Source: Burkholderia sp. TSV86
GTDB taxonomy: Bacteria > Pseudomonadota > Gammaproteobacteria > Burkholderiales > Burkholderiaceae
Direction of reading: 5' to 3'
DNA length: 64,000 nt
Assembly (NCBI RefSeq): GCF_001522865.1
Contig: NZ_LOWB01000033.1
Coordinates: 1 to 64,000, forward strand
Shown here: in pieces, positions 1 to 64,000 of the stretch
How positions within the stretch are numbered: the first letter of the stretch is position 1
Layout: each line of letters starts with the position of its first letter
Made by a program: the position numbers and the translations under genes
The notes under the pieces: generated by a model
Database searches by the model: none
What the model was told of the DNA's origin: nothing
The model's input: the letters and a program-made list of their open reading frames with translations, nothing else

Positions 1-2
1 CG

Positions 3-170
3 ATCGTGGACTTGTACGCGGCGACTGCTGAAGCGCTGGCGGCATGGGAGCCGCGTTTTCGGCTCACACAAGTCAAGCTGGCGAGTGCCGATGTCGGCGT
101 CGTCGCGCTCGACTTGATCGGCCGATATCTTCCTGATGGTCAGACCGTGACGCTTGATGGCATTAAGGTG
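3..170 (+). pseudogene. Phage baseplate protein W (gpW/gp25-like), C-terminal part
   Basis: The frame is open from the window edge and reads as the C-terminal part of a P2-type baseplate assembly protein W. A segment containing DLYAATAEALAAWEPRF and then ALDLIGRYLPDG...VTLDGIKV matches the end of that family, a wedge component of the contractile tail baseplate. The N-terminus lies off the window, so its completeness cannot be judged. After residue V of DGIKV the frame runs into unrelated sequence up to a stop at 264-266. At the DNA level the next recognisable homology is the tail of gene D in another frame. In P2-like phages the J, I, H, G, F, E, T and U genes lie between W and D, so this is a deletion junction. 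Family call is inference from memory of P2 W. Confidence 0.7.
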
Positions 171-454
171 AACCGGTGCGGCGCATCAAGCAATATTTCC
201 CGACGCAGGATCAGGCGGTGGCTGCCGCGAAGGCCGAGTTGGCCAAACGCACGCGGGGCATGCTGAAAATGACGCTCACGTGTCCGGGGCGCGCCGACCT
301 GGGGGCCGAGTCGCAAGTGAATTTACGGGGGTGGCGCGACGGGGTGCCGACCACGTGGATTGCGACGCGCGTGGAGCACGCTCTCGATACCGAGGGCTAT
401 GTCTGCCATGTGGAGCTTGAGCAGCCGAATGCGGGGCAGCAAGGGGGCGGTTGA
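170..454 (+). pseudogene. Phage late control protein D (gpD), C-terminal fragment
   Basis: From about position 176 the frame reads VRRIKQYFPTQDQAVAAAKAE and then MLKMTLTCPGRADLGAE...VNLRGW...WIATRVEHALDTEGYVCHVELE. This is the typical C-terminal third of P2-type gpD, a tail hub/late control protein. A full gpD is about 330-390 residues; only about 92 are present. The in-frame stop at 164-166 shows there is no N-terminal part. Together with the W fragment immediately upstream it marks a degenerate prophage. The GTG at 176 is only the first in-frame start codon and is unlikely to be a real start. Confidence 0.7.
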
Positions 455-600
455 TGAGGTGGCTTCATGACAGGCGGTTTTGATCGTGTTCAAAACTACC
501 TGCTAACTCATTGATTTTATTACTGTGCATCGCACCGTTTTGTGACGCATTTTCCTGCCCTATTTTTCATCAAAACTTATTGATTTAAAAGGTAAAAACG
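455..600. other. AT-richer junction between phage scar and truncated MFS gene
   Basis: This is 146 bases with no gene, clearly richer in A/T than the flanks. It holds an imperfect 15-base direct repeat (AACTCATTGATTTTA at 505-519 and AACTTATTGATTTAA at 574-588, 13 of 15 identical). It probably contains the boundary between phage DNA and the chromosomal MFS gene, because MFS homology begins abruptly at about 601. Confidence 0.4.
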
Positions 601-1566
601 TCATTTGCAAGCACGTATATTTCCGAGCTTGTGCCAAAGCAGATTCGCGGGCGCGCGTTCGCCTGCGAGCAAGCGGTCGGCTTCGTGGCGGTGCCGGTCG
701 TCGCGCTGCTCGCTTATCTGCTCGTGCCGCGCGCGCCGTTCGGCATCGACGGCTGGCGCTGGGTCGTGCTGATCGGCGCGCACGGCGCGATCTTCGTCTG
801 GTGGATTCGCCGTCAGTTGCCGGAGAGCCCGCGTTGGCTCGCGCAGCAGGGCAGGCTCGACGAGGCCGAGCGCGTGCTTGCGGCGCTGGAGGCAAAGGTC
901 CAGGCCGAGCATGGCCGGCCGCTGCCGCCGCCCGGGCCCGTCGAGCCGGTCGCGCCGCGCGGCCGTTTCAGCGCGATGTGGGCGCCGCCGTATCGCAAGC
1001 GCACGCTGATGATGACGGTGTTCAACGTGTTTCAGACCGTCGGTTTCTACGGTTTCGCGAACTGGGTGCCGACGCTGCTCGTCAAGCAGGGGATCACCGT
1101 GACGACGAGCCTGCTGTATTCGAGCGTGATCGCGCTCGCCGCGCCCATTGGCCCGTTGATCGGCCTCGCGATCGCCGACCGTTTCGAGCGCAAGACCGTG
1201 ATCGTCGCGATGGCGGGAGCGGCGATGGTCTGCGGGCTGCTGTTCAGCCAGACGTCGTCGGCGTGGCTGCTGGTCGCGCTGGGCGTGGGGCTGACGCTTG
1301 CGAACAACATCATGTCGTACAGCTTCCACGCTTATCAGGCGGAGCTGTTCCCCACGGCGATCCGTGCGCGAGCTGTCGGTTTCGTCTATTCGTGGAGCCG
1401 GTTCTCGGCGATCTTCACGTCTTTTGCGATCGCGGCTGTACTGAAGGGATTCGGCACGGCGGGCGTGTTCGTGTTTATCGCGGGCGCGATGGCGATCGTC
1501 ATGTCCGCGATCGGGCTGATGGGGCCGCGCACGAAAGGCATCGCGCTCGAGGCGATATCGGGCTGA
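601..1566 (+). pseudogene. MFS transporter, N-terminally truncated remnant
   Basis: The reading frame from 601 begins in the middle of a classic MFS segment (TYISELVPKQIRGRAFA, the conserved loop before TM5 of metabolite:H+ symporters). It then continues normally to the C-terminus through roughly eight hydrophobic segments, including the central loop LPESPRWLAQQGRLDEAERVL and the RFERKT motif between TM8 and TM9. Family members are about 440-460 residues; about 320 remain and TM1 to TM4 are missing. An in-frame stop at 586-588 closes the frame just upstream, so no intact start exists. The break coincides with the phage scar, so loss during prophage integration or deletion is the simplest reading. 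The substrate cannot be assigned. Confidence 0.75.
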
Positions 1567-1760
1567 TCCGGCGGGTGATTCGCGCGGGGCCGTGGCGCGA
1601 TGGCGAATTGCGTATTGAGCCGGGCCGAACGCAGTGCGATGCTCGAATCCGGCGGCTCCACGCCCGCACCCATCTCCCGGCGGCCGAAGCCGCCGTCATG
1701 GGCGGTTCCCGCGCGGGCGGCTCACCGGCGCGAATCGGCCGGCGGCATCCGCACGCAGCC

Positions 1761-2774
1761 TTATGCGTCCAGCGCGAGCGTCGCGAACGACGCGAGCCAG
1801 TGCTCGCCCATGTAGTCGCCCGTCACGTGCGGCAGCGCGCTCGCCAGATGCCGTTCGGCTGCCTCGGCGAGCACGGCCCGGCGCGGATCGTCGTGCGGCA
1901 GCGCTCGCGCGAGCGAGCGCTGGCACCACGCGCGGCTCAGGTTCAGCCCGTCGAGGTGGGCGATTTTGCCGTCGCTGCGGTCGGTGACGGTCGCCGGCGT
2001 GAATAGTGCTGCGGGTTCACGCGCGGCGAGCGCGGGCAGAAATGCGTTGAACCACGGCAGGAATTCGTCGGTGGGCAGCACGCGCCGCATCAGTTCCGCT
2101 TCCATCAGCGCAGGCGACAGGAACTCGTCGCCGCTCGGCTCCCAGGCTTGGCAATGCGCATCGCGCAAATGCCAGCGGCGCGCGGTATCGACGATCAGCG
2201 CATCCAGCGCCGCATGCTGGGTAACGCGCGCGAAATCGAGCGCGAGCGACAGCGCGAACGACGTGTTGAAGTGCGTGCCGACGCGCACCGGATAAGTCGC
2301 CTTCGGCAGAAACTCGACAAAGCGCTCGACGACGATACCGGCGAGCGGCGCGAGCGTCGCGCACCAACGCTGTGCTTGTACCGAGCGCATCGACGCGAGT
2401 TGCGCGGACAACGCGAGCAGCCACGCCCAGCCATAAGGGCGCTCGAAATTGCGGTTGTGCGGCAAGCTCAGGTAGGCCGCTTCGCCGGCGACATTGGCGG
2501 CGGTGAAATGCTCGTCGACGACCGCTGCGATGCGCGCCGCTTCCGGCAAATCGGGAAAGCGCGCGATCAGATGCGTGACGAGCCAATAGCCGTGCACGCA
2601 CGAATGCCAGTCATAGCTGCCGTAGAAGATCGGATGCAGCTCGCGCGGGCTGCGCACGTCTTGCGGCCCGGCGAGCGAATGCGTGATCCGGTTCGGGTAT
2701 TCGCGCGTCAGGTGGCCGAGCGCGACGCGCGCAAAGTGTGACGCGAGCGCGGCCGTCAGATGACTGTCGGTCAT
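1761..2774 (-). CDS. DUF2891 family protein
   Basis: This 337-residue protein has the hallmarks of the DUF2891 family: HPIFYGSYDWHSCVHGYWLVTHL near residues 48-70 and HNRNFERPYGWAWLL further on. It looks cytoplasmic and alpha-helical, like an (alpha/alpha) barrel, with no signal peptide. Catalytic activity in this family is not established to my knowledge. The His/Trp-rich motifs suggest a sugar- or metabolite-binding barrel, which is inference only. The ATG at 2774 fits the family N-terminus. It converges with the truncated MFS gene; the 194-base gap between them shows no clear terminator. Confidence 0.85.
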   Translation of the reverse strand: MTDSHLTAALASHFARVALGHLTREYPNRITHSLAGPQDVRSPRELHPIFYGSYDWHSCVHGYWLVTHLIARFPDLPEAARIAAVVDEHFTAANVAGEAAYLSLPHNRNFERPYGWAWLLALSAQLASMRSVQAQRWCATLAPLAGIVVERFVEFLPKATYPVRVGTHFNTSFALSLALDFARVTQHAALDALIVDTARRWHLRDAHCQAWEPSGDEFLSPALMEAELMRRVLPTDEFLPWFNAFLPALAAREPAALFTPATVTDRSDGKIAHLDGLNLSRAWCQRSLARALPHDDPRRAVLAEAAERHLASALPHVTGDYMGEHWLASFATLALDA

Positions 2775-2874
2775 GAATGGACTCGATGGGCGCGGCGCGG
2801 GAGCGCGCCGCGATCGGCACCATCTTACTGGTTGACGTGCGAACGCGCTCGGGCCGCGCCCGGCCGTTTGCGGG

Positions 2875-3516
2875 CTACGGACGGCAGTTCAGCTGCCGGT
2901 AGCGGGCTTCTAGCGCGGAGTGCCTGTCGCCGCGCTCGCGTTGCTGCTTCTTGTCCTTTTCCGTCATGGGAACGGCGGTGGGGGCGTGATGCAGCGCGGA
3001 CGGGTATGCCGGCGGCAAATTCGGCGGCGTGCGGCCTTGCTGCTTGGGCAGCGGCCGGGACGGCGGCGGAAGATAGACGGGCGCGGCGGGAATCACTCCC
3101 GGCGTGGGATCGTAAGCCGCGCCCGGCGCGCGCAGCGACAGCGGCGCGGCAGGCGCCCCCGACGTACTCGCGCGCAGCAGATTGTCGATTTGCGATGCGA
3201 GCTTGTCGCATTCGTCGAGCCGGCTGTATTCCTGTGCGTGTGCGAAGTTGCGCTGCAACGGCGCGGCGTATCGTGCGTTTGGCGCGTTGACGCTCGACGA
3301 CGCGGCGCGCACAGCGTAGGCGGCCGGCGCGGCGGCCGCGCGTGGGACCGTGCGCAGCGCGGCCGAGTGAGCGTGAGTGGACGGCGGCGGATGGTGGGGC
3401 GGCGGCGGGTGTTGCCGCGCGGTACCCGGTTGCGGCTGGCCGAGCGGTTGCGCGCTCGCATAGGCTGGGCTCAGCAGCGAGATGGCCAGGGCCGCATTTG
3501 ACATCGAAAACTTCAT
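2875..3516 (-). CDS. Pro/Ala-rich exported protein, unknown function
   Basis: This encodes about 213 residues starting at MKFSMSNAALAISLL (ATG at 3516). That start gives a clean signal peptide ending near AYASA-QP, whereas the longer frame adds 16 arginine-rich residues that would bury it. The mature part opens with a His/Pro-rich low-complexity stretch. It then has a short helical segment containing DECDKLASQIDNLLRAS, another Pro-rich part, and a charged C-terminus (EKDKKQQRERGDRHSALEARYRQLNC) with a single late cysteine. I do not recognise the family beyond similar short exported proteins in Burkholderia. The D-E-C-x-K-L segment and the helical tail are the parts most likely to be conserved. 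Confidence 0.65.
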   Translation of the reverse strand: MKFSMSNAALAISLLSPAYASAQPLGQPQPGTARQHPPPPHHPPPSTHAHSAALRTVPRAAAAPAAYAVRAASSSVNAPNARYAAPLQRNFAHAQEYSRLDECDKLASQIDNLLRASTSGAPAAPLSLRAPGAAYDPTPGVIPAAPVYLPPPSRPLPKQQGRTPPNLPPAYPSALHHAPTAVPMTEKDKKQQRERGDRHSALEARYRQLNCRP

Positions 3517-3600
3517 GCGGACGAAGGGAAGAAGCGAGAATCCAACGGCCGCGTATCGTCTCACATTGCGCTCGATTCGTCGAATCGGGCGCGTATCGAA

Positions 3601-4329
3601 TCAACCGCCGCTTGCACGCTGCGCGTCGTCGAGCCGGCGCATCGCGTCCGCGACGTCGCTGCGAAACCGCGCGAGCGCCTCGCGCTGCGGCGCGGGCGGT
3701 TGCAGCGCGGCCCACAGCAGATCGGTCAATTGCTGGGCAGTCGCGTCGATATCGAGCTTGCGGTGGCCGAGCGTCGCGTCCCACAGCACGTGCTCCATCG
3801 GCCCGAACACCATCGAGCGCAGCAGGCTCAGCGGCATGTCCGCACGAACCTGGCCGTTGGCCTGGCCGCGCGCGAGCACGTCCATCAACGGCGCGGTGTA
3901 GCGGCGCTGCAGCGCGCTCAGCTCGTCGGCAAGCGCGTGCTGCTTCGCGCGCCCCTCGGACAGCACGAGCGCGCACAGCCCGGTGCCGTGCACGAGCATC
4001 AGCCGCAAGTGCGTGCGCACGATGAACGCGAACTGCTGGCGTACCGATGCGTCGCGCGGCATGCCGGTTTCGAACGCGTCGATGATCTCGTCGTACCAAT
4101 CGGCGATCACGCGCGCGCAGAGTTCGCGCTTGCCGCGAAAGTAGCTGAATACGGTTGCCTCCGAGACGCCCACCCGATGCGCGATCTCGGCGGCCGTCGC
4201 ATGCTCGTAGCCTTTTTCTGCGAACACGGCGCGCCCCGCGCGCAGAATGTCCTGCACGCGCTGCTGCGATTTGGGGCCGGTAGGCGCGCGCGGCGTGTTT
4301 GGGCGGTCGGTCTTGGCAGGCGTGCTCAT
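3601..4329 (-). CDS. liuQ: TetR-family regulator, probable liu operon regulator (LiuQ-type)
   Basis: A 242-residue TetR protein. The N-terminal HTH spans about residues 25-75 (ILRAGRAVFAEKGYEHATAAEIAHRVGVSEATVFSYFRGK), followed by a helical ligand-binding domain. It is divergent from isovaleryl-CoA dehydrogenase. The shared intergenic region holds two identical dyads (TGAGTATCGCTCA) and a third palindrome, as expected for an autoregulated repressor. In beta-proteobacteria the leucine/isovalerate genes are known to be controlled by a TetR protein called LiuQ, whereas many other proteobacteria use the MerR-type LiuR. The symbol rests on that and on gene order, not on a sequence search. The likely ligand is a branched-chain acyl-CoA intermediate (inference). 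Confidence 0.75.
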   Translation of the reverse strand: MSTPAKTDRPNTPRAPTGPKSQQRVQDILRAGRAVFAEKGYEHATAAEIAHRVGVSEATVFSYFRGKRELCARVIADWYDEIIDAFETGMPRDASVRQQFAFIVRTHLRLMLVHGTGLCALVLSEGRAKQHALADELSALQRRYTAPLMDVLARGQANGQVRADMPLSLLRSMVFGPMEHVLWDATLGHRKLDIDATAQQLTDLLWAALQPPAPQREALARFRSDVADAMRRLDDAQRASGG

Positions 4330-4388
4330 AACGGAAGAGGGGCGGATTCGCGTCGCAGATGCAGGATTGGAACGGCTTCGATGATAGT

Positions 4389-4505
4389 TGAGTATCGCTC
4401 AGAAAACTATTGACGATTGCGTGGGCGGCGCGCGAAACTAGCAAAAATTTTCGCTGTATACAGCGTTCAAACTGTGGCGGCACGAATCTGAGTATCGCTC
4501 AGAAA
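4389..4505. promoter_or_regulatory. Two identical operator-like dyads in the liuQ-liuA intergenic region
   Basis: TGAGTATCGCTCAGAAA occurs at 4389-4405 and again at 4489-4505, exactly 100 bases apart and in the same orientation. Each contains the inverted repeat TGAG-N5-CTCA. The downstream copy ends 37 bases before the liuA start. An independent perfect 14-base palindrome lies between them (4452-4465). The arrangement suits a TetR dimer controlling both divergent genes. Confidence 0.75.
4452..4465. promoter_or_regulatory. Perfect palindrome CGCTGTATACAGCG
   Basis: A perfect 14-base palindrome located between the two TGAG-N5-CTCA dyads, in the AT-rich part of the liuQ-liuA intergenic region where promoters would be expected. 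It has a different sequence from the flanking dyads, so it could be a site for a second regulator or part of the core promoter. Confidence 0.5.
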
Positions 4506-4542
4506 CCGGCGTTTCGCCGAACTTCCTGGCATTGGAGGAGAC

Positions 4543-5727
4543 ATGAGCAACCTGCCTGGCGTGAACTTCATGCTCGGTGAAGACATCGAGATGCTGCGCG
4601 ATTCGGTCGCGCATTTCGCCGCGAAGGAAATCGCGCCGCGCGCGGCGGAAATCGATCGCACCGATCAGTTCCCGATGGATCTGTGGCGCAAGTTCGGCGA
4701 GCTTGGCGTGCTCGGGATGACGGTTGCCGAGGAGTACGGCGGCGCGAATCTCGGCTACACCGCGCACATGGTCGCGATGGAGGAAATCTCTCGCGCGTCG
4801 GCATCGGTCGGGCTGTCGTATGGCGCGCATTCGAACCTGTGCGTGAACCAGATCCACCGTAACGGCACCGACGCGCAAAAGCAGAAATATCTGCCGAAGC
4901 TAGTGTCGGGCGAGCATGTCGGCGCGCTCGCGATGAGCGAGCCGAACGCGGGATCGGACGTCGTCAGCATGAAGCTGCGTGCGGACCAGCGCGGCGATCG
5001 CTACGTGCTGAACGGCACGAAGATGTGGATCACGAACGGCCCGGACTGCGACACGCTCGTCGTCTACGCGAAGACCGAGCCCGACGCCGGCCCGCGCGGC
5101 ATCACCGCGTTCATCGTCGAGAAGGGCATGAAGGGTTTTTCGGTCGCGCAAAAGCTCGACAAGCTCGGCATGCGCGGCTCGCATACGGGCGAGCTGGTGT
5201 TTCAGGACGTCGAGGTGCCGGCCGAGAACATCCTCGGCGAGCTGAACGGCGGCGTGAAGGTGCTGATGAGCGGCCTCGACTACGAGCGGGCAGTGCTGGC
5301 GGGCGGCCCGACGGGCATCATGGCCGCCTGTCTCGACGCGGCGGTGCCGTACATCCACGATCGCAAGCAGTTCGGCCAGCCGATCGGCGAATTCCAGTTG
5401 ATCCAGGGCAAGATCGCCGATATGTACACGACCTTCCAAGCCTGCCGCGCGTATCTGTACGCGGTCGGGCGCCACCTCGATACGGCGTCGTCGGGCGGGC
5501 ATCTGCGCCAGGTGCGCAAGGATTGCGCGGGCGTGATCCTCTATACCGCGGAAAAGGCGACGTGGATGGCAGGTGAGGCGATCCAGATCCTCGGCGGCAA
5601 CGGCTACATCAACGAATATCCGGTTGGCCGCCTGTGGCGCGACGCGAAGCTCTACGAGATCGGCGCCGGCACCAGCGAGATCCGCCGGATGTTGATCGGC
5701 CGCGAGCTGTTCGCGCAAACGCTTTGA
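4543..5727 (+). CDS. liuA: Isovaleryl-CoA dehydrogenase
   Basis: A 394-residue acyl-CoA dehydrogenase that oxidises isovaleryl-CoA to 3-methylcrotonyl-CoA with FAD, passing electrons to ETF in leucine breakdown. Visible features are the N-terminal helical domain, the [18 protein letters not shown] flavin-binding stretch, [17 protein letters not shown], the C-terminal [22 protein letters not shown] signature and [16 protein letters not shown]. The catalytic base specific to isovaleryl-CoA dehydrogenases should be the Glu of [13 protein letters not shown] (E248), unlike the late Glu used in short/medium-chain enzymes. The RBS is GGAGGAG just upstream of ATG 4543. It is the first gene of liuABCD and ends 22 bases before liuB. 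Confidence 0.93.
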
Positions 5728-5749
5728 TTTCGTGCGCGGAGCCTACGCG

Positions 5750-7357
5750 ATGCCGATCATCGAATCCAAGTTGAACCCGCGCGCCGACGATTTCCGCGCG
5801 AACGCCGCCGCGCTCGAGGTGCTCGTCGCCGATCTGCGCGACAAGATCGAGCGGCTTGCGCAAGGCGGCGGGCAAGCCGCGCGCGACAAGCATCTGGCGC
5901 GCGGCAAGCTGCTGCCGCGCGAGCGGATTGCGCAACTGCTCGATCCGGGCACGCCGTTTCTCGAGCTGTCGCAACTGGCCGCATACGGGATGTATAACGA
6001 CGACGCGCCGGGCGCGGGCATCATCACCGGCATCGGCCGGATCGCGGGCCGCGAGTGCGTGATCGTCTGCAATGACGCCACGGTCAAGGGCGGCACCTAC
6101 TATCCGATGACCGTGAAGAAGCACGTGCGCGCGCAGGAGATCGCGGCCGAGAACCGGCTGCCGTGTGTCTATCTCGTCGATTCCGGCGGCGCGAACCTGC
6201 CCAACCAGGACGACGTGTTTCCCGATCGCGATCATTTCGGCCGGATCTTCTTCAATCAGGCGAATTTGTCGGCCGAAGGCATCGCGCAGATCGCGGTCGT
6301 GATGGGTTCGTGCACCGCGGGTGGCGCGTATGTGCCGGCGATGAGCGACGAGTCGATCATCGTGAAGAATCAAGGGACGATCTTCCTCGGCGGCCCGCCG
6401 CTGGTGAAGGCGGCCACTGGCGAGGAAGTCAGCGCGGAGGACCTTGGCGGCGGCGACGTGCATACGCGGCTATCGGGCGTCGCCGATCATCTCGCGCAGA
6501 ACGACGCGCATGCGCTCGCGATCGCGCGCGGCATCGTCGGCCATCTCGGCGCGCGTCCCCGGGGGCCGCTCGTTGCACGCGAGCCGCTGCCGCCGCGCTA
6601 CGACGCGAAGAGCCTGTACGGCGTGATTCCGGCCGATACGCGAAAGCCGTTCGACGTGCGCGAGGTGATCGCGCGGATCGTCGACGATTCCGCGTTCGAC
6701 GAATTCAAGGCGCGTTTCGGCACGACGCTCGTCACCGGTTTCGCGCACATCTGGGGCTATCCGGTCGGGATCGTCGCGAATAACGGCATTCTGTTCTCCG
6801 AGTCGGCGCTCAAGGGCGCGCATTTCATCGAACTGTGCTGCCAGCGCAAGATTCCGCTCGTATTCCTGCAGAACATCACCGGCTTCATGGTCGGCCGCAA
6901 ATATGAGAACGAAGGGATCGCGCGGCACGGCGCGAAGATGGTGACGGCGGTGTCCACCGCGCAGGTGCCGAAGTTCACGGTCATCATCGGCGGCTCGTTC
7001 GGCGCGGGCAATTACGGAATGTGCGGCCGCGCGTTCGGCCCGCGCTTTTTATGGATGTGGCCGAATGCGCGGATCTCGGTGATGGGCGGCGAGCAGGCCG
7101 CGTCGGTGCTCGCGACGGTGCGGCGTGACGGGATCGAAGCGAAGGGCGGCCAATGGTCGGCCGACGACGAAGAGGCGTTCAAGCAGCCGATTCGCGAGCA
7201 GTACGAGCGCCAGGGGCATCCGTACTATGCGAGCGCGCGCTTGTGGGACGACGGCGTGATCGATCCGGCGCAGACGCGCGACGTGCTCGGCCTGGGCCTT
7301 GCCGCGGCGATGAACGCGCCGATCGGCGAGACCCGCTTCGGCGTGTTCCGGATGTGA
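5750..7357 (+). CDS. liuB: 3-methylcrotonyl-CoA carboxylase, carboxyltransferase (beta) subunit
   Basis: About 535 residues from ATG 5750 ([15 protein letters not shown]); an upstream GTG at 5732 is less likely. It carries the crotonase-fold carboxyltransferase N and C domains. The N-half motif is [16 protein letters not shown] and the C-half has [15 protein letters not shown] and [17 protein letters not shown]. The subunit transfers CO2 from carboxybiotin on LiuD to the gamma carbon of 3-methylcrotonyl-CoA, giving 3-methylglutaconyl-CoA. The length and C-terminus (ETRFGVFRM) are typical of MCC beta rather than propionyl-CoA carboxylase. The biotin subunit liuD lies two genes downstream. Confidence 0.93.
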
Positions 7358-7361
7358 GGGC

Positions 7362-8153
7362 ATGGTCATGCGCTATGAAACGATCGAAGTGACCAACGGC
7401 GGCCGCGTCGCGACCGTCACGCTCGCACGCCCCGACGTGCGCAACGCGTTCAACGAAACAATGATCGCCGAGCTGACGGCCGTGTTTGAATGGCTCGATG
7501 CGCACGAAGGCGTGCGCGCGGTGGTGCTCGCGTCGCGCGGCCCGGCGTTTTGCGCGGGCGCGGATCTGAACTGGATGAAGAAGATGGCGGGCTTTTCCGA
7601 CGACGAGAACCGCGCGGATGCGCGCAAGCTCGCGCGGATGCTCGATGCGGTCTATCGCTGCGCGAAGCCCGTGATCGCGCGCGTGCACGGCGACGCCTAT
7701 GCGGGCGGAGTCGGCCTCGTCGCCGCGTCCGATATCGCGGTCGCGGCCGACGACGTGAAATTCTGCCTGTCGGAAGCGCGTCTCGGGCTGATTCCGGCGA
7801 CGATCGCGCCATACGTGGTGCGTGCGATCGGCGAGCGCGCCGCACGCCGTTATTTTGCGACCGCGGAGGTGTTCGATTGCGCGAAAGCCGAGCAGCTTGG
7901 CTTCGTCCACGAGCGCGTGCCGGCCAGCGCGCTTGACGAGACGGTCGCCAAGCTCGCCGATGCGCTGTGCGCGAACGGGCCGCAGGCGGTGCGCGCGTGC
8001 AAAACGCTGGTGCGCGACGTGGCGGGCCGCCCGCTGGATGCGGCGCTGATCGACGATACCGCCGAGCGCATCGCGCGCACGCGCGCCGGCGCGGAGGCGC
8101 GCGAAGGCGTCGCGTCGTTCCTCGAAAAGCGCGCGCCCGCGTGGCGCACGTGA
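7362..8153 (+). CDS. liuC: 3-methylglutaconyl-CoA hydratase (enoyl-CoA hydratase family)
   Basis: A 263-residue crotonase-superfamily protein following liuB by 4 bases. The oxyanion-hole segment SRGPAFCAGADLNWMKKM and the GDAYAGGVGLVAASDIAVAA segment are intact, as is the SEARLGLIPATIAPYV stretch typical of LiuC. It hydrates 3-methylglutaconyl-CoA to HMG-CoA. ATG 7362 and ATG 7368 are both possible starts (MVMRYE or MRYE). The operon position between the carboxylase subunits is the classic liuABCD order. Confidence 0.9.
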   Translation: MVMRYETIEVTNGGRVATVTLARPDVRNAFNETMIAELTAVFEWLDAHEGVRAVVLASRGPAFCAGADLNWMKKMAGFSDDENRADARKLARMLDAVYRCAKPVIARVHGDAYAGGVGLVAASDIAVAADDVKFCLSEARLGLIPATIAPYVVRAIGERAARRYFATAEVFDCAKAEQLGFVHERVPASALDETVAKLADALCANGPQAVRACKTLVRDVAGRPLDAALIDDTAERIARTRAGAEAREGVASFLEKRAPAWRT

Positions 8154-8170
8154 TCCGGCCGCCAAGGCAA

Positions 8171-8193
8171 TGCGCCGCCGCAGGCGCGGCGCA
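8171..8193. repeat. GC-rich hairpin in the liuC-liuD gap
   Basis: TGCGCCGC and GCGGCGCA (8-base perfect arms, 7-base loop) lie in the 156-base gap between liuC and liuD. No U-run follows, so it is not a canonical terminator. It could act as an mRNA stability or partial attenuation element. Confidence 0.45.
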
Positions 8194-8309
8194 CGCCGGA
8201 TGCCCGATGTCCGCGTTGGTCCGGCATCGGATACCGCGCGCCGCCGGATAGGCCAGCGCCAGCCTGCTGTAGACCAAACCCGTTACTTTCATCCATTCCC
8301 AGAGCCGCC

Positions 8310-10310
8310 ATGTTCGACAAGATCCTGATCGCCAACCGCGGAGAAATCGCGTGCCGGGTGGCCGCAACCTGCAAACGTCTCGGCATTGCCAGCGTCGCGG
8401 TTTATTCGGACGCCGATGTGCACGCGAAGCACGTCGCTGCATGTGACGAAGCTGTGCATATCGGCGGGGCGGCCGCGGCTGACAGTTATCTGCAAATCGC
8501 GCGCATCGTCGATGCCGCCCGGGCGACGGGCGCGCAGGCGATTCATCCGGGCTATGGCTTCCTGTCGGAGAATGAGGATTTCGCGCGCGCGTGCGCCGAA
8601 GCGGGGATCGTGTTCATTGGCCCGCCCATCGACGCGATCGCGGCGATGGGCTCGAAGGCTGCCGCGAAGGCGCTGATGCAGGCCGCGGCGGTGCCGCTCG
8701 TGCCCGGCTATCACGGAGACGATCAGGCAGCCGATTTGTTGCGGCGCGAAGCGGATCGGATCGGCTATCCGGTGCTGCTGAAGGCGAGCGCGGGCGGCGG
8801 CGGCAAGGGCATGCGGGTGGTCGAGCGAGCGGACGATTTTGCTGCGGCGCTCTTGTCGTGCCAGCGTGAAGCGGCCGCGAGCTTCGGCAACGATCGCGTG
8901 CTGATCGAAAAATATTTGCAACGCCCGCGCCACGTCGAGGTGCAGGTATTCGGCGATACGTTCGGCAATGCGGTTTATCTGTTCGATCGCGATTGTTCGG
9001 TGCAGCGCCGTCACCAGAAGGTGCTCGAGGAGGCGCCCGCACCGGGCCTGCCGGACAGCGTCCGGCAGGCGATGGGCGCGGCAGCGGTCGCGGCTGCGCG
9101 TGCGGTCGGCTATGTCGGCGCGGGCACCGTCGAATTCATCATGACGGGCGATACGTTCTACTTCATGGAAATGAACACGCGGCTGCAAGTCGAGCATCCG
9201 GTGACTGAAATGGTCACGGGGCTCGATCTCGTCGAATGGCAGCTGCGCGTCGCGGCGGGCGAGCCGCTGCCGTTGCAGCAGGCGCAGTTGCGCGTGCGCG
9301 GCCACGCGGTCGAAGCGCGGCTCTATGCGGAGAATCCCGTGCGTGGCTTCCTGCCGTCGACCGGCACGCTCAAGCATCTGCGACTGCCGGCGGGCGTGGA
9401 ATTTGCGCTCGGCGCGGCCGTGCGCATCGACAGCGGCGTGCGCGAGGGCGATGCGATCACGCCGTTTTACGATCCAATGATCGCGAAACTGATCGCGCAC
9501 GGCGAAACTCGTGCGCAGGCGTTGGCGACGCTTGTGCGCGCGCTGCGCGAATGCGAAGTCGTCGGCTTGCAGACGAATGCGGCGTTCCTGCAGCGCATCG
9601 TCGAGAGTCGGCCATTTGCCGACGCGGATCTCGACACGGGGCTGATCGAGCGTCATCGCGACGCGCTGCTCGCGCCGCGCGATGCGCCGGCTGCCGCGCT
9701 CGCGCTGGCCTGCGCGGCGCTGTTCGCGCGCGAGCAGGATGCGGCGCGGCGCGGCGAGCCCGTGTCGCCGTGGAGCGCGTTGTCGAGCTGGCGGCTCAAC
9801 GGCGGCTATACGCGCACGCTCGAATGGTGCGCGCTCGCCGACGACGCGGCGCTTGCCCTCCGCTACGCGCACGGCGATGGCGGACAAACGCTGCAGATCG
9901 ACGGCGTTGCCCAACCGTTCGTTTGGACGCGCGGCGCGGGCCCGCTCGATTTCGACGTGACGCTCGGCGGCGTGCGCACGGGCGGGCGTGTGTATGTCGA
10001 CGGCGACACGTTCCATGTGTTCTGCCAGGGCGTTGCATGCGCGTTCCAATGGCGCAACCTGCTCGAGCACGCGGCCGATTCGACCGACGGCGAGGGCCGC
10101 CTCACCGCGCCGATGCCGGGCAAAGTGATTGCGGTGCTCGTCGAGCCGGGGCAGAAGGTCGAGCAGGGCGATCCGCTGATCGTGATGGAAGCGATGAAAA
10201 TGGAACACACGATCGGCGCACCGGCGGCAGGCGTCGTCGGCGAAGTGTTATATGCGGTCGGTGATCAGGTCGCGGACGGCGCGCAGTTGTTGATTTTGGG
10301 CAAAGAGTGA
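8310..10310 (+). CDS. liuD: 3-methylcrotonyl-CoA carboxylase, biotin carboxylase/biotin carrier (alpha) subunit
   Basis: A 666-residue protein. The biotin carboxylase domain starts at MFDKILIANRGEIACRVAATC, with the ATP-grasp glycine loop KASAGGGGKGMRVV and the catalytic FMEMNTRLQVEHPVTEMVTG. A linker region follows, then a C-terminal biotinyl domain with VMEAMKMEHT, where K630 should be biotinylated. It carboxylates its own biotin with ATP and bicarbonate and works with LiuB. The gap to liuC is 156 bases and holds a hairpin, so expression may be partly uncoupled. The usual next gene, liuE (HMG-CoA lyase), is absent; a DUF2827 gene follows instead. Confidence 0.93.
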   Translation: MFDKILIANRGEIACRVAATCKRLGIASVAVYSDADVHAKHVAACDEAVHIGGAAAADSYLQIARIVDAARATGAQAIHPGYGFLSENEDFARACAEAGIVFIGPPIDAIAAMGSKAAAKALMQAAAVPLVPGYHGDDQAADLLRREADRIGYPVLLKASAGGGGKGMRVVERADDFAAALLSCQREAAASFGNDRVLIEKYLQRPRHVEVQVFGDTFGNAVYLFDRDCSVQRRHQKVLEEAPAPGLPDSVRQAMGAAAVAAARAVGYVGAGTVEFIMTGDTFYFMEMNTRLQVEHPVTEMVTGLDLVEWQLRVAAGEPLPLQQAQLRVRGHAVEARLYAENPVRGFLPSTGTLKHLRLPAGVEFALGAAVRIDSGVREGDAITPFYDPMIAKLIAHGETRAQALATLVRALRECEVVGLQTNAAFLQRIVESRPFADADLDTGLIERHRDALLAPRDAPAAALALACAALFAREQDAARRGEPVSPWSALSSWRLNGGYTRTLEWCALADDAALALRYAHGDGGQTLQIDGVAQPFVWTRGAGPLDFDVTLGGVRTGGRVYVDGDTFHVFCQGVACAFQWRNLLEHAADSTDGEGRLTAPMPGKVIAVLVEPGQKVEQGDPLIVMEAMKMEHTIGAPAAGVVGEVLYAVGDQVADGAQLLILGKE

Positions 10311-10468
10311 CAGCCGGACGGCGTCAAACCTTAACGATATCTGACAGTCCGATTATTTGATGTCCGCTAGACTCATTTATGGGGGCGCGCGACGCGGGCG
10401 GTAGAACTTAAAACGCAACAGGCGGGCGGCGCGCTACACTGCGAACTTTCCCTTGCCTCCGGCATGCG

Positions 10469-11614
10469 ATGACACCCCCTGTCGATTTAAATGGCTTGCG
10501 TATTGGCATCACAATCGGCCTGCGCGAGCCGAATGAGAGCCTGTGGATCAACGGCATCAAGCAAAATGCGCTGTTTTTAGCGAAATTGTTGATGAAATCG
10601 TCGCGCGGTTATCGCGTGACGCTCGTTAATACCACTAACGTTCCGCTCACCGATGCGCTGCCATGGGACCGCCGGATTTTCGGAACCCGTTCGTTTTCCG
10701 AAATGAAGGATTCGCTCGACGTACTAATCGAGCTTGGTGGCCAGATCGACGGCGAGCAGACTGCGTATTTGAAGGCGCGCGGCGTGAAAATCGTCAGTTA
10801 TTGCTGTGGCGTCGAATATATCAACGCGGTCGAATCGATTTTATTCGGCCGCCGAATGTGGGAATCACTCTTTATCAATCGTGGTTACGACGAGATTTGG
10901 GCGATTCCGCAGATCGCGCAATCGTCGTTGCCGTTTTTGCAGTCGTTGCGGCGTTGTCCAGCCCGCGTCGTGCCGTTCGTTTGGGATCCGATGTTTCTCG
11001 GCGAGCGCACGCGGCTTCTGGCCGGGAATGGCGAATACCAGCCGAGCGGCAAGCGGGCGAAGCGGCTGACGGTGATGGAGCCGAACTTCGACGTGGTCAA
11101 GTGCTGCATCTATCCGCTGCTCATCATCGACGAGGTTTATCGCCACGATCCTGATGCGATCGCATTTACGCATGTGACGAACGCCGATCGCCTCGCGCGC
11201 GAGAGCCCGGAATTCACGATGCTGATGAACTATCTGGAGATCGTGCGCGCGAGCAAGGCGAGCTTTGTCGGGCGCTACGACACGCCCACGTTCCTTGCCG
11301 AATACTCCGATGTCGTCGTATCGCACCAGTGGGAAAACCCGCTGAACTACTTCTACTTCGACGTTTGTTGGCAGGGCTACCCGCTTGTCCATAACGCGAG
11401 CCTTGCGCCTGATCTCGGCTATTACTATTCGGGCAACGACGTATCCGCGGGCGTCGACGCGCTGCTGCGCGCGCTGCGCGAGCACGACGACGACTGGGAG
11501 GGCTATACGGCGCGGCAGCGGGCGATCCTGCGGCGCTACACGTCGAAGAGCCCGGCGCTCGTTGCCGAATACGACACGCTGCTCGCGAATCTCGTCAACG
11601 ACAGAAACCGCTGA
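10469..11614 (+). CDS. DUF2827 family protein (putative glycosyltransferase), copy 1
   Basis: A 381-residue cytoplasmic protein with no signal peptide. It shares the family landmarks with the two minus-strand genes beyond it: an N-terminal GITIGLREPNESLWINGI segment, WDPMF, VMEPNFDVVKCCIYPLLI and VVSHQWENPLNYFYFDVCW followed by YPLVHN. The two-domain layout with a C-terminal conserved E-N-x-x-N-Y and late GYYY resembles GT-B glycosyltransferases, and DUF2827 proteins are generally regarded as glycosyltransferase-like. Activity is unproven. This copy is convergent with copy 2 and is the most divergent of the three. A short inverted repeat (11615-11622 with 11643-11650) lies after its stop. Confidence 0.85.
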   Translation: MTPPVDLNGLRIGITIGLREPNESLWINGIKQNALFLAKLLMKSSRGYRVTLVNTTNVPLTDALPWDRRIFGTRSFSEMKDSLDVLIELGGQIDGEQTAYLKARGVKIVSYCCGVEYINAVESILFGRRMWESLFINRGYDEIWAIPQIAQSSLPFLQSLRRCPARVVPFVWDPMFLGERTRLLAGNGEYQPSGKRAKRLTVMEPNFDVVKCCIYPLLIIDEVYRHDPDAIAFTHVTNADRLARESPEFTMLMNYLEIVRASKASFVGRYDTPTFLAEYSDVVVSHQWENPLNYFYFDVCWQGYPLVHNASLAPDLGYYYSGNDVSAGVDALLRALREHDDDWEGYTARQRAILRRYTSKSPALVAEYDTLLANLVNDRNR

Positions 11615-11696
11615 TGCGGCAACGGCCGGCGGGCGTCTGTGTTTGCCGCACCATGCCCCGTCATGCCGCGCGATGTGATGCCTGGCCGCGTTGCGT

Positions 11697-12848
11697 TTAT
11701 CGATATAGTGCGGCAAGTGCGTCGGTATAGACGGCGATGTTGTCGGCGTTGTAGATGCTGACCGAGTCGAGCAATACGCGCGCGTTTTCCCGGTACGCAT
11801 CGAGATGCGCATCGTGGTTGCGGAACGCGTCGATGAGCGCTCGGCCTCCGTGCTGGCAGTTGAAATCCGGGTAGTAGTAGCCGCATTTGCCGAGAAACGG
11901 CGAATTGTGGATCAGCGGATAGCTGCCGTACAACAGCTCGTAGTACAGATAATTTTGCGCGTTCTCCCACGTGTGCGAAACCACCGCGTCGCCATACGCG
12001 GCCATGAACTCATACACCGCGAAGCGTCCTTCGAACGTCGTGAGGCCATGCGTGACGATATCGAGATTCGTCGCGAATTTCACGAACGTTGCGTGCTCCT
12101 TCATATGCAGCGTGTTGCACACGCGCGCGTTTTCGAGAAACGACGGTTGCGCGCGATACGCTTCTTCGACGATCAGCATCGGGATCATGCTGGTCTTCAC
12201 CATGCAGATGTTCGGCTCGAAGATCGCAACGCGCCAGCGCGGCTTACCAGGTTGATAGCCGAATTCGAGGTGCGGGGCGAGCGTTGCGCGGGCCTTATCG
12301 AACAGCACCGGATGCCAGATGTGCGCAACGATCGTGACGGGCGAGCGCAACCCTGTCTCGAGATAGTGCCGGCACGAGCGCTCGAATTCGGGAATCGTCC
12401 AAACGCTGTCGTAGGCCGCACCCGAGAACAGGAAGCCGGGCGGCTTGTCGAACATCGCTCGCTCGATGTCGATCACATAATCGTTACCGACCCGCATCGT
12501 GACCACCTTGCCGCCGCTCGCGCGGAAATGCGCAATCCAGCTTGCGTCGAACTGTGCGCTCATCTCGATCAGCACGTCGCAGCGGGCGAGCGCTTCGTCC
12601 ATCGACCACAGCGGCACGTTCCATTCGTCGAGCATCATCTGAGGATCGGCCGCGTTGCTGCCGCCGCCGTTGACGAGCACCGCTTCGGCGACGAGCGGCG
12701 ACTGGCGCAACAGCAGCACCAGCAGCAGGCAGTTCTGGAAGATGCCATTTTCCCATAGCGATTGGCCGGCGCCACGAACGAACAGCGATACGCCGACGAT
12801 GACACGCTTGCTGCCGTCACGCACGCCGCGAGCGGTGGATTCGGACAT
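11697..12848 (-). CDS. DUF2827 family protein (putative glycosyltransferase), copy 2
   Basis: 383 residues from ATG 12848 (MSESTARGVRDGSKR), preceded by GGAG in CCCGGAGAAAAAAGC. Longer upstream frames lack family similarity. It carries GVSLFVRGAGQSLWENGI, WTIPEFERSCRHYLETGLRSP, IFEPNICMVKTSMIPMLIVEE, VVSHTWENAQNYLYYELLYG, PLIHNSPFLGKCGYYYPDF and a complete helical C-terminus. It lies 17 bases downstream of copy 3 on the same strand, so the two are almost certainly cotranscribed. The same run contains a lipoprotein and a trimeric autotransporter upstream. A role in glycosylating that Ser/Thr-rich adhesin is a context-based hypothesis. Confidence 0.87.
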   Translation of the reverse strand: MSESTARGVRDGSKRVIVGVSLFVRGAGQSLWENGIFQNCLLLVLLLRQSPLVAEAVLVNGGGSNAADPQMMLDEWNVPLWSMDEALARCDVLIEMSAQFDASWIAHFRASGGKVVTMRVGNDYVIDIERAMFDKPPGFLFSGAAYDSVWTIPEFERSCRHYLETGLRSPVTIVAHIWHPVLFDKARATLAPHLEFGYQPGKPRWRVAIFEPNICMVKTSMIPMLIVEEAYRAQPSFLENARVCNTLHMKEHATFVKFATNLDIVTHGLTTFEGRFAVYEFMAAYGDAVVSHTWENAQNYLYYELLYGSYPLIHNSPFLGKCGYYYPDFNCQHGGRALIDAFRNHDAHLDAYRENARVLLDSVSIYNADNIAVYTDALAALYR

Positions 12849-12865
12849 GCTTTTTTCTCCGGGAT

Positions 12866-13966
12866 TCAAGCTTTTGCAATCAGACGCATCACGAACGCAT
12901 CGACATTGCACGGATTGTCGATCGCGACATCGCGCAGCAACGCGTTGGCGAGTGCGCGGCCGCCGGCCGCCGAGTCGAAATCCGGGTAATAGTAGCCGGC
13001 GCCGTTGAGCAGCGGCGAATTGTGGATTAGCGGATAACCGCCGTACAACACGTCGTAGTACAGATAATTCTGCGAATTTTCCCAATGATGAGACACGACG
13101 GCATCCGCATGCGACGACAGGAACAACGGCAGATCGATCCGCGGCTCGAACGTGGCTTTGTGATCGCGAACCAGGTCAAGCGCGTTCGCGAAATGCACGA
13201 AGCTCGGATGCGACTTCATATGCATGGCGTTGACGACGAACATGTGCTGGACCGCGTCCGGTTGCGCGCGGTAGAACTCCTCGCATGCGAGCATTGGATA
13301 ATGGCAGCTTTTGACGACAGAGATGTTCGGTTCGAGGATCGCGAGCCGCCAAGGCCGCGGACCGGGACGATAGCCGTAGGTCAACCCTTCGGCCGCGAGT
13401 TGCGCGTTGCGGCGCTCGATGAAATACGAAGACCAGATGTGCGGCATCGTATGGACGGGAGCGCGCAATGAAGTGTGCAGCAGCGGTGCGCATGTCTTCT
13501 CCGATTTTTGCAGCACCCACACTTCATCGAAGCGTGCGCCGTTGAACACATGACCCGATGGCAGCCCGAAGAGCGGCGCCTCGCACAGCCCCGCATAAGT
13601 ATGGCCGACAAAGAATGCGACAAGCTTCTTGCCGAGCGCGCGCATATGGTTGAGCCAGCCGACGTCGAGCTGCGCGCCCATCTCGATCACGACATCGAGT
13701 TCGTGCGTGACGTCACGCGGATTGGCAAGCGCGATATCGAGGCCGCCGAAATCGAGTCCATCGGGTAGCCTGCTCGCGTCGCCGCCATTCAGGAAGTACA
13801 CCGGGCCGATCGCGTCCGATTGCTTGAGCAGCATCGCGAGAAACGCAATGTTTTGATGGATGCCGCTTTCCCAGATGGCCTGGCCGCCATGGGCAAACAG
13901 CGAGATGCCGACGGCCGGGCGTTTTTCGCGCCGTCCGGCGGACGATGAGGATGCTTGATCGATCAC
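12866..13966 (-). CDS. DUF2827 family protein (putative glycosyltransferase), copy 3, shortened C-terminus
   Basis: 366 residues, close paralogue of copy 2: GISLFAHGGQAIWESGI, WVLQKSEKTCAPLLHTSLRAP, ILEPNISVVKSCHYPMLACEE, VVSHHWENSQNYLYYDVLYG and PLIHNSPLLNGAGYYYPDF all align. After AGGRALANALL the sequence jumps directly to RDVAIDNPCNVDAF. Copy 2 has about 20 extra residues there (the HDAHLDAYRENARVLLDS helix). This looks like a small in-frame deletion near the end of the second domain. The gene starts 28 bases after the 72-codon frame upstream and 17 bases before copy 2. It may be less active than copy 2 or have altered specificity. Confidence 0.87.
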   Translation of the reverse strand: MIDQASSSSAGRREKRPAVGISLFAHGGQAIWESGIHQNIAFLAMLLKQSDAIGPVYFLNGGDASRLPDGLDFGGLDIALANPRDVTHELDVVIEMGAQLDVGWLNHMRALGKKLVAFFVGHTYAGLCEAPLFGLPSGHVFNGARFDEVWVLQKSEKTCAPLLHTSLRAPVHTMPHIWSSYFIERRNAQLAAEGLTYGYRPGPRPWRLAILEPNISVVKSCHYPMLACEEFYRAQPDAVQHMFVVNAMHMKSHPSFVHFANALDLVRDHKATFEPRIDLPLFLSSHADAVVSHHWENSQNYLYYDVLYGGYPLIHNSPLLNGAGYYYPDFDSAAGGRALANALLRDVAIDNPCNVDAFVMRLIAKA

Positions 13967-13994
13967 CGGCTATGTCCGTTTTCAGCATCGAACC

Positions 13995-14213
13995 TCATCG
14001 GTTGCCCAACGGGTCGATGCGCAGCTGATGAGTGAGCAACGCGGCCGGTGCGTTCGCGGTGCGCTCGAACGCGATCCGGAAGTCGGCCGGAATGCGGCTG
14101 GAGCGGGCTGGATACGCGATCCGGATCGCCGGGCCGAACGAATCGGCCTGCGGCAGATTGTGACATAGAAGCCCGCGCGCGATGCATCCGGCGATGTGCG
14201 TGCGGGTTTCCAT
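13995..14213 (-). CDS. Small hypothetical protein in the adhesin operon
   Basis: A 72-codon frame (METRTHIAGCIARGLL...) lying between the lipoprotein gene and DUF2827 copy 3 on the same strand, with gaps of 19 and 28 bases. Third codon positions are mostly G or C, as in real genes here, but there is no good RBS and no recognised domain. It could be a genuine small protein, the remnant of a longer gene, or chance. I do not assign a function. Confidence 0.35.
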   Translation of the reverse strand: METRTHIAGCIARGLLCHNLPQADSFGPAIRIAYPARSSRIPADFRIAFERTANAPAALLTHQLRIDPLGNR

Positions 14214-14232
14214 GCCGGTCACGGGCTGGCGG

Positions 14233-14553
14233 TCATGAACCCGGCGCCGACGAGGCGAGCGGCGTCGCAACGCATTCGAACGTAAGGCTCAATGGTTCGT
14301 CATGCTGACCGTTATCGCGGTAAGCGGCGTCGGCTGCAATCGTGTTGACTTGGCGATCGCCGCAGACGCGCGCGGCGACATTCGTGCAGATTGCGTTTTC
14401 TCCGAACAAGCCGCCACAGGAGACGCGGTACGCGTCCGGATGGTCGGGCAGACGGGTCTGCGTGATCGAGTAAGTCGGCCAACTCGATGCGGTGCATCCT
14501 GCCGCCGCGAGCGCCGCGAACGTGAGCGTGGTCCAAGTGATCTTCATCGTCAT
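14233..14553 (-). CDS. Small Cys-rich lipoprotein next to autotransporter
   Basis: 106 residues from ATG 14553 (MTMKITWTTLTFAAL); the longer frame prepends an unlikely 19 residues. The signal peptide ends in a lipobox LAAAGC-TAS. The residue after the lipid-modified Cys is Thr, not Asp, which predicts outer-membrane sorting. The mature part has four cysteines in the pattern YRVSCGG...AICTNVAARVCG...FEC, probably two disulfides. It starts 47 bases after the end of the trimeric autotransporter, on the same strand. Small lipoproteins linked to trimeric autotransporters (for example SadB beside SadA in enterobacteria) assist their export; an equivalent role here is inferred from position only. 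Confidence 0.75.
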   Translation of the reverse strand: MTMKITWTTLTFAALAAAGCTASSWPTYSITQTRLPDHPDAYRVSCGGLFGENAICTNVAARVCGDRQVNTIAADAAYRDNGQHDEPLSLTFECVATPLASSAPGS

Positions 14554-15278
14554 GTTTTCTCCAAATTGGCGCGGCGACGCAATGCGCTCGCCGCTGCGCG
14601 TTACTTCCATTGATAAAGCATGCCCGCGCCAAGCACTTTCTGACTGCCGCTGAGACCGCCATTCAGCGACGCCTTCAGGTTCTCGGTGAGCCGCGCCTGT
14701 ATGCCGAGCGCCATCGCCTTCTGGCCAAGGAACGTCGATGAGCCGACGCCCATCGCGAAATTCGAGTCGCGGTCCATATGCGGAATCGCCGCCATGGCCG
14801 CTACGGCCGCAATCCCTTGGCGTGCCATCGCATCGGTCTGCTGAAGCTGTTGCTGCTGTTGGTTGATCTGTGCGCCAAGAGTGTCGATCTGGGTCTGCTG
14901 ATTCGACAGCGATTGCGACATCGATGCCGACAACGCATTCAACTGGTTCAGGTTCACCGCATCGGTGCCTTCGGTGCCCGGCGCGACGTTCGTGATTTGT
15001 CGTTGCTGCGTGGCGCTGCCGACCGACACCACGTTTGAGCGGCCCGCATCATTCGAATTCGCGCCGATCGCGACCGAGTTCGAGCCGGCGGTGACGGAGG
15101 GCGCGGCGGTGGACGGCGCGCTCATGTCGGCCGCGATGCCGGTGCTCGCGGGCAGCGAGTGGATCACGTTTTCCGTGATCGATGTTGATAGCGACGTGAT
15201 CTGCGTATTGATGTTCGTTACGCTCGTCGATAGCGAGGCGACCGAGGTGTTGGTGTTCGACAGGCTGGTCGATAGTGA

Positions 15279-15503
15279 GCCGAGGCCGGTCGAGGCCGAC
15301 GTGGACAGCGACGCAAGATTGCTGTTGGTCGTCGACAGCCCGGTGGACAGCGAGCCGATGCTCGTCGAAGTCGACGTGGACAGCGACGCGAGATTGCTAT
15401 TGGTTGCCGACAGCCCGGTGGACAGCGAACCGACCGCGGTCGACGTTGACGTGGACAGCGACGCCAGGTTGCTGTTCGTTGTGTTCAGCCCTGTCGACAA
15501 TGA
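15279..15503 (-). repeat. Three 75-bp tandem repeats in the second adhesin stalk
   Basis: Units 15429-15503, 15354-15428 and 15279-15353 each encode a 25-residue module of the form SLSTGLS-x-TNSNLA followed by SLSTSTST-x-x-G. They are in frame and extend the stalk. Such repeats can expand or contract by recombination and so tune adhesin length. Confidence 0.8.
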
Positions 15504-16378
15504 TACGACGGTGCTGTTGGTCGCATAGAGCTGGCTGCCGTTGATCGCGTCCGTGCTGACCTTCGCAATCCTGCCGGCCGCGACGTTCGTGATTTGCCGC
15601 TCGGCGCCCGGTGTGCCGACGCTGAACACGCCGACAGGGTTGCTGCCTGCAAAACCGCCGAACGTCAATCCCCCGATGGCCACCGACGGCACGGCGACGG
15701 CGGCCGACGTCGTCGCGCCATTGCCGATCGCGATCGAGTCGGCAATGTTAGCGATCGCGTTCGGACCGATCGCCACGCTGTTCGCGCCGGCCGCGATGCT
15801 GTCGGGCAGGGTCGAGTTCTCATGGAAGTACTTGATACCTTTTGCGTTGATGCTGTCGATCGCGTTGCCGACGCTGTGACTCACGCTCGTCGTGCCGTCG
15901 CTGTTGTACGTGACGTACGACGGCGCGGAAACCGCACGTTTGCCACGGAGTTCGCGCCAAGTGCGACCGAGTTATTGATGCTGGCCACCGCGCCGGTGCC
16001 GATGGCGATGGCGTTCACGCCGGTTGCGATGCTGTCCGTACCTGCCGAGTTGGCGTGAAAGTACTTGATGCCCTTTGCATTGATGTTGTCGAGTGCGTTG
16101 CCGACGCTGTGATTTGCGGTGGTCGTGCCATTGTCGTTGTACGTGACAAACGACGGCGCGGAGATCGTGCCCGTGGCAACGTTGTACACAGCGCCGCCGC
16201 CGAGAGCGGCGGCGGCGCTGTTGCCGAGGTTGCCGGCCGTTGACGCGACACTCGACAGTCCGGTGGACAACGAGCCGATGCCGATCGATGTGGAGGTCGA
16301 AAGAGACGCCATCGAGCTGTTTGCGGAGGCCAGGCCGGTGGAAAGCGAGTTGACCCCGCTCTGGGCGGCGTTGATTCC

Positions 16379-16738
16379 CGTCGAGGCCGAAGTTGATAAC
16401 GATGTTAATAAATTCTTAGTTGTACTAAGCCCAGTGGACAGCGAAAAAACGTTGCCGTTGGCTGTAGAGAGTCCGCTGGAAAGCGATGCGATGTTGCTGT
16501 TGGCGGTGCCTAGGCCGGTGGAAAGCGAATTGACTCCGCTTTGAGCCGTATTGATTCCAGTCGAGGCCGAGATTGATAAAGATGTTAGTAAATTATTAGT
16601 TGTACTAAGTCCAGTGGATAGCGAAAAAACGTTGCCATGGACCGTCGATAGCCCGCTGGAAAGCGAAGCGATATTGCTGCTGGCCGCGCCGAGGCCGGTG
16701 GAAAGGGAGTTGACGCTGGCCTGAGCCGTACCGATTCC
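16379..16738 (-). repeat. Two 180-bp tandem repeats in the first adhesin stalk
   Basis: Units 16559-16738 and 16379-16558 encode a 60-residue block that begins GI-x-TAQ-x-x-VNSLSTGL and consists of four SLSTGLS-like submodules of 14 residues plus a linker. A third partial copy starts at 16378 and diverges after about 25 residues. The submodules resemble those of the 75-bp repeats downstream, so both arrays probably derive from one ancestral 14-residue unit. Confidence 0.8.
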
Positions 16739-17884
16739 GGTTGACGCGGAAGTCGACAGACTTGCAATGTTGGCTGCGGTCGTCTTCATGCCGGTGCTCA
16801 ATTGCGCGACCGTCGCTGCGTCTTGCGGAGCGGCGCCGTCGGCGACGTTTGTGATGCGGCGCAGGTTCGTCGCACTGCCAACCGATACTTCGGACAGCGG
16901 CGCGGCCGTTGCGGTCAGGTAGCCGGAAAGAGTGGGCGCTTGGGGGCCAGTCGTGCTGCCTTGGCCGATCGCTACGCTGTTCGCGTATAAAGCGGTGCTT
17001 GAAGGGCCGATTGCTGTCGCGCCTGCCGCATTCGCATTCGCTTGGGTGCCGATCGCGGTTGCGCTTGCGCCGTTCGCGGTGGTTCGATTGCCCAGCGCGA
17101 GCGCATTCGCGCTGTTCGCCGCCACCGTTGCGCTATTGCCCATTGCAACGCCATTCGTGCTTGTCGCGCCGACCGTCGCACCGAGCCCGATCGCTACGCC
17201 CGATTGTGCCGCAGCGCTGGATTGTCCTCCGAGCGCAATCGCATCTTGCGCGGTCGCTTGTGCTCCTTTCGTTGCATTGCTGCCGATAGCAATCGATCCC
17301 GCACCGGAGGCGAGCGTTGAGTTTGCCGCTGACAGCGCAGTCGTGCCGTTGCCGCCGGCACCACCGATCGCGACGGAGTTCAGCGCGCTTGCGATGCTGC
17401 CGAAGCCGACCGCGGTTGCCGCAGTGCCGCTCGCATTCGCTTCGAGACCGGCCGCAGTTCCCCATAGGGCCGCCGAGCTGAGAAAGCCGGTGGCGGTGCC
17501 GCCGTTGCCCGTTACCTGCGCGAATACGCCATAGACGGTTGCCGCGAGCTGGTTGTTGCCGCTCGAATTGCAGCCGCTGATGGTCGAATACGTACCCGAG
17601 CCGTCGACAGGATAGGCATTCGTGTTGCCCGTAACCGTCCGGCCGACGGTCGCTGTGCCACTACCGGACGTGCAGGTCGCGTGCGTGAGTTCTCCGGTGG
17701 ACGAGATTTCGTTGGGAATATAGACGTCGGCGCTCGCAAGCGATGGTACTCCGGCCAGCAGTGCCACGATCGTCGTGACGATGACGGGAGATTTGTTCGG
17801 TTTGCCGCGCGCCGAATCAAGTTCCGATGTGGCAACCCATGCGCCGAGCGCTTCGTTCCAAATGGAGCGGTATGAGCGATTCAT

Positions 17885-18450
17885 GCTGAAGTTCCCCTAA
17901 AACGAGTGCGCAACACGTCTGTCTCTTGCCTGCGTCGATCTCGTGTTGACGCGTTGTGATCAGGGAGCGAATTCTAGTATTGATAATTTCGAAGAATGAA
18001 AAAGAAGTGGTTGTCAGAATGTTAAAAAATGTTATTCCGGGATGGGGCGATAAGAATCATAATTTTTATTGTTTTTTGTAGTTCTATGTTTTGATTGGAA
18101 TTTCTTCTGCTTGGTTAGCTGAATGATTGAGTTTTTATGTTCGCTTCTGGTGTTGTTTCAAACACACTGAAAATTTCAGATTCAATAAATTCGTAAGGTT
18201 GATGGTCATTTTCATACAAATACTTCTTCTATTCGTATGATTTTATTGAGATGAATGCAGGGCAGTATTTGATTTATTTTTTTGTGTCGTTGTTAATTAA
18301 TTTTTGAAATCGTCGGGCGGTGATGGTGGGGGCTGGATGATTATTGAAAATTAATAAGACGGACGTCTATTTATATCCGGGATAATCGGTATTGCGAATG
18401 ATATGAAAAAGGCGCGACCGGTTCTGAGCTGGAGGCGCGCCGGTAGAGAA
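17885..18450. other. AT-rich intergenic region upstream of the adhesin gene
   Basis: 566 bases without a gene between the start of the autotransporter and the end of the ferritin-like gene (both minus strand). From about 17940 to 18370 the A/T content is very high for this chromosome, with many T- and A-runs. No coding frame of substance is present on either strand. It is the presumptive promoter region of the adhesin operon and the sort of sequence bound by H-NS-like silencers. Confidence 0.7.
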
Positions 18451-19365
18451 TTACTGGCGTAATAAACGCAGCGCTAACCGCGCGAGCCGGGGGACGGCTG
18501 TCGGGCGCAGCAGCCGTTTGTCGTAACCGGCCATCCGCCGTTCGTTCTCGATGAGGCAAAGCTCGATCAGTTCGCGGGGATTCAGCGCGTCGCCGACGGT
18601 GGCTGCGGTATTGGCCGGAAAATTCGCGTCGCGGGCGACGCCGTCGGCGTCGATGCCGCGCGCGATGCCGATTCGTTCCCAGATCAGGAACGCCCACACC
18701 GTCGCGACCCGCGCGAAGAACCACGGCCGGCGCCACCACGGCAGGTTGCGCCAATACCAGCCGAACCAGTTCACGAAGAACAGGATGTGGCGGCCTTCTT
18801 CCTGGATCACGGGTTCGAAGGTTTCGACGAGCGCTTGTGGAAAGTAGCCCGAACGTTGCGCGGAGAGGAACAGCCCGAATGCGAAGAAGCTGTCGATGCA
18901 TTCGCTGAATCCGGTGACCATCCACGCCCACTCGGCGTCTTTGGGCACCGGATAGTCCGGCTCGGGCGCGAGCTTGATTCCGTAAGCCTCGACGAGCTTC
19001 GACAGCACGACCTTGTGCCGGGCTTCCTCGGCGCCGTCCATCTCAAGCGCTTCGCGCAGCAGCGGGTCGCTTACCACCGTCGATGCGAAGGTCGCTACCC
19101 GGATCGACGCGCGGCCTTCGGTTTGCACGGCGATGTCCCAGATCGGCAGCGACGTGAGTTTCGCCAGCGAATCGGCGTCAAGCGGCGGCCAATCGATGAC
19201 GGCTGGCTTATACGGGTTATGAGTGTCGAGCAGCATACGGCAGAACATCTGCTTATGCATATCGGAGCCGATTCGCACTGGGCCGCGGCTTGGATGGACC
19301 CAGTTTCGCATTGCGTGATCTGCTGCTTGTTCCGCCGTTTGCTCTTGCGGCAGCGTGTCGGACAT
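18451..19365 (-). CDS. Ferritin-like di-iron protein, unknown substrate
   Basis: 304 residues with the ferritin-like pattern of two carboxylate/histidine motifs: MDGAEEARHKVVLSKL (ExxRH) in the middle and VIQEEGRHILFFVNW (EExRH) about 70 residues later. An additional Glu is in the FSECIDSFFAFGLF helix. This fits a di-iron carboxylate cluster in a four-helix bundle, as in the ferritin-like superfamily that includes N-oxygenases and desaturase-like proteins. The region after the second motif is Trp-rich (WYWRNLPWWRRPWFF), which suggests membrane contact. Function cannot be stated from sequence. The ATG at 19365 fits the N-terminus; it ends 566 bases before the adhesin start. Confidence 0.8.
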   Translation of the reverse strand: MSDTLPQEQTAEQAADHAMRNWVHPSRGPVRIGSDMHKQMFCRMLLDTHNPYKPAVIDWPPLDADSLAKLTSLPIWDIAVQTEGRASIRVATFASTVVSDPLLREALEMDGAEEARHKVVLSKLVEAYGIKLAPEPDYPVPKDAEWAWMVTGFSECIDSFFAFGLFLSAQRSGYFPQALVETFEPVIQEEGRHILFFVNWFGWYWRNLPWWRRPWFFARVATVWAFLIWERIGIARGIDADGVARDANFPANTAATVGDALNPRELIELCLIENERRMAGYDKRLLRPTAVPRLARLALRLLRQ

Positions 19366-19501
19366 GGCCAGGTTGGTAAACGTGATGTAAGGAGTAGGTG
19401 ATTGTTACATAGCTCCGGAAATCACGTATTTTGCCAGCCGATGTACGTGCGCGATGTGGCGCGCGAGGCAGCCGTTTTACCGGGCGCCGCCGGCGTCTTG
19501 C

Positions 19502-19714
19502 TCAACAGTGCGAGTCGACCCAGAGGCGTCCCCAGCGGAACGCATAGGCGAGTGCATGCTCTTCGTCGAAGAAGAAATCGATGGCGTCGAACGAATAGGC
19601 CCGGGCGGGGGCGCCTGCCTTTTCGATGGTGAGGTTCGCGGCGAACAGGCCGTTCGGCAGTCGCGCCGCAGCGGGCGCGACCTCATAGCCCTTGTAGCGG
19701 ATCGAGCGATTCAT
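19502..19714 (-). CDS. Small conserved hypothetical protein
   Basis: 70 residues from ATG 19714 (MNRSIRYKGYEVAPAAARL), beginning with an R-Y-K-G-Y-E-V strand and ending FFFDEEHALAYAFRWGRLWVDSHC. Short proteins with this YxGYxV...DxFFFDxExAxxYAxxWGxxWID layout are common in Burkholderia and are single-domain alpha/beta. The longer 91-codon frame adds an N-terminus that does not fit this pattern. No function is known to me. It stands alone between the ferritin-like gene and the FMN reductase. Confidence 0.7.
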   Translation of the reverse strand: MNRSIRYKGYEVAPAAARLPNGLFAANLTIEKAGAPARAYSFDAIDFFFDEEHALAYAFRWGRLWVDSHC

Positions 19715-19995
19715 GGCATACGCGAGAGTTGAGAGCGAGCTTGCAGCGTAAGCAATCGGCACACGACGGTGAACCAATCTTTATAGGTAAGCAAATCACG
19801 TGGCGGGATCGAATGTCATGAAGATGGCTCTCGATCCGATAGACACTTGGTGCGTATCCCGGGGCGGGGCGACACGCGCGGGTGCGATTTGCCGATCCGC
19901 TCGCGGACGCGGCGGATACGGCAGACCGGACCAGGCGGACCTGATCAGCGCCCAACGATGAGGGGAGCGTGGCGGCGCGCGCGAGCGCAGCGCGT

Positions 19996-20658
19996 TCAAC
20001 TGACGGTGGCTTCGAGCACTGCCGCGAGCGCATCGTCTCCCGTGGCGCGGGCGGCCGCACGGCGCAACGCGAACGCGAGTGCGAACTCGGCAGCTTGCGC
20101 GCCGACAGTTTCGAGCTGCGAAGCCACCTTGGGATCGGAGCAGTTATCGGCGGTTTCGAAGCGGGTTTCGAGCGTGTTGACCGTCGCGCCGAATGGTGTC
20201 GGCCAGCCGCGCAGTGCGTGGACGATCGAGCGCAGTGACGTCAGCACGGTGCCCGCGGCCCGCCAGCCGTATGCGGTGACGATGCAGCCCACCGCGCGGC
20301 CGTCCAGGTAAGGACGCTCGTCGGCGCGCAATTCCTCGAGCGTGTCGAGCGCGTTTTTCACGAGCCCGGACACGCCGCCGTGATAGCCGGGCGTTGCGAT
20401 GATTACCGCGTCGGCGGTGCGGATAGCGTCGATCAACTCGCGCTGGCTGTTGGTCAGTTCGCGCCGCTCCGGCGCGTAATGGGGCAGCGTATGCAGGAAC
20501 GGGCCATCGAACAATCGTGTTCGGGCGCCGGTTGCTTGCGCGCCGCGCAGCGCGAAGCCGAGCGCGCGCTCGGTCGATGATGCGGCTCGGGTGGTGCCGC
20601 CGATGCCGACGATGAACGGCCGACGATGCGGGTCGAATGCAGTCAAAGTGCGCTCCAT
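19996..20658 (-). CDS. NADPH-dependent FMN reductase family protein
   Basis: 220 residues from ATG 20658 (MERTLTAFDPHRRP). The flavodoxin-like fold is clear: VGIGGTTRAASSTERALGFALRGA at the first strand-loop (phosphate-binding), then ADAVIIATPGYHGGVSGLVKNALD, the FMN-binding segment, and VGCIVTAYGWRAAGT. It would reduce FMN or other electron acceptors with NAD(P)H. Related enzymes supply FMNH2 to sulfonate monooxygenases, but no such partner is adjacent, so the partner is unknown. Confidence 0.85.
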   Translation of the reverse strand: MERTLTAFDPHRRPFIVGIGGTTRAASSTERALGFALRGAQATGARTRLFDGPFLHTLPHYAPERRELTNSQRELIDAIRTADAVIIATPGYHGGVSGLVKNALDTLEELRADERPYLDGRAVGCIVTAYGWRAAGTVLTSLRSIVHALRGWPTPFGATVNTLETRFETADNCSDPKVASQLETVGAQAAEFALAFALRRAAARATGDDALAAVLEATVS

Positions 20659-20789
20659 GTAGGTGCGGCGCCTGATCAAAAGTAGGCTGGATACAGCATA
20701 TTAATGACGTAATCGATGCTGGAGAAACGACTTTTCATTCTATCGATATGCTAATTGAGGATGGGAGCGGTGCCGCGCACCGTGAATTG

Positions 20790-20911
20790 GATAGCAGAAA
20801 TGCTTGGTTGGGGGGCACGCAGCGGATCGATATGATCGCACCTGTCTCCTCCATGAGATTTCTCTAACATGGGTTGGCCCCGCCGGTGGGAATGTCGGCG
20901 GGGCTTTTTTT
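20790..20911 (+). ncRNA. Candidate small RNA ending in an intrinsic terminator
   Basis: A strong plus-strand terminator (20877-20911) is preceded by about 100 bases lacking any protein-coding frame but containing a CCTGTCTCCTCC stretch at about 20841-20852. Its RNA, CUCCUCC, is complementary to Shine-Dalgarno sequences. C/U-rich single-stranded motifs of this kind are a known feature of trans-acting sRNAs. The 5' end is a guess; no convincing promoter was located by eye. Confidence 0.35.
20877..20911 (+). terminator. Strong intrinsic terminator
   Basis: A perfect 9-base stem GCCCCGCCG / CGGCGGGGC (20877-20885 with 20896-20904), a 10-base loop and seven T residues (20905-20911). Nothing recognisable is transcribed into it from the plus strand. 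Confidence 0.85.
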
Positions 20912-21262
20912 GTGCGTTGGCGATTCGACGTTGGCAATTCGATATTCGCAATGCGGAATCGGCCATCGATTTGGACAACCGAATGTCGCATGAGCGTTTT
21001 CGATTGGATTTCGATTCACATGCGAGATGCTTTCGGCGCGCACGTTGCCGCATCGGGCCAAGCCGCTCGCCACGCGAGCGCGCAATTGCGGTTGCGAGGC
21101 AGCCAGTATGCAACTGCCGCGCGGCAGACATGGCTTTGCTTTGCCGAATGACCGGAGCAGCATGAGCGACGAGTCTCGTGTCGGCCGGCCACGGCCGAGT
21201 GTGCGGTATGGCTGATGAAGATCAAACAAAGTTTGACGACGCGCGCTTTACGCGACGTGCCG

Positions 21263-21296
21263 GCCGCCGTGCTGCCGCCGAGGCGGCGCGTTTTTT
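21263..21296 (+). terminator. Possible intrinsic terminator upstream of choV
   Basis: GCCGCC (21263-21268) can pair with GGCGGC (21282-21287), with competing local pairings, followed by GCG and six T residues (21291-21296). It lies 190 bases before choV, so it may end an upstream transcript or act as a leader element. Confidence 0.45.
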
Positions 21297-21485
21297 CTTG
21301 TCAGCTTTTTGCCGCGGTGCGCAAAAGCCGCATGTCCGACGCCGGCCGCACTTGACCGGCGCCGCCGCGCGTGTCGTATTTGCGCAAGCGTTTGTCGTAA
21401 TTCGTCGGCTGGACAGGGTTTTTTCTGGCAACCATGTAGGCACGCTCTGATGGCTTGATTTCCGCTACACCAGGAGACGGTTGCA

Positions 21486-22655
21486 ATGGATGCCCCGAAG
21501 GTCGTGGTCGAAGGTCTGTGCAAAGTATTTGGAAATAATCCGCGGCAGGCGCTCGACATGCTTGCCGCGGGCGCGACGAAAGATGAAGTGTTCGCGCGCA
21601 CGGGCCAGGTGGTCGGTGTGCATGACGTCTCATTCGATGTGCGGGAAGGCGAGATTTTCGTGCTGATGGGCTTGTCGGGTTCCGGCAAATCGACGCTGAT
21701 CCGGCTCGTTAACCGGCTCGTCGAGCCCAGCGCCGGCAAGGTGTTGATCGACGGCCGCGACGTCGCCGCCGTGCCGCGCGCCGAGTTGATCGCGCTGCGC
21801 CGCAAAGACATGAGCATGGTGTTTCAGTCGTTCGCGCTGATGCCGCAGCGCACGGTGCTGTCGAATGCCGCGTTTGGTCTCGAGGTTGCCGGGATGCGCC
21901 GCAAGGAGCGCGAGCAGCGCGCGATGACGGTGCTCGAGCAGGTCGGGCTCGCGCAATTCGCGCACAAGCTGCCCGCGGAACTGTCGGGCGGTATGCAGCA
22001 GCGTGTCGGGCTCGCGCGGGCGCTTGCAGTCAATCCGTCGCTGATGATCATGGACGAAGCGTTTTCCGCACTCGATCCGCTCAAGCGCAAGGAAATGCAG
22101 AACGTGCTGCTGCAGCTTCAAAAGGAGCAGCGCCGCACGATCATGTTCGTGTCGCACGATCTCGAGGAGGCGCTGCGTATCGGTAGCCGGATCGCGATCA
22201 TGGAGGGCGGCCGGCTCGTGCAGCTCGGCACGCCGCAGGAAATCATCGCGCATCCGGCCGACGAGTACGTGCGCGCGTTCTTCGAAGGCATCGACACGAG
22301 CCGCTATCTGACGGCGGGCGACCTGATGCTGACGGGCGCGGTGCCTGTCGTCTCGAGACTCGATGCGGCGACCGTTGCCGCGACGCTGAACGGCAGTGCC
22401 GAATACGCATTCGTGCTCGACGAAACGCGCAAGCTGCGCGGCTGCGTGACGCGCGATGCGCTCGGCAGCGCGAAGCTCAGCGTGAACCAGATCGAGAGCA
22501 TTCCGCGCGATGCGTCGCTCGAGCATGTGATCGAGCGGGTGGTCGCGCACCCACACGCGCTGCCCGTCGTCGACGACGACGGCTGCTATTGCGGCTCGGT
22601 CGACCGGACCGTGTTGCTGAAGGCCATTACGCGCTCGCGAGGTTCCCATGTCTGA
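21486..22655 (+). CDS. choV: Choline/glycine betaine ABC transporter, ATP-binding subunit
   Basis: 389 residues. Walker A is GLSGSGKST (about residues 62-70), the signature is LSGGMQQRVGLARAL and Walker B is LMIMDEAFSALD, followed by SHDLEEAL. A C-terminal CBS-type region follows. The N-terminus has the long insertion FGNNPRQALDMLAAGATKDEVFARTGQVVGVHDVSF, characteristic of the ChoV/ProV branch for quaternary amines. RBS AGGAGACGGTTGCA precedes ATG 21486. It overlaps choW by 8 bases, so the two are translationally coupled. The choline assignment rests on the choX-type binding protein downstream. Confidence 0.88.
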   Translation: MDAPKVVVEGLCKVFGNNPRQALDMLAAGATKDEVFARTGQVVGVHDVSFDVREGEIFVLMGLSGSGKSTLIRLVNRLVEPSAGKVLIDGRDVAAVPRAELIALRRKDMSMVFQSFALMPQRTVLSNAAFGLEVAGMRRKEREQRAMTVLEQVGLAQFAHKLPAELSGGMQQRVGLARALAVNPSLMIMDEAFSALDPLKRKEMQNVLLQLQKEQRRTIMFVSHDLEEALRIGSRIAIMEGGRLVQLGTPQEIIAHPADEYVRAFFEGIDTSRYLTAGDLMLTGAVPVVSRLDAATVAATLNGSAEYAFVLDETRKLRGCVTRDALGSAKLSVNQIESIPRDASLEHVIERVVAHPHALPVVDDDGCYCGSVDRTVLLKAITRSRGSHV

Positions 22656-23544
22656 ACGCATTCCGCTCGGTAGCTGGGTAGATCAGTCGGTTCACTATCT
22701 GCTCGACCACGACGCCAAGACGTTCGATTCGATCGGCCGCGCAATCGAAGGGCTCGCCGCGTTTGTCGAGCACACGCTGCAGGTGGTGCCGATGTGGGCA
22801 ATGATCGCCGGCTTCGTCGGCGTCGGGCTATGGCGTGTCGGCTGGCGTTTCGCACTGTTCACCGCGTTGTCGCTCGGCCTCATCGTCGGCACGGGCTTTT
22901 GGGATCAGACGGTCGTCACGCTCGGGCTCACGTTGTCGTCGACGATCATCAGTCTCGTGCTCGGCATTCCGCTCGGAATCTGGGCGGCAAAGAACAAATG
23001 GGTCGCGGCGCTCGTGCGCCCGATTCTCGATTTGATGCAGACGATGCCCGCATTCGTCTATCTGATTCCGGCTGCCATGCTGTTCGGTTTGGGCCGCGTG
23101 CCCGGCATCTTGTCGACGGTGATCTTCGCAATGCCGCCCGCCGTGCGTCTAACGAGCCTCGGCATTCGCCATGTGAACCGCGAGATCGTCGAAGCGGGGC
23201 AGGCGTTCGGCTGCACGCCGTGGCAACTTCTCTACAAGGTGCAGTTTCCGAATGCGCTGCCGTCGATCATGCAGGGCGTGAACCAGACGATCATGATGGC
23301 GTTGTCGATGGTGATCATCGCATCGATGGTCGGCGCGGGTGGCCTCGGTAACGACGTGCTCGCGAGCATTCAGCGTTTGGACATCGGCCTGGGTTTCGAA
23401 AGCGGCTTGTCCGTCGTGCTGCTGGCGATCATTCTCGACCGTATCACCGAAAGCTTCGGCCGCGCACCGGGCACCGCGAAAGCCCCGTTGTTCTCCGGCC
23501 TCAGGCAATTGTTCGGCACGCGCTCGCCGATTGCGCAAGCCTGA
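22648..23544 (+). CDS. choW: Choline/glycine betaine ABC transporter, permease subunit
   Basis: 298 residues with an N-terminal extension and about six to seven hydrophobic segments. The binding-protein-dependent transport motif EAGQAFGCTPWQLLYKVQFPNALPSIMQGVNQ matches the EAA loop of ProW-type permeases. It overlaps choV and shares its promoter. A perfect 15-bp hairpin follows the stop (23573-23614), before the regulator gene. Together with choV and choX it forms a complete importer. Confidence 0.88.
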   Translation: MSERIPLGSWVDQSVHYLLDHDAKTFDSIGRAIEGLAAFVEHTLQVVPMWAMIAGFVGVGLWRVGWRFALFTALSLGLIVGTGFWDQTVVTLGLTLSSTIISLVLGIPLGIWAAKNKWVAALVRPILDLMQTMPAFVYLIPAAMLFGLGRVPGILSTVIFAMPPAVRLTSLGIRHVNREIVEAGQAFGCTPWQLLYKVQFPNALPSIMQGVNQTIMMALSMVIIASMVGAGGLGNDVLASIQRLDIGLGFESGLSVVLLAIILDRITESFGRAPGTAKAPLFSGLRQLFGTRSPIAQA

Positions 23545-23572
23545 CGTTTTTCGTCATTCCGAGTGTCGAAAA

Positions 23573-23614
23573 CCGGCTGGCTCAGGCAGGTGTGCGGTCG
23601 CCTGAGCCAGCCGG
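23573..23614. repeat. Perfect 15-bp hairpin between choW and the regulator
   Basis: CCGGCTGGCTCAGGC at 23573-23587 is exactly complementary to 23600-23614, with a 12-base loop. No U-run follows, so a Rho-independent terminator is unlikely. It probably protects the choVW mRNA 3' end or reduces read-through into the regulator. Confidence 0.7.
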
Positions 23615-23647
23615 CCGCAGGCAACCAGATTGCTGGAGAACGATGTG

Positions 23648-24649
23648 ATGCCCGCCCCCGCCGTTGCCGCATTTGATGCCTGTATCGATCCGCTTGCTTC
23701 GGTCAGGAATTTTGGATTCCTGACGTTGAATAATTTTTCCATGATCGCGTTTACGAGCGCGGTCGAAGTGTTGCGGATGGCGAATTATGTTGCGCGCGCC
23801 CAGCACTACCGCTGGTCGGTGCTTACGCTCGATGGCACGCCGGCGCATGCAAGCAACGGCATTGCGGTGCGTCCGACGCAACCGCTCGACATTGAAACGC
23901 CGCCCGATGCGCTGATTGTTTGCGGCGGCATTGGGGTTCGCGAGGTGGTCACCTCCGCGACGTGCGAGGCGCTTGTCGCGCTTGCCGGGCGCGGCGTGCC
24001 GTTGGGCGGTTTTTGCACGGGCGCGTATGCGTTGATGGCAAGCGGCTTGCTCGACGGCTACCGGTGTTCGGTGCATTGGGAGAATCTGTCGGCGCTGCAC
24101 ACGCAGTTTCCGCAAGTGAGCTTTGCCGACGAGCTGTTCGTCGTCGATCGCGACCGGTTGACCTGCACGGGCGGCACCGCGCCGCTCGATCTGATGCTCA
24201 ATCTTGTCGGCGCGCAGCTCGGGCAGCGGCTCGCCGCGCAGGTTTCCGAGCAGTTCGTCCTCGAGCGGATTCGCGGCGCGACCGATGCTCAGCCGATTCC
24301 AGTCGATGCGCGCGTGGGTTTTTCCCGCGCGGAACTGATCGAGGTCGTGCGACTGATGGAGTCGAACATCGAGGAGCCGCTGTCGCTGGATGAACTGGCG
24401 CGGCTCGTGCAACTATCGCAACGGCATCTGCAGCGCATGTTCAAGGTGTATTTGAATGTGTCGCCGACGCATTACTACCTGACGCTGCGCTTGAAGCGCG
24501 CCCGTGATCTTTTGCGCACCACCGACGCATCGATCGCGCGCGTGACGGCGATTTGCGGTTTTCATTCGCCATGCCATTTCAGCAAGGCGTATCGCGCGCA
24601 GTTCGGCCATGCGCCGAGCCACGAGCGCCGTGCGCTGGCGGCGGGCTGA
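23648..24649 (+). CDS. GlxA-family (DJ-1/PfpI + AraC HTH) regulator, GbdR-like
   Basis: 333 residues from ATG 23648 (MPAPAVAAFDACIDPL), with GGAG nearby; an upstream TTG at 23630 is in frame but unlikely. The N-terminal class I amidotransferase-like domain reads VRNFGFLTLNNFSMIAFTSAVEVLRMANYVA...GGIGVREVV...LGGFCTGAYALMASGLLDG. The C-terminal AraC double HTH includes LSLDELARLVQLSQRHLQRMFKVYL and ASIARVTAICGFHSPCHFSKAYRAQFG. The FGFLTLNNFSMIAFTSAVE opening is close to GbdR/CdhR-type regulators of glycine betaine and carnitine catabolism. Its position between choW and choX supports a choline/betaine-responsive activator. Confidence 0.83.
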   Translation: MPAPAVAAFDACIDPLASVRNFGFLTLNNFSMIAFTSAVEVLRMANYVARAQHYRWSVLTLDGTPAHASNGIAVRPTQPLDIETPPDALIVCGGIGVREVVTSATCEALVALAGRGVPLGGFCTGAYALMASGLLDGYRCSVHWENLSALHTQFPQVSFADELFVVDRDRLTCTGGTAPLDLMLNLVGAQLGQRLAAQVSEQFVLERIRGATDAQPIPVDARVGFSRAELIEVVRLMESNIEEPLSLDELARLVQLSQRHLQRMFKVYLNVSPTHYYLTLRLKRARDLLRTTDASIARVTAICGFHSPCHFSKAYRAQFGHAPSHERRALAAG

Positions 24650-24777
24650 GCCGGATGCGGGCTGATGCGCGGGCAGGCTCTGCCTTGCCGATGTGCGATA
24701 GGCGGCGCGATGCGCGATCCTCGCATTGGCGAAGCACGAATTTCATGTGGAAGACGTCGTAGTCGAGGAGAACGGGA

Positions 24778-25728
24778 ATGAAACGACAATGGATCGCGGC
24801 GGCTTGCGGGCTCGCCATTTCGGTTGCACCGTTCGCGAGCGCGCGAGCGGGAGAGCCGCTGGCCTGCAAGACAGTGCGCTTTGCGGACGTCGGCTGGAGC
24901 GACATCGCCGCGACGACAGGGCTTGCTTCGACGATGCTCGCGGGCCTTGGCTACACGCCGACTAAGACGATCGCGTCAGTGCCGATCACGTTCGCGGGCA
25001 TCAAGAGCAAGCAGATCGATGTGTTTCTCGGCTACTGGTCGCCGACGATGGACCCGATCATTGCGCCGTTTACGAAGGCGGGCACGATCAAGGTGCTGCC
25101 GACTCCGAACCTGACGGGAGCGAAATACACGCTCGCGGTACCGGATTATGTCTATCAAGGCGGCCTGAAGTCGTTTGCCGATATTCAGAAATTCTCGGAC
25201 AAGCTCGGGGGACGCATCTACGGCATCGAGCCCGGCAACGACGGCAATATGCTGATCAAGAAGATGATCGACGGCAACCAGTTCGGGCTCGGCAAATTCA
25301 AGCTGGTCGAATCGAGCGAAGCGGGGATGCTCGTCGAAGTGAACCGCGCGATTCGAGACAAGCAATGGATTGTGTTTCTCGGCTGGGAACCGCATCCGAT
25401 GAACGTGCAAATGAAGATCGATTATCTGAGTGGCGGCGATGACGTGTTCGGCCCGAACTACGGTGAGGCGAAGGTGTTGACGGCGATGCCGCCCGATTAC
25501 GCATCGCGTTGCCCGAACGTCGCGAAATTCGTATCGAACCTGCAATTCTCGACGTCGATCGAGAATCACGTGATGGTGCCGATCATGAACAAGGAGGAGC
25601 CGAACAAGGCGGCGGGCGAGTGGCTGAAGGCGAATCCGCAAATACTCGACAAATGGCTGGCCGGCGTGACGACGTTCGACGGCAAACCGGCGGTGCCGGC
25701 CGTCAAGCACCATCTCGGTATGCAGTGA
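24778..25728 (+). CDS. choX: Choline ABC transporter, periplasmic substrate-binding protein
   Basis: 316 residues with a signal peptide (MKRQWIAAACGLAISVAPFASARA-GEP). It has the OpuAC fold, with quaternary-ammonium box residues visible as W in VGWSDIAA, W in GYWSPTMD, Y in PDYVYQGG, N in EPGNDGNM and W in FLGWEPHPMN. This set matches the ChoX choline site. RBS GAGGAGAACGGGA precedes ATG 24778. It is separated from choVW by the regulator gene, and has its own 128-base upstream region and its own terminator, so it may be expressed at higher level than the membrane subunits. Confidence 0.9.
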   Translation: MKRQWIAAACGLAISVAPFASARAGEPLACKTVRFADVGWSDIAATTGLASTMLAGLGYTPTKTIASVPITFAGIKSKQIDVFLGYWSPTMDPIIAPFTKAGTIKVLPTPNLTGAKYTLAVPDYVYQGGLKSFADIQKFSDKLGGRIYGIEPGNDGNMLIKKMIDGNQFGLGKFKLVESSEAGMLVEVNRAIRDKQWIVFLGWEPHPMNVQMKIDYLSGGDDVFGPNYGEAKVLTAMPPDYASRCPNVAKFVSNLQFSTSIENHVMVPIMNKEEPNKAAGEWLKANPQILDKWLAGVTTFDGKPAVPAVKHHLGMQ

Positions 25729-25736
25729 ATCGCAGT

Positions 25737-25769
25737 GCCGTGCGCTTGCGCTGCGCGCACGGCGTTTTC
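25737..25769 (+). terminator. Terminator after choX
   Basis: A perfect 9-base stem GCCGTGCGC / GCGCACGGC (25737-25745 with 25755-25763), a 9-base loop, then GTTTTCC. It lies 9 bases after the choX stop. Confidence 0.75.
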
Positions 25770-25893
25770 CGTCCGCTTGCGGCGCGCATGCCGGTGGATG
25801 CTGCTCGACAAAGCCGCCGGCACCGCCGCTGAAACCCTCATTGCCGCCGGCGTAACCTTCATTGCGACAGGCGCTGCTGGCCGAAATCCGGCG

Positions 25894-26670
25894 TCACAGA
25901 TATGGCCTGAGCCAGCCCAGACCTTCCGACGTGCCGGCTCGCGGCCGGTACTCGCAGCCGATCCAGCCGTCGTAGCCGAGCGCGTCGATCAGCGCGAACA
26001 GGTACGGATAATGGATCTCGCCGATGTCGGGCTCGTGCCGCTCCGGCACGCCGGCAATCTGAATGTGGCCGATGGCCGCGATGTCGCGTTTGAGTGCCGT
26101 CGCCAGATCGCCTTCGACGATCTGGCAGTGATAGCAATCGAATTGCACTTCGAGATTCGGAGCACCGATCTCGCGGCGGATCGCTTGCGCTTCTTCCTGA
26201 CGGGTCAGGAAATAGCCGGGTATGTCGCGCGGATTGATGGGCTCGATCAGGATCGCCATGCGCTCGGCGCGCGCTGCTTCGGCCGCATAGGCGAGGTTGC
26301 GCAGATAGGTGTCGCGGTGGCGTGCGCGGTCGTGCGTCGGCGCGATCGAGCCGGCCATCACATGAACTTTATCGTTGCCGATCGCGCGGGCGTAGGCGAG
26401 TGCCGTGTCGATCGAGCGCTTGAATTCGTCTTCGCGGCCCGGCAGCGACGCGATCCCGCGTTCGCCCGCGGCCCAGTTGCCGGCAGGCGCGTTGAAGAGC
26501 GCTTGAGTCAGGCCGTTCGCGTCGAGCCGGGCTTTGAGCTCGGCGGCAGGGAAGTCATAGGGAAACAGGTATTCGACTGCCCGGAAGCCGTCGCGCGCGG
26601 CGGCGGCGAAGCGTTCGACGAACGCGTGCTCGTGGTACATCATCGTCAGATTGGCGGCAAAGCGTGGCAT
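25894..26670 (-). CDS. Hydroxypyruvate isomerase family protein (Hyi/OtnI-type TIM barrel)
   Basis: 258 residues of the xylose isomerase-like TIM barrel family: [25 protein letters not shown] at the start, [22 protein letters not shown], then the catalytic glutamates in [16 protein letters not shown] and [10 protein letters not shown]. This set is typical of hydroxypyruvate isomerase and 2-oxo-tetronate isomerase OtnI, which cannot be separated by eye. No gcl, glxR or otnK/otnC genes lie in the window. A link to the serine/glyoxylate side of the neighbouring sarcosine pathway is possible. It is the only minus-strand enzyme between choX and the second GlxA regulator. Confidence 0.83.
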
Positions 26671-26989
26671 GGCGATGTGATGAGGTTTAGATGTTTAGAT
26701 GTCGATTGGACGATGCGCCGTGCGTCATACGCCATGTGGCGCGCAACGCGTGGGCGCGCGTAACGATCGGCGATCTGCCGGCGGCGCGCTCGATACGACG
26801 GCGCGCCGACGCCGGTTCCTGTATCAAACTCCAGTATGGCGGCGTCGCAGAGGCTAACTCGATCGCGGGGTTTTTTTCAGGCCATTTTATCTGGCAGACA
26901 ATTATTCGGCATGAATGGAAATGAACGCCGGCGCTCCGGCGGGGTAATGACAATGGGCCGAGCGCTATCGTTTATTGCCGGACGTCCAG
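26671..26989. other. Intergenic region upstream of the isomerase gene
   Basis: 319 bases between the end of the second GlxA regulator and the start of the isomerase, both on the minus strand. It must hold the isomerase promoter. There is an AT-rich patch at about 26870-26925 with a T7 run (26873-26879). I see no coding frame or clear dyad. Confidence 0.5.
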
Positions 26990-28081
26990 CTATTGAGCGA
27001 GCGCGCAGGGGGGCGCGCTGGCGTCGTGCGCGGCGTGGGCCGCTGCGCCCCCGTCGCCGGTAAGGGCAACGCCTTTGTCCCGGTAAGCCGCGGGCGGTTC
27101 GCCGAACTGCTTGCGGAATTCCCGTCCGAGGTGAGACGCGTCGGAGAATCCGCAACTCGACGCGATGTCGGCGACGGTGCGGTCCGAACTCGTCAGTAGC
27201 CACGCGGCGGTGCGCAGCCGCACCTGCTTGGCGAACGCCTGCGGGGTCTTGCCCGTTTCCGCCTTGAATAGCCGCTCGAGCTGCCGTGTCGACAGGTCGA
27301 GCTTGCATGCCAGTTCGTCGAGCGGCAGCGCACGGCCGACATGTTGCTCCATCAGCAGGATCGCGCGCTTGATTTTCGGATGCGTTGCGGGCGCGAGGCC
27401 GGGCGGGTGTGGTTGCGGCGCGTTGCCTTTCTGCATCTCGCCGACGAGCAGGATACGGAGTGCTTTTTGTACGGTCGCATGATCGAAGTGGCGCAGCAGG
27501 ATCGCGGCGGCGACGTCGATTGACGCGCGCCCACCCGAGCAAGTGATGCGCCGCCGGTCGATGACGAACAGCCTGTCGGCGATCAGGAGATCCGGATCGA
27601 TGTCCGGGAAGCGCTCGACGAAATCCCAATAATGGAACCAACTCACGCAGACCCTGTGTCCGTCGAGCACGCCCGCCCGCATCAGCGCGAACGCACCGGT
27701 GCAAATGCCCACGAGATGCGCGCCGCGTTGTGCGGCGCGGTGGATGAATTGCAGGACCGGCTGGCCCGCCTGCGGCCCGGAGTGCAGCAGCCCGCCCACG
27801 ACGACGACGTAGTCGAACGCGCCCGCGTCGTCGAACGTTTGCCATGGCGTCACCTGGATCCCGCAGCTCGCGCGCACGGGCGCGAGCGTGTCGCCGATCA
27901 CCGTCCATGAACAGCGCACCGGCTTGCTGTGGTCGCCGTCGTCGGCCGACAGGCGCAGCATGTCGACGAAGCCGGAGAACGCGGTCAACGTGAAATTTGG
28001 CAGCAGCACGATGCCGAAGCGCAGACGCGGCTTGGCGTCGGGCGTGGCGGCTAGGGGCGGGGCGGATGCGTCGGCGGTCAT
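26990..28081 (-). CDS. GlxA-family AraC regulator, probable sarcosine (SouR-like) regulator
   Basis: 363 residues: an N-terminal DJ-1/PfpI-like domain (RFGIVLLPNFTLTAFSGFVDMLRLSADDGD, VVGGLLHSGPQAG, VGICTGAFALMRAGVLDG) and a C-terminal AraC HTH (LPLDELACKLDLSTRQLERLFKAETG, RTVADIASSCGFSDASHLGREFRKQFG). It is divergent from L-serine dehydratase and soxBDAG. In Pseudomonas the sox/sda genes are controlled by the related GlxA-type proteins GbdR and SouR, so a sarcosine-responsive role is the best guess. It is about as different from the other GlxA regulator here as two subfamilies would be. Confidence 0.8.
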   Translation of the reverse strand: MTADASAPPLAATPDAKPRLRFGIVLLPNFTLTAFSGFVDMLRLSADDGDHSKPVRCSWTVIGDTLAPVRASCGIQVTPWQTFDDAGAFDYVVVVGGLLHSGPQAGQPVLQFIHRAAQRGAHLVGICTGAFALMRAGVLDGHRVCVSWFHYWDFVERFPDIDPDLLIADRLFVIDRRRITCSGGRASIDVAAAILLRHFDHATVQKALRILLVGEMQKGNAPQPHPPGLAPATHPKIKRAILLMEQHVGRALPLDELACKLDLSTRQLERLFKAETGKTPQAFAKQVRLRTAAWLLTSSDRTVADIASSCGFSDASHLGREFRKQFGEPPAAYRDKGVALTGDGGAAAHAAHDASAPPCALAQ

Positions 28082-28416
28082 CGTGGCAGTCTTGGGCTGA
28101 ATCGTTTAGCTGATACGGCAGTGTGGCACAGCGCTGCGGGCGCACCGGCTGCGCATGGTTCGCGGCGGGCCGGTGTATGGGCCAGGACGCGGAGCGTACC
28201 GGGGACCATATCGCGAGCGTCGCCGATCGGCTCGGGCGGGACTTGTGTTTTTTCGCCGCGAATCATCGCCGAAACGCATCGCCCGGCCGGCGGGCGCGGC
28301 GCTTGGCGGCGGCGTCCCACGCCGATGCCGTTTTTGTTCTATCGGCCAATTCTACGCTTTGGTGTACTGACACCCAACGTCAATTTCACAGTGCATTGTC
28401 ACGCAAGGATGGCCGG
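28082..28416. promoter_or_regulatory. Divergent promoter region of the GlxA regulator and sdaA-sox operon
   Basis: 335 bases without a gene. Close to sdaA it holds a short dyad GGTGT-N4-ACACC (28361-28374), inside TGGTGTACTGACACC, 43 bases before the start codon. This position would suit an activator or repressor site for the sda-sox operon. Confidence 0.45.
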
Positions 28417-29802
<1,386 letters not shown>

Positions 29803-29818
29803 CGAAGAGTCGATCCAT

Positions 29819-31063
29819 ATGAGCCGCTACTCGATATTCAGCCTGTTTCGCAACGGCCTGTCGTACCACGAGAACTGGGAGCGCCAATGGCAGAGCCCCG
29901 AACCCAGGCGCGAATACGACGTCGTGATCGTCGGCGGCGGCGGGCACGGGCTCGCGACCGCATATTACCTCGCCAAGGAGCACGGCGTGACCAACGTCGC
30001 GGTGCTCGAGAAGGGCTGGATCGGCGGTGGCAATACCGCGCGCAACACGACGATCGTCCGCTCGAATTATCTGTGGGACGAATCGGCTGCGCTGTACGAA
30101 AAGGCGATGAAGCTGTGGGAAGGGCTCGCGCAGGATCTGAACTACAACGTGATGTTCAGTCAGCGCGGCGTGATGAATCTCGCGCACACGCTGCAGGACG
30201 TGCGCGACACGCAGCGCCGCGTGAATGCGAACCGGCTCAACGGCGTCGATGCGGAGTTCCTGACGCCCGAGCAGATCAAGGCGATTGAGCCGACGATCAA
30301 TCTGAACAGCCGCTATCCGGTGCTCGGCGCGTCGATCCAGCGGCGCGGCGGCGTCGCGCGGCATGACGCGCTTGCATGGGGCTTCGCGCGCGGGGCCGAT
30401 CGCGCGGGCGTCGACATCATTCAGAACTGTCAGGTGACGGGCATTCGCCGCCAAGGCGGGGCGGTCACGGGTGTCGATACCGTGAAGGGCTTTATCAAGG
30501 CGAAAAAGGTCGCGGTGGTCGCGGCCGGCAATACAACGACGCTCGCCGACATGGCCGGCGTGCGCCTGCCGCTCGAAAGCCATCCGTTGCAGGCGCTCGT
30601 GTCGGAGCCGATCAAGCCGGTCGTCAATACGGTCGTGATGTCGAACGCGGTGCACGCGTATATCAGCCAGTCCGATAAGGGCGATTTGGTGATAGGCGCG
30701 GGGATCGACCAGTACACGGGCTTTGGCCAGCGCGGCAGCTTCCAGATTATCGAAGGCACGCTGCAGGCGATCGTCGAGATGTTCCCGGTATTTTCGCGTG
30801 TGCGGATGAACCGGCAGTGGGGCGGCATCGTCGACGTGTCGCCGGATGCATGTCCGATCATCAGCAAGACCGACGTGAAGGGGCTGTACTTCAACTGCGG
30901 CTGGGGCACCGGCGGCTTCAAGGCCACGCCGGGCTCGGGCTGGGTGTTCGCTCATACGATCGCGCGTGACGAGCCGCACCCGTTGAACGCGCCGTTTACG
31001 CTTGAGCGTTTCTACACCGGCCACCTGATCGACGAGCACGGCGCGGCCGCCGTTGCGCACTGA
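29819..31063 (+). CDS. soxB: Sarcosine oxidase beta subunit
   Basis: 414 residues. It is a FAD-dependent DAO-type oxidoreductase with the dinucleotide motif [23 protein letters not shown] near residue 35 and [20 protein letters not shown]. The His in [20 protein letters not shown] is in the place of the histidine that carries covalent FMN in heterotetrameric sarcosine oxidases. The subunit holds the sarcosine site and oxidises it to glycine, with the one-carbon unit passed to THF in the alpha subunit. The end ([25 protein letters not shown]) is typical. Confidence 0.93.
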
Positions 31064-31089
31064 GCATCGCACGCCCCGAGGAGAACTGA

Positions 31090-31395
31090 ATGTTATTGAT
31101 CGAATGTCCGTGGTGCGGCCCGCGCGCCGAATCCGAATTCACGTGCGGCGGTGAGGCTGACATCGCGCGTCCGCTCGATACCGACGAACTGTCGGATCGC
31201 GAATGGGGCGATTACCTATTCATGCGCAAGAATCCTCGCGGCACGCATCGCGAACAATGGTTGCACACGCACGGCTGCCGGCGCTGGTTCATCGCGCAGC
31301 GCGACACCGTCAGCTATACATTTCAGGGATACGAAACGTTCGACAAGCCAATCGACAGGCCGGCCTCGAGCGCAACGGAGGAAGCGCGCAAATGA
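31090..31395 (+). CDS. soxD: Sarcosine oxidase delta subunit
   Basis: 101 residues with the zinc-site pattern of SoxD: CPWCGPRAESEFTCGGEA at the N-terminus and a later HTHGCRRWF, giving Cys/His ligands. The rest (FMRKNPRGTHREQWLH, TYTFQGYETF-like end) is family-typical. It is a small structural subunit of the alpha-beta-gamma-delta complex. The stop codon overlaps the soxA start in an ATGA. Confidence 0.93.
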   Translation: MLLIECPWCGPRAESEFTCGGEADIARPLDTDELSDREWGDYLFMRKNPRGTHREQWLHTHGCRRWFIAQRDTVSYTFQGYETFDKPIDRPASSATEEARK

Positions 31396-34300
31396 GCCAG
31401 AAAGACCGACTCGGCATGGGTGGGCGCATCAATCGCGCGCAGCCGCTCACGTTCACGTTCAACGGCCGCACTTATCAAGGTTATCAGGGTGACACGCTAG
31501 CCTCGGCATTGCTTGCCAACGGCGTGCATTTCGTCGCGCGCAGCTTCAAATACCACCGGCCGCGCGGGATCGTGACGGCGGGCGTCGACGAGCCGAACGC
31601 GCTCGTGCAGCTCGAGAGCGGTGCCTACACGGTGCCGAACGCGCGCGCGACCGAAGTCGATCTGTATCAAGGGTTGGTTGCGACGAGCGTGAATGCACGG
31701 CCGTCGCTCGAACATGACCGGATGGCCGTGATGCAGAAGTTTTCACGCTTTTTGCCGGCGGGTTTCTATTACAAGACGTTCATGTGGCCGCGTAAGTGGT
31801 GGCCGAAGTATGAAGAAAAAATTCGCGATGCGGCGGGCCTCGGCCGCGCACCCGATGTGCGCGACGCGGACCGCTACGATAAGCGTTATGCATATTGCGA
31901 CGTGCTCGTCGTGGGCGGCGGTCCAGCTGGTTTGGCGGCCGCGCAAGCGGCGGCAGCCAGCGGTGCGCGCGTGATCGTCGTTGACGATCAGCGCGAACTC
32001 GGCGGCAGCCTCCTTTCGGGCCGTGCGCAGATCGACGGTAAGCCGGCGCTTCAGTGGGTCGAGAAGACCGAAGCCGAACTCGCGAAGCAGCCGGACGTGA
32101 CGATTCTCACGCGCAGCACCGCGTTCGGGTATCAGGATCATAATCTGGTCACCGTGGCGCAACGGCTGACCGATCATCTGCCGGTATCGGTGCGTAAGGG
32201 TACGCGCGAGCTGCTGTGGAAAATCCGTGCCAAGCGCGTGATTTTGGCCACAGGCGCGCACGAACGGCCCCTCGTGTTCGGCAACAACGATTTGCCCGGC
32301 GTGATGACCGCCTCGGCGGTGTCGACATATATTCACCGCTACGGCGTGCTGCCGGGACGTGTCGCGGTAGTCGCGACCAACAATGATCGCGGCTATCAAT
32401 GCGCGCTTGATTTGAAAGCGTGCGGCGCGCAGGTGACGGTCGTCGATGCGCGCGCGTCCACGCGCGGCGAGCTGGCGGCTGTCGCCAAGCGCAATGGCGT
32501 GACCGTGATGAGCGGCGCGGTCGTGATGGCGGCGCAAGGTAAGCTGCGCGTCGCATCGGTTGACGTCGCGTCGTATACGAACGGCAAAATGGGCGCCAGG
32601 CTTGCGACGCTCATGTGCGATCTCGTCGCGATGTCGGGCGGCTTCAGCCCGGTGCTGCATCTGTTCGCGCAATCGGGCGGCAAAGCGCATTGGAACGACG
32701 ACAAGGCGTGCTTCGTGCCGGGCAAGCCGGTGCAGGCGGAGACGAGCGTCGGTGCGGCGGCAGGCGAATTCGAGCTGTCGCGCGCGTTGCGGCTCGCGCT
32801 CGACGCCGGCGTCGATGCGGCAAGGGCGGCGGGCTTTGTCGATGCCGAACGTCCCGCGGTGCCGCATGTCGTCGAAACGGTCGACGACGCGATATTGCCG
32901 GTATGGCTCGCGAGCGGCATCGACGCTGCGGTGCGCGGCCCGAAGCAGTTCGTCGACTTCCAGAACGACGTCGGCGCGGCCGACATTTTGCTCGCCGCGC
33001 GCGAGGGCTTCGAATCGGTCGAGCATGTGAAGCGCTATACGGCGATGGGCTTCGGCACGGATCAGGGCAAGCTAGGCAATATCAACGGAATGGCGATTCT
33101 CGCGCACGCGCTCGGCAAGACGATCGCCGAGACTGGCACGACGACGTTCCGTCCGAACTACACGCCGGTGTCGTTCGGTGCGTTCGCGGGGCGCGAACTC
33201 GGCGATTTGCTCGATCCGGTCCGCAAGACCTGCATGCATGAATGGCACGCCGGGCACGGCGCGCTGTTCGAGGACGTCGGTAATTGGAAGCGGCCGTGGT
33301 ACTACCCGAAACCTGGTGAGGATCTGCATGCGGCGGTGGCGCGCGAGTGTCTCGCGGTGCGCAACGGTGTGGGCATGCTCGATGCGTCGACGCTCGGCAA
33401 GATCGATATTCAGGGCCCGGATGCGGTGAAGCTGCTGAACTGGGTCTATACGAATCCGTGGAACAAGCTCGAAATCGGCAAATGCCGTTATGGGCTGATG
33501 CTCGACGAGAACGGCATGGTGTTCGACGACGGTGTGACCGTGCGTCTTGGCGAACAGCATTTCATGATGACGACGACGACGGGCGGCGCGGCGCGCGTGC
33601 TCACGTGGCTCGAGCGCTGGCTGCAGACCGAATGGCCCGATATGAAGGTCCGGCTCGCGTCGGTGACCGACCATTGGGCGACGTTCGCGGTCGTCGGCCC
33701 GAAGAGCCGGCAGGTCGTGCGCAAGGTATGCGAAGACATCGATTTCGCGAACGACGCGTTCCCGTTCATGAGTTTTCGCGAAGGCACCGTCGCCGGCGTG
33801 CGCGCGCGGGTGATGCGCATCAGCTTTTCGGGCGAGCTTGCGTATGAGATCAACGTGCCGGCGAATGCCGGGCGCGTGGTGTGGGAGGCGCTGATGGCCG
33901 CCGGCGCCGAATTCGACATCACGCCATACGGCACCGAGACGATGCATGTTTTGCGCGCGGAGAAGGGCTACATCATCGTCGGGCAGGATACCGACGGTTC
34001 GGTCACGCCGCATGATCTCGGCATGGGCGGGCTCGTCGCGAAATCGAAGGATTTCCTTGGCCGGCGTTCGCTGACGCGCGCCGATACCGCGAAGGCGGAC
34101 CGCAAGCAATTCGTTGGACTGCTGAGCGACGATCCGCAGCACGTGCTGCCGGAAGGCGGCCAGATCACGGAGGCCGACGCGGCGGCGCGCGCGGACGGCA
34201 CCTGCGCGATGCTCGGCCACGTGACGTCGAGCTATTACAGTCCGATTCTGAAGCGCTCGATCGCGCTTGCCGTGATCAAGGGCGGGTTGGATCGAATCGG

Positions 34301-34403
34301 CGACAAGGTGGCGATCTCGGATGCAAGTGGCAGGCGCGCGAGCGCAACGATCGCAAGCCCGGTTTTCTATGACACGCAAGGGGTGCGCCAGCATGTGGAA
34401 TGA
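31392..34403 (+). CDS. soxA: Sarcosine oxidase alpha subunit
   Basis: 1003 residues from ATG 31392, overlapping soxD by four bases; a much longer upstream frame is not supported. The N-terminal ferredoxin-like domain reads FTFNGRTYQGYQGDTLASALLANG...FKYHRPRGIVTAGVDEPNALV. The nucleotide domain has VLVVGGGPAGLAAAQAAAASGARVIVVDDQ. The C-terminal half is a GcvT-like aminomethyltransferase (CMHEWHAGHGALFEDVGNWKRPWYY... and LRAEKGYIIVGQDTDGSVTPHDLGMGGL). It binds NAD+ and THF, and makes 5,10-methylene-THF from the sarcosine methyl group. It is the largest gene of the operon and overlaps soxG by 11 bases. Confidence 0.93.
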   Translation: MSQKDRLGMGGRINRAQPLTFTFNGRTYQGYQGDTLASALLANGVHFVARSFKYHRPRGIVTAGVDEPNALVQLESGAYTVPNARATEVDLYQGLVATSVNARPSLEHDRMAVMQKFSRFLPAGFYYKTFMWPRKWWPKYEEKIRDAAGLGRAPDVRDADRYDKRYAYCDVLVVGGGPAGLAAAQAAAASGARVIVVDDQRELGGSLLSGRAQIDGKPALQWVEKTEAELAKQPDVTILTRSTAFGYQDHNLVTVAQRLTDHLPVSVRKGTRELLWKIRAKRVILATGAHERPLVFGNNDLPGVMTASAVSTYIHRYGVLPGRVAVVATNNDRGYQCALDLKACGAQVTVVDARASTRGELAAVAKRNGVTVMSGAVVMAAQGKLRVASVDVASYTNGKMGARLATLMCDLVAMSGGFSPVLHLFAQSGGKAHWNDDKACFVPGKPVQAETSVGAAAGEFELSRALRLALDAGVDAARAAGFVDAERPAVPHVVETVDDAILPVWLASGIDAAVRGPKQFVDFQNDVGAADILLAAREGFESVEHVKRYTAMGFGTDQGKLGNINGMAILAHALGKTIAETGTTTFRPNYTPVSFGAFAGRELGDLLDPVRKTCMHEWHAGHGALFEDVGNWKRPWYYPKPGEDLHAAVARECLAVRNGVGMLDASTLGKIDIQGPDAVKLLNWVYTNPWNKLEIGKCRYGLMLDENGMVFDDGVTVRLGEQHFMMTTTTGGAARVLTWLERWLQTEWPDMKVRLASVTDHWATFAVVGPKSRQVVRKVCEDIDFANDAFPFMSFREGTVAGVRARVMRISFSGELAYEINVPANAGRVVWEALMAAGAEFDITPYGTETMHVLRAEKGYIIVGQDTDGSVTPHDLGMGGLVAKSKDFLGRRSLTRADTAKADRKQFVGLLSDDPQHVLPEGGQITEADAAARADGTCAMLGHVTSSYYSPILKRSIALAVIKGGLDRIGDKVAISDASGRRASATIASPVFYDTQGVRQHVE

Positions 34404-35031
34404 GACAAGAAACGAAGCACCGGCGCGCGCGCAGGCGCCGGGCGGCATAGCGCTCGAATCGCCACTCGTGGGCGCCGGTGATGTATTGAAGACGTTTCAG
34501 GCGCGCGAGTCGAAGAAATTCCAGTTTCGCGAGCGTGCGTTTCTCGATCTCGTGAACGTGCGAGGCGAGCCGGATGATGCGGCTTTCGTTCGCGCATTCG
34601 AGCAAACAGTGGGTTGCCTGCCGCCCGTTAAGCCGAACACGGTCGCCCGCGCCGCCGAATACGACGTGCTATGGCTCGGCCCCGACGAGTGGCTGGTGCG
34701 CTCGAACGGACCGGTCGCCCTCGGCCAGCTCGAAGCGAAGCTTGCGCCGGCGCTCAACGGCATCTATGCGGCGGCGGTGGACGTCGGCAGCGGCTACACG
34801 GTGGTCGAAGCGAGCGGCGAGCGTGTGCGCGACGTGCTCGCACGCGGTTGTCCGCTCGATCTGCATCCGCGCGTGTTCGGCGTAGGGCAATGCGCGCAGA
34901 GCCACTACTTCAAGGCGTCGATCGTGCTCGTCCCGACCGGCGACGCGACATTCGAGATCGTGGTGCGCCGCAGCTTTGCCGATTATTTCTGCCGCATCAT
35001 GCTCGACGCGGCCGAGCCGTTGATCGGATGA
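34393..35031 (+). CDS. soxG: Sarcosine oxidase gamma subunit
   Basis: 212 residues from ATG 34393 (MWNETRNEAPARAQ). It has the SoxG fold (ESPLVGAGDVLKTFQARESKKFQFRERAFLDLVNVRG at the start, WLGPDEWLVRS in the middle, and DLHPRVFGVGQCAQSHYFKASIVLV). It is a GcvT-like, non-catalytic subunit of the heterotetramer. The start lies inside the last codons of soxA, and the stop overlaps the folB-like gene in an ATGA. Confidence 0.9.
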   Translation: MWNETRNEAPARAQAPGGIALESPLVGAGDVLKTFQARESKKFQFRERAFLDLVNVRGEPDDAAFVRAFEQTVGCLPPVKPNTVARAAEYDVLWLGPDEWLVRSNGPVALGQLEAKLAPALNGIYAAAVDVGSGYTVVEASGERVRDVLARGCPLDLHPRVFGVGQCAQSHYFKASIVLVPTGDATFEIVVRRSFADYFCRIMLDAAEPLIG

Positions 35032-35489
35032 AACCGGTCGAATCGCCGTTTGCGGCATGCGGGCCGATGATGCAGAACAGCCGAGGCTGGAGCGTATTCG
35101 TCGACGGGCTGAGCGTAGCGGCGCGCATCGGTATCTATGCGCATGAGCATGCAGCGCCGCAGCCCGTCGTGATCGATGCGCGGCTCGCTTACCGATGCGA
35201 GCCGTCCGAGGCGGAAAACGACGGCTGGATCGATTACGACGCGTATTGCGCGCGGATCACGTCATTTCTCGCGCACAAGCCGCATACGCGGCTGCTCGAG
35301 ACGCTCGCGGTCGAAATCGCGGCGCTCTCGTTCGATGCTTGGCCCGCGCTCGACGCATTGATTCTCGCGTTGCACAAACCGAAGATCAGACCGGGCACGC
35401 AGCGCATCGGCATCGAACTCAGTTGGACGCGCGCCGATTACGCGGCGTGGCGTGCAGGCGCTGACCGTGCGTCGAGCGCGATACGTTGA
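35028..35489 (+). CDS. folB: Dihydroneopterin aldolase family protein (FolB paralogue)
   Basis: 153 residues from ATG 35028, which overlaps the soxG stop. The FolB fold is clear: WSVFVDGLSVAARIGIYAHEHAAPQPVVIDARLAY, then GWIDYDAYCARI, then LLETLAVEIAALSF, then ALILALHKPKI. The Glu, Tyr and Lys residues expected at the aldolase active site (E in AHEH, Y in IDYDAY, E in LLETLAVE, K in HKPKI) are all present. Dihydroneopterin aldolase makes the pterin precursor of folate. Here it is cotranscribed with a THF-dependent enzyme, suggesting pterin/THF supply for SoxA. A housekeeping folB normally lies elsewhere, so this is probably a second copy. Confidence 0.8.
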   Translation: MKPVESPFAACGPMMQNSRGWSVFVDGLSVAARIGIYAHEHAAPQPVVIDARLAYRCEPSEAENDGWIDYDAYCARITSFLAHKPHTRLLETLAVEIAALSFDAWPALDALILALHKPKIRPGTQRIGIELSWTRADYAAWRAGADRASSAIR

Positions 35490-35705
35490 TGCGCGTCGCG
35501 CTTGATTCGCTTGGCTATCGACAGCCGTGCGCGCGGCAAGATGAAAATTTGTTCGCGGGCGCATCGATCGCGCAAGCGGAATTCATCGCGTGATTCGATA
35601 AAACGGCCAAAGCCGGCATGCGATACCGCGATGCCTGCGATATGCCGCTCGGGCGCAGCGGCGGCCGGCGCGCCTCACAACGTAAACCGCGCCGGCGTGG
35701 CCGCG

Positions 35706-36170
35706 TTACGAGCAGGCCTTGCCGTGCGATGCGTGGTAGCCCTTCGCCTTCGCATCTGCTTCCGACATGTACGAGCCTTGCTTGGTCTTGCCGTAGTACT
35801 TGTCGCCCTGGCAGTGGTAGACCTTGGTGCCGGTGTTGACCCACACTTGGCCGGGTGCGCCCGCGGCCGCCGTGCTCTTTGCCGTGCTCTTCGTCGCGGC
35901 GCTCGTGTCCGATGCCGGAGCCGATGCGGCAGCGGCCGGCGCCGTCGAGGCGGACGTGCCGCTCGCGGCCGTTTCCGCCGATGCGCCGTACCAGGTCTTC
36001 ACACCCTTATGGCCCGCGCACGCGCCTTTTTTCGATGCGCCGGAGTAGTACGAGCCGTCCTTGCAGAGACCGGTCGTGCCGGCGGGCGCATTCGCGGGGA
36101 CTTGCGCGAAGCTGCTGATCGAGATGCACAAGCCGGCGGCGAGCGCCGAGAGGATTGCGGTCTTTTTCAT
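35706..36170 (-). CDS. DUF3761-containing exported protein
   Basis: 154 residues from ATG 36170 (MKKTAILSALAAGLCISISSFA), giving a signal peptide cut near SFA-QVP. The N-terminal mature part is a DUF3761 motif: LCKDGSYYSGASKKGACAGHKGVKTWYG. An Ala/Ser/Thr linker follows, then a C-terminal second module VWVNTGTKVYHCQGDKYYGKTKQGSYMSEADAKAKGYHASHGKAC, common in Burkholderia exported proteins. Cys pairs in both modules suggest disulfides. Function is unknown. Confidence 0.82.
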   Translation of the reverse strand: MKKTAILSALAAGLCISISSFAQVPANAPAGTTGLCKDGSYYSGASKKGACAGHKGVKTWYGASAETAASGTSASTAPAAAASAPASDTSAATKSTAKSTAAAGAPGQVWVNTGTKVYHCQGDKYYGKTKQGSYMSEADAKAKGYHASHGKACS

Positions 36171-36469
36171 TTCGACTCCTGACTGTATGGGATTGGCGCA
36201 CATTCACTTGCGTGATACGTGCGTGCGCGCTTTCCGAAGCGGGCGCAGCCCTGACGCGATTCAGTGCGCCAGTACCGTCAATAACTCTCGTTGCAGTCGA
36301 TTGGTTGACGCCCGCGGCGTAGAGAATCGTGCATTAATGCAACGAGCCGTGACAATCTGTAACCCGGCGGCAGGCATCGCCGCGCGGTGCGCTAGCCGCC
36401 GCTGCGATCGTGCGATACTCGCGGACCGGCCGCGCCGCGGCCTGCTATGACATATCGACGGGAGTTGCC

Positions 36470-36730
36470 GTGTTTGCAAGTTTTGAGCCGACCGCCACCG
36501 GTTTTGTCGCGGAAATCGACGGATGCCGTTGCAGCATCGAAGGCGCGCCGTCGCCAATCGCCGATCGTATCGACTGGCGCTGGACGATTGCACAACCGGA
36601 GGCCGACAACCTTGACGGTGCCGATCCTTACAAATATGAAGTGCTCGCGACCGGCGAAACCGTGACGCCGCTGCAAGCCGAGCAGCAGATCGTCGCATGG
36701 CTGGAAGCACATCCGCCAGAGGCGGCGTAA
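36470..36730 (+). CDS. Small conserved hypothetical protein
   Basis: 86 residues from GTG 36470, with GGGAG six bases upstream; the longer frame begins in poor sequence. It opens MFASFEPTATGFVAEIDGCRCSIEGAPS and ends AEQQIVAWLEAHPPEAA. The layout (short beta strands, a conserved W-R-W-x-I and an acidic C-terminal helix) resembles other 85-90-residue Burkholderia hypotheticals. No function is assigned. Confidence 0.6.
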   Translation: MFASFEPTATGFVAEIDGCRCSIEGAPSPIADRIDWRWTIAQPEADNLDGADPYKYEVLATGETVTPLQAEQQIVAWLEAHPPEAA

Positions 36731-37182
36731 TCGTCGAGGAAACGCAGCGCGAGGTGGCTTGATGCTACGTTTTGGCGCTTGCGCTTCGGTGCATTGGCGT
36801 TGGCGTTTTTATGTTTTCGCGCTGCTGCGCGCGCTCATCTGTGCTGACGGGCACCGCCAGTTCATGAAATTCTCTTGTCGATTCCATTGAAATTACGGGT
36901 GTCCGACGTTCATATGCAAGGTCTCTTCTTGCCTGCCGTCGAAGGTGGCCGAGGAACTTCGCCCGGTAGACATCCGGCGTGGCTGGATGTCTACCGGGCC
37001 GATGACGGACGCCAGATAAGCGTTTGACGGCGAGCGCGCATGGCGCGGTGCGTGTATGTCCCCCCGCAATAATTGCCCCGGAATTGCAACGCATAAAAAG
37101 ATCATTCCTGCCTCAATCGGATCAGAATGATGCGATTCGGCTCAAGTAGGAACGACCTAAGCGGGGGCCGTTATTGGTGCCG
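36731..37182. other. Intergenic region with a long perfect hairpin
   Basis: 452 bases between the convergent hypothetical gene and the LysR gene. No coding frame is convincing. It contains the 15-bp hairpin at 36961-36999 and AT-rich stretches near 36865-36900 and 37085-37145. Confidence 0.6.
36961..36999. repeat. Perfect 15-bp inverted repeat between convergent genes
   Basis: GCCCGGTAGACATCC (36961-36975) is an exact reverse complement of 36985-36999, with a 9-base loop. It is symmetrical and lacks a U-run on either side. Its location between two convergent genes fits a bidirectional transcription barrier, but a protein-binding or mobile-element-related site is also possible. Confidence 0.75.
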
Positions 37183-38148
37183 TCAATGCGCCCGGTTTGC
37201 CGCGCTGCCTGGCATTGCCGCGTGCGCTGCTTCCAAACACGCCTGAAACAGCAGCGCTGCCCTCGATGGCTGCGGTGAGCGCCGTAACAAGCTCACGAAC
37301 CGGCATGCGTAACGAAACCGCTGCGGCGCGACAGGCCGCATCCGTCCCTTCGCCTCGAAGCTCTCCGCGTAATGATCCGGCAGAAAGCCGAGATAGCGGC
37401 CGGATAAAATCAGCGTCGCGATCGACTCCTGGTCGGACGCCGTCGCGCTGCGCGTGAGTTTTGCCCGATGGCTGACATCCATGTTCGGCGAATGGTAGCC
37501 AAGCCCGGCAAACGCGTAGTTGCGCACTTGGCGCCAGGTCAGCTTGCCGTGCGGCGCGTCGAACAGCGGGTGGCCCGTGCCGCAATAGAGCAGCATCCGT
37601 TCGTTGAACAGATCCGTGTAGACCAGGCTGCCCGAGCTGCGATGCGCGGGAATGATGCCGATTTGATAACTGCCATCGATGACCCCGCGCTCGACCTCGT
37701 TGATCGATGCGACATGCAGATTCAGTGCAACGCCGGGCGCCTGATCGTGAAAGCGGCCGATCGCGTCAGGCAGCCGCGACAGCGGATTCGTCGCGGTCTT
37801 GTCGAATATCGCGACGTGCAGCTCGCCGCCCATCCGATCGTGGATGCCGTCGATCCGGCTTTTGAACGCCTCGACCGACGCGAGCAGCCGCAGCGTTTCC
37901 TCGTAGACGGTCTGGCCCTCCGGCGTCAATGTGAAACCCGCACGCCCGCGCCGGCACAGCACGAGCCCGACGCGCGTTTCGAGATCCTTCACGTGCCGGC
38001 TGATCGTCGAAATGCCGATGTTCAACTCCAGCTCGGCCGCCGCCATCCCGCCGCATTGGACAACACTCCTGAACACGCGCAACAAGCGCAGATCCATATC
38101 GGTGAGCTGGCCGAGCAGCGCACGGCTCTTCGGTTTTTTTGCTTGCAT
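37183..38148 (-). CDS. LysR-family regulator of the beta-alanine genes
   Basis: 321 residues. The N-terminal winged HTH reads MDLRLLRVFRSVVQCGGMAAAELELNIGISTISRHVKDLETRVGLVLCRRGRAGFTLTPEG. The effector-binding domain runs from about residue 100 on (GELHVAIFDKTATNPLSRLP, GIIPAHRSSGSLVYTDLF). It is divergent from the beta-alanine transaminase, and the 102-base shared gap contains a perfect 15-base dyad. This is the usual layout for a LysR activator of an adjacent catabolic pair. Inducer inferred: beta-alanine or a related omega-amino acid. Confidence 0.85.
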   Translation of the reverse strand: MQAKKPKSRALLGQLTDMDLRLLRVFRSVVQCGGMAAAELELNIGISTISRHVKDLETRVGLVLCRRGRAGFTLTPEGQTVYEETLRLLASVEAFKSRIDGIHDRMGGELHVAIFDKTATNPLSRLPDAIGRFHDQAPGVALNLHVASINEVERGVIDGSYQIGIIPAHRSSGSLVYTDLFNERMLLYCGTGHPLFDAPHGKLTWRQVRNYAFAGLGYHSPNMDVSHRAKLTRSATASDQESIATLILSGRYLGFLPDHYAESFEAKGRMRPVAPQRFRYACRFVSLLRRSPQPSRAALLFQACLEAAHAAMPGSAANRAH

Positions 38149-38192
38149 GAATGCTCAAGTAAACATTGATATTGCGATATTTAAAAGACTAT

Positions 38193-38207
38193 TTGTCGAC
38201 TCGACAA
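38193..38207. promoter_or_regulatory. Perfect dyad TTGTCGA-C-TCGACAA in the LysR/transaminase gap
   Basis: A 15-base perfect inverted repeat centred about 50 bases upstream of the transaminase start. It is flanked symmetrically by a wider inverted repeat GATATTGCG (38168-38176) and CGCAATATC (38210-38218). A candidate LysR operator with nested symmetry. Confidence 0.65.
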
Positions 38208-38250
38208 TGCGCAATATCTTTCTCAACCGCCGCGCGCTGCGCAGACCGCC

Positions 38251-39606
38251 ATGAACGCCCCGACTGATCCCAAGACCCTCGACACGCCGCCGCGCACCGA
38301 TGCCGAGTGGCTCGACGCGCATTGGATGCCGTTTACCGGCAATCGCCAGTTCAAGCAGGACCCGCGGATCATCGTCGCGGGTGAAGGCGCGTACTATATC
38401 GACGCCGATGGCCGCCGGATCTTCGATGGCCTGTCCGGCCTCTGGTGCTGTGGCCTCGGCCATGGCCGCAAGGAGATTGCCGACGCGGTGAGCCGGCAGA
38501 TCGCGCAGCTCGACTATTCGCCTGCATTCCAGTTCGGCCATCCGCAGTCGTTCGAGCTTGCCAACCGGATCAAGGCGCTGACGCCAGCCGGGCTCGATCA
38601 CGTGTTTTTCACCGGCTCCGGTTCGGAGGCGGCCGACACGTCGCTGAAAATGGCGCGCGCGTACTGGCGCGCGAAAGGCAAGGGCACCAAGACGCGTCTG
38701 ATCGGCCGCGAGAAGGGCTATCACGGCGTGAACTTCGGCGGCATCTCGGTCGGCGGGATCGGACCAAACCGCAAGCTGTTCGGTCAAGGCATCGACGCCG
38801 ATTTCCTGCCGCATACGCAATTGCCGGAGAACGCGTTTTCGCGCGGGCAGCCTGCGCGCGGCGCGGAGCTGGCCGATCGTCTGCTCGATCTGATCGCGCT
38901 GCACGATGCGTCGAACATCGCGGCGGTGATCGTCGAGCCGTTTTCCGGCTCGGCAGGCGTGATCGTGCCGCCACAGGGCTATCTGCAACGGCTGCGCGAG
39001 ATCTGCACCGCGCACGACATCCTGCTGATCTTCGATGAAGTCATCACCGGCTTCGGCCGTACCGGTGCGATGACGGGTGCCGATGCGTTCGGCGTGGTAC
39101 CGGACATCATGAACGTCGCGAAGCAGGTGACGAACGGCGCGCAGCCGCTCGGTGCGGTGATCGCGAAACGCGATATCCACGATACGTTCATGGCGGCAGG
39201 CGGCCCTGACTACATGGTCGAATTCCCCCACGGCTATACGTATTCGGCACATCCGGTCGCGTGCGCGGCAGGCGTCGCCGCACTCGATTTGCTCGAGAAG
39301 GAGGATGCGATCGGCCGCGTGCGCGCGCTCGCGCCGCACTTCGAAGCTGCCGTGCACGGCCTGAAGGGCGTGAGGCATGTCACGGACATCCGCAATTGCG
39401 GGCTGGCGGCCGGGCTCACGATCGCGCACGTGCCAGGCGAGCCCGCGCGCCGCCCCTTCGAGATCGCGATGCGCTGTTGGCAAAAAGGTTTCTACGTGCG
39501 CTATGGCGGCGACACGATCCAGCTCGCGCCGCCGTTTGTCGCAGACAAGCGCGAGATCGACGATTTGGTTAGCGCGTTGAACGACGCGCTGCTCGCGACT
39601 GATTGA
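38251..39606 (+). CDS. Beta-alanine:pyruvate transaminase (class III aminotransferase)
   Basis: 451 residues. PLP-dependent class III aminotransferase: YYIDADGRRIFDGLSGLWCCGLGHG near the N-terminus, TGSGSEAADTSLKMARAYWRAKG, then IAAVIVEPFSGSAGVIVPP, LLIFDEVITGFGRTG and the lysine region NVAKQVTNGAQPLGAVIAK (Schiff-base K in AKQVTNGAQ). The ADTSLKMARAYWR and WLDAHWMPFTGNRQFK segments are typical of omega-amino acid:pyruvate transaminases. It would convert beta-alanine and pyruvate to malonate semialdehyde and alanine. The partner mmsA lies downstream. A hairpin (39607-39629) immediately follows the stop. Confidence 0.88.
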   Translation: MNAPTDPKTLDTPPRTDAEWLDAHWMPFTGNRQFKQDPRIIVAGEGAYYIDADGRRIFDGLSGLWCCGLGHGRKEIADAVSRQIAQLDYSPAFQFGHPQSFELANRIKALTPAGLDHVFFTGSGSEAADTSLKMARAYWRAKGKGTKTRLIGREKGYHGVNFGGISVGGIGPNRKLFGQGIDADFLPHTQLPENAFSRGQPARGAELADRLLDLIALHDASNIAAVIVEPFSGSAGVIVPPQGYLQRLREICTAHDILLIFDEVITGFGRTGAMTGADAFGVVPDIMNVAKQVTNGAQPLGAVIAKRDIHDTFMAAGGPDYMVEFPHGYTYSAHPVACAAGVAALDLLEKEDAIGRVRALAPHFEAAVHGLKGVRHVTDIRNCGLAAGLTIAHVPGEPARRPFEIAMRCWQKGFYVRYGGDTIQLAPPFVADKREIDDLVSALNDALLATD

Positions 39607-39629
39607 GTGCGGCCGGCTGGCGGCCGCAC
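39607..39629. repeat. Hairpin immediately after the transaminase gene
   Basis: GTGCGGCC (39607-39614) pairs with GGCCGCAC (39622-39629) around a 7-base loop, starting at the base after the stop codon. There is no U-run. It may stabilise the upstream mRNA or lower expression of mmsA 260 bases downstream. Confidence 0.5.
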
Positions 39630-39888
39630 CGCGCGATCGGCGAGTGCGGCGCCCGCCGTCTTGATGGTCCAGCGCTCGCGGATTTGCCGCTGGCGTTTGC
39701 CAATAGCCGCAGGCTGCTCGGCCAGGGCCAATCGACCAGCCTGCGGGCGGTCGACCGTCCACCCGTGATCGCATACGGAGTTTGTGCCCGTTGCGGCGAA
39801 CGACGCACACCTGGCCTGCAATGAGCCGCGTGTCGTGCCGCCGCTTTTTTCCGACCCATTCGAACCCAAGATCGCAGGAACCTTCGCG

Positions 39889-41406
39889 ATGAAACACGAT
39901 AGCAACGTGACCTCCACCCTCGGCCACCTGATCGACGGCAAGCGCGTCGGCGGCGGCGACCGTGTCCAGCCGGTGTTCGATCCGGCGACGGGCGTATCGG
40001 CGAAGAGCGTGACGCTCGCCGACAAGCCGACCGTCGAGGCCGCGATCGCGGCCGCGCAGGCGGCGTATCCCGCGTGGCGCAATACGCCGCCGCTGAAGCG
40101 CGCGCGCGTGATGAGCCGTTACAAGACGCTGCTTGAAGAGCATGCAAACGAGTTGTGCGCACTGATCACGGCCGAGCACGGCAAGGTACTCGCCGATGCA
40201 ATGGGCGAGTTGCAGCGTGGTATAGAGAACGTCGAGTATGCGAGCTATGCGCCCGAGCTGCTGAAAGGAGAGCACAGCAAGAACGTCGGGCCGGCGATCG
40301 ATTCGTGGAGCGAGTTTCAGGCACTTGGTGTCGTCGCGGGCATTACGCCGTTCAATTTCCCGGTGATGGTGCCGCTATGGATGTGGCCGATGGCCGTTGC
40401 CTGCGGTAACACGTTCGTGCTGAAGCCGTCGGAGCGCACACCGTCGTCCACGCTGCGGATGGCCGAGCTTGCGCTTGACGCCGGGTTGCCGCCCGGCGTG
40501 CTGAACGTGGTGAACGGCGATAAGGAGGCGGTCGACGTCATTCTTGCCGATTCGCGTGTCAAGGCTGTGAGCTTCGTCGGTTCGACGCCGATCGCCGAAT
40601 CCATTTACACGATTGGCTGCGCGCACGGCAAGCGCGTGCAGGCGCTTGGCGGTGCGAAGAATTTCGCGGTCGTGATGCCCGATGCCGATATCGGCAACGC
40701 GGTGAATGCGTTGATGGGGGCGGCATATGGCTCGTGCGGTGAGCGTTGCATGGCGATTCCGCTCGTTGTCGCGATTGGCGATGATACAGCGAATCAGGTC
40801 GTCGAAGGTTTGAAGGCCGAGGTTGCGAAGATGAAGGTGGGGCCAGGTGCGGGCGAGGGCGTCGATATGGGGCCGCTCGTCACGAAGCAGCACTTCGACA
40901 AGGTGGCCGGCTTCGTCGACGAGGGTGTGGCCGCTGGCGCAACGCTTGTCGTCGACGGGCGCGGCGTGAAGATCGACGGCCACGAAGGCGGCTATTATCT
41001 CGGCCCGTGCCTGTTCGATCACGTGAAGCCGGGAATGCCGATCTATCAGCACGAGATTTTCGGGCCGGTACTCGGCGTCGTGCGCGTTGCTTCGCTGGCC
41101 GAAGCAATGGCGCTCGTCGATGCTCACGAGTACGGTAACGGCACCTGTCTTTTCACGCGCGACGGTGAGGCTGCGCGTTTCTTCAGCGACAACATCCAGG
41201 TCGGCATGGTCGGCATCAACGTGCCGCTGCCCGTACCGGTTGCGTATCATTCGTTCGGCGGATGGAAGCGCTCGCTGTTTGGCGATTTGCACGCCTATGG
41301 TCCGGACGCCGTGCGGTTCTATACGAAACGCAAGACGATCACGCAACGCTGGCCATCGGCCGGTGTGCGCGAGGGCGCGGTGTTCAGCTTCCCGTCGAGC
41401 CGATAG
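39889..41406 (+). CDS. mmsA: CoA-acylating methylmalonate/malonate-semialdehyde dehydrogenase
   Basis: 505 residues from ATG 39889 (MKHDSNVTSTLGHLIDGKRVGGG); the 35-residue upstream extension has no family match. Aldehyde dehydrogenase fold of the MMSDH type: ITPFNFPVMVPLWMWPMAVACGNTFVLKPSERTPS, VSFVGSTPIAESIY, the catalytic Cys in SCGERCMAIPLVVAIG, and HEIFGPVLGVVRV. It oxidises malonate semialdehyde with NAD+ and CoA to acetyl-CoA and CO2, completing beta-alanine catabolism. The C-terminal tail (KRKTITQRWP) is family-typical. Confidence 0.88.
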   Translation: MKHDSNVTSTLGHLIDGKRVGGGDRVQPVFDPATGVSAKSVTLADKPTVEAAIAAAQAAYPAWRNTPPLKRARVMSRYKTLLEEHANELCALITAEHGKVLADAMGELQRGIENVEYASYAPELLKGEHSKNVGPAIDSWSEFQALGVVAGITPFNFPVMVPLWMWPMAVACGNTFVLKPSERTPSSTLRMAELALDAGLPPGVLNVVNGDKEAVDVILADSRVKAVSFVGSTPIAESIYTIGCAHGKRVQALGGAKNFAVVMPDADIGNAVNALMGAAYGSCGERCMAIPLVVAIGDDTANQVVEGLKAEVAKMKVGPGAGEGVDMGPLVTKQHFDKVAGFVDEGVAAGATLVVDGRGVKIDGHEGGYYLGPCLFDHVKPGMPIYQHEIFGPVLGVVRVASLAEAMALVDAHEYGNGTCLFTRDGEAARFFSDNIQVGMVGINVPLPVPVAYHSFGGWKRSLFGDLHAYGPDAVRFYTKRKTITQRWPSAGVREGAVFSFPSSR

Positions 41407-41552
41407 GCCGTTCCGGGTGGAATGGCCGATGTAATTTTTTGAAAGCGATATGCATTGATTCGGTGTCGCGTGGTATTACTCTCCAGCTTCGCGTCGACGG
41501 ATGTTCGTTGGCGCGGCGCACTGGCATCGTTTACGAGGAGATGTTGATACCG

Positions 41553-42125
41553 ATGATCTCGTTGTCCAAACCTACCCATCGCTGCGTTCGAAAATCGTTC
41601 ACGTTTGCATCGCGTGCGGCCGGCGTGGTTGCTGTTGCAATGCTTGCCGCCTGTGCGACGCCGCCGAATTCGGCGCCTGCTGCAGGCTATCAGGGCAAAC
41701 TGCCGGTGGACGCGACGCAGTCCGCGCAATCGTCTCCTCAGCGGTCCACATTGCCGGATGCGTCAACGCCGGCCTTCGCATGGCCGGTGCGCGGTCCGAT
41801 CCTCAAGCCAGCCGGCAATACGAACGGCGTCAACATTGGCGGCATGGCGGGCGAGCCCGTGAAAGCGGCCGCGGGTGGCGTTGTCGCGTATGCGGGCAGC
41901 AGCTTGCGCGGCTATGGCAATTTCGTGATCGTCAAGCATGACGATACATATCTGAGTGCCTATGCGCACAATCGCGTGCTGAAGGTCAAGGAGGGCGACA
42001 AGGTCGAAAAAGGGCAGACGATCGCCGAGATGGGCAGCAGCGACGCGAATCGCGTGATGCTGCATTTCGAGATCCGCCGCAATGGTGCGCCTGTCGATCC
42101 GCTGAAATATTTGCCGCCTCAATAA
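41553..42125 (+). CDS. NlpD-like M23 (LytM) domain lipoprotein, probably non-catalytic
   Basis: 190 residues from ATG 41553 (MISLSKPTHRCVRKS). The RBS GAGGAG at 41535 touches an earlier ATG at 41541, so spacing favours 41553. A signal peptide ends in the lipobox VAMLAAC-ATPP. The C-terminal LytM domain is FAWPVRGPILKPAGNTNGVNIGGMAGEPVKAAAGGVVAYAGSSLRGYGNFVIVKHDDTYLSAYAHN...LHFEIRRNGAPVDPLKYLP. The first zinc-ligand pair (HxxxD) is replaced by N-x-V-N-I, as in NlpD/EnvC amidase activators. It lacks the LysM domain of full NlpD. Likely an amidase activator in cell separation (inference). Confidence 0.8.
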   Translation: MISLSKPTHRCVRKSFTFASRAAGVVAVAMLAACATPPNSAPAAGYQGKLPVDATQSAQSSPQRSTLPDASTPAFAWPVRGPILKPAGNTNGVNIGGMAGEPVKAAAGGVVAYAGSSLRGYGNFVIVKHDDTYLSAYAHNRVLKVKEGDKVEKGQTIAEMGSSDANRVMLHFEIRRNGAPVDPLKYLPPQ

Positions 42126-42249
42126 AGCCTCAGCGGGTGGGCAGCGAACGCCGGTAATCGTTTATCCGATCGTTCGGGAATGTTGCGCACCGCTCACTGC
42201 CTTCGCGTTTGTCCGCCCGCCTGCGACGCCGTTGCGGGCGAACCACCTT

Positions 42250-42627
42250 TTAGGACGATGGCCTGACTACGTGCCAAACTTCCTTGAAGCGGTCCCCCTT
42301 CTTGTCTCCCTTGACGCTATCCTTGGCAAAAAAATAAAGCGGCTTGCCCGCGTATGCCCATTGCATTGAACCATCGTCGCGCTTGATGATGGTATAGGCG
42401 CCTGCCGGCTGATCGCTTGCGCTTGCCTTGTACGGCGGCCAGTTCGTCGCGCAGGAGCCGTTGCACGTGCTCTTGCCCGAGTTCGGCGCGTCCTTGTCGA
42501 AGGTATAGAGTGTCATGCCGTTGGCGGCAACGAGTGTGCCGCCGTTGTCCATCGCGGGGGCGCCGGCGAGGGCGGCAAACGGCGCGAACCCGAGTGCGAG
42601 CGCCCAGAGGGCGTGGGGGATTTTCAT
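42250..42627 (-). CDS. COG4315-type secreted repeat protein (Lipoprotein_15)
   Basis: 125 residues from ATG 42627 (MKIPHALWALALGFAPFAALA-GAP), preceded by AAGGAGAAGATC. Two family repeats are present: GGTLVAANGMTLYTFDKDAPNSGKSTCNGSCATNWPPYKA and GSMQWAYAGKPLYFFAKDSVKGDKKGDRFKEVWHVV. This pair is the hallmark of COG4315/PF03640, exported proteins of unknown function often linked to redox or electron-transfer contexts. There is no lipobox. It ends next to the minus-strand LuxR gene. Confidence 0.85.
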   Translation of the reverse strand: MKIPHALWALALGFAPFAALAGAPAMDNGGTLVAANGMTLYTFDKDAPNSGKSTCNGSCATNWPPYKASASDQPAGAYTIIKRDDGSMQWAYAGKPLYFFAKDSVKGDKKGDRFKEVWHVVRPSS

Positions 42628-42765
42628 GATCTTCTCCTTGTGCGGGCGGTTACGGCGCCGCTTGCGCGGCAAGTTCGTCACATAGCGCCTACGGGCGTTT
42701 GACCAGGCGGCAGTGGTGGCTACGTATGCAGGACGTGGTTGCATGCTCGCACGCTGCACGGATCG

Positions 42766-43566
42766 TCAGCGTGCGTCATTTTGTCCTAGCGCGTGCAGGA
42801 ACAGCGAAAATAGTTCGGGCTGCGATGCAATGCCGAGTTTCGAATACAGATGCCGGCGATGTACCTTGACGGTTTCGGGCGAAATCGAGAGCCGCTCGGC
42901 TATCGCCTTCGACGAGTTGCCGCGCAGCACGAGCCGCGCGATCGCCATCTCACGCTCGGACAGCCGCTCAGCACCGAAGCGCGTCAATGCACGCTCGACG
43001 CGCGCCGTGAGGTCGCCGTCGGTGCGGCCGTGCGCACTGTCGTTCTGCAGTCTGCGCTGCTGGCGCAGTGTCGCGATCAACCACGGCGAACATGCGCACA
43101 GACGGCCGAGCGCATCGGAGTCGAAACGGCAGCGTGCGCCGAGCGATAGCGACAGCGTCTCGTCAGGCCGTGTACGCACGATGATCTGCAATTCGTCTTC
43201 GCCCACTGCATCGCGGAAATAGCTCAGAAAATATTCGCTCTGCCTGAACCGGTCCGGCGCGACTTCCTCGAGCCGGTAACAACCGTCCGCGAGACCGTCC
43301 TGTGCGGCCTGCAGGAATGGATCGAGCAGGTACAACCCGTCCAGATAGAGCGGCACGGGCGACGGCTGGCCCGCGCCGCCGGTGTCATATTCATCGAGCA
43401 CGGCAGGCATGCCGTCGGCGCCGATTACGGTCGCGAGCGCATTGTCGAACGGCACCATCTCGTTGAGAAACAGGATCAGCAAGCGCCAGAAGCGCGGCTC
43501 GCCGAGGTGCTCGAGTGCACGTCCGAACGCCTGATGCATCGCAACTTCGCTGAACAATCGATCCAT
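42766..43566 (-). CDS. LuxR-type regulator adjacent to permease/peptidase genes
   Basis: 266 residues from ATG 43566 (MDRLFSEVAMHQAF); an extra 24 N-terminal codons are also open. The C-terminal HTH is LSEREMAIARLVLRGNSSKAIAERLSISPETVKVHRRHLYSKLGIASQPELFSLFL. The N-terminal domain (LNEMVPFDNALATVIGADG...YLLDPFLQAAQDGLADGCYRLEEVAPDRF) looks like a GAF-like sensor, with no autoinducer-binding W/Y set typical of LuxI-coupled receptors. It is divergent from the APC permease and DmpA-type peptidase, which it presumably controls. Confidence 0.85.
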   Translation of the reverse strand: MDRLFSEVAMHQAFGRALEHLGEPRFWRLLILFLNEMVPFDNALATVIGADGMPAVLDEYDTGGAGQPSPVPLYLDGLYLLDPFLQAAQDGLADGCYRLEEVAPDRFRQSEYFLSYFRDAVGEDELQIIVRTRPDETLSLSLGARCRFDSDALGRLCACSPWLIATLRQQRRLQNDSAHGRTDGDLTARVERALTRFGAERLSEREMAIARLVLRGNSSKAIAERLSISPETVKVHRRHLYSKLGIASQPELFSLFLHALGQNDAR

Positions 43567-43694
43567 AAACGCCCCGGATTGGCGTACCTCCAAAGGGGAA
43601 TTGGCACGTGCAAATTGTCTTCCTAGACTGTGCGCCATGCATAGCCAGAGTATGGGCGTTCAAAAAACCGGCGGCAAAGGAGAGCAAGGTGGCG

Positions 43695-45095
43695 ATGATA
43701 TCGGAGCCTTCGAGCATGGCGTCTGGTGCGCCGTGCGACGCGCGAGCGGCCAATGCGCTTGTGCGCTCGCTCAGCGTGCGTGACGTCGTGATGATCACCG
43801 TGTCGGGCGTGACGCCGGCAAGCTCCATCTTCGTGATCGCGCCGTTCGCGATTCGGCAATCGGGCAGCGGTGCTGTGATGTCTTTCGCATTCGGGGGCTT
43901 GCTCGCGCTTGCATTTGCACTTTGCTACGCGGAATTGGGCGCGGCGCATCGCAGCGCGGGCGGCGAGTACGTGATGGTGAAGCGCGTGTTCGGCGGGTTG
44001 CCAGGCTACCTGACGTTTGCCGCGGTACTCGCCGTCAACGCATTCATTCCGGCGGTGCTCGCGAGCGGCGCTGCGCCCTATCTGAATGCGGCGCTTGGCA
44101 CGCATATCGGCAATCAGGCGGTGGCGCTCGCGATCGTGTTCGCGAGTTATGCGCTAGGTATCCTGAATATTCGTACCAATGCGTGGATCACCGGGGCGTT
44201 CCTCGTGATCGAGGTACTCGTGCTCGTGCTGATCGCGTATCTCGGTTTCTCGGCGCCGCACCGATCCGCGCTTGCGTTCGTCAATCCGGTCGTCGTGAAT
44301 GGCGATGCGCTCGTGCCCGTGGCACTCGCCGCGATCATGCCGGCGGTCGGAACGGCAATCTTCTGCTACAACGGCTTCGGCACGGCTGTCTTTCTCGCCG
44401 AGGATCTGGACTGCGGCAATCGCAATGTCGCGAAAGCCGTGATCTTCTCGCTCGCGGTGGTGCTTGCCGTGGAGCTGGTACCGCTGAGCGCGATCGTGAT
44501 TGGCACGCCATCGTTCGTCGAACTCGCGAAAAGCGCGGACCCGATCGGCTATGTCATACGCTCATTGAGCAGTTCCGCCGTATCGCGTGTCGTGAGCGCG
44601 GGCATTTTCCTATCGGTGTTCAATGCGATCATCGCGATCGTGATCATGACCGGCCGCTTGCTGTATAGCAGTGGCCGGCATGCAATGTGGTCACCCGCAT
44701 GCAATGTCGTCTTCACGCGCATTCATTCGCGCTTTGAATCGCCGTGGGGCGCGACACTGGCGCTGGCTGCGCCGTCGATGCTGCTCGTGTTCGTGTCGAG
44801 CCTGGACGAACTGACCGCTTTTACCGTTGATTTACTGCTGCTCGTCTATTTCGCGGTCGGTATTGCCGCGCTCGCGAGCCGCGTGCTGCGGCGCGATGTC
44901 GAGCATCATTACCGGATGCCGTGGTGGCCTTTGCCGCCGATCGTTGCAATCGCCGGCGCGGGTTATACGCTTTATACGACACTCGCTGCCGCGGCCAGGC
45001 CGGCGGATCTGTACATCATTGCGGGAATTGCCGCCGTCGCGTTCGTGACTTACGCGCTCTGGGTACGCCGCAGTGCCCCGTTCCGGCAGCTTTGA
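43695..45095 (+). CDS. APC-family amino acid permease
   Basis: About 466 residues from ATG 43695 (MISEPSSMASGAPC); a GTG at 43689 and later starts are possible. Around twelve hydrophobic segments. The conserved AELGAAHRSAGGEYVMVKRVFGGLPGYL segment lies between TM2 and TM3, and GTAIFCYNGFGTAVFLAEDL in the middle matches the APC core. It imports an amino acid or small amine. It is the first gene of a pair with the peptidase below (33-base gap), so the substrate is probably related to what that peptidase cleaves. Confidence 0.85.
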   Translation: MISEPSSMASGAPCDARAANALVRSLSVRDVVMITVSGVTPASSIFVIAPFAIRQSGSGAVMSFAFGGLLALAFALCYAELGAAHRSAGGEYVMVKRVFGGLPGYLTFAAVLAVNAFIPAVLASGAAPYLNAALGTHIGNQAVALAIVFASYALGILNIRTNAWITGAFLVIEVLVLVLIAYLGFSAPHRSALAFVNPVVVNGDALVPVALAAIMPAVGTAIFCYNGFGTAVFLAEDLDCGNRNVAKAVIFSLAVVLAVELVPLSAIVIGTPSFVELAKSADPIGYVIRSLSSSAVSRVVSAGIFLSVFNAIIAIVIMTGRLLYSSGRHAMWSPACNVVFTRIHSRFESPWGATLALAAPSMLLVFVSSLDELTAFTVDLLLLVYFAVGIAALASRVLRRDVEHHYRMPWWPLPPIVAIAGAGYTLYTTLAAAARPADLYIIAGIAAVAFVTYALWVRRSAPFRQL

Positions 45096-45128
45096 ATCAC
45101 GCATCCATTCATCAGGAGGACTAGCGAC

Positions 45129-46253
45129 ATGCGCACACGGGATCTGGGCATCCGAATCGGCCGCGGCCGGCCAGGGCGCTTCAACGCGATCACCGACGTG
45201 GCGGGAGTGCGGGTCGGCCATCATACGCTTCACGTCGATGCAGGCGATGCATCGGTGCATACCGGCGTGACGGTGATCGAACCGCGCATGGGCCGCGCGC
45301 GCGACGAACCGTGCTTCGCCGGCGTGCACGTGCTGAACGGCAACGGCGATGCGACGGGGCTCGAATGGATACGCGAGGCGGGGGTGTTGACCACGCCGAT
45401 TGCGTATACCAACACGCACAGCGTCGGCGTCGTGCGCGACGCGTTGATTGCGGCCGAGCGTGCCGAGGGCGGCGAGCGTGATCGCGAGCATGTTTATTGG
45501 TGCATGCCGGTTGTACTGGAGACGTTCGACGGACTCCTGAACGACATCTGGGGGCAGCATGTGCGGGGTGAGCATGTCGCGCATGCACGCGCCTTTGCGT
45601 GTACCGGGCCGGTCGGCGAAGGCAGCGTCGGCGGCGGGGCCGGAATGATTTGCCACGAGTTCAAGGGCGGCATCGGCACCGCGTCGCGTGTCGTCGACGC
45701 GACGGCAGGCGGCTGGACCATCGGCGCGCTCGTGCAGGCGAACTACGGACAGCGTGAGGCGCTGCGCGTTGCCGGTTATCCGGTCGGCGAGGTGCTGCGC
45801 GACGTGCATTCGCCGTTTCGCGCGCCGGGTGCGGGCGAGCCGGGGATGGGTTCGATCGTTGTGACGCTTGCGACGGACGCGCCGCTGCTGCCGCATCAAT
45901 GCCGGCGGCTTGCGCAGCGCGCCAGCATAGGGCTCGCGCGAGTCGGCGGGGGCACCGACAATTCGAGCGGCGATATCTTCGTTGCGTTCGCCACGGGCAA
46001 CAGCGGGCTGCCGATTGCGAGCTACGGACGCGCCGCTGCTGCGACGTTCGACGTGCGGATGGTTGCCGATTCGCATATTTCCTCGCTGTTCGAGGCGGCG
46101 GCGGAGGCTGTGGAGGAAGCGATCGTCAACGCGCTTGTCGCCGCATCCGATCTTGCGGCGCGCGGATGCCGCGTCGAGGCGCTGGGCGCGGCCCGGTTGA
46201 CGGATGCATTGCGGCAGACTGGTTGGCGGCCCGCTCGCGACGCTCAGTTGTAA
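45129..46253 (+). CDS. DmpA/BapA-type (P1 family) self-processing aminopeptidase
   Basis: 374 residues, RBS AGGAGG nine bases before ATG 45129. Ntn-like P1 family: GRPGRFNAITDVAGVRVGHHTL at the start, GATGLEW-type segment NGNGDATGLEWIREAGVLTTPIAYTNTHSVG, GGGAGMICHEFKGGIGTASRVV, and the self-cleavage motif GGGTDNSSGDIFVAF. The nucleophile should be S280 (NSSGD), with cleavage at S279-S280. Family members cleave N-terminal D- or L-amino acids or beta-peptides. It would release amino acids for the cotranscribed permease, or process an imported amide. Confidence 0.87.
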   Translation: MRTRDLGIRIGRGRPGRFNAITDVAGVRVGHHTLHVDAGDASVHTGVTVIEPRMGRARDEPCFAGVHVLNGNGDATGLEWIREAGVLTTPIAYTNTHSVGVVRDALIAAERAEGGERDREHVYWCMPVVLETFDGLLNDIWGQHVRGEHVAHARAFACTGPVGEGSVGGGAGMICHEFKGGIGTASRVVDATAGGWTIGALVQANYGQREALRVAGYPVGEVLRDVHSPFRAPGAGEPGMGSIVVTLATDAPLLPHQCRRLAQRASIGLARVGGGTDNSSGDIFVAFATGNSGLPIASYGRAAAATFDVRMVADSHISSLFEAAAEAVEEAIVNALVAASDLAARGCRVEALGAARLTDALRQTGWRPARDAQL

Positions 46254-47892
46254 CCGTGGCAGCGTTTCAGGCCGGCGTAGTCATAAAAATGACTGCCGGC
46301 CGCGATTCGTGCGCCATCGCACGCGGGTTGAAAATCAGTTTCTCGCTCGTTGTACAGCATCTTCACGATAAGCCGTGAATCGTTGCGATACACGTCCCAT
46401 TGCAGGTTCGCCGCCATCGGCGACACCGTTTCGCCGCGCCACGGATTGTTTGCATACGTGTAGGTTTGCGCTTGCGGCACGGGAACGAACACATCTTTCA
46501 GCTTCAGAATCGATGCGAACGGAATGATGACCTCGGCATGCGTGAAACGCAGCTTTGCCGCATTCGTCAAGTCACCTCGCGCGACAGCATCGATTTCATT
46601 GAAGAAGTCATAGGCCAGCCGTTGAGCCATCCGATAGGTTATCGGATTGGCTTCGGCCAAGCCTGGGCCTTTCGTGTAGAAATCCTCTGCATCTTGAAGA
46701 TAGGCGAGGTATTCAGCCTGTGGCGCGGCGATATAGCGCTCCATCGTCACGCCGCCTGTTTCGGCCTTCATCGCGGGCGCGATTTGCAATAGGTTGTACA
46801 GCACGTTTGCTGCGTCGGCGGCGGATTTGATCTTTGTCTTGCCGTCGCCGTTGAGCGTATTGCTGAATTTGCCGTCCGCCGACGTGAACGTATACGTGCC
46901 TCGATTCGAGAACGTATAGCCCGCCGTACCGAGTTTCGCGACGAAATCGGGTTTCATCAGCGCGGCGAGGATGGTTTGTGCGACCTGTGCGGTTTGCGGC
47001 GCTTGCGTGATCGCATCGAGCTTTGCCGCGACGACGGGATCGTTTACATAGGCCTGGTAGGCGAGGCTGTCGCGATATGTCGCGTAGTATGGGTCGGTGG
47101 CTGATGTCACGAGATCGGTCGCGGGCTTTAGCGCATGAAAGTACAGCAGAAAGCGATTGACGGCCTCCGGCTGCGCGATTGGTGCGCCCTGTGGATAGCC
47201 TGCCGGCGCGGCGGGCCGCACGATCGACGAGGCGAGCGCGGGCCGTGCGAATACGAGTGCATTCGAGAAATAGGTCGAACTATCGACCGCGCGGTCTTGA
47301 CCGGAATTGATGACGACGATCTTGCGTCGTGAGGTGCCGGATGCGTTCGCGACAGCGTCGAACAGCGCCGGCATCCGTTGCAGCAGGCGCGAGGCGAGTT
47401 GCTGATGCTCGCTTGCGTCAAATTTCCGTAGCCGGGAGCCGAGATGCCTGCTACGCCGTAGCCGAGCAGCGCGTTCGCCTTGATCAACGTGAACGTATCG
47501 GCTTTGAGCTGCTGGCCGAGTGCAGTCAATGCACCGTCTGCCTCGGCTTTTTGCAGCATGTCGTAGATCGCGCCGTCGTATTTGAACCCTGACAGTCCCC
47601 GCGAACCGTGGCGCGCAACCATTTGTGTGGAGACCGGCGTATAACCGTCGGGCGGCGCTTCGTATGCCGAAATATCCTGAAGCGGACGATATGGCGTTTT
47701 CGTTTGATAATAGGTTGGTGTAGCTGGAGCAGGAACCGGAGCGGGTGTCGACGCGGGCGTGTCGGGGGCATGGAGTGCGGCATTCGACGCAGTGCTCGGC
47801 GGCGGATTGTCGTTGGCGTTATCCGAATTGCAGCCGGCGAATGCGGCGCATAGCAGAATCGGTCCGACGAGGCGGGTGAGGTGGCGTTTCAT
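46244..47892 (-). pseudogene. Histidine-type phosphatase (MINPP-like) lipoprotein, frameshifted
   Basis: The gene starts at ATG 47892 (MKRHLTRLVGPILLCAAFAGC-NSD, lipobox) and a Pro-rich linker. The catalytic VSTQMVARHGSRGLSGFKYDG (RHGxR) lies in the first frame. At about 47385-47415 the reading frame shifts; the rest runs in another frame from EHQQLASRLLQRMPALFDAVA to the stop at 46244. It includes FTHAEVIIPFASILK (the HAE general-acid motif). Together the two parts give a complete histidine acid phosphatase fold of the multiple inositol polyphosphate phosphatase type. The 1649-base span is 2 modulo 3. Expected substrate: phytate or other phosphomonoesters (inference). The stop overlaps the end of the peptidase gene. 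Confidence 0.82.
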
Positions 47893-48063
47893 CGGGATGA
47901 TTGCGTGCAATGGATAGGCATGGAGTCCCGCCGCTGGTTGAAGCAGTGCGCGGACGGTCGATCGAGCGCGCAGTCTCACAAAATTATTTGACAGCTTGAA
48001 GTCATCGAGCGGAAAGCGTCCCGCGCGCTTTCCGTTTGCATTCGCTTGCGGCGAACACGGTGT

Positions 48064-48276
48064 TCAACTGCCGAAATAGATGTTGCAGAAGCTGACAGGG
48101 CCCACACACTCGCCCGAGTTACTGCGGCTCTGATGAGCGGGCGCTCGGCCGTTTTGCCGGATGGATTCGGTGCGGCTTGCCGATTGAGGGTTCGTACCGG
48201 CGGCGGCTTGCCCCTGGGATGCCATTGCAGCGGTGCAAAGCGACAGGACGAAGAGGGCGGCGTACAGCGACTTCAT
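48064..48276 (-). CDS. Small exported protein
   Basis: 70 residues from ATG 48276, with an excellent RBS (AAGGAGAAAACAAC). The signal peptide MKSLYAALFVLSLCTAAMASQGQA is clear. The mature peptide is Ser/Asn/Gln-rich and ends NSGECVGPVSFCNIYFGS with two Cys, probably one disulfide. No family recognised. It is convergent with nothing and sits just upstream of the phosphatase on the same strand, 171 bases away. Confidence 0.7.
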   Translation of the reverse strand: MKSLYAALFVLSLCTAAMASQGQAAAGTNPQSASRTESIRQNGRAPAHQSRSNSGECVGPVSFCNIYFGS

Positions 48277-48419
48277 GTTGTTTTCTCCTTGATGTTTAAC
48301 GCCTTGCTTGGCGTTGACGACACTATATGACTCGGATTCGAGCCGATTAATCCTCGGTGTTGGAGAGCTTCTTTCCATATCGAACAACGATTCACGCGTC
48401 ATATCGATAAAGCGCGGCG

Positions 48420-50623
48420 TCAGTGTCGACGTGGCGTGCGCGCTCGCGTATACCGGCAAAACGGCGTGTCCCGGTCGATCAGCGCACTTCGGATGAAATG
48501 CAGACAACTGGCGATTCGCTGCATGCGCCGGCGTTCGTCCGGAATCGCATGCCATATGTGTTGCGTATGCTGAAGCGCCCGAATCGCGAGACTGACTGAC
48601 CTCAGCGTGGTTGCGAGCCGCTGGGCATCGGGCGTTTCGAATAGGCGCGGCAGCGCGTTGGATACCGCGCCGACGAGCGTGGTCCAGCGCGGCGCGGGCA
48701 CGGTTGACGTGCTCGAGTAGACTTGCATTTCGTTGCGCAGATCGATGACGGCATGGCCTACTTCGAGCGTGACGAGCATCCAGCGCATCGCGTCGCGATA
48801 ACCGCGCGAGCGCTTGACGAGCAGGTTGCGCAACTGCGAAATCAAGTCATGCGTGCTCGACTGAAACCGTTGATCCAAGCCGGGCAACGGGCCTTTGCAC
48901 GCGAGCGCAACTTGGCGGCGCAGGTCGCGCGTAATCTTGCCGATAAGCCAGGGCGACTCGGTGGGCAAGAACACCGCGAAGGCGAGCGATGTGGTGAGCA
49001 TCGAAACGATCAGTGCAAGCCCGTTGTTGAGCAACATGTCGGGCGCATAGGCGATCACGTTGTCCGGTCCGGCAAGCAGGCAGAAAAACACGACGAAACC
49101 GATTCCATAGCCGGACTTGCCGGGCAGCGTCGCGAGAAACGCACCGAATGCGAGCGTTGGCGCAAGCGCTGCGCATAGCAGCGCAAAACCGCCGATGTTC
49201 GGGTACACGTAGCAGAGGTACAGGTAGCCGGCGAGCGTCGCGCCCGCCGCGCCTGCCGCCATCTGTGCGATGAAGCGGCTCGCGCGTGCGGCGCTTGAAC
49301 TGAGCGCGCCGCGATGGCGGTGCCGATTACCGCGAGTGCACCGCTCGGCCATTCCGAGGCGATCCAAAATGCACTCATCGCGCCCATCGCCACGATCGTG
49401 CGAACGAACGTGAAGCCGACGAAATACCGGTTGGTCTTCACCGCATAACGAGTAACCGAGCGCTCGAGAACGTGACTGTCGAGCGCGAGCGATGCATGTG
49501 TTAGCGCATAACCGCGAAATTCGTCGACGAAGCGATAGAGCAGTTCGATCGCGGTATCGAAATCGAGCAAGCCGGCTCTTGCGTGCTCTTCGATTGCTCG
49601 TCGCGATGCACGCGCGCACTTCGGCAGTGCGGCGAGGTAATCGCTCAGCTCGGCAATGGCCAACGAGTGCGCATTTTCGTTGCGCTCGAACTCGACGCCG
49701 ATCCTGCCGAGCAATGCCGATAACGTTTCGATATGCGAACTGATGGCGGCGAGCACGTTGCTCGCATGATTCGTGCGCAATCGTTTGATCAGTTGATGGA
49801 ACGCGTGCAGCCGCGCGCACGCATTCATGAATTCGCTGTTCAGCCGCGCAAGCCTTCGGCTGCGCGCGCGAATCCGCGGATCTTCGAATGACGCGAACGC
49901 ACGGTTTGCCTCGAAACCGACGATGCCGTCGAAGAAAACCGCGAAGCGCCGCTCGAATGCACTTCGTTCTACGAAGCCGCCGAACGTGCTGGCGGCGAAT
50001 GCAATGAAATCGTGATGACGCGTGTTCAGCGTGCGCATCAATGCGTTGCTCGAACTGAGGGGGAATACGATCGCGCTGACCGTGGCCGAGCAGATAATTC
50101 CGACGCTGACTTCGCTCGCGCGCGTGAGCGCCGCGAGAAACAGCGTATTCGGAGCCATCACGGCCGGCAGACCGATGAGTGCGGCGGTATAGCCAGCAAG
50201 CACGTAACCGTACCAACGGAAATGTCGATTGCGCACGGCCGCCGTAATGCAGAGCGCGACCCACAGCGTCATGCCGGTCATATAAAGCTCCGGCTGTTGC
50301 GCGCACAGTGCGCCCAGTGTCAACGCGGCGGCGAGCCCTACGGCGGTGCCCACGATTCGATAAAAGCTTTTCGCGAACACCATGCCACTCATCGGCTGCA
50401 TCAGCACGAATACGGTCGTCATCGCAATGCGCGGCTGCGGCATGTCGAATAGCATGGCGATACCCATCGCAAGCAACGCCGCCGAGACCGTTTTCATGAG
50501 ATGAAGCCACACGAGCCCGCTGCTCTTCGCCCAGTCCCGCGCGAGCTTGACGAACACTGGCCACCGTGGCGGCCATCGTTGCGGATCGATGGAGAATCGC
50601 GGTGACGCAGGCTCGGTTTTCAT
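48420..50623 (-). pseudogene. FUSC-family aromatic/fusaric acid exporter, frameshifted
   Basis: The first frame (from ATG 50623) gives MKTEPASPRFSIDPQ, then hydrophobic segments and the FUSC domain (ARDWAKSSGLVWLHLMKTVSAALLAMGIAMLFDMPQPRIAMTTVFVLMQPMSG). A long cytoplasmic region follows, then a second set of membrane helices up to ALAVIGTAIAARS at about 49300. The rest continues in another frame (LSSSAARASRFIAQMAAGAAGATLAGYLYLC) to the stop at 48420. The full product would be about 734 residues, normal for FUSC/AaeB-like exporters. The 2204-base length is 2 modulo 3, so one base lost or two gained in a GC-rich GCGGCGCGC tract. Divergent from a LysR gene. Confidence 0.82.
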
Positions 50624-50826
50624 GACAAAGACGAATGCTCGTGACGGTGCTGATCGGGAGCCCCAATCCGCACGACGATGCCGAATCGACTGGAGCGGCG
50701 CCGATTGTAGGAGCGTCGTGCACGCGTATTAACGAAACTACGAGGAAACCATCGTTGCAACAGAAGTAACAATCGACACCGGGTGCTGGAGGACAATAGC
50801 GGCTCTTCGACAAGTTTCGAACCAGC

Positions 50827-51837
50827 ATGGACACGTTACAGAACATGCGGGTATTCGCCCGTGTGGTGGAAGCGGGAAGCTTCACGGCGGCCGCGCAATC
50901 GCTGAATTCGACGACGGGCGCGATGTCGCGCGCTGTGTCTGAACTGGAGGCTCGGCTGAGAACGCGCCTGATGAATCGTTCGACGCGCCGTCTGGCACTG
51001 ACGCCTGCCGGCGAGCGCTATCTGCTGCGCTGCCGGCAGATTTTGGCCGACGTGGACCAGGCCGAGGAAGAAGCGAGCCGCGCGCATGAGCGCCCGGCGG
51101 GCGTGTTGCGCATGCATAGTTTTGCGAGCATTGGCCAACACTACGTGCTGCCTGCACTGACTGAGTATCGCGAGCAGCATCCGGATGTATCGATCAAGCT
51201 TATGCTGTCGCAACGAATGCCCGATCTCTTTGACGGCACGAGTGACATGGCAGTCGTCACGGCGGCTGCATTGCCCGATTCGGAGCTGGTGTCGCATTTG
51301 CTGGGCTCGACCTACAACATCTTGTGCGCGACGCCGGCATACCTGCGCGCGCATGGCGCGCCGTGCAGCCCGCGCGATCTCGCGCGGCATGCGTGCCTGA
51401 CGCTGTGCACGCCCGCGTTTCCGTCGCACGAGTGGCAGCTCGAAGGGCCGGCGAACACCGAGACGATCAAGGTGGAGGGGCCGGTGCAGACCAACACCGC
51501 CGAATCGCTCGCAGTGGCGATTCGTTCAGGTATCGGCATCGGCATGCTGCCGCTTTACGCGGCAATCGAGGATTTGCGACGCGGCATGCTTGTGCGCGTG
51601 TTGCCCGCGTATCGGCTGCAGAAGATGAACGTCTACGCGCTCTATGCATCACGGCGCTTTATCGATGCGAAAGTGCGGACTTGGGTGGACGCATTGCGCT
51701 TTCATATGCCGAAGATGATCGCGCGTGATGAGGCGGGGTTGTCTTCGATCGGTGCGCAGGCGTGCGAGACGGTGCGGAATGCCTGTGCGGTTGCGCGGGA
51801 GGCATCTGCCGATTCCGAGCTGGCACTGACGCATTGA
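50827..51837 (+). CDS. LysR-family regulator of the FUSC exporter
   Basis: 336 residues. The N-terminal HTH is MDTLQNMRVFARVVEAGSFTAAAQSLNSTTGAMSRAVSELEARLRTRLMNRSTRRLALTPAGE. The effector domain covers the rest (GVLRMHSFASIGQHYVLPALTEY, IGIGMLPLYAAIEDLRRGMLVRVLP). It is divergent from the FUSC exporter gene with a 203-base gap. Such pairs typically export or detoxify aromatic acids, so the inducer is probably an aromatic or weak acid. The C-terminal about 40 residues (MIARDEAGLSSIGAQACETVRN...) extend beyond the usual LysR end. Confidence 0.85.
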   Translation: MDTLQNMRVFARVVEAGSFTAAAQSLNSTTGAMSRAVSELEARLRTRLMNRSTRRLALTPAGERYLLRCRQILADVDQAEEEASRAHERPAGVLRMHSFASIGQHYVLPALTEYREQHPDVSIKLMLSQRMPDLFDGTSDMAVVTAAALPDSELVSHLLGSTYNILCATPAYLRAHGAPCSPRDLARHACLTLCTPAFPSHEWQLEGPANTETIKVEGPVQTNTAESLAVAIRSGIGIGMLPLYAAIEDLRRGMLVRVLPAYRLQKMNVYALYASRRFIDAKVRTWVDALRFHMPKMIARDEAGLSSIGAQACETVRNACAVAREASADSELALTH

Positions 51838-51994
51838 CTCGCGTATCGGTTCGGATTTCTCAGCGTTCTCGATGTGCCTGAAGCGATCGCGATAAGTGTG
51901 CGGCATGCATTGACCGCTTTGAAATTAGCCGTGTTGCTCGCGCATTCCGCACGTCATGCCGCGCGTGCGGAATGCGTGCGAAGTGTGGTGTCGC

Positions 51995-52300
51995 TTATTG
52001 GACGTGGGCTGCGGCAGGTTTGCCAGCCTCTGCGATGCCGCTGACAGCCGCACCGTAGGACGTCGCCGCCTTTTGCTGGGCGAGGCGTTTCCGATCGAGC
52101 TGTTGTTGAGCGGCTTGAATGTCTTCCGGATAATTCGTGTCATTGCCGCGTGCCGGCTGGTAGCCGACCGATTCGAGGTCGACGAGTTCCTGAATGACGT
52201 GGGCGCGTGTGAGCCCTTGGCTCGACGGCTGCTGCGCAAATGAGACGACCGGTGCGGCGAGCATAAGCGCGGCAGCGGCAGTGGCGGCGATCGATTTCAT
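51995..52300 (-). CDS. DUF4148 exported protein
   Basis: 101 residues. Signal peptide MKSIAATAAAALMLAAPVVSFA-QQP, followed by the DUF4148 pattern LTRAHVIQELVDLESVGYQPARGNDTNYPEDIQAAQQQLD and a low-complexity tail. Such proteins are very common and multi-copy in Burkholderia; function is unknown, with the N-terminal part predicted periplasmic. It stands alone, 158 bases downstream of the LysR gene and convergent with it. Confidence 0.9.
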   Translation of the reverse strand: MKSIAATAAAALMLAAPVVSFAQQPSSQGLTRAHVIQELVDLESVGYQPARGNDTNYPEDIQAAQQQLDRKRLAQQKAATSYGAAVSGIAEAGKPAAAHVQ

Positions 52301-52899
52301 ATAGAACTCCGAGATGATTCAGTGCGATTCGACGTAGTTCGCGTCTGGCGATTCGAACTGTCGATACGCAGTTTATGGAGTCGCCGCGTATGGAAAAATC
52401 CTCGGAGCTGGTTTGCAGCCTTCCAGATCGAACAACATTGAACCGGAATGAATAGCGCCGCGGCGCATGGTTATTCCGGTACACCGGTGCTCGGCGTGCG
52501 ATCGCTGCCCGTGCGCTGTTATCGATGCGATTTCACCCTGCCCGCCCGCGTTGTGCGATGGCAGCATTCATCCGAAGCTGGCGACCGCACATACGAGTGC
52601 CAATTGCGCGGGTTCATCCAGTTTCTTTTCATCGAAATCGGCAACATGCCGTTCGTGCGGAAAAGTGTGCGATGCGTGTCCGCGGTGGTGCATCGCATCA
52701 TGTTTTGCACATTAAAATGGCGGCCGGATTGCAGACTGAGCTACGGGCATTGTGCAATTTGCACACTCCACATTGTCCGCTTTACCGCGCTTTACCGACG
52801 CCGTGCCGGCCATGAGCATGGCATGGCCCTTGCGATCATCGGCGTGCCGCCAATCGCGGCATATCAACTGTTCGCGCTGAAACGCTGGAGACCTGAACG
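52301..52899. other. Intergenic region upstream of codBA
   Basis: 599 bases between the DUF4148 gene and codB. No convincing coding frame; short frames have poor codon use. It contains a 15-base perfect dyad (52751-52765), a related half-site TTGCACA at 52705-52711, and AT-rich stretches before them. The rest is unremarkable. Confidence 0.6.
52751..52765. promoter_or_regulatory. Perfect dyad TGTGCAA-T-TTGCACA upstream of codB
   Basis: A 15-base palindrome located 135 bases before the codB start, with an identical half-site TTGCACA 46 bases upstream (52705-52711). Candidate operator for pyrimidine/nitrogen-responsive control of codBA. No cognate regulator is adjacent. Confidence 0.6.
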
Positions 52900-54162
52900 A
52901 TGACGAAGCAAGGCGAATTTTCATTGAGCGAAGTGCCGCAGAACGAGCGCAAGGGCTTGTTCTCGATCACGATGGTATTGCTGAGTTTCACGTTTTTCAC
53001 GGGCACGATGTTCGCGGGCGGCAAGATCGGCGTGGCATTCGGTGTTGTCGACATGCTTTGGATCGCCGTTGCCGGCAACCTGTTGCTGGCCGCCTATGCG
53101 GCGTCGCTTGGATTGATCGCGGCGCGCAGCGGCCTCAATTCGGTATTGATGGGGCGCTTTTGTTTCGGCGAGATCGGCAGCAAGCTGTCCGATTTCCTCC
53201 TCGGTTTCGCGGAGCTTGGCTGGTATGCATGGGGCACCGCGACGGTTTCGATCGCTCTCGTCAAGTTGCTCGGCTGGCCGCAGGTGGTGACGTCGCCGCT
53301 GATGGTGCTGTTCGGTCTAGGTTTCTCGATTACCGCGATCGTCGGTTATCGCGGGATGGATGTGTTGTCACGCATATCGGTGCCGCTGATGTTCGTGCTG
53401 CTGATCGTATCGATGTGGATCGCGACGCGCGATATCGGCGGTTGGCAGGGACTGGTGAGGGTGTCGCCGGCGCATCCGATGACGTTTCCGGCGGCGATCA
53501 CGATGGTGTTCGGCACGTTTGCAAGCGGTGCGACACAGGCGACCAACTGGACGCGCCTCGCGCGCGGTGGCCGTACCGCGATGCTCGCGAGCCTGATCGG
53601 TTTTTTCGCCGGCAACGGTTTGATGATCGTCGCGGGCGCGTATTGCGCGATCGTTTATCAGCAGCCGGATATCGTCGAAGTGATGATGTTGCAGGGGCTG
53701 TCGATTGCGGCAGTCGTGATGCTATGCCTGAATTTGTGGACGATCCAGGGGCCGACGATCTATAACGTCGCCGCTGCCGCGTGCCATCTGCTGCGCACCG
53801 AGCGCCGTCGCACGCTGACGCTCGCGGGCGCGGTGTTCGGCATCGTGCTGGCGATCGGCGGCATGTACGAACTGCTGATTCCATTTTTGCTCCTGCTCGG
53901 CTCGATCATTCCTCCTGTCGGCGGCGTGATCATGGCAGACTATTGGTTTCGGCACCGCGGCCGCTATCCGGCGCTCGTGTCGGCGCGGCTGCCGCGCTTC
54001 AACGTCCCGGGACTGGCCGCCTATGCAGTAGGCGCGGCGATGGCGTATGCGTCGCCGTGGATCGCGCCGATCGTGGGTATTGCCGCGTCGTCGTTCGCGT
54101 ATGTCGTGTTCGTGCAGATCTCGCAGCGCGTCGCACGCGCGCCTTCGATCCAGGAGCCATGA
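52900..54162 (+). CDS. codB: Cytosine permease
   Basis: 420 residues of the NCS1 family: MTKQGEFSLSEVPQNERKGLFSITMVLLSFTFFTGTMFAGGKIGVAFG at the start and then about twelve hydrophobic segments. Typical CodB features are the TMFAGG loop, SGATQATNWTRLARGGRTA and IIPPVGGVIMADYWF. It is followed after 222 bases by codA, which fixes the cytosine (or related base) specificity. Confidence 0.88.
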   Translation: MTKQGEFSLSEVPQNERKGLFSITMVLLSFTFFTGTMFAGGKIGVAFGVVDMLWIAVAGNLLLAAYAASLGLIAARSGLNSVLMGRFCFGEIGSKLSDFLLGFAELGWYAWGTATVSIALVKLLGWPQVVTSPLMVLFGLGFSITAIVGYRGMDVLSRISVPLMFVLLIVSMWIATRDIGGWQGLVRVSPAHPMTFPAAITMVFGTFASGATQATNWTRLARGGRTAMLASLIGFFAGNGLMIVAGAYCAIVYQQPDIVEVMMLQGLSIAAVVMLCLNLWTIQGPTIYNVAAAACHLLRTERRRTLTLAGAVFGIVLAIGGMYELLIPFLLLLGSIIPPVGGVIMADYWFRHRGRYPALVSARLPRFNVPGLAAYAVGAAMAYASPWIAPIVGIAASSFAYVVFVQISQRVARAPSIQEP

Positions 54163-54384
54163 GCAGATGAGTTCGAGATGATTTCGCGACGAAAATATTC
54201 GGAAGCCTGATCGATGAGAATCGCTGTCATACCACCGTGCCGATCGAAACGCTGGACGCGTTGCCACGAATGAACGGCCACGCAAATCACGTGGCGGAGC
54301 AATGATCGATTCACCACAATACGCCCAATCGCCGGCTGCGTTGCTTGCATGGCGGACGCTGGGCTCTCAACTACAGGAGCGTTC

Positions 54385-55626
54385 ATGAAAATCGTCAATG
54401 CCGCGCTGCGCAAGCGCAATGGCCTGCACACCATCGATATCGACGGCGGCATGATCGCGGCCATCACGCAGCAATCCGAGCGGATCGCTACGCCGGATGC
54501 GGATCATATCGATGCGGCCGGTCAGCTCGTGATTGCGCCGCTCGTGGAGCCGCACATTCATCTCGATGCCGTGCTGACGGCGGGGGATCCGGAATGGAAT
54601 ATGAGCGGCACGCTGTTCGAAGGCATCGAGCGTTGGGCGCAGCGCAAGGCAACGATCACGCATGACGATACGAAAGCGCGTGCGCATGCGGCTATCGGTA
54701 TGCTGCGCGATCACGGAATTCAGCACGTGCGCACGCATGTCGACGTAACCGATCCGACGCTTGCCGCGCTGAAGGCGATGCTCGAAGTGAAAGACGAGGC
54801 GCGCGGTCTGATCGATCTGCAAATCGTGGCATTTCCGCAGGAGGGTATCGAATCGTTCGACGGCGGACGAAGGCTGATGGAACAGGCGATCGAGATGGGC
54901 GCGGATGTGGTCGGCGGGATACCGCATTTCGAGAACACGCGCGAGCAGGGTGTGAGTTCGATCAAGTTTCTGATGGATCTCGCCGAGCGAACCGGCTGTC
55001 TCGTCGACGTGCATTGCGACGAAACCGATGACCCGAATTCGCGTTTTCTCGAAGTGCTCGCCGAGGAGGCGCGTGTGCGCGGTATGGGCGCACGCGTGAC
55101 GGCGAGCCATACGACGGCGATGGGCTCGTATGACAATGCGTATTGCTCGAAACTATTCCGGCTGCTGAAGCGCTCGGCGATCAACTTCATTTCGTGTCCG
55201 ACCGAGAGCATTCATTTGCAGGGACGTTTCGATACATTTCCTAAGCGGCGTGGCGTGACGCGCGTCGCGGAGCTGGATCGTGCGGGGCTCAATGTGTGTT
55301 TCGGTCAGGATTCGATCAGAGACCCGTGGTATCCGCTCGGAAACGGAAATATCCTGCGCGTGCTGGACGCGGGCCTGCACATCTGTCACATGATGGGCTA
55401 CGACGATTTGCAACGCTGTCTCGATTTCGGCACAGATCATGGCGCACGCACGATGCATCTTGGCGAACGTTACGGAATCGAGCCGGGACGGCCCGCGAAC
55501 CTGCTCGTATTCGATGCCGGCAGCGACTACGATGCGGTGCGCCGGCAGGCGAAGGCGCGGCTGTCGATCCGGCATGGCGAGATCATCATGCAGCGCGAGC
55601 CGGAGCGGCTTGCCTATCCGGCGTAA
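54385..55626 (+). CDS. codA: Cytosine deaminase
   Basis: 413 residues from ATG 54385, RBS ACAGGAGCGTTC. Amidohydrolase with metal ligands in LVEPHIHLDAV (HxH), LVDVHCDETDDPN (His/Glu), SHTTAMGSYDNAY, and the Asp region NVCFGQDSIRDPWYPLGNGN. It deaminates cytosine to uracil. At the segment that in E. coli CodA reads GHDDVFDPW, this protein has GQDSIRDPW: the second Asp (D314 in E. coli numbering) is Ser (S310 here). Substitutions there are known to shift base specificity in engineered CodA, so isoguanine, creatinine-like or other substrates are possible. Confidence 0.85.
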   Translation: MKIVNAALRKRNGLHTIDIDGGMIAAITQQSERIATPDADHIDAAGQLVIAPLVEPHIHLDAVLTAGDPEWNMSGTLFEGIERWAQRKATITHDDTKARAHAAIGMLRDHGIQHVRTHVDVTDPTLAALKAMLEVKDEARGLIDLQIVAFPQEGIESFDGGRRLMEQAIEMGADVVGGIPHFENTREQGVSSIKFLMDLAERTGCLVDVHCDETDDPNSRFLEVLAEEARVRGMGARVTASHTTAMGSYDNAYCSKLFRLLKRSAINFISCPTESIHLQGRFDTFPKRRGVTRVAELDRAGLNVCFGQDSIRDPWYPLGNGNILRVLDAGLHICHMMGYDDLQRCLDFGTDHGARTMHLGERYGIEPGRPANLLVFDAGSDYDAVRRQAKARLSIRHGEIIMQREPERLAYPA

Positions 55627-55665
55627 CGCAGCAAGAGCAAGCAAGCCGTGCGCGGCCTTCTTGCT

Positions 55666-56970
55666 TCACTCGTGCCCGTTGCGCAGCCGCAGGCTGGCCA
55701 ACGCCGCGATCACGAGCGCGGCGGCCAGCAGCACGAGGCCGTTTTTCGCGTCGCCGCTTACCTGCTCGATCATGCCGGCTACTGTCGGCCCGACGAAGCC
55801 GCCGAGCAAACCGCACGTATTGACGAGCCCCAGGCCGCCCGCGAGCGCGCTTCCGCTGAGCCGCGACGCGGGAAACGTAAAGATGATCGACTGCACGACG
55901 AAGAACATCGTCGCGGCAACGCACAAGCTGACCAGTTCCATCACGGGCGATGCATGGGCGGCTCCCACAAGCCCGAGCGCCATCACGGCAAGCCCCGCGC
56001 ATAGCATCGTGCGCGCGCGACGCGAATTGCGCGCAAAGCGCGGCAGCGTTGCCGCCCCGAGCGCGGCGGCAAGCCAAGGTGTAGCCGTCAGTATACCGAT
56101 CACGAATGGAGAGAATTGTCCCGACGCGCCAATGATGCCTGGTAAAAAGAAGATCACGGTATAGATCGTCAACTGGTGGCAGAAGTATATGAAAATCGCC
56201 AGCCAGATTTGCGGATCGCGCAGCGCGACACCGAACGAATGACCGCCGTGCGCAACCGAGCCGGTTTCCTGCTCGGTTGCGAGTGCGTGCTCCAGTGCGC
56301 GGCCGGTTTCCGGTGCGAGCCAACGCGCGTCGCTCGGACGATCGGGCAGGCGCATCCATACGACGAGCGCAAGCGCAATCGCCGGTATGCCTTCGATCAC
56401 GAATAGCCATTGCCAGCCATGCAGCCCGAGCAGCCCGTCGAGTTCGAGCAGTACGCCGGCGAGCGGTCCGCCGACGATATTCGCTATGCAAACGCCGAGT
56501 AGAAAGTAACCCGTCGCGCGTGCGCGTTCGTCGCGGCCAAACCAGTAGGTCAGATAAAGCATCACGCCAGGAAAGAGCCCGGCTTCAGCGGCGCCGAGCA
56601 ACAGCCGCATCAGATAGGACGACGCTTCGCCACGCACCAGGGCCATCGCGATCGACAGCACGCCCCACGTCATCATGATCCGGGCGATCCAGAAACGCGC
56701 GCCGACACGATGCAAGATCAGATTGCTCGGGATTTCGAAGCATGCGTAAGTCAAGAAAAACAGCCCCGCTCCGAGACCGTATGCGGCCGACGAGATGCCG
56801 AGATCAACGCTCATCGAATGCTTCGCGAACGCAATGTTGGTACGGTCGAGAAAACTAATGACATACGCGGCAATCAACAACGGCAGCAGTTTTTTGAACA
56901 GCAGCCGGTTCAACGGCGGCGCGGCGTGAACGGCGGCGGGGTGCAACGCTTGGGCTTGGCGAGTGGACAT
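55666..56970 (-). CDS. MFS transporter of the phthalate/anion:cation symporter type
   Basis: 434 residues, twelve hydrophobic segments. Family motifs are FLDRTNIAFAKHSMSVDLGISSAAYGLGAGLFFLTYACFEIPSNLILHRVGARFWIARIMMTWG near the N-terminus and YLTYWFGRDERARATGYFLLG in the middle. These are typical of the anion:cation symporter (ACS) family that imports organic acids such as phthalate, glucarate or hydroxy acids. It is the last gene of the minus-strand run with the BKACE and SDR genes, so it likely imports their substrate. Confidence 0.87.
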   Translation of the reverse strand: MSTRQAQALHPAAVHAAPPLNRLLFKKLLPLLIAAYVISFLDRTNIAFAKHSMSVDLGISSAAYGLGAGLFFLTYACFEIPSNLILHRVGARFWIARIMMTWGVLSIAMALVRGEASSYLMRLLLGAAEAGLFPGVMLYLTYWFGRDERARATGYFLLGVCIANIVGGPLAGVLLELDGLLGLHGWQWLFVIEGIPAIALALVVWMRLPDRPSDARWLAPETGRALEHALATEQETGSVAHGGHSFGVALRDPQIWLAIFIYFCHQLTIYTVIFFLPGIIGASGQFSPFVIGILTATPWLAAALGAATLPRFARNSRRARTMLCAGLAVMALGLVGAAHASPVMELVSLCVAATMFFVVQSIIFTFPASRLSGSALAGGLGLVNTCGLLGGFVGPTVAGMIEQVSGDAKNGLVLLAAALVIAALASLRLRNGHE

Positions 56971-57160
56971 GTTGACGGCTCAGGTAAAGGCGAACTGGCG
57001 CGCACGGCAAGCGCGACGCACTGTGTTCGACAAAAGTTGAGCAGATGACGCAGTCGCGCGCCGGCGGCACTCACCGGGAGCGGGGCGATGGCGGCCTGGC
57101 GGTGGCCGGCGCCGTGTCTCTGCGCTTGCTTGCGTATTCAGCGAGTGGCGGGCGGCCGGC

Positions 57161-58093
57161 TCAGAACTTGACCTCGCCGCTGCCCTTGAGCCGGAGCATC
57201 GCGCGTGCGTCTGACGGAGTAGCGATGTCGAGCGATAATCCTTCGAGTACCTGACGAATTTTTTGCACCTGCTCGGCGCTCGATTGTGCGAGCTTGCCGG
57301 GCGCGATCCACAGCGAATCCTCGAGTCCGACCCGGACATTCGCGCCTTGAGCCGCGCCGATCGATGCGAGCGGAATCTGATGGCGGCCTGCGCCGAGAAT
57401 CGACCAGACATAGTCCGCACCGAACAGGCGATCGGCGGTGCGGCGCATGTGCATCAGATCTTCCGGATGTGCGCCGATTCCGCCGAGCAGGCCGAACACG
57501 CTTTGGATGAAGAACGGCGGCTTCGCAAGCCCGCGATCGACGAAATGCGCGAGGTTGTAGAGGTGCGAGATGTCGTAGCACTCGAATTCGAAGCGCGTAC
57601 CGTTCGCGCCGCAGCGCGTCAGGATGGTTTCAATGTCCGAGAAGGTGTTCTTGAATACGAGGTCGCGGCTCTTTTCCAGATGTTCGCGTTCCCACAGGTG
57701 CTTGAATTCCCGCGTGCGTTCGAGCATCGGGTAGAGGCCGAAATTCATCGAACCCATGTTGAGCGACGCGATTTCCGGTTGAAAATGAAGCGCCGGGCGC
57801 AGACGTTCGTCGACCGTCATGTGCGGGCTGCCGCCCGACGTGATGTTGATCACCGCATCGGTTTGCGCTTTGATGCGCGGCAGGAATTGTTCGAACACGG
57901 CGGGATCTTGCGTGGGCTTGCCATTGGACGGATCTCGCGCGTGCAGATGCAGAATCGCCGCGCCGGCCTGCGCTGCGTCGATTGCCGCGGTTTCGATTTC
58001 GAGAGGCGTGACGGGCAGGTGCGGTGACATCGAAGGTGTATGGATCGCGCCTGTCGGCGCGCAGGTGATGATGACTTTGCGAGCGTTTGCCAC
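57161..58093 (-). CDS. Beta-keto acid cleavage enzyme (BKACE, DUF849)
   Basis: 310 residues. N-terminal VIITCAPTGAIHTPSMSPHLPVTPLEI, then GAAILHLHARDPSNGKP, the HLHAR metal site of the BKACE family (3-keto-5-aminohexanoate cleavage enzyme-like), and IGAHPEDLMHMRRTADRLFG. These TIM-barrel zinc enzymes condense a beta-keto acid with acetyl-CoA and release acetoacetate plus a new acyl-CoA. The substrate is not predictable by eye. An SDR 33 bases upstream could make the beta-keto acid. AtoE downstream of the GntR gene suits acetoacetate handling. Dehydrocarnitine cleavage is one known BKACE reaction. Confidence 0.88.
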   Translation of the reverse strand: MANARKVIITCAPTGAIHTPSMSPHLPVTPLEIETAAIDAAQAGAAILHLHARDPSNGKPTQDPAVFEQFLPRIKAQTDAVINITSGGSPHMTVDERLRPALHFQPEIASLNMGSMNFGLYPMLERTREFKHLWEREHLEKSRDLVFKNTFSDIETILTRCGANGTRFEFECYDISHLYNLAHFVDRGLAKPPFFIQSVFGLLGGIGAHPEDLMHMRRTADRLFGADYVWSILGAGRHQIPLASIGAAQGANVRVGLEDSLWIAPGKLAQSSAEQVQKIRQVLEGLSLDIATPSDARAMLRLKGSGEVKF

Positions 58094-58126
58094 GGTGGTC
58101 TCCTGGTCGAGCTGGGTGCCGACGGA

Positions 58127-58924
58127 TTAAAGCGTTTCAACGTTGCCGCAGACGGAAATGGCTTGGCCGGTGATGCCGCGTCCGCCCGGTGTGCACAGGA
58201 ATAGCGCGGTGGCGGCGATTTCGTCGGGGTCGGTCATGCGGCGCAGTGAAATCTTCTCGAGGTAGCGTGCCTGCATCTCGTGATAGCCGAGGCCGAGTTG
58301 CGCGGCGCGTGCTTCGATCACGCGCCGCATCCTCGGGCCGCGCACGATGCCCGGCTGGATCGCGTTCACGCGGATGCCGAGCGGGCCGAGTTCGATCGCG
58401 AGACTTTTGACCAGACCGACGATCGCCCATTTGGTCGCTGAATACGGCGTGCGATACGCGTAACCCAACCGGCCCGCTACCGACGAAAGCGCAATGATCG
58501 AGCCGCCATGGGTGGCGTCGCGCAACAGCGGCACCGCACGGCGCGCGAACTGGAATTGCGCGTTCAGATTGATCGCGACGGTCTGTTCCCACTGAGCGGG
58601 GGTGATTTCGTCGATACCACCAGTCGGCCCTGCGATGCCGGCGTTGTTGACGAGCACGTCGAGCCCGCCGAATGTGCGCGTGATATCGGTGAACACGCGA
58701 TCGATTGCGCCGGGATCGGTGACGTCGGCTAGCGTCGCACCGAGTGCTGGCCGTTGGGGCCGGTCGGCAAGCGCGGCGAGTGCCGTTTCGGATGCGTCGC
58801 AAATGTGCACGCGCGCACCGCAGTTAGCGAAGGCGTCTGCGATCGCGAGGCCGATGCCGGCTGCGCCGCCTGTCACCAGCACGCGCAGATCGCCGTAGGG
58901 TTTGAGCAAGTCGTGTGTGGCCAT
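58127..58924 (-). CDS. SDR-family dehydrogenase
   Basis: 265 residues from ATG 58924 (MATHDLLKPYGDL); a TTG at 58930 and GGAG nearby are also possible. Classical SDR: LVTGGAAGIGLAIADAFANCGARVHICDAS, NNAG in VLVNNAGIAGP, catalytic Ser in IALSSVAGRLGYAYRTPYSATKWAIVGLVKSLA (Y-x-x-x-K as YSATK). The Asp in HICDAS after the glycine motif suggests NAD+ rather than NADP+. Cotranscribed with the BKACE gene (33-base gap). Likely oxidises a beta-hydroxy acid to the BKACE substrate. Confidence 0.87.
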   Translation of the reverse strand: MATHDLLKPYGDLRVLVTGGAAGIGLAIADAFANCGARVHICDASETALAALADRPQRPALGATLADVTDPGAIDRVFTDITRTFGGLDVLVNNAGIAGPTGGIDEITPAQWEQTVAINLNAQFQFARRAVPLLRDATHGGSIIALSSVAGRLGYAYRTPYSATKWAIVGLVKSLAIELGPLGIRVNAIQPGIVRGPRMRRVIEARAAQLGLGYHEMQARYLEKISLRRMTDPDEIAATALFLCTPGGRGITGQAISVCGNVETL

Positions 58925-59041
58925 GCGCAATGTCTCCTTCGATGTTGGATGGTTTTTCGAATCGAAATCGAATCGGTTCGTGTGCGGCCGGCTCGTGGAT
59001 CGCGGCGGGCCAGCGTGGCTGCTAGGTGTGTTGCCTAAGCG

Positions 59042-59752
59042 TCACGAGCGCGCGCGCAGCCGCGGCGACGCCTGTTCGGCCGTGAGTGAAGCAGCGAGAT
59101 CATGCGCGGCATGGCCGATGTCCAGCGCGATGCCGGCACGCACGCCGGTGCCGTCACGCCGCTCGAGCGCATCGACGATCGTGCGGTGTGCATTCATCGA
59201 GCGGCGCATGTGCGGAATATCAAGCGCGACCATGTTCAAGAACGGGCCGATCCGCATCCACAGGTTCTGAATGATCGCGAGGGTGCTTTCGCCCGCGCCG
59301 TGCGCATAGATCGCGCTGTGAAACGCGAAGTTGCTTTGCAGATACGCATGGGTCCGGCCGGCTTCGGCTTGGGTTTGCATGGTTTCGCAGAGGCGACGGA
59401 TGCCGGCGATCTGCGCGTCGTTCATCCGCGCAGCCGCGCGTTCGGCGACGCAGCCTTCAAGTGCGATGCGCACGTCACGCAGTTCGTCGAGCATGTCGGT
59501 CGTCATCGGCGGTACCACGAGTGCCCGGTTCGGCCCATCGATGAGTGCGCGCTCGGCTCGCAGCCGTGTGAGCGCGGCGCGCACCGGCATCGTCGACGAG
59601 CCGACCGCTTGCGCGACGCCGCGCAAGCTCAGCGCCTGGCCAGGCGCGAAGCGGCCGCTCATCAGTGCTTCGCGCAGTTGTTGGTAGACCTTATCGGCCA
59701 TCGTTTCTTGTTCAATGACCTTCAATGCGGGAGGGGCGGTGCGCGTGATCAA
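59042..59752 (-). CDS. GntR-family (FCD) regulator of the beta-keto acid cluster
   Basis: 236 residues from TTG 59752 (MITRTAPPALKVIEQETMADKVYQQLREALMSG), with GGAG seven bases upstream; ATG 59701 (MADKVYQQ) is an alternative. The N-terminal winged HTH contains FAPGQALSLRGVAQAVGSSTMPVRAALTRLRAERAL; the FCD effector domain follows. It lies between the SDR/BKACE genes and the divergent atoE gene. A TGTGAT-N5-ATCACA dyad 23 bases upstream of its start is a candidate autoregulatory operator. Confidence 0.85.
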   Translation of the reverse strand: MITRTAPPALKVIEQETMADKVYQQLREALMSGRFAPGQALSLRGVAQAVGSSTMPVRAALTRLRAERALIDGPNRALVVPPMTTDMLDELRDVRIALEGCVAERAAARMNDAQIAGIRRLCETMQTQAEAGRTHAYLQSNFAFHSAIYAHGAGESTLAIIQNLWMRIGPFLNMVALDIPHMRRSMNAHRTIVDALERRDGTGVRAGIALDIGHAAHDLAASLTAEQASPRLRARS

Positions 59753-59774
59753 TCCGGGCTCCTGATTTTGATAT

Positions 59775-59791
59775 GTGATTCGTGATCACAC
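59775..59791. promoter_or_regulatory. Dyad TGTGAT-N5-ATCACA upstream of the GntR gene
   Basis: Perfect 6-base arms with a 5-base spacer, just before the GntR start codon and within the 267-base gap to atoE. It resembles FadR/GntR-type operators in layout (and loosely CRP, but with the wrong spacing). Probably the operator of the adjacent regulator. Confidence 0.6.
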
Positions 59792-60019
59792 TGTGGGTGC
59801 GTGGAAGTGTTGTCGATGGCGTTGCGTGCGTCAAGGAGCGAGCGGTAGGGGAAAACGCTAGACGTGCGAGCGCAGTTGGGGATGTAGTCAGCACGCGCAG
59901 CGTGTTTGTGCAAGAATCCGCCCGGTTCGCCGAAACATGCCGGCAGCGTTGAATGCCGGTTAGTTCGCTAATGAGCATGCGATTGGCGTCACCCTGAACG
60001 AAGAGACGAGGAGAGACAA

Positions 60020-61342
60020 TTGATTCAACGCATTTCCGCTTTTTTCACACAGATCGTGCATCGGGTGCTGCCCGACCCGTTGATTTTCGCGATCCTGCTA
60101 ACCATCGCGACGTTCGCACTCGCGTTCGGCCTTACGCCGCAATCGCCGCCGCAACTTGTGATGATGTGGGGCTCGGGCTTTTGGAATCTGCTTGCATTCT
60201 CGATGCAGATGGTGATGATCCTCGTCACCGGGCATGCGCTCGCCAGCTCCGCGCCCGTCAAGCGCTTGCTGGTCGCGCTGGCGTCGTCGGCGCGCTCGCC
60301 GGGGCAGGGCGTGATGCTCGTGGCGTTCGTCTCGGCGCTCGCGTGCGCGATCAACTGGGGTTTTGGCCTCGTGCTCGGCGCGATGCTCGCGCGCGAAGTC
60401 GCGCGGCGCGTGCGCGGCGTCGATTACCGGCTACTCGTCGCGTCGGCTTATATGGGCTTTTTGAGTTGGCACGGCGGGCTGTCCGGATCGATTCCGCTCG
60501 TTGCCGCGACGAAGGGCAATCCGATGGAAAAGACGGTTGGCCTGATCCCCGTGTCGGACACCCTCTTTACCGGCTATAACGCATTCGTGACGATCGGCCT
60601 CACTGTGATGCTGCCGTTCCTCGCGCGGTTGATGATGCCCAAGCCGTCCGACGTCGTGATGGTTGATCCGAAGCTGCTCGAAGATCCGCCGAGCGTCGAG
60701 CGCACGCTCGGGCAGGATGCGACGCTTGCCGAGCGGCTCGAGGAGAGCCGTTTGCTGTCGATGCTCGTTGCCGCAGTGTGCTTCGTGTTTCTCGGCGTGC
60801 GCTTCACGCAAAAGGGCTTTGCACTCGACATCGACACGGTAAACCTTGTTTTCCTTGCCGCCGGTATCCTGCTGCACCGCACGCCGATGGCATACGCGCG
60901 CGCGGTTGCGGCGGCCGCGCGCGGCGCGTCGGGCATCATGATCCAGTTTCCCTTCTATGCGGGTATCCAGGCGTTGATGGATCACTCGGGGCTGGCAGGC
61001 GTGATCACGAAATGGTTCGTCGATATCGCGAACGTCCACACGTTCGCACTGCTCACGTTCCTAAGCTCGGCGGTGATCAATTTCGCGGTGCCGTCGGGCG
61101 GCGGTCACTGGGTCGTACAAGGGCCGTTCGTGATGCCGGCCGCTCAGGCGCTTGGCGCGGATCTTGGCAAGGCAGCGATGGCGATCGCATATGGCGAGGC
61201 GTGGACCAACATGGCGCAGCCGTTCTGGGCGTTACCCGCGCTCGCGATCGCAGGGCTCGGTGTGCGCGACATCATGGGGTATTGCGTGACAGCGCTGTTG
61301 TTTTCGGGAGTGGTGTTCGTGGCGGGGATGTATTTGTTCTGA
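60020..61342 (+). CDS. atoE: Short-chain fatty acid / acetoacetate transporter (AtoE)
   Basis: 440 residues from TTG 60020, with GAGGAGAG just upstream. A hydrophobic protein with about eleven segments of the AtoE/short-chain fatty acid transporter family: MIQRISAFFTQIVHRVLPDPLIFAILLTIATFALAFG, INWGFGLVLGAMLAREVARRV, GFLSWHGGLSGSIPLVAATKGN and INFAVPSGGGHWVVQGPFVMPAA. It probably moves acetoacetate or butyrate-like acids, which fits the acetoacetate released by the BKACE enzyme. Divergent from the GntR gene. Confidence 0.88.
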   Translation: MIQRISAFFTQIVHRVLPDPLIFAILLTIATFALAFGLTPQSPPQLVMMWGSGFWNLLAFSMQMVMILVTGHALASSAPVKRLLVALASSARSPGQGVMLVAFVSALACAINWGFGLVLGAMLAREVARRVRGVDYRLLVASAYMGFLSWHGGLSGSIPLVAATKGNPMEKTVGLIPVSDTLFTGYNAFVTIGLTVMLPFLARLMMPKPSDVVMVDPKLLEDPPSVERTLGQDATLAERLEESRLLSMLVAAVCFVFLGVRFTQKGFALDIDTVNLVFLAAGILLHRTPMAYARAVAAAARGASGIMIQFPFYAGIQALMDHSGLAGVITKWFVDIANVHTFALLTFLSSAVINFAVPSGGGHWVVQGPFVMPAAQALGADLGKAAMAIAYGEAWTNMAQPFWALPALAIAGLGVRDIMGYCVTALLFSGVVFVAGMYLF

Positions 61343-61395
61343 GCATGCCTGCCCGCCACGGCGTCGATGGGTTTTGACTTTCGTGCGTGCGTCGC

Positions 61396-62451
61396 CTACG
61401 ATGCGGGCGCGCATTGGCTCTGCCGGATGAGTTCCATCATGCCGGGGCCGCGAGGTCGATGTAGCGTTTGTAAATAGCTGGCCGCATAACGCTGCTGATC
61501 CTGATCCTGTTCGTCCAACAGAAAGGGTGTCAGTGCGTGGGCGGCTAGATCGCTGAAGAGGTTGTATTGATCGACGGAAGCAAAATGGCGAGTCGTGTCG
61601 GCCCACCGGGCATGCATCAAGGCCGAATACGAAGGCGGCTGTGCCATGCCGGCAACCGGCTCGGTCAATTGCTGTTGCATAGCATTGCTGACATACAGCG
61701 TGACCAGGTTGTCCGGAAAAACTCGCCGGATAGCGTTTAAGCGGCGCGCTTTTTCCACGCCAGTCATGTCGTCGGAAAACAGTCTGCGCATGATAAAGAT
61801 GCCAACCGGGCGATGTGGCGCAATGGCCGCGCGCAATTTCTCGAGAGCGGCGACGATTTGCACGGTGGAAAAAAGCCTGAGCGTGCCGGCGGAGGTGGTG
61901 TAGTTGCCACCGAGCCAGATCGCGTAATCGACCGGCGGCGCGGGAACGGGCAAAACGTTGGTGTTGCGAACCGTCGTCATGACGAGCGGTGTCAGGTACA
62001 CGGCAACGCGTGGATGCGCGCGCTGCAGCTGACTGTACAGATCGGCGTCCCTTTCTTGCAATAACGCAAGTTGTGAATCCGTCGTGTACAGATTCAGTCG
62101 GCCCATGCTGTCGATCTTGTCGCTTACGAATGTCTTGATCGTGCTATCCAGCAAATGGGTATAAATGGCAACGGGGCGCGTGAGCAGAGACGACCTTATC
62201 GGACGTGTTGTCAGCAACGAATCTGCGGCACGCTGCCCGACAATCATGATACAGGCCGAAGCGGTGACGTCGATTTCCTGCGGGGCGAGCTGTGCCAGAT
62301 CGACGAACTCCGCCGCCGGAGTGAGTTGAGTTGCAAGCATCGACGCGGCTTGACTGTCGGCTCCGTTACCGGTGGCGATCAGCACCGTTTTTGCCGGTGC
62401 CGATACGTTGACGGCGAGCAGTATCGTCAACAGAGCAAGTTGGTTTTTCAT
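61396..62451 (-). CDS. Exported protein of unknown function
   Basis: 351 residues from ATG 62451 (MKNQLALLTILLAVNVSAPA), which gives a signal peptide; longer starts (for example at 62517) bury it. The mature protein shows alternating strands and helices: KTVLIATGNGADSQAASMLATQLTP, IMIVGQRAADSLL, VDYAIWLGGNYTTSAGTLRLFSTVQIVAALEKLRAAIAP, VGIFIMRRLFSDDMTGVEKA. The LGGNYTTS and MRRLF segments vaguely recall ELM1-like/glycosyltransferase-type Rossmann folds, but a periplasmic location argues against that. Not recognised with confidence. It stands alone between atoE and the AraC gene. Confidence 0.65.
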   Translation of the reverse strand: MKNQLALLTILLAVNVSAPAKTVLIATGNGADSQAASMLATQLTPAAEFVDLAQLAPQEIDVTASACIMIVGQRAADSLLTTRPIRSSLLTRPVAIYTHLLDSTIKTFVSDKIDSMGRLNLYTTDSQLALLQERDADLYSQLQRAHPRVAVYLTPLVMTTVRNTNVLPVPAPPVDYAIWLGGNYTTSAGTLRLFSTVQIVAALEKLRAAIAPHRPVGIFIMRRLFSDDMTGVEKARRLNAIRRVFPDNLVTLYVSNAMQQQLTEPVAGMAQPPSYSALMHARWADTTRHFASVDQYNLFSDLAAHALTPFLLDEQDQDQQRYAASYLQTLHRPRGPGMMELIRQSQCAPAS

Positions 62452-62918
62452 GCGTTTGTTGCAGGCCAACGATGTGTTTGGGGCAGGTTTCGGTTGCTTG
62501 TCGCGCTTCGATTGCATTGCCGGGCACCTGTGTGGCGTCAATCGGCAATCGAGCGGCCGCACGTCATTTTTACCAGACGCGCGTGCGTCGGCGATCGGTA
62601 TATCGGAGAAATTGATACGGTATCCGAAAAGGCGACGGCTTGGGATGCCGTCGGAAGCGGTGCGGCCTTTTTGTCGTGATTGGATGGTGATGGAAAATAC
62701 ACGCGCATTCTGACGCCGATGCAGGGCTCTTGGCCGGCTCGCATCGGCGGTGCCGAGAAGAATTGCCGCGTGTGGCGGATGCGCGCTGATGAGCGATCGA
62801 GAGACAGCGAATGAGACCGTCAAGGCAAGTGCGTGTTTTTTATTTCCGGCCGGGGTAAGCGCTTTTGCACGCCATTTGATATTTCCTTGATTGGCGATTT
62901 AGCCGGCCCGGGAAATAT
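62452..62918. other. Intergenic region with AT-rich patches
   Basis: 467 bases between the orphan exported-protein gene and the AraC gene, both on the minus strand. No convincing coding frame or long dyad. It should hold the promoter of the orphan gene. Confidence 0.5.
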
Positions 62919-63773
62919 TCAAAGCATCGATTCCACCAAAGGGCGAGCCGAGCGGACATGGGCGGCACGCCGATAATCGGAAGGCGATACGCCGGTATGT
63001 TCCTTGAAAAAACGCGAGAAATTGCTGGCCGCCGAAAATCCCAGTTCATGCGCGAGGCTCGCGAGCGGCAACCGGCCGTTGATCAGTTCACGGATCGCCT
63101 CCTCGAGCCGAAGCGCGCGCCAGAACACTTGCGGCGTGGTATTGAGCTGATCCCGGAACAACACGAACAGGCGCGCGCGCGAAAGCCCTGCTTCGCTGGC
63201 GATTTCATCGATGGTCGAACGAGCATCGACGCGCTCATGCATCAGATGCACCGCCATTCTAAGCTTGCGGCTCAATACCGGCGCGTTGACGGCCTTTACT
63301 CCGCGCCGTGTCACGGCCGATGATGCTTGCACGGACATCATGATCAGTTGCTCGACGGCTTGGTCGATGGACGCGCTTTTTTCCGAATCGGAGAGAATCA
63401 GCGCGAGGAGCTGCCATAAGCGGGCACGTAACGCCGGGTTGATGTCGATTCTTGGCGAAGGAAATAAAAAAGGACCGCCCGCTGTGCGCGCCTTTTGCTC
63501 CAGCCACGCTTTCTCGATATAGACGGCAAGAAACAGCGCGGGCCGATCCGACGCGAGCAACTTCAGGTCGTGCTGCTCATATGGGTTGACCGCCGAAGCC
63601 TGGGTCGTGCTGTACCGAAAGGCCTCGGTGCCGATTCGCGCTTCGGCTTGCGCGCCGCCGAGCCACCAGACGATATGCGCATCCGGATGGGCGTGAGCGA
63701 CCAGCCCCGAGCGCAGCGACAACAGCGATATGCGGCCGAAAGCGCCGTCGTGGAGTGCGAATGTCTCCGTCAT
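62919..63773 (-). CDS. AraC-family regulator with N-terminal cupin
   Basis: 284 residues. The N-terminal half is a cupin-like ligand pocket (VAHAHPDAHIVWWLGGAQAEARIG, AVNPYEQHDLKLLASDRPALFLAVYIEKAWLEQK). The C-terminal half is an AraC double HTH (STIDEIASEAGLSRARLFVLFRDQLNTTPQVFWRALRLEEAIRELINGRLPLASLAHELGFSAASNFSRFFKEHTGVSPSDYRR). The target is unknown; the upstream region at the window end (63774-64000) is AT-rich and presumably its promoter, and whatever lies beyond may be the target. Confidence 0.85.
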   Translation of the reverse strand: MTETFALHDGAFGRISLLSLRSGLVAHAHPDAHIVWWLGGAQAEARIGTEAFRYSTTQASAVNPYEQHDLKLLASDRPALFLAVYIEKAWLEQKARTAGGPFLFPSPRIDINPALRARLWQLLALILSDSEKSASIDQAVEQLIMMSVQASSAVTRRGVKAVNAPVLSRKLRMAVHLMHERVDARSTIDEIASEAGLSRARLFVLFRDQLNTTPQVFWRALRLEEAIRELINGRLPLASLAHELGFSAASNFSRFFKEHTGVSPSDYRRAAHVRSARPLVESML

Positions 63774-64000
63774 GCTTCCTCCTGTCTACGTATCAATGCA
63801 TTTGATTTATAGGCAATAAGACTAGCATTTTCGCGGTTGACCGGGAATCTGACACGTGAACGAATCCTGATTGATTTTTTTAAAAAGTGGATTCTTGGAT
63901 AAGTTACGGCTGACGAGAAATAGCATGGCGAAAAAGATTTCGGTTTTCAAAAAATAGCGAGACGCCGCGATAGACCGGCAGACGTTTCGATATGGCGCAG
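63774..64000. other. AT-rich right edge of the window
   Basis: 227 bases upstream of the AraC gene with no coding frame. It contains an A/T-rich run at about 63870-63955 and is probably the promoter region of the AraC gene and perhaps of a gene beyond the window. Confidence 0.4.

What the first reader, a model, noticed from the sequence alone, without database searches (positions are those of the whole stretch)
11697..17884. Adhesin-lipoprotein-DUF2827 operon: candidate dedicated glycosylation system for a trimeric autotransporter
On the minus strand a trimeric autotransporter gene is followed by a small lipoprotein (47-base gap), a 72-codon frame (19), and two DUF2827 genes (28 and 17 bases). 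The stalk is dominated by Ser/Thr repeats, good acceptor sites. DUF2827 proteins look like glycosyltransferases. The tight spacing and a third DUF2827 gene convergent at 10469 suggest a unit that makes, exports and modifies one adhesin. I am not aware of a described system of this form.
Basis: partly seen in the sequence, partly recalled or inferred. Interest (0 to 1): 0.75.

Follow-up and report, generated by a model that had tools for sequence, protein, structure and literature searches.

The report
Candidate sugar-coating system for bacterial adhesins
A family of proteins of unknown function sits beside, and occurs almost only with, long bacterial surface fibres whose stalks repeat a four-residue Ser-Leu-Ser-Thr motif, which suggests that these proteins decorate that motif, probably with sugars.

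Summary
The gene layout is as described and all four gaps match. Caveats: the adhesin lies in two reading frames, the 72-codon frame is not kept in its only close homologue, and DUF2827-A lacks 17 residues. Elsewhere the association holds: all 80 related loci examined carry a tandem DUF2827 pair, and 56 have a same-strand trimeric autotransporter (TAA) anchor upstream. New is the probable acceptor: TAAs within 8 kb of DUF2827 carry dense SLST repeats (22 of 23 at 1 or more per 100 residues); TAAs of genomes without DUF2827 do not (0 of 55). Among 183 TAA-bearing genomes of the family, a matching SLST stalk occurs in 69 of 83 with DUF2827 and 2 of 100 without; 8 of 9 genera agree, one ties. Best reading: a dedicated, probably cytoplasmic modification system, most likely O-glycosylation, for SLST-stalk adhesins. 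That DUF2827 is a glycosyltransferase is not shown: no family or PDB match was found and structure prediction was off. The lipoprotein accompanies TAAs in general, and SLST adhesins also lie away from DUF2827, so 'one adhesin' is too narrow.

The parts
15881..17884 (-). TAA, first piece: extended signal peptide (ESPR), YadA-head repeats, first part of the SLST stalk (9 SLST)
   Evidence: Pfam ESPR 3.1e-12, YadA_head 5.4e-16; SLST count
14601..15884 (-). TAA, second piece in another frame: stalk with 9 SLST, YadA_stalk, YadA membrane anchor
   Evidence: Pfam YadA_stalk 1.4e-21, YadA_anchor 8.1e-15
14233..14553 (-). TAA-companion lipoprotein (106 aa); only the N-terminal domain, without the OmpA-like tail that most relatives have
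   Evidence: 78 matches in 77 of 202 stretches searched; 67 of 78 with an OmpA-like tail by motif; alignment
13995..14213 (-). 72-codon frame; probably not a gene
   Evidence: frame not kept in the only close homologue held
12866..13966 (-). DUF2827 class A (first of the tandem pair); 17-residue in-frame deletion against L017
   Evidence: Pfam DUF2827 1.8e-143; class A in 80 of 80 loci
11697..12848 (-). DUF2827 class B (second of the tandem pair)
   Evidence: Pfam DUF2827 2.7e-155
10469..11614 (+). DUF2827 class C, convergent
   Evidence: Pfam DUF2827 3.4e-145; class C in 61 of 80 loci

Best explanation
The unit is a TAA gene with its companion lipoprotein plus DUF2827 proteins that act in the cytoplasm on the TAA stalk before export. 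DUF2827-A and DUF2827-B work as a pair and add a first group, most likely a sugar, to Ser/Thr of the repeated [S/G]LST motif at a fixed register of the coiled-coil stalk. DUF2827-C, and in other loci DUF2827-D, GT34-like, GT9-like, FkbM methyltransferase or UDP-galactopyranose mutase genes, extend or vary that group. The modified chain is exported by Sec (ESPR), anchored by its own barrel, and the lipoprotein supports the anchor. Shown: gene order, the A-B pair in 80 of 80 loci, co-distribution with SLST stalks, conservation of the motif at protein level. Inferred: enzymatic activity, sugar chemistry, cytoplasmic place and timing, order of action. In this genome the window's own copy looks decayed; a second cluster on contig C39 carries A, B, C and four TAAs, two of them SLST-rich.
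For: Class A and class B together in 80 of 80 loci; TAA anchor upstream on the same strand in 56 of 80, within 1.3 kb in 54; in several Caballeronia loci the TAA lies downstream instead. SLST density: 22 of 23 TAAs within 8 kb at 1 or more per 100 aa, 0 of 55 in genomes without DUF2827 (which corrects); 52 of 57 TAAs with 200 aa or more visible in the 80-locus set. Genome level: 69 of 83 against 2 of 100 TAA-bearing genomes, 8 of 9 genera in the same direction and one tie, sign p = 0.008. All 6 DUF2827 genomes among 398 of the phylum also have a YadA anchor, which 58 of 398 have. Motif held at protein level: 18 window copies use 14 different codon sets; in SLxT 99.2% have Ser at x; spacings 7, 11, 14, 18 fit heptad/hendecad registers. 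Sugar-type enzymes beside DUF2827: GT34, GLF, FkbM, weak GT9, GT7C; one of the kinds tested in 26 of 80 loci. No N-terminal signal sequence is evident in A, B or C.
Against: No sequence evidence that DUF2827 is a glycosyltransferase: only DUF2827 itself in Pfam at meaningful scores, nothing in PDB sequences, profile comparison with Glycos_transf_1 (score 25-26) below two of 25 other families. B has one hydrophobic stretch near residue 41 (mean 1.94 over 19 residues), so a membrane contact is not excluded. Two genomes match the SLST stalk without DUF2827 (G065, G153); 14 TAA-bearing genomes have DUF2827 but no match to the stalk query. On the anchor tree only 3 independent pairs rest on supported branches and DUF2827 hardly differs within them, so nominal p-values overstate the evidence. 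21 of 80 loci show no anchor in view, among them all six Collimonas loci.
Confidence: 0.6

Rival explanations
1. DUF2827 proteins are not enzymes but dedicated cytoplasmic chaperones or export-targeting factors that bind SLST coiled-coil stalks and keep them unfolded until secretion.
For: The same co-distribution and gene order would follow; no enzyme family match; long repetitive stalks plausibly need holding (inference).
Against: Two to four diverged paralogue classes kept side by side, invariant charged residues spread along the chain (D91, E95, E129, R168, E211, K218 of window B), and sugar-type neighbours suggest catalysis.
Confidence: 0.17
2. SLST is a purely structural coiled-coil repeat that travels with a TAA operon by descent and horizontal transfer; DUF2827 acts on something else, such as a surface polysaccharide.
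For: SLST sits in a heptad/hendecad register; few independent supported transitions; sugar enzymes nearby could build a polysaccharide.
Against: Of the 129 TAAs outside the 8-kb zone, the 14 SLST-rich ones all lie in genomes with DUF2827; the Ser and Thr after the Leu hardly vary (99.2% and 91.5%), stricter than a coiled coil needs; within-genus contrasts agree in 8 of 9 genera.
Confidence: 0.15
3. DUF2827 modifies SLST stalks with a non-sugar group (phosphate, phosphoform, acyl).
For: Nothing in the sequence fixes the donor; no fold was obtained.
Against: Neighbouring genes are sugar-type, and both cytoplasmic modifications described for type V proteins in a review are glycosylations (PMC8151025, passages read).
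Confidence: 0.08

Closest known systems
BAHT heptosyltransferases with SAAT autotransporters (such as TibC-TibA, AAH-AIDA-I)
   Same: Dedicated cytoplasmic enzyme for a type V adhesin; O-modification of Ser/Thr at many sites before export (PMC8151025, passages).
   Different: Acceptor here is a trimeric coiled-coil stalk, not a beta-helix; DUF2827 has no Pfam match to Glyco_transf_9; the proteins come as a tandem pair plus further classes.
NGT / HMW1C N-glycosyltransferases with HMW1A
   Same: Linked, dedicated, cytoplasmic, adhesin-specific (PMC8151025, passages).
   Different: No glycosyltransferase match for DUF2827 in Pfam; the motif that co-occurs is SLST; Asn sequons were not tested.
EmaA, a glycosylated TAA of Aggregatibacter
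   Same: A TAA reported as glycosylated (PMC8151025 passage calls it N-glycosylated).
   Different: From memory, modified through the O-antigen pathway and not by a linked dedicated enzyme; not checked.
SLST-repeat adhesins BoaA, BoaB, BMA1027 and BCAM2418
   Same: SLST repeats were described (PMC2955633, PMC4021183; passages); PMC7142374 speculates on O-glycosylation of Ser/Thr-rich repeats of BCAM2418 (passage).
   Different: The passages seen name no enzyme; DUF2827 is not a word of these papers.
TpgA (AtaA) and SadB (SadA) companions
   Same: Envelope protein beside a TAA; most relatives of the window lipoprotein have an OmpA-like peptidoglycan-type domain, as TpgA has.
   Different: Window copy lacks that domain; the C39 relative scores 26 bits on the TpgA model against a cut-off of 350, through the OmpA part only.
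GtfA-GtfB of serine-rich repeat adhesins (recalled, no call)
   Same: Two related proteins together start O-glycosylation of Ser-rich repeats; further enzymes extend.
   Different: Gram-positive accessory Sec system; relationship not tested.

Membership tests
Trimeric autotransporter adhesin (type Vc) | YadA_anchor, stalk, heads, signal peptide | tested here: met
   all found, but spread over two reading frames
DUF2827 (PF10933) | full-length profile match above cut-off | tested here: met
   478-517 bits against cut-off 25; A matches 1-326 of 362 only
GT-B glycosyltransferase (GT4-like) | significant profile match or GT-B fold | tested here: inconclusive
   hhalign places the DUF2827 C-terminal block on the Glycos_transf_1 donor domain, score 25-26, against at most 13.3 in 60 column shuffles, but two of 25 other families score higher (27-30), one of them the FkbM/GT9-like neighbour; structure prediction off
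BAHT autotransporter heptosyltransferase | GT9-like sequence | tested here: not met
   no Pfam match; hhalign probability 0.1%, a weak test since it also missed the known pair Glycos_transf_1 / Glyco_transf_9
BAHT autotransporter heptosyltransferase | transfers heptose to Ser/Thr; iron-containing dodecamer | not testable with these tools
   needs biochemistry
NGT / HMW1C | matches a known glycosyltransferase profile | tested here: not met
   only DUF2827 matched at meaningful E-values
Dedicated adhesin glycosylation system | enzyme linked to and co-distributed with its acceptor | tested here: met
Dedicated adhesin glycosylation system | glycan on the adhesin | not testable with these tools
   mass spectrometry needed
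TpgA | peptidoglycan-binding OmpA domain behind an N-terminal TAA-binding domain | tested here: not met
   absent in the window protein; tail motif in 67 of 78 relatives; C39 relative far below the TpgA model cut-off; binding not testable

The most novel reading that the evidence does not exclude
DUF2827 is a third class of dedicated cytoplasmic autotransporter-modifying glycosyltransferase, beside NGTs and BAHTs. An obligate A-B pair starts O-glycosylation at a short coiled-coil sequon, [S/G]LST, repeated up to 234 times in the visible part of one fibre. It occurs from Burkholderia, Ralstonia, Polaromonas and Variovorax to the bee symbiont Snodgrassella, with possible outliers in two Verrucomicrobia-type MAGs.
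Probability: 0.5. Interest if true: 0.82.

Novelty: new variant of a known kind. Interest (0 to 1): 0.66.

Why it matters
A function and a likely acceptor motif for an uncharacterised protein family would explain two loose ends at once: what DUF2827 does, and why many Burkholderia adhesins consist of SLST repeats. It would add a third route of cytoplasmic modification for type V secretion and a short acceptor motif of use in glycoengineering. It turns an open question about adhesin stalks into a direct mass-spectrometry test in harmless species.

Tried and rejected
Rejected: the 72-codon frame as a gene; the lipoprotein as part of the modification system (it accompanies TAAs in DUF2827-negative genomes too); anti-phage or phage readings of DUF2827 (no match in PADLOC or PHROGs); BAHT or NGT membership.

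Led nowhere: PDB sequence search for DUF2827; independent-pairs test on the TAA anchor tree, 3 pairs on supported branches, DUF2827 not differing in 2.5 of them on average (9 to 10 changes of the SLST label on the best tree); hhalign of a pooled Glycos_transf_1 and Glyco_trans_1_2 alignment, score 13. Control families for the hhalign test were 25 clusters of neighbouring proteins from the 80 loci.

Corrected on the way: the anchor profile held one wrong-strand seed, replaced. One search counts held overlapping duplicates, removed. still counted two internal anchor matches of one protein each as separate TAAs (one near DUF2827, one in a DUF2827-negative genome); removed, whose counts (152 TAAs of 300 aa or more; 3 shorter ones left out) are used here. 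The class C count included the window; one search gives 61 of 80. The frequencies included repeated proteins; one search repeats them on 67 proteins. Searches failed through script errors and were repeated.
Full report
WHAT IS THERE. The window lies in a 5.82 Mb draft genome of 135 contigs. The nearest named relative found is Burkholderia singularis: 97% protein identity for DUF2827-B and 92-94% DNA identity over the two long aligned stretches of the locus. Pfam confirms the TAA domains and three DUF2827 proteins and finds nothing for the lipoprotein or the 72-codon frame. The TAA is split into two frames and, against an intact relative, a stretch of repeat is missing where the frame is lost; a collapse of repeats in the draft is possible. 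Intact copies exist elsewhere. DUF2827-A has a 17-residue in-frame deletion against its nearest relative. This copy may therefore be decaying.

A SECOND CLUSTER IN THE SAME GENOME. A whole-genome search gave six DUF2827 genes, three here and three on contig C39, and six YadA anchors, one here, four on C39 and one on C116 without DUF2827 in the 17 kb looked at. The C39 cluster has four TAAs, an OmpA-tailed relative of the window lipoprotein, a TPR protein, DUF2827 A and B, a UDP-galactopyranose mutase, an RgpF-like protein (below its cut-off), a Methyltransf_24 protein and DUF2827 C. Two of its four TAAs are SLST-rich. So the A-B-C set occurs twice, each time with TAAs.

CONSERVATION OF THE ASSOCIATION. 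DUF2827 is found in 86 of 299 genomes of the family, in 11 of 25 genera, and in 6 of 398 genomes of the phylum. One scan of named genome contigs gave 261 relatives, of which the best 80 were kept: Burkholderia, Paraburkholderia, Caballeronia, Ralstonia, Cupriavidus, Polaromonas, Variovorax, Collimonas, Glaciimonas, Hydromonas, Snodgrassella, Frateuria and some MAGs, two of them Verrucomicrobia-type. All 80 carry at least two same-strand DUF2827 genes within 1.5 kb; on a FastTree tree all 80 have a class B and a class A member, 61 a class C and 27 a class D member. The loci were chosen by similarity to class B, so the constant presence of A is the finding. A same-strand YadA anchor lies upstream in 56 of 80, within 1.3 kb in 54, downstream in 2; 21 have no anchor in view, a few of them with little sequence held upstream. 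In three of those 21 (L080, L081, L095) an SLST-rich frame starts downstream and runs off the locus. The six Collimonas loci have no TAA in view.

THE SLST MOTIF. I took 78 stretches around the YadA anchors of 14 of the 28 genomes, added the own genome, then 40 stretches from further genomes with and without DUF2827 and short loci from the phylum search. After removal of duplicates and of 3 TAAs with under 300 residues in view, 152 TAAs remained. Within 8 kb of DUF2827: 22 of 23 have at least one SLST per 100 residues and the last has 0.75. In DUF2827 genomes but not seen within 8 kb: 14 of 74. In genomes without DUF2827: 0 of 55 TAAs from 51 genomes, highest value 0.1. Of those 55, 23 were seen only through their last 393-561 residues. 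One TAA holds 234 SLST where composition predicts about 8. In the 80-locus set, 52 of 57 TAAs with 200 or more residues in view reach 1 per 100 residues and 54 reach 0.5.

GENOME-LEVEL TEST. A 111-residue stalk stretch from the second adhesin piece was searched in the same 299 genomes; 71 match at E 1e-6 or better. Cross-table with DUF2827: both 69, DUF2827 only 17, stalk only 2, neither 211. Restricted to the 183 genomes with a YadA anchor: 69 of 83 with DUF2827 against 2 of 100 without. Nine genera hold both states; eight point the same way, one is a tie, none opposite (sign test p = 0.008). Genomes are related, so the pooled Fisher p-value should not be taken at face value. The exceptions were looked at. 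G065 has no DUF2827 even with the 31-sequence profile; its SLST frame ends in what looks like an OmpA tail and lies beside FkbM-like and TPR-type genes related to those at DUF2827 loci. G153 has only a meaningless match (E 0.14). G063, counted as positive, holds only a match to 58 positions of DUF2827, its only TAA match is weak, and it has no SLST match. G154, counted as stalk-negative, in fact holds TAAs with 20 and 36 SLST. I did not look into the other 12 stalk-negative TAA genomes.

IS THE MOTIF FUNCTIONAL? Copies are mostly spaced 18, 14, 11, 7 or 25 residues, that is in heptad and hendecad steps. In the window, 18 copies use 14 different codon combinations, so it is the protein motif that is kept. 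In 67 SLST-rich TAAs, among 4-mers that differ from SLST at one position at most, the third position is Ser in 99.2%, the fourth Thr in 91.5% (Ser 6.9%), the first Ser in 74.9% (Gly 21.0%). Such strict Ser and Thr beside a core-like Leu is more than a coiled coil requires and fits an acceptor site; a structural reason cannot be excluded.

WHAT DUF2827 DOES. A, B and C show no N-terminal signal sequence, so they are probably cytoplasmic; B has one hydrophobic stretch (1.94 over 19 residues near residue 41; A and C at most 1.3), so membrane contact is open. Direct evidence for a glycosyltransferase is weak: nothing in PDB sequences, only DUF2827 at meaningful scores in Pfam, nothing meaningful in NCBIfam. 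hhalign puts the C-terminal conserved block of DUF2827 on the donor domain of Glycos_transf_1, score 25-26 against at most 13.3 in 60 column shuffles, but two of 25 other families scored higher, 27 to 30: a carbohydrate-unrelated-looking 650-residue protein and the FkbM/GT9-like neighbour family. The same test also missed the known pair Glycos_transf_1 and Glyco_transf_9, so a miss says little. Indirect evidence comes from neighbours: GT34 (E down to 5e-10), a GT7C-type protein, FkbM methyltransferase with a GT9 region below cut-off, and UDP-galactopyranose mutase; one of the kinds tested is present in 26 of 80 loci, in a few of these only as a short piece.

THE LIPOPROTEIN. Relatives occur in 77 of 202 stretches searched, including beside TAAs of genomes without DUF2827, and 67 of 78 have a C-terminal OmpA-like tail by motif. 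It is best read as a TpgA-like anchor companion, shortened here. PMC13082670 (passages) says that bioinformatic analyses suggest TAA-TpgA-like pairs in Burkholderia among others.

LITERATURE. DUF2827 appears in one held paper, in a table row that gives 'uronic acid pathway' (PMC12828279; listing and passage). SLST repeats of BoaA, BoaB and BMA1027 are in print (PMC2955633, PMC4021183; passages), as is a speculation on O-glycosylation of the repeats of BCAM2418 (PMC7142374; passage). The review PMC8151025 (passages) names two cytoplasmic glycosylation mechanisms for type V proteins, NGT and BAHT. In the listings of searches I saw no paper that links DUF2827 to adhesins or glycosylation; papers of subscription journals are mostly not held.

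VERDICT. The layout is real and belongs to a widespread pair that I did not find linked in print: DUF2827 and SLST-stalk TAAs. A dedicated modification system is likely, glycosylation the best guess, the enzyme activity unproven. The corrections did not call for a change of odds.

Noticed in passing
G000:C39:1-40000 (L014, L007, L015): Second TAA/DUF2827 cluster in the same genome with four TAAs, UDP-galactopyranose mutase and RgpF-like genes; type III secretion-like genes follow (recalled from their sequences, not scanned) and a transposase-like frame lies at the contig edge.
   Followed up: partly
L065:11182-11649 and relatives in 24 of 80 loci: A small exported DUF4019 protein recurs between or beside DUF2827 genes; role unknown.
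   Followed up: partly
L056, L074, L067, L085: Other small, mostly exported-looking proteins lie beside DUF2827 genes in Collimonas, Polaromonas, Variovorax and Cupriavidus; whether they are related was not tested.
   Followed up: no
L352 (G065:C30), frame at 8593-11196: SLST repeats in a frame with an OmpA-like end, in a genome without DUF2827, beside FkbM-like and TPR-type genes.
   Followed up: partly
L064:6524-8476 and L091: Verrucomicrobia-type MAG contigs with a DUF2827 pair; in L064 a Ser/Thr-rich frame with LST repeats but no recognised YadA anchor lies just upstream. MAG binning errors possible.
   Followed up: partly
L353 (G063:C50:9384-9704): Remnant of a DUF2827 gene on a contig that also carries the leucine-degradation genes; no other DUF2827 match in that genome: apparent loss of the locus.
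   Followed up: partly
window 4543-10310: Leucine/isovalerate degradation genes (liu-type, named from memory) flank the locus here and in other Burkholderia (L018, L021, L041), which suggests an old, stable site.
   Followed up: no
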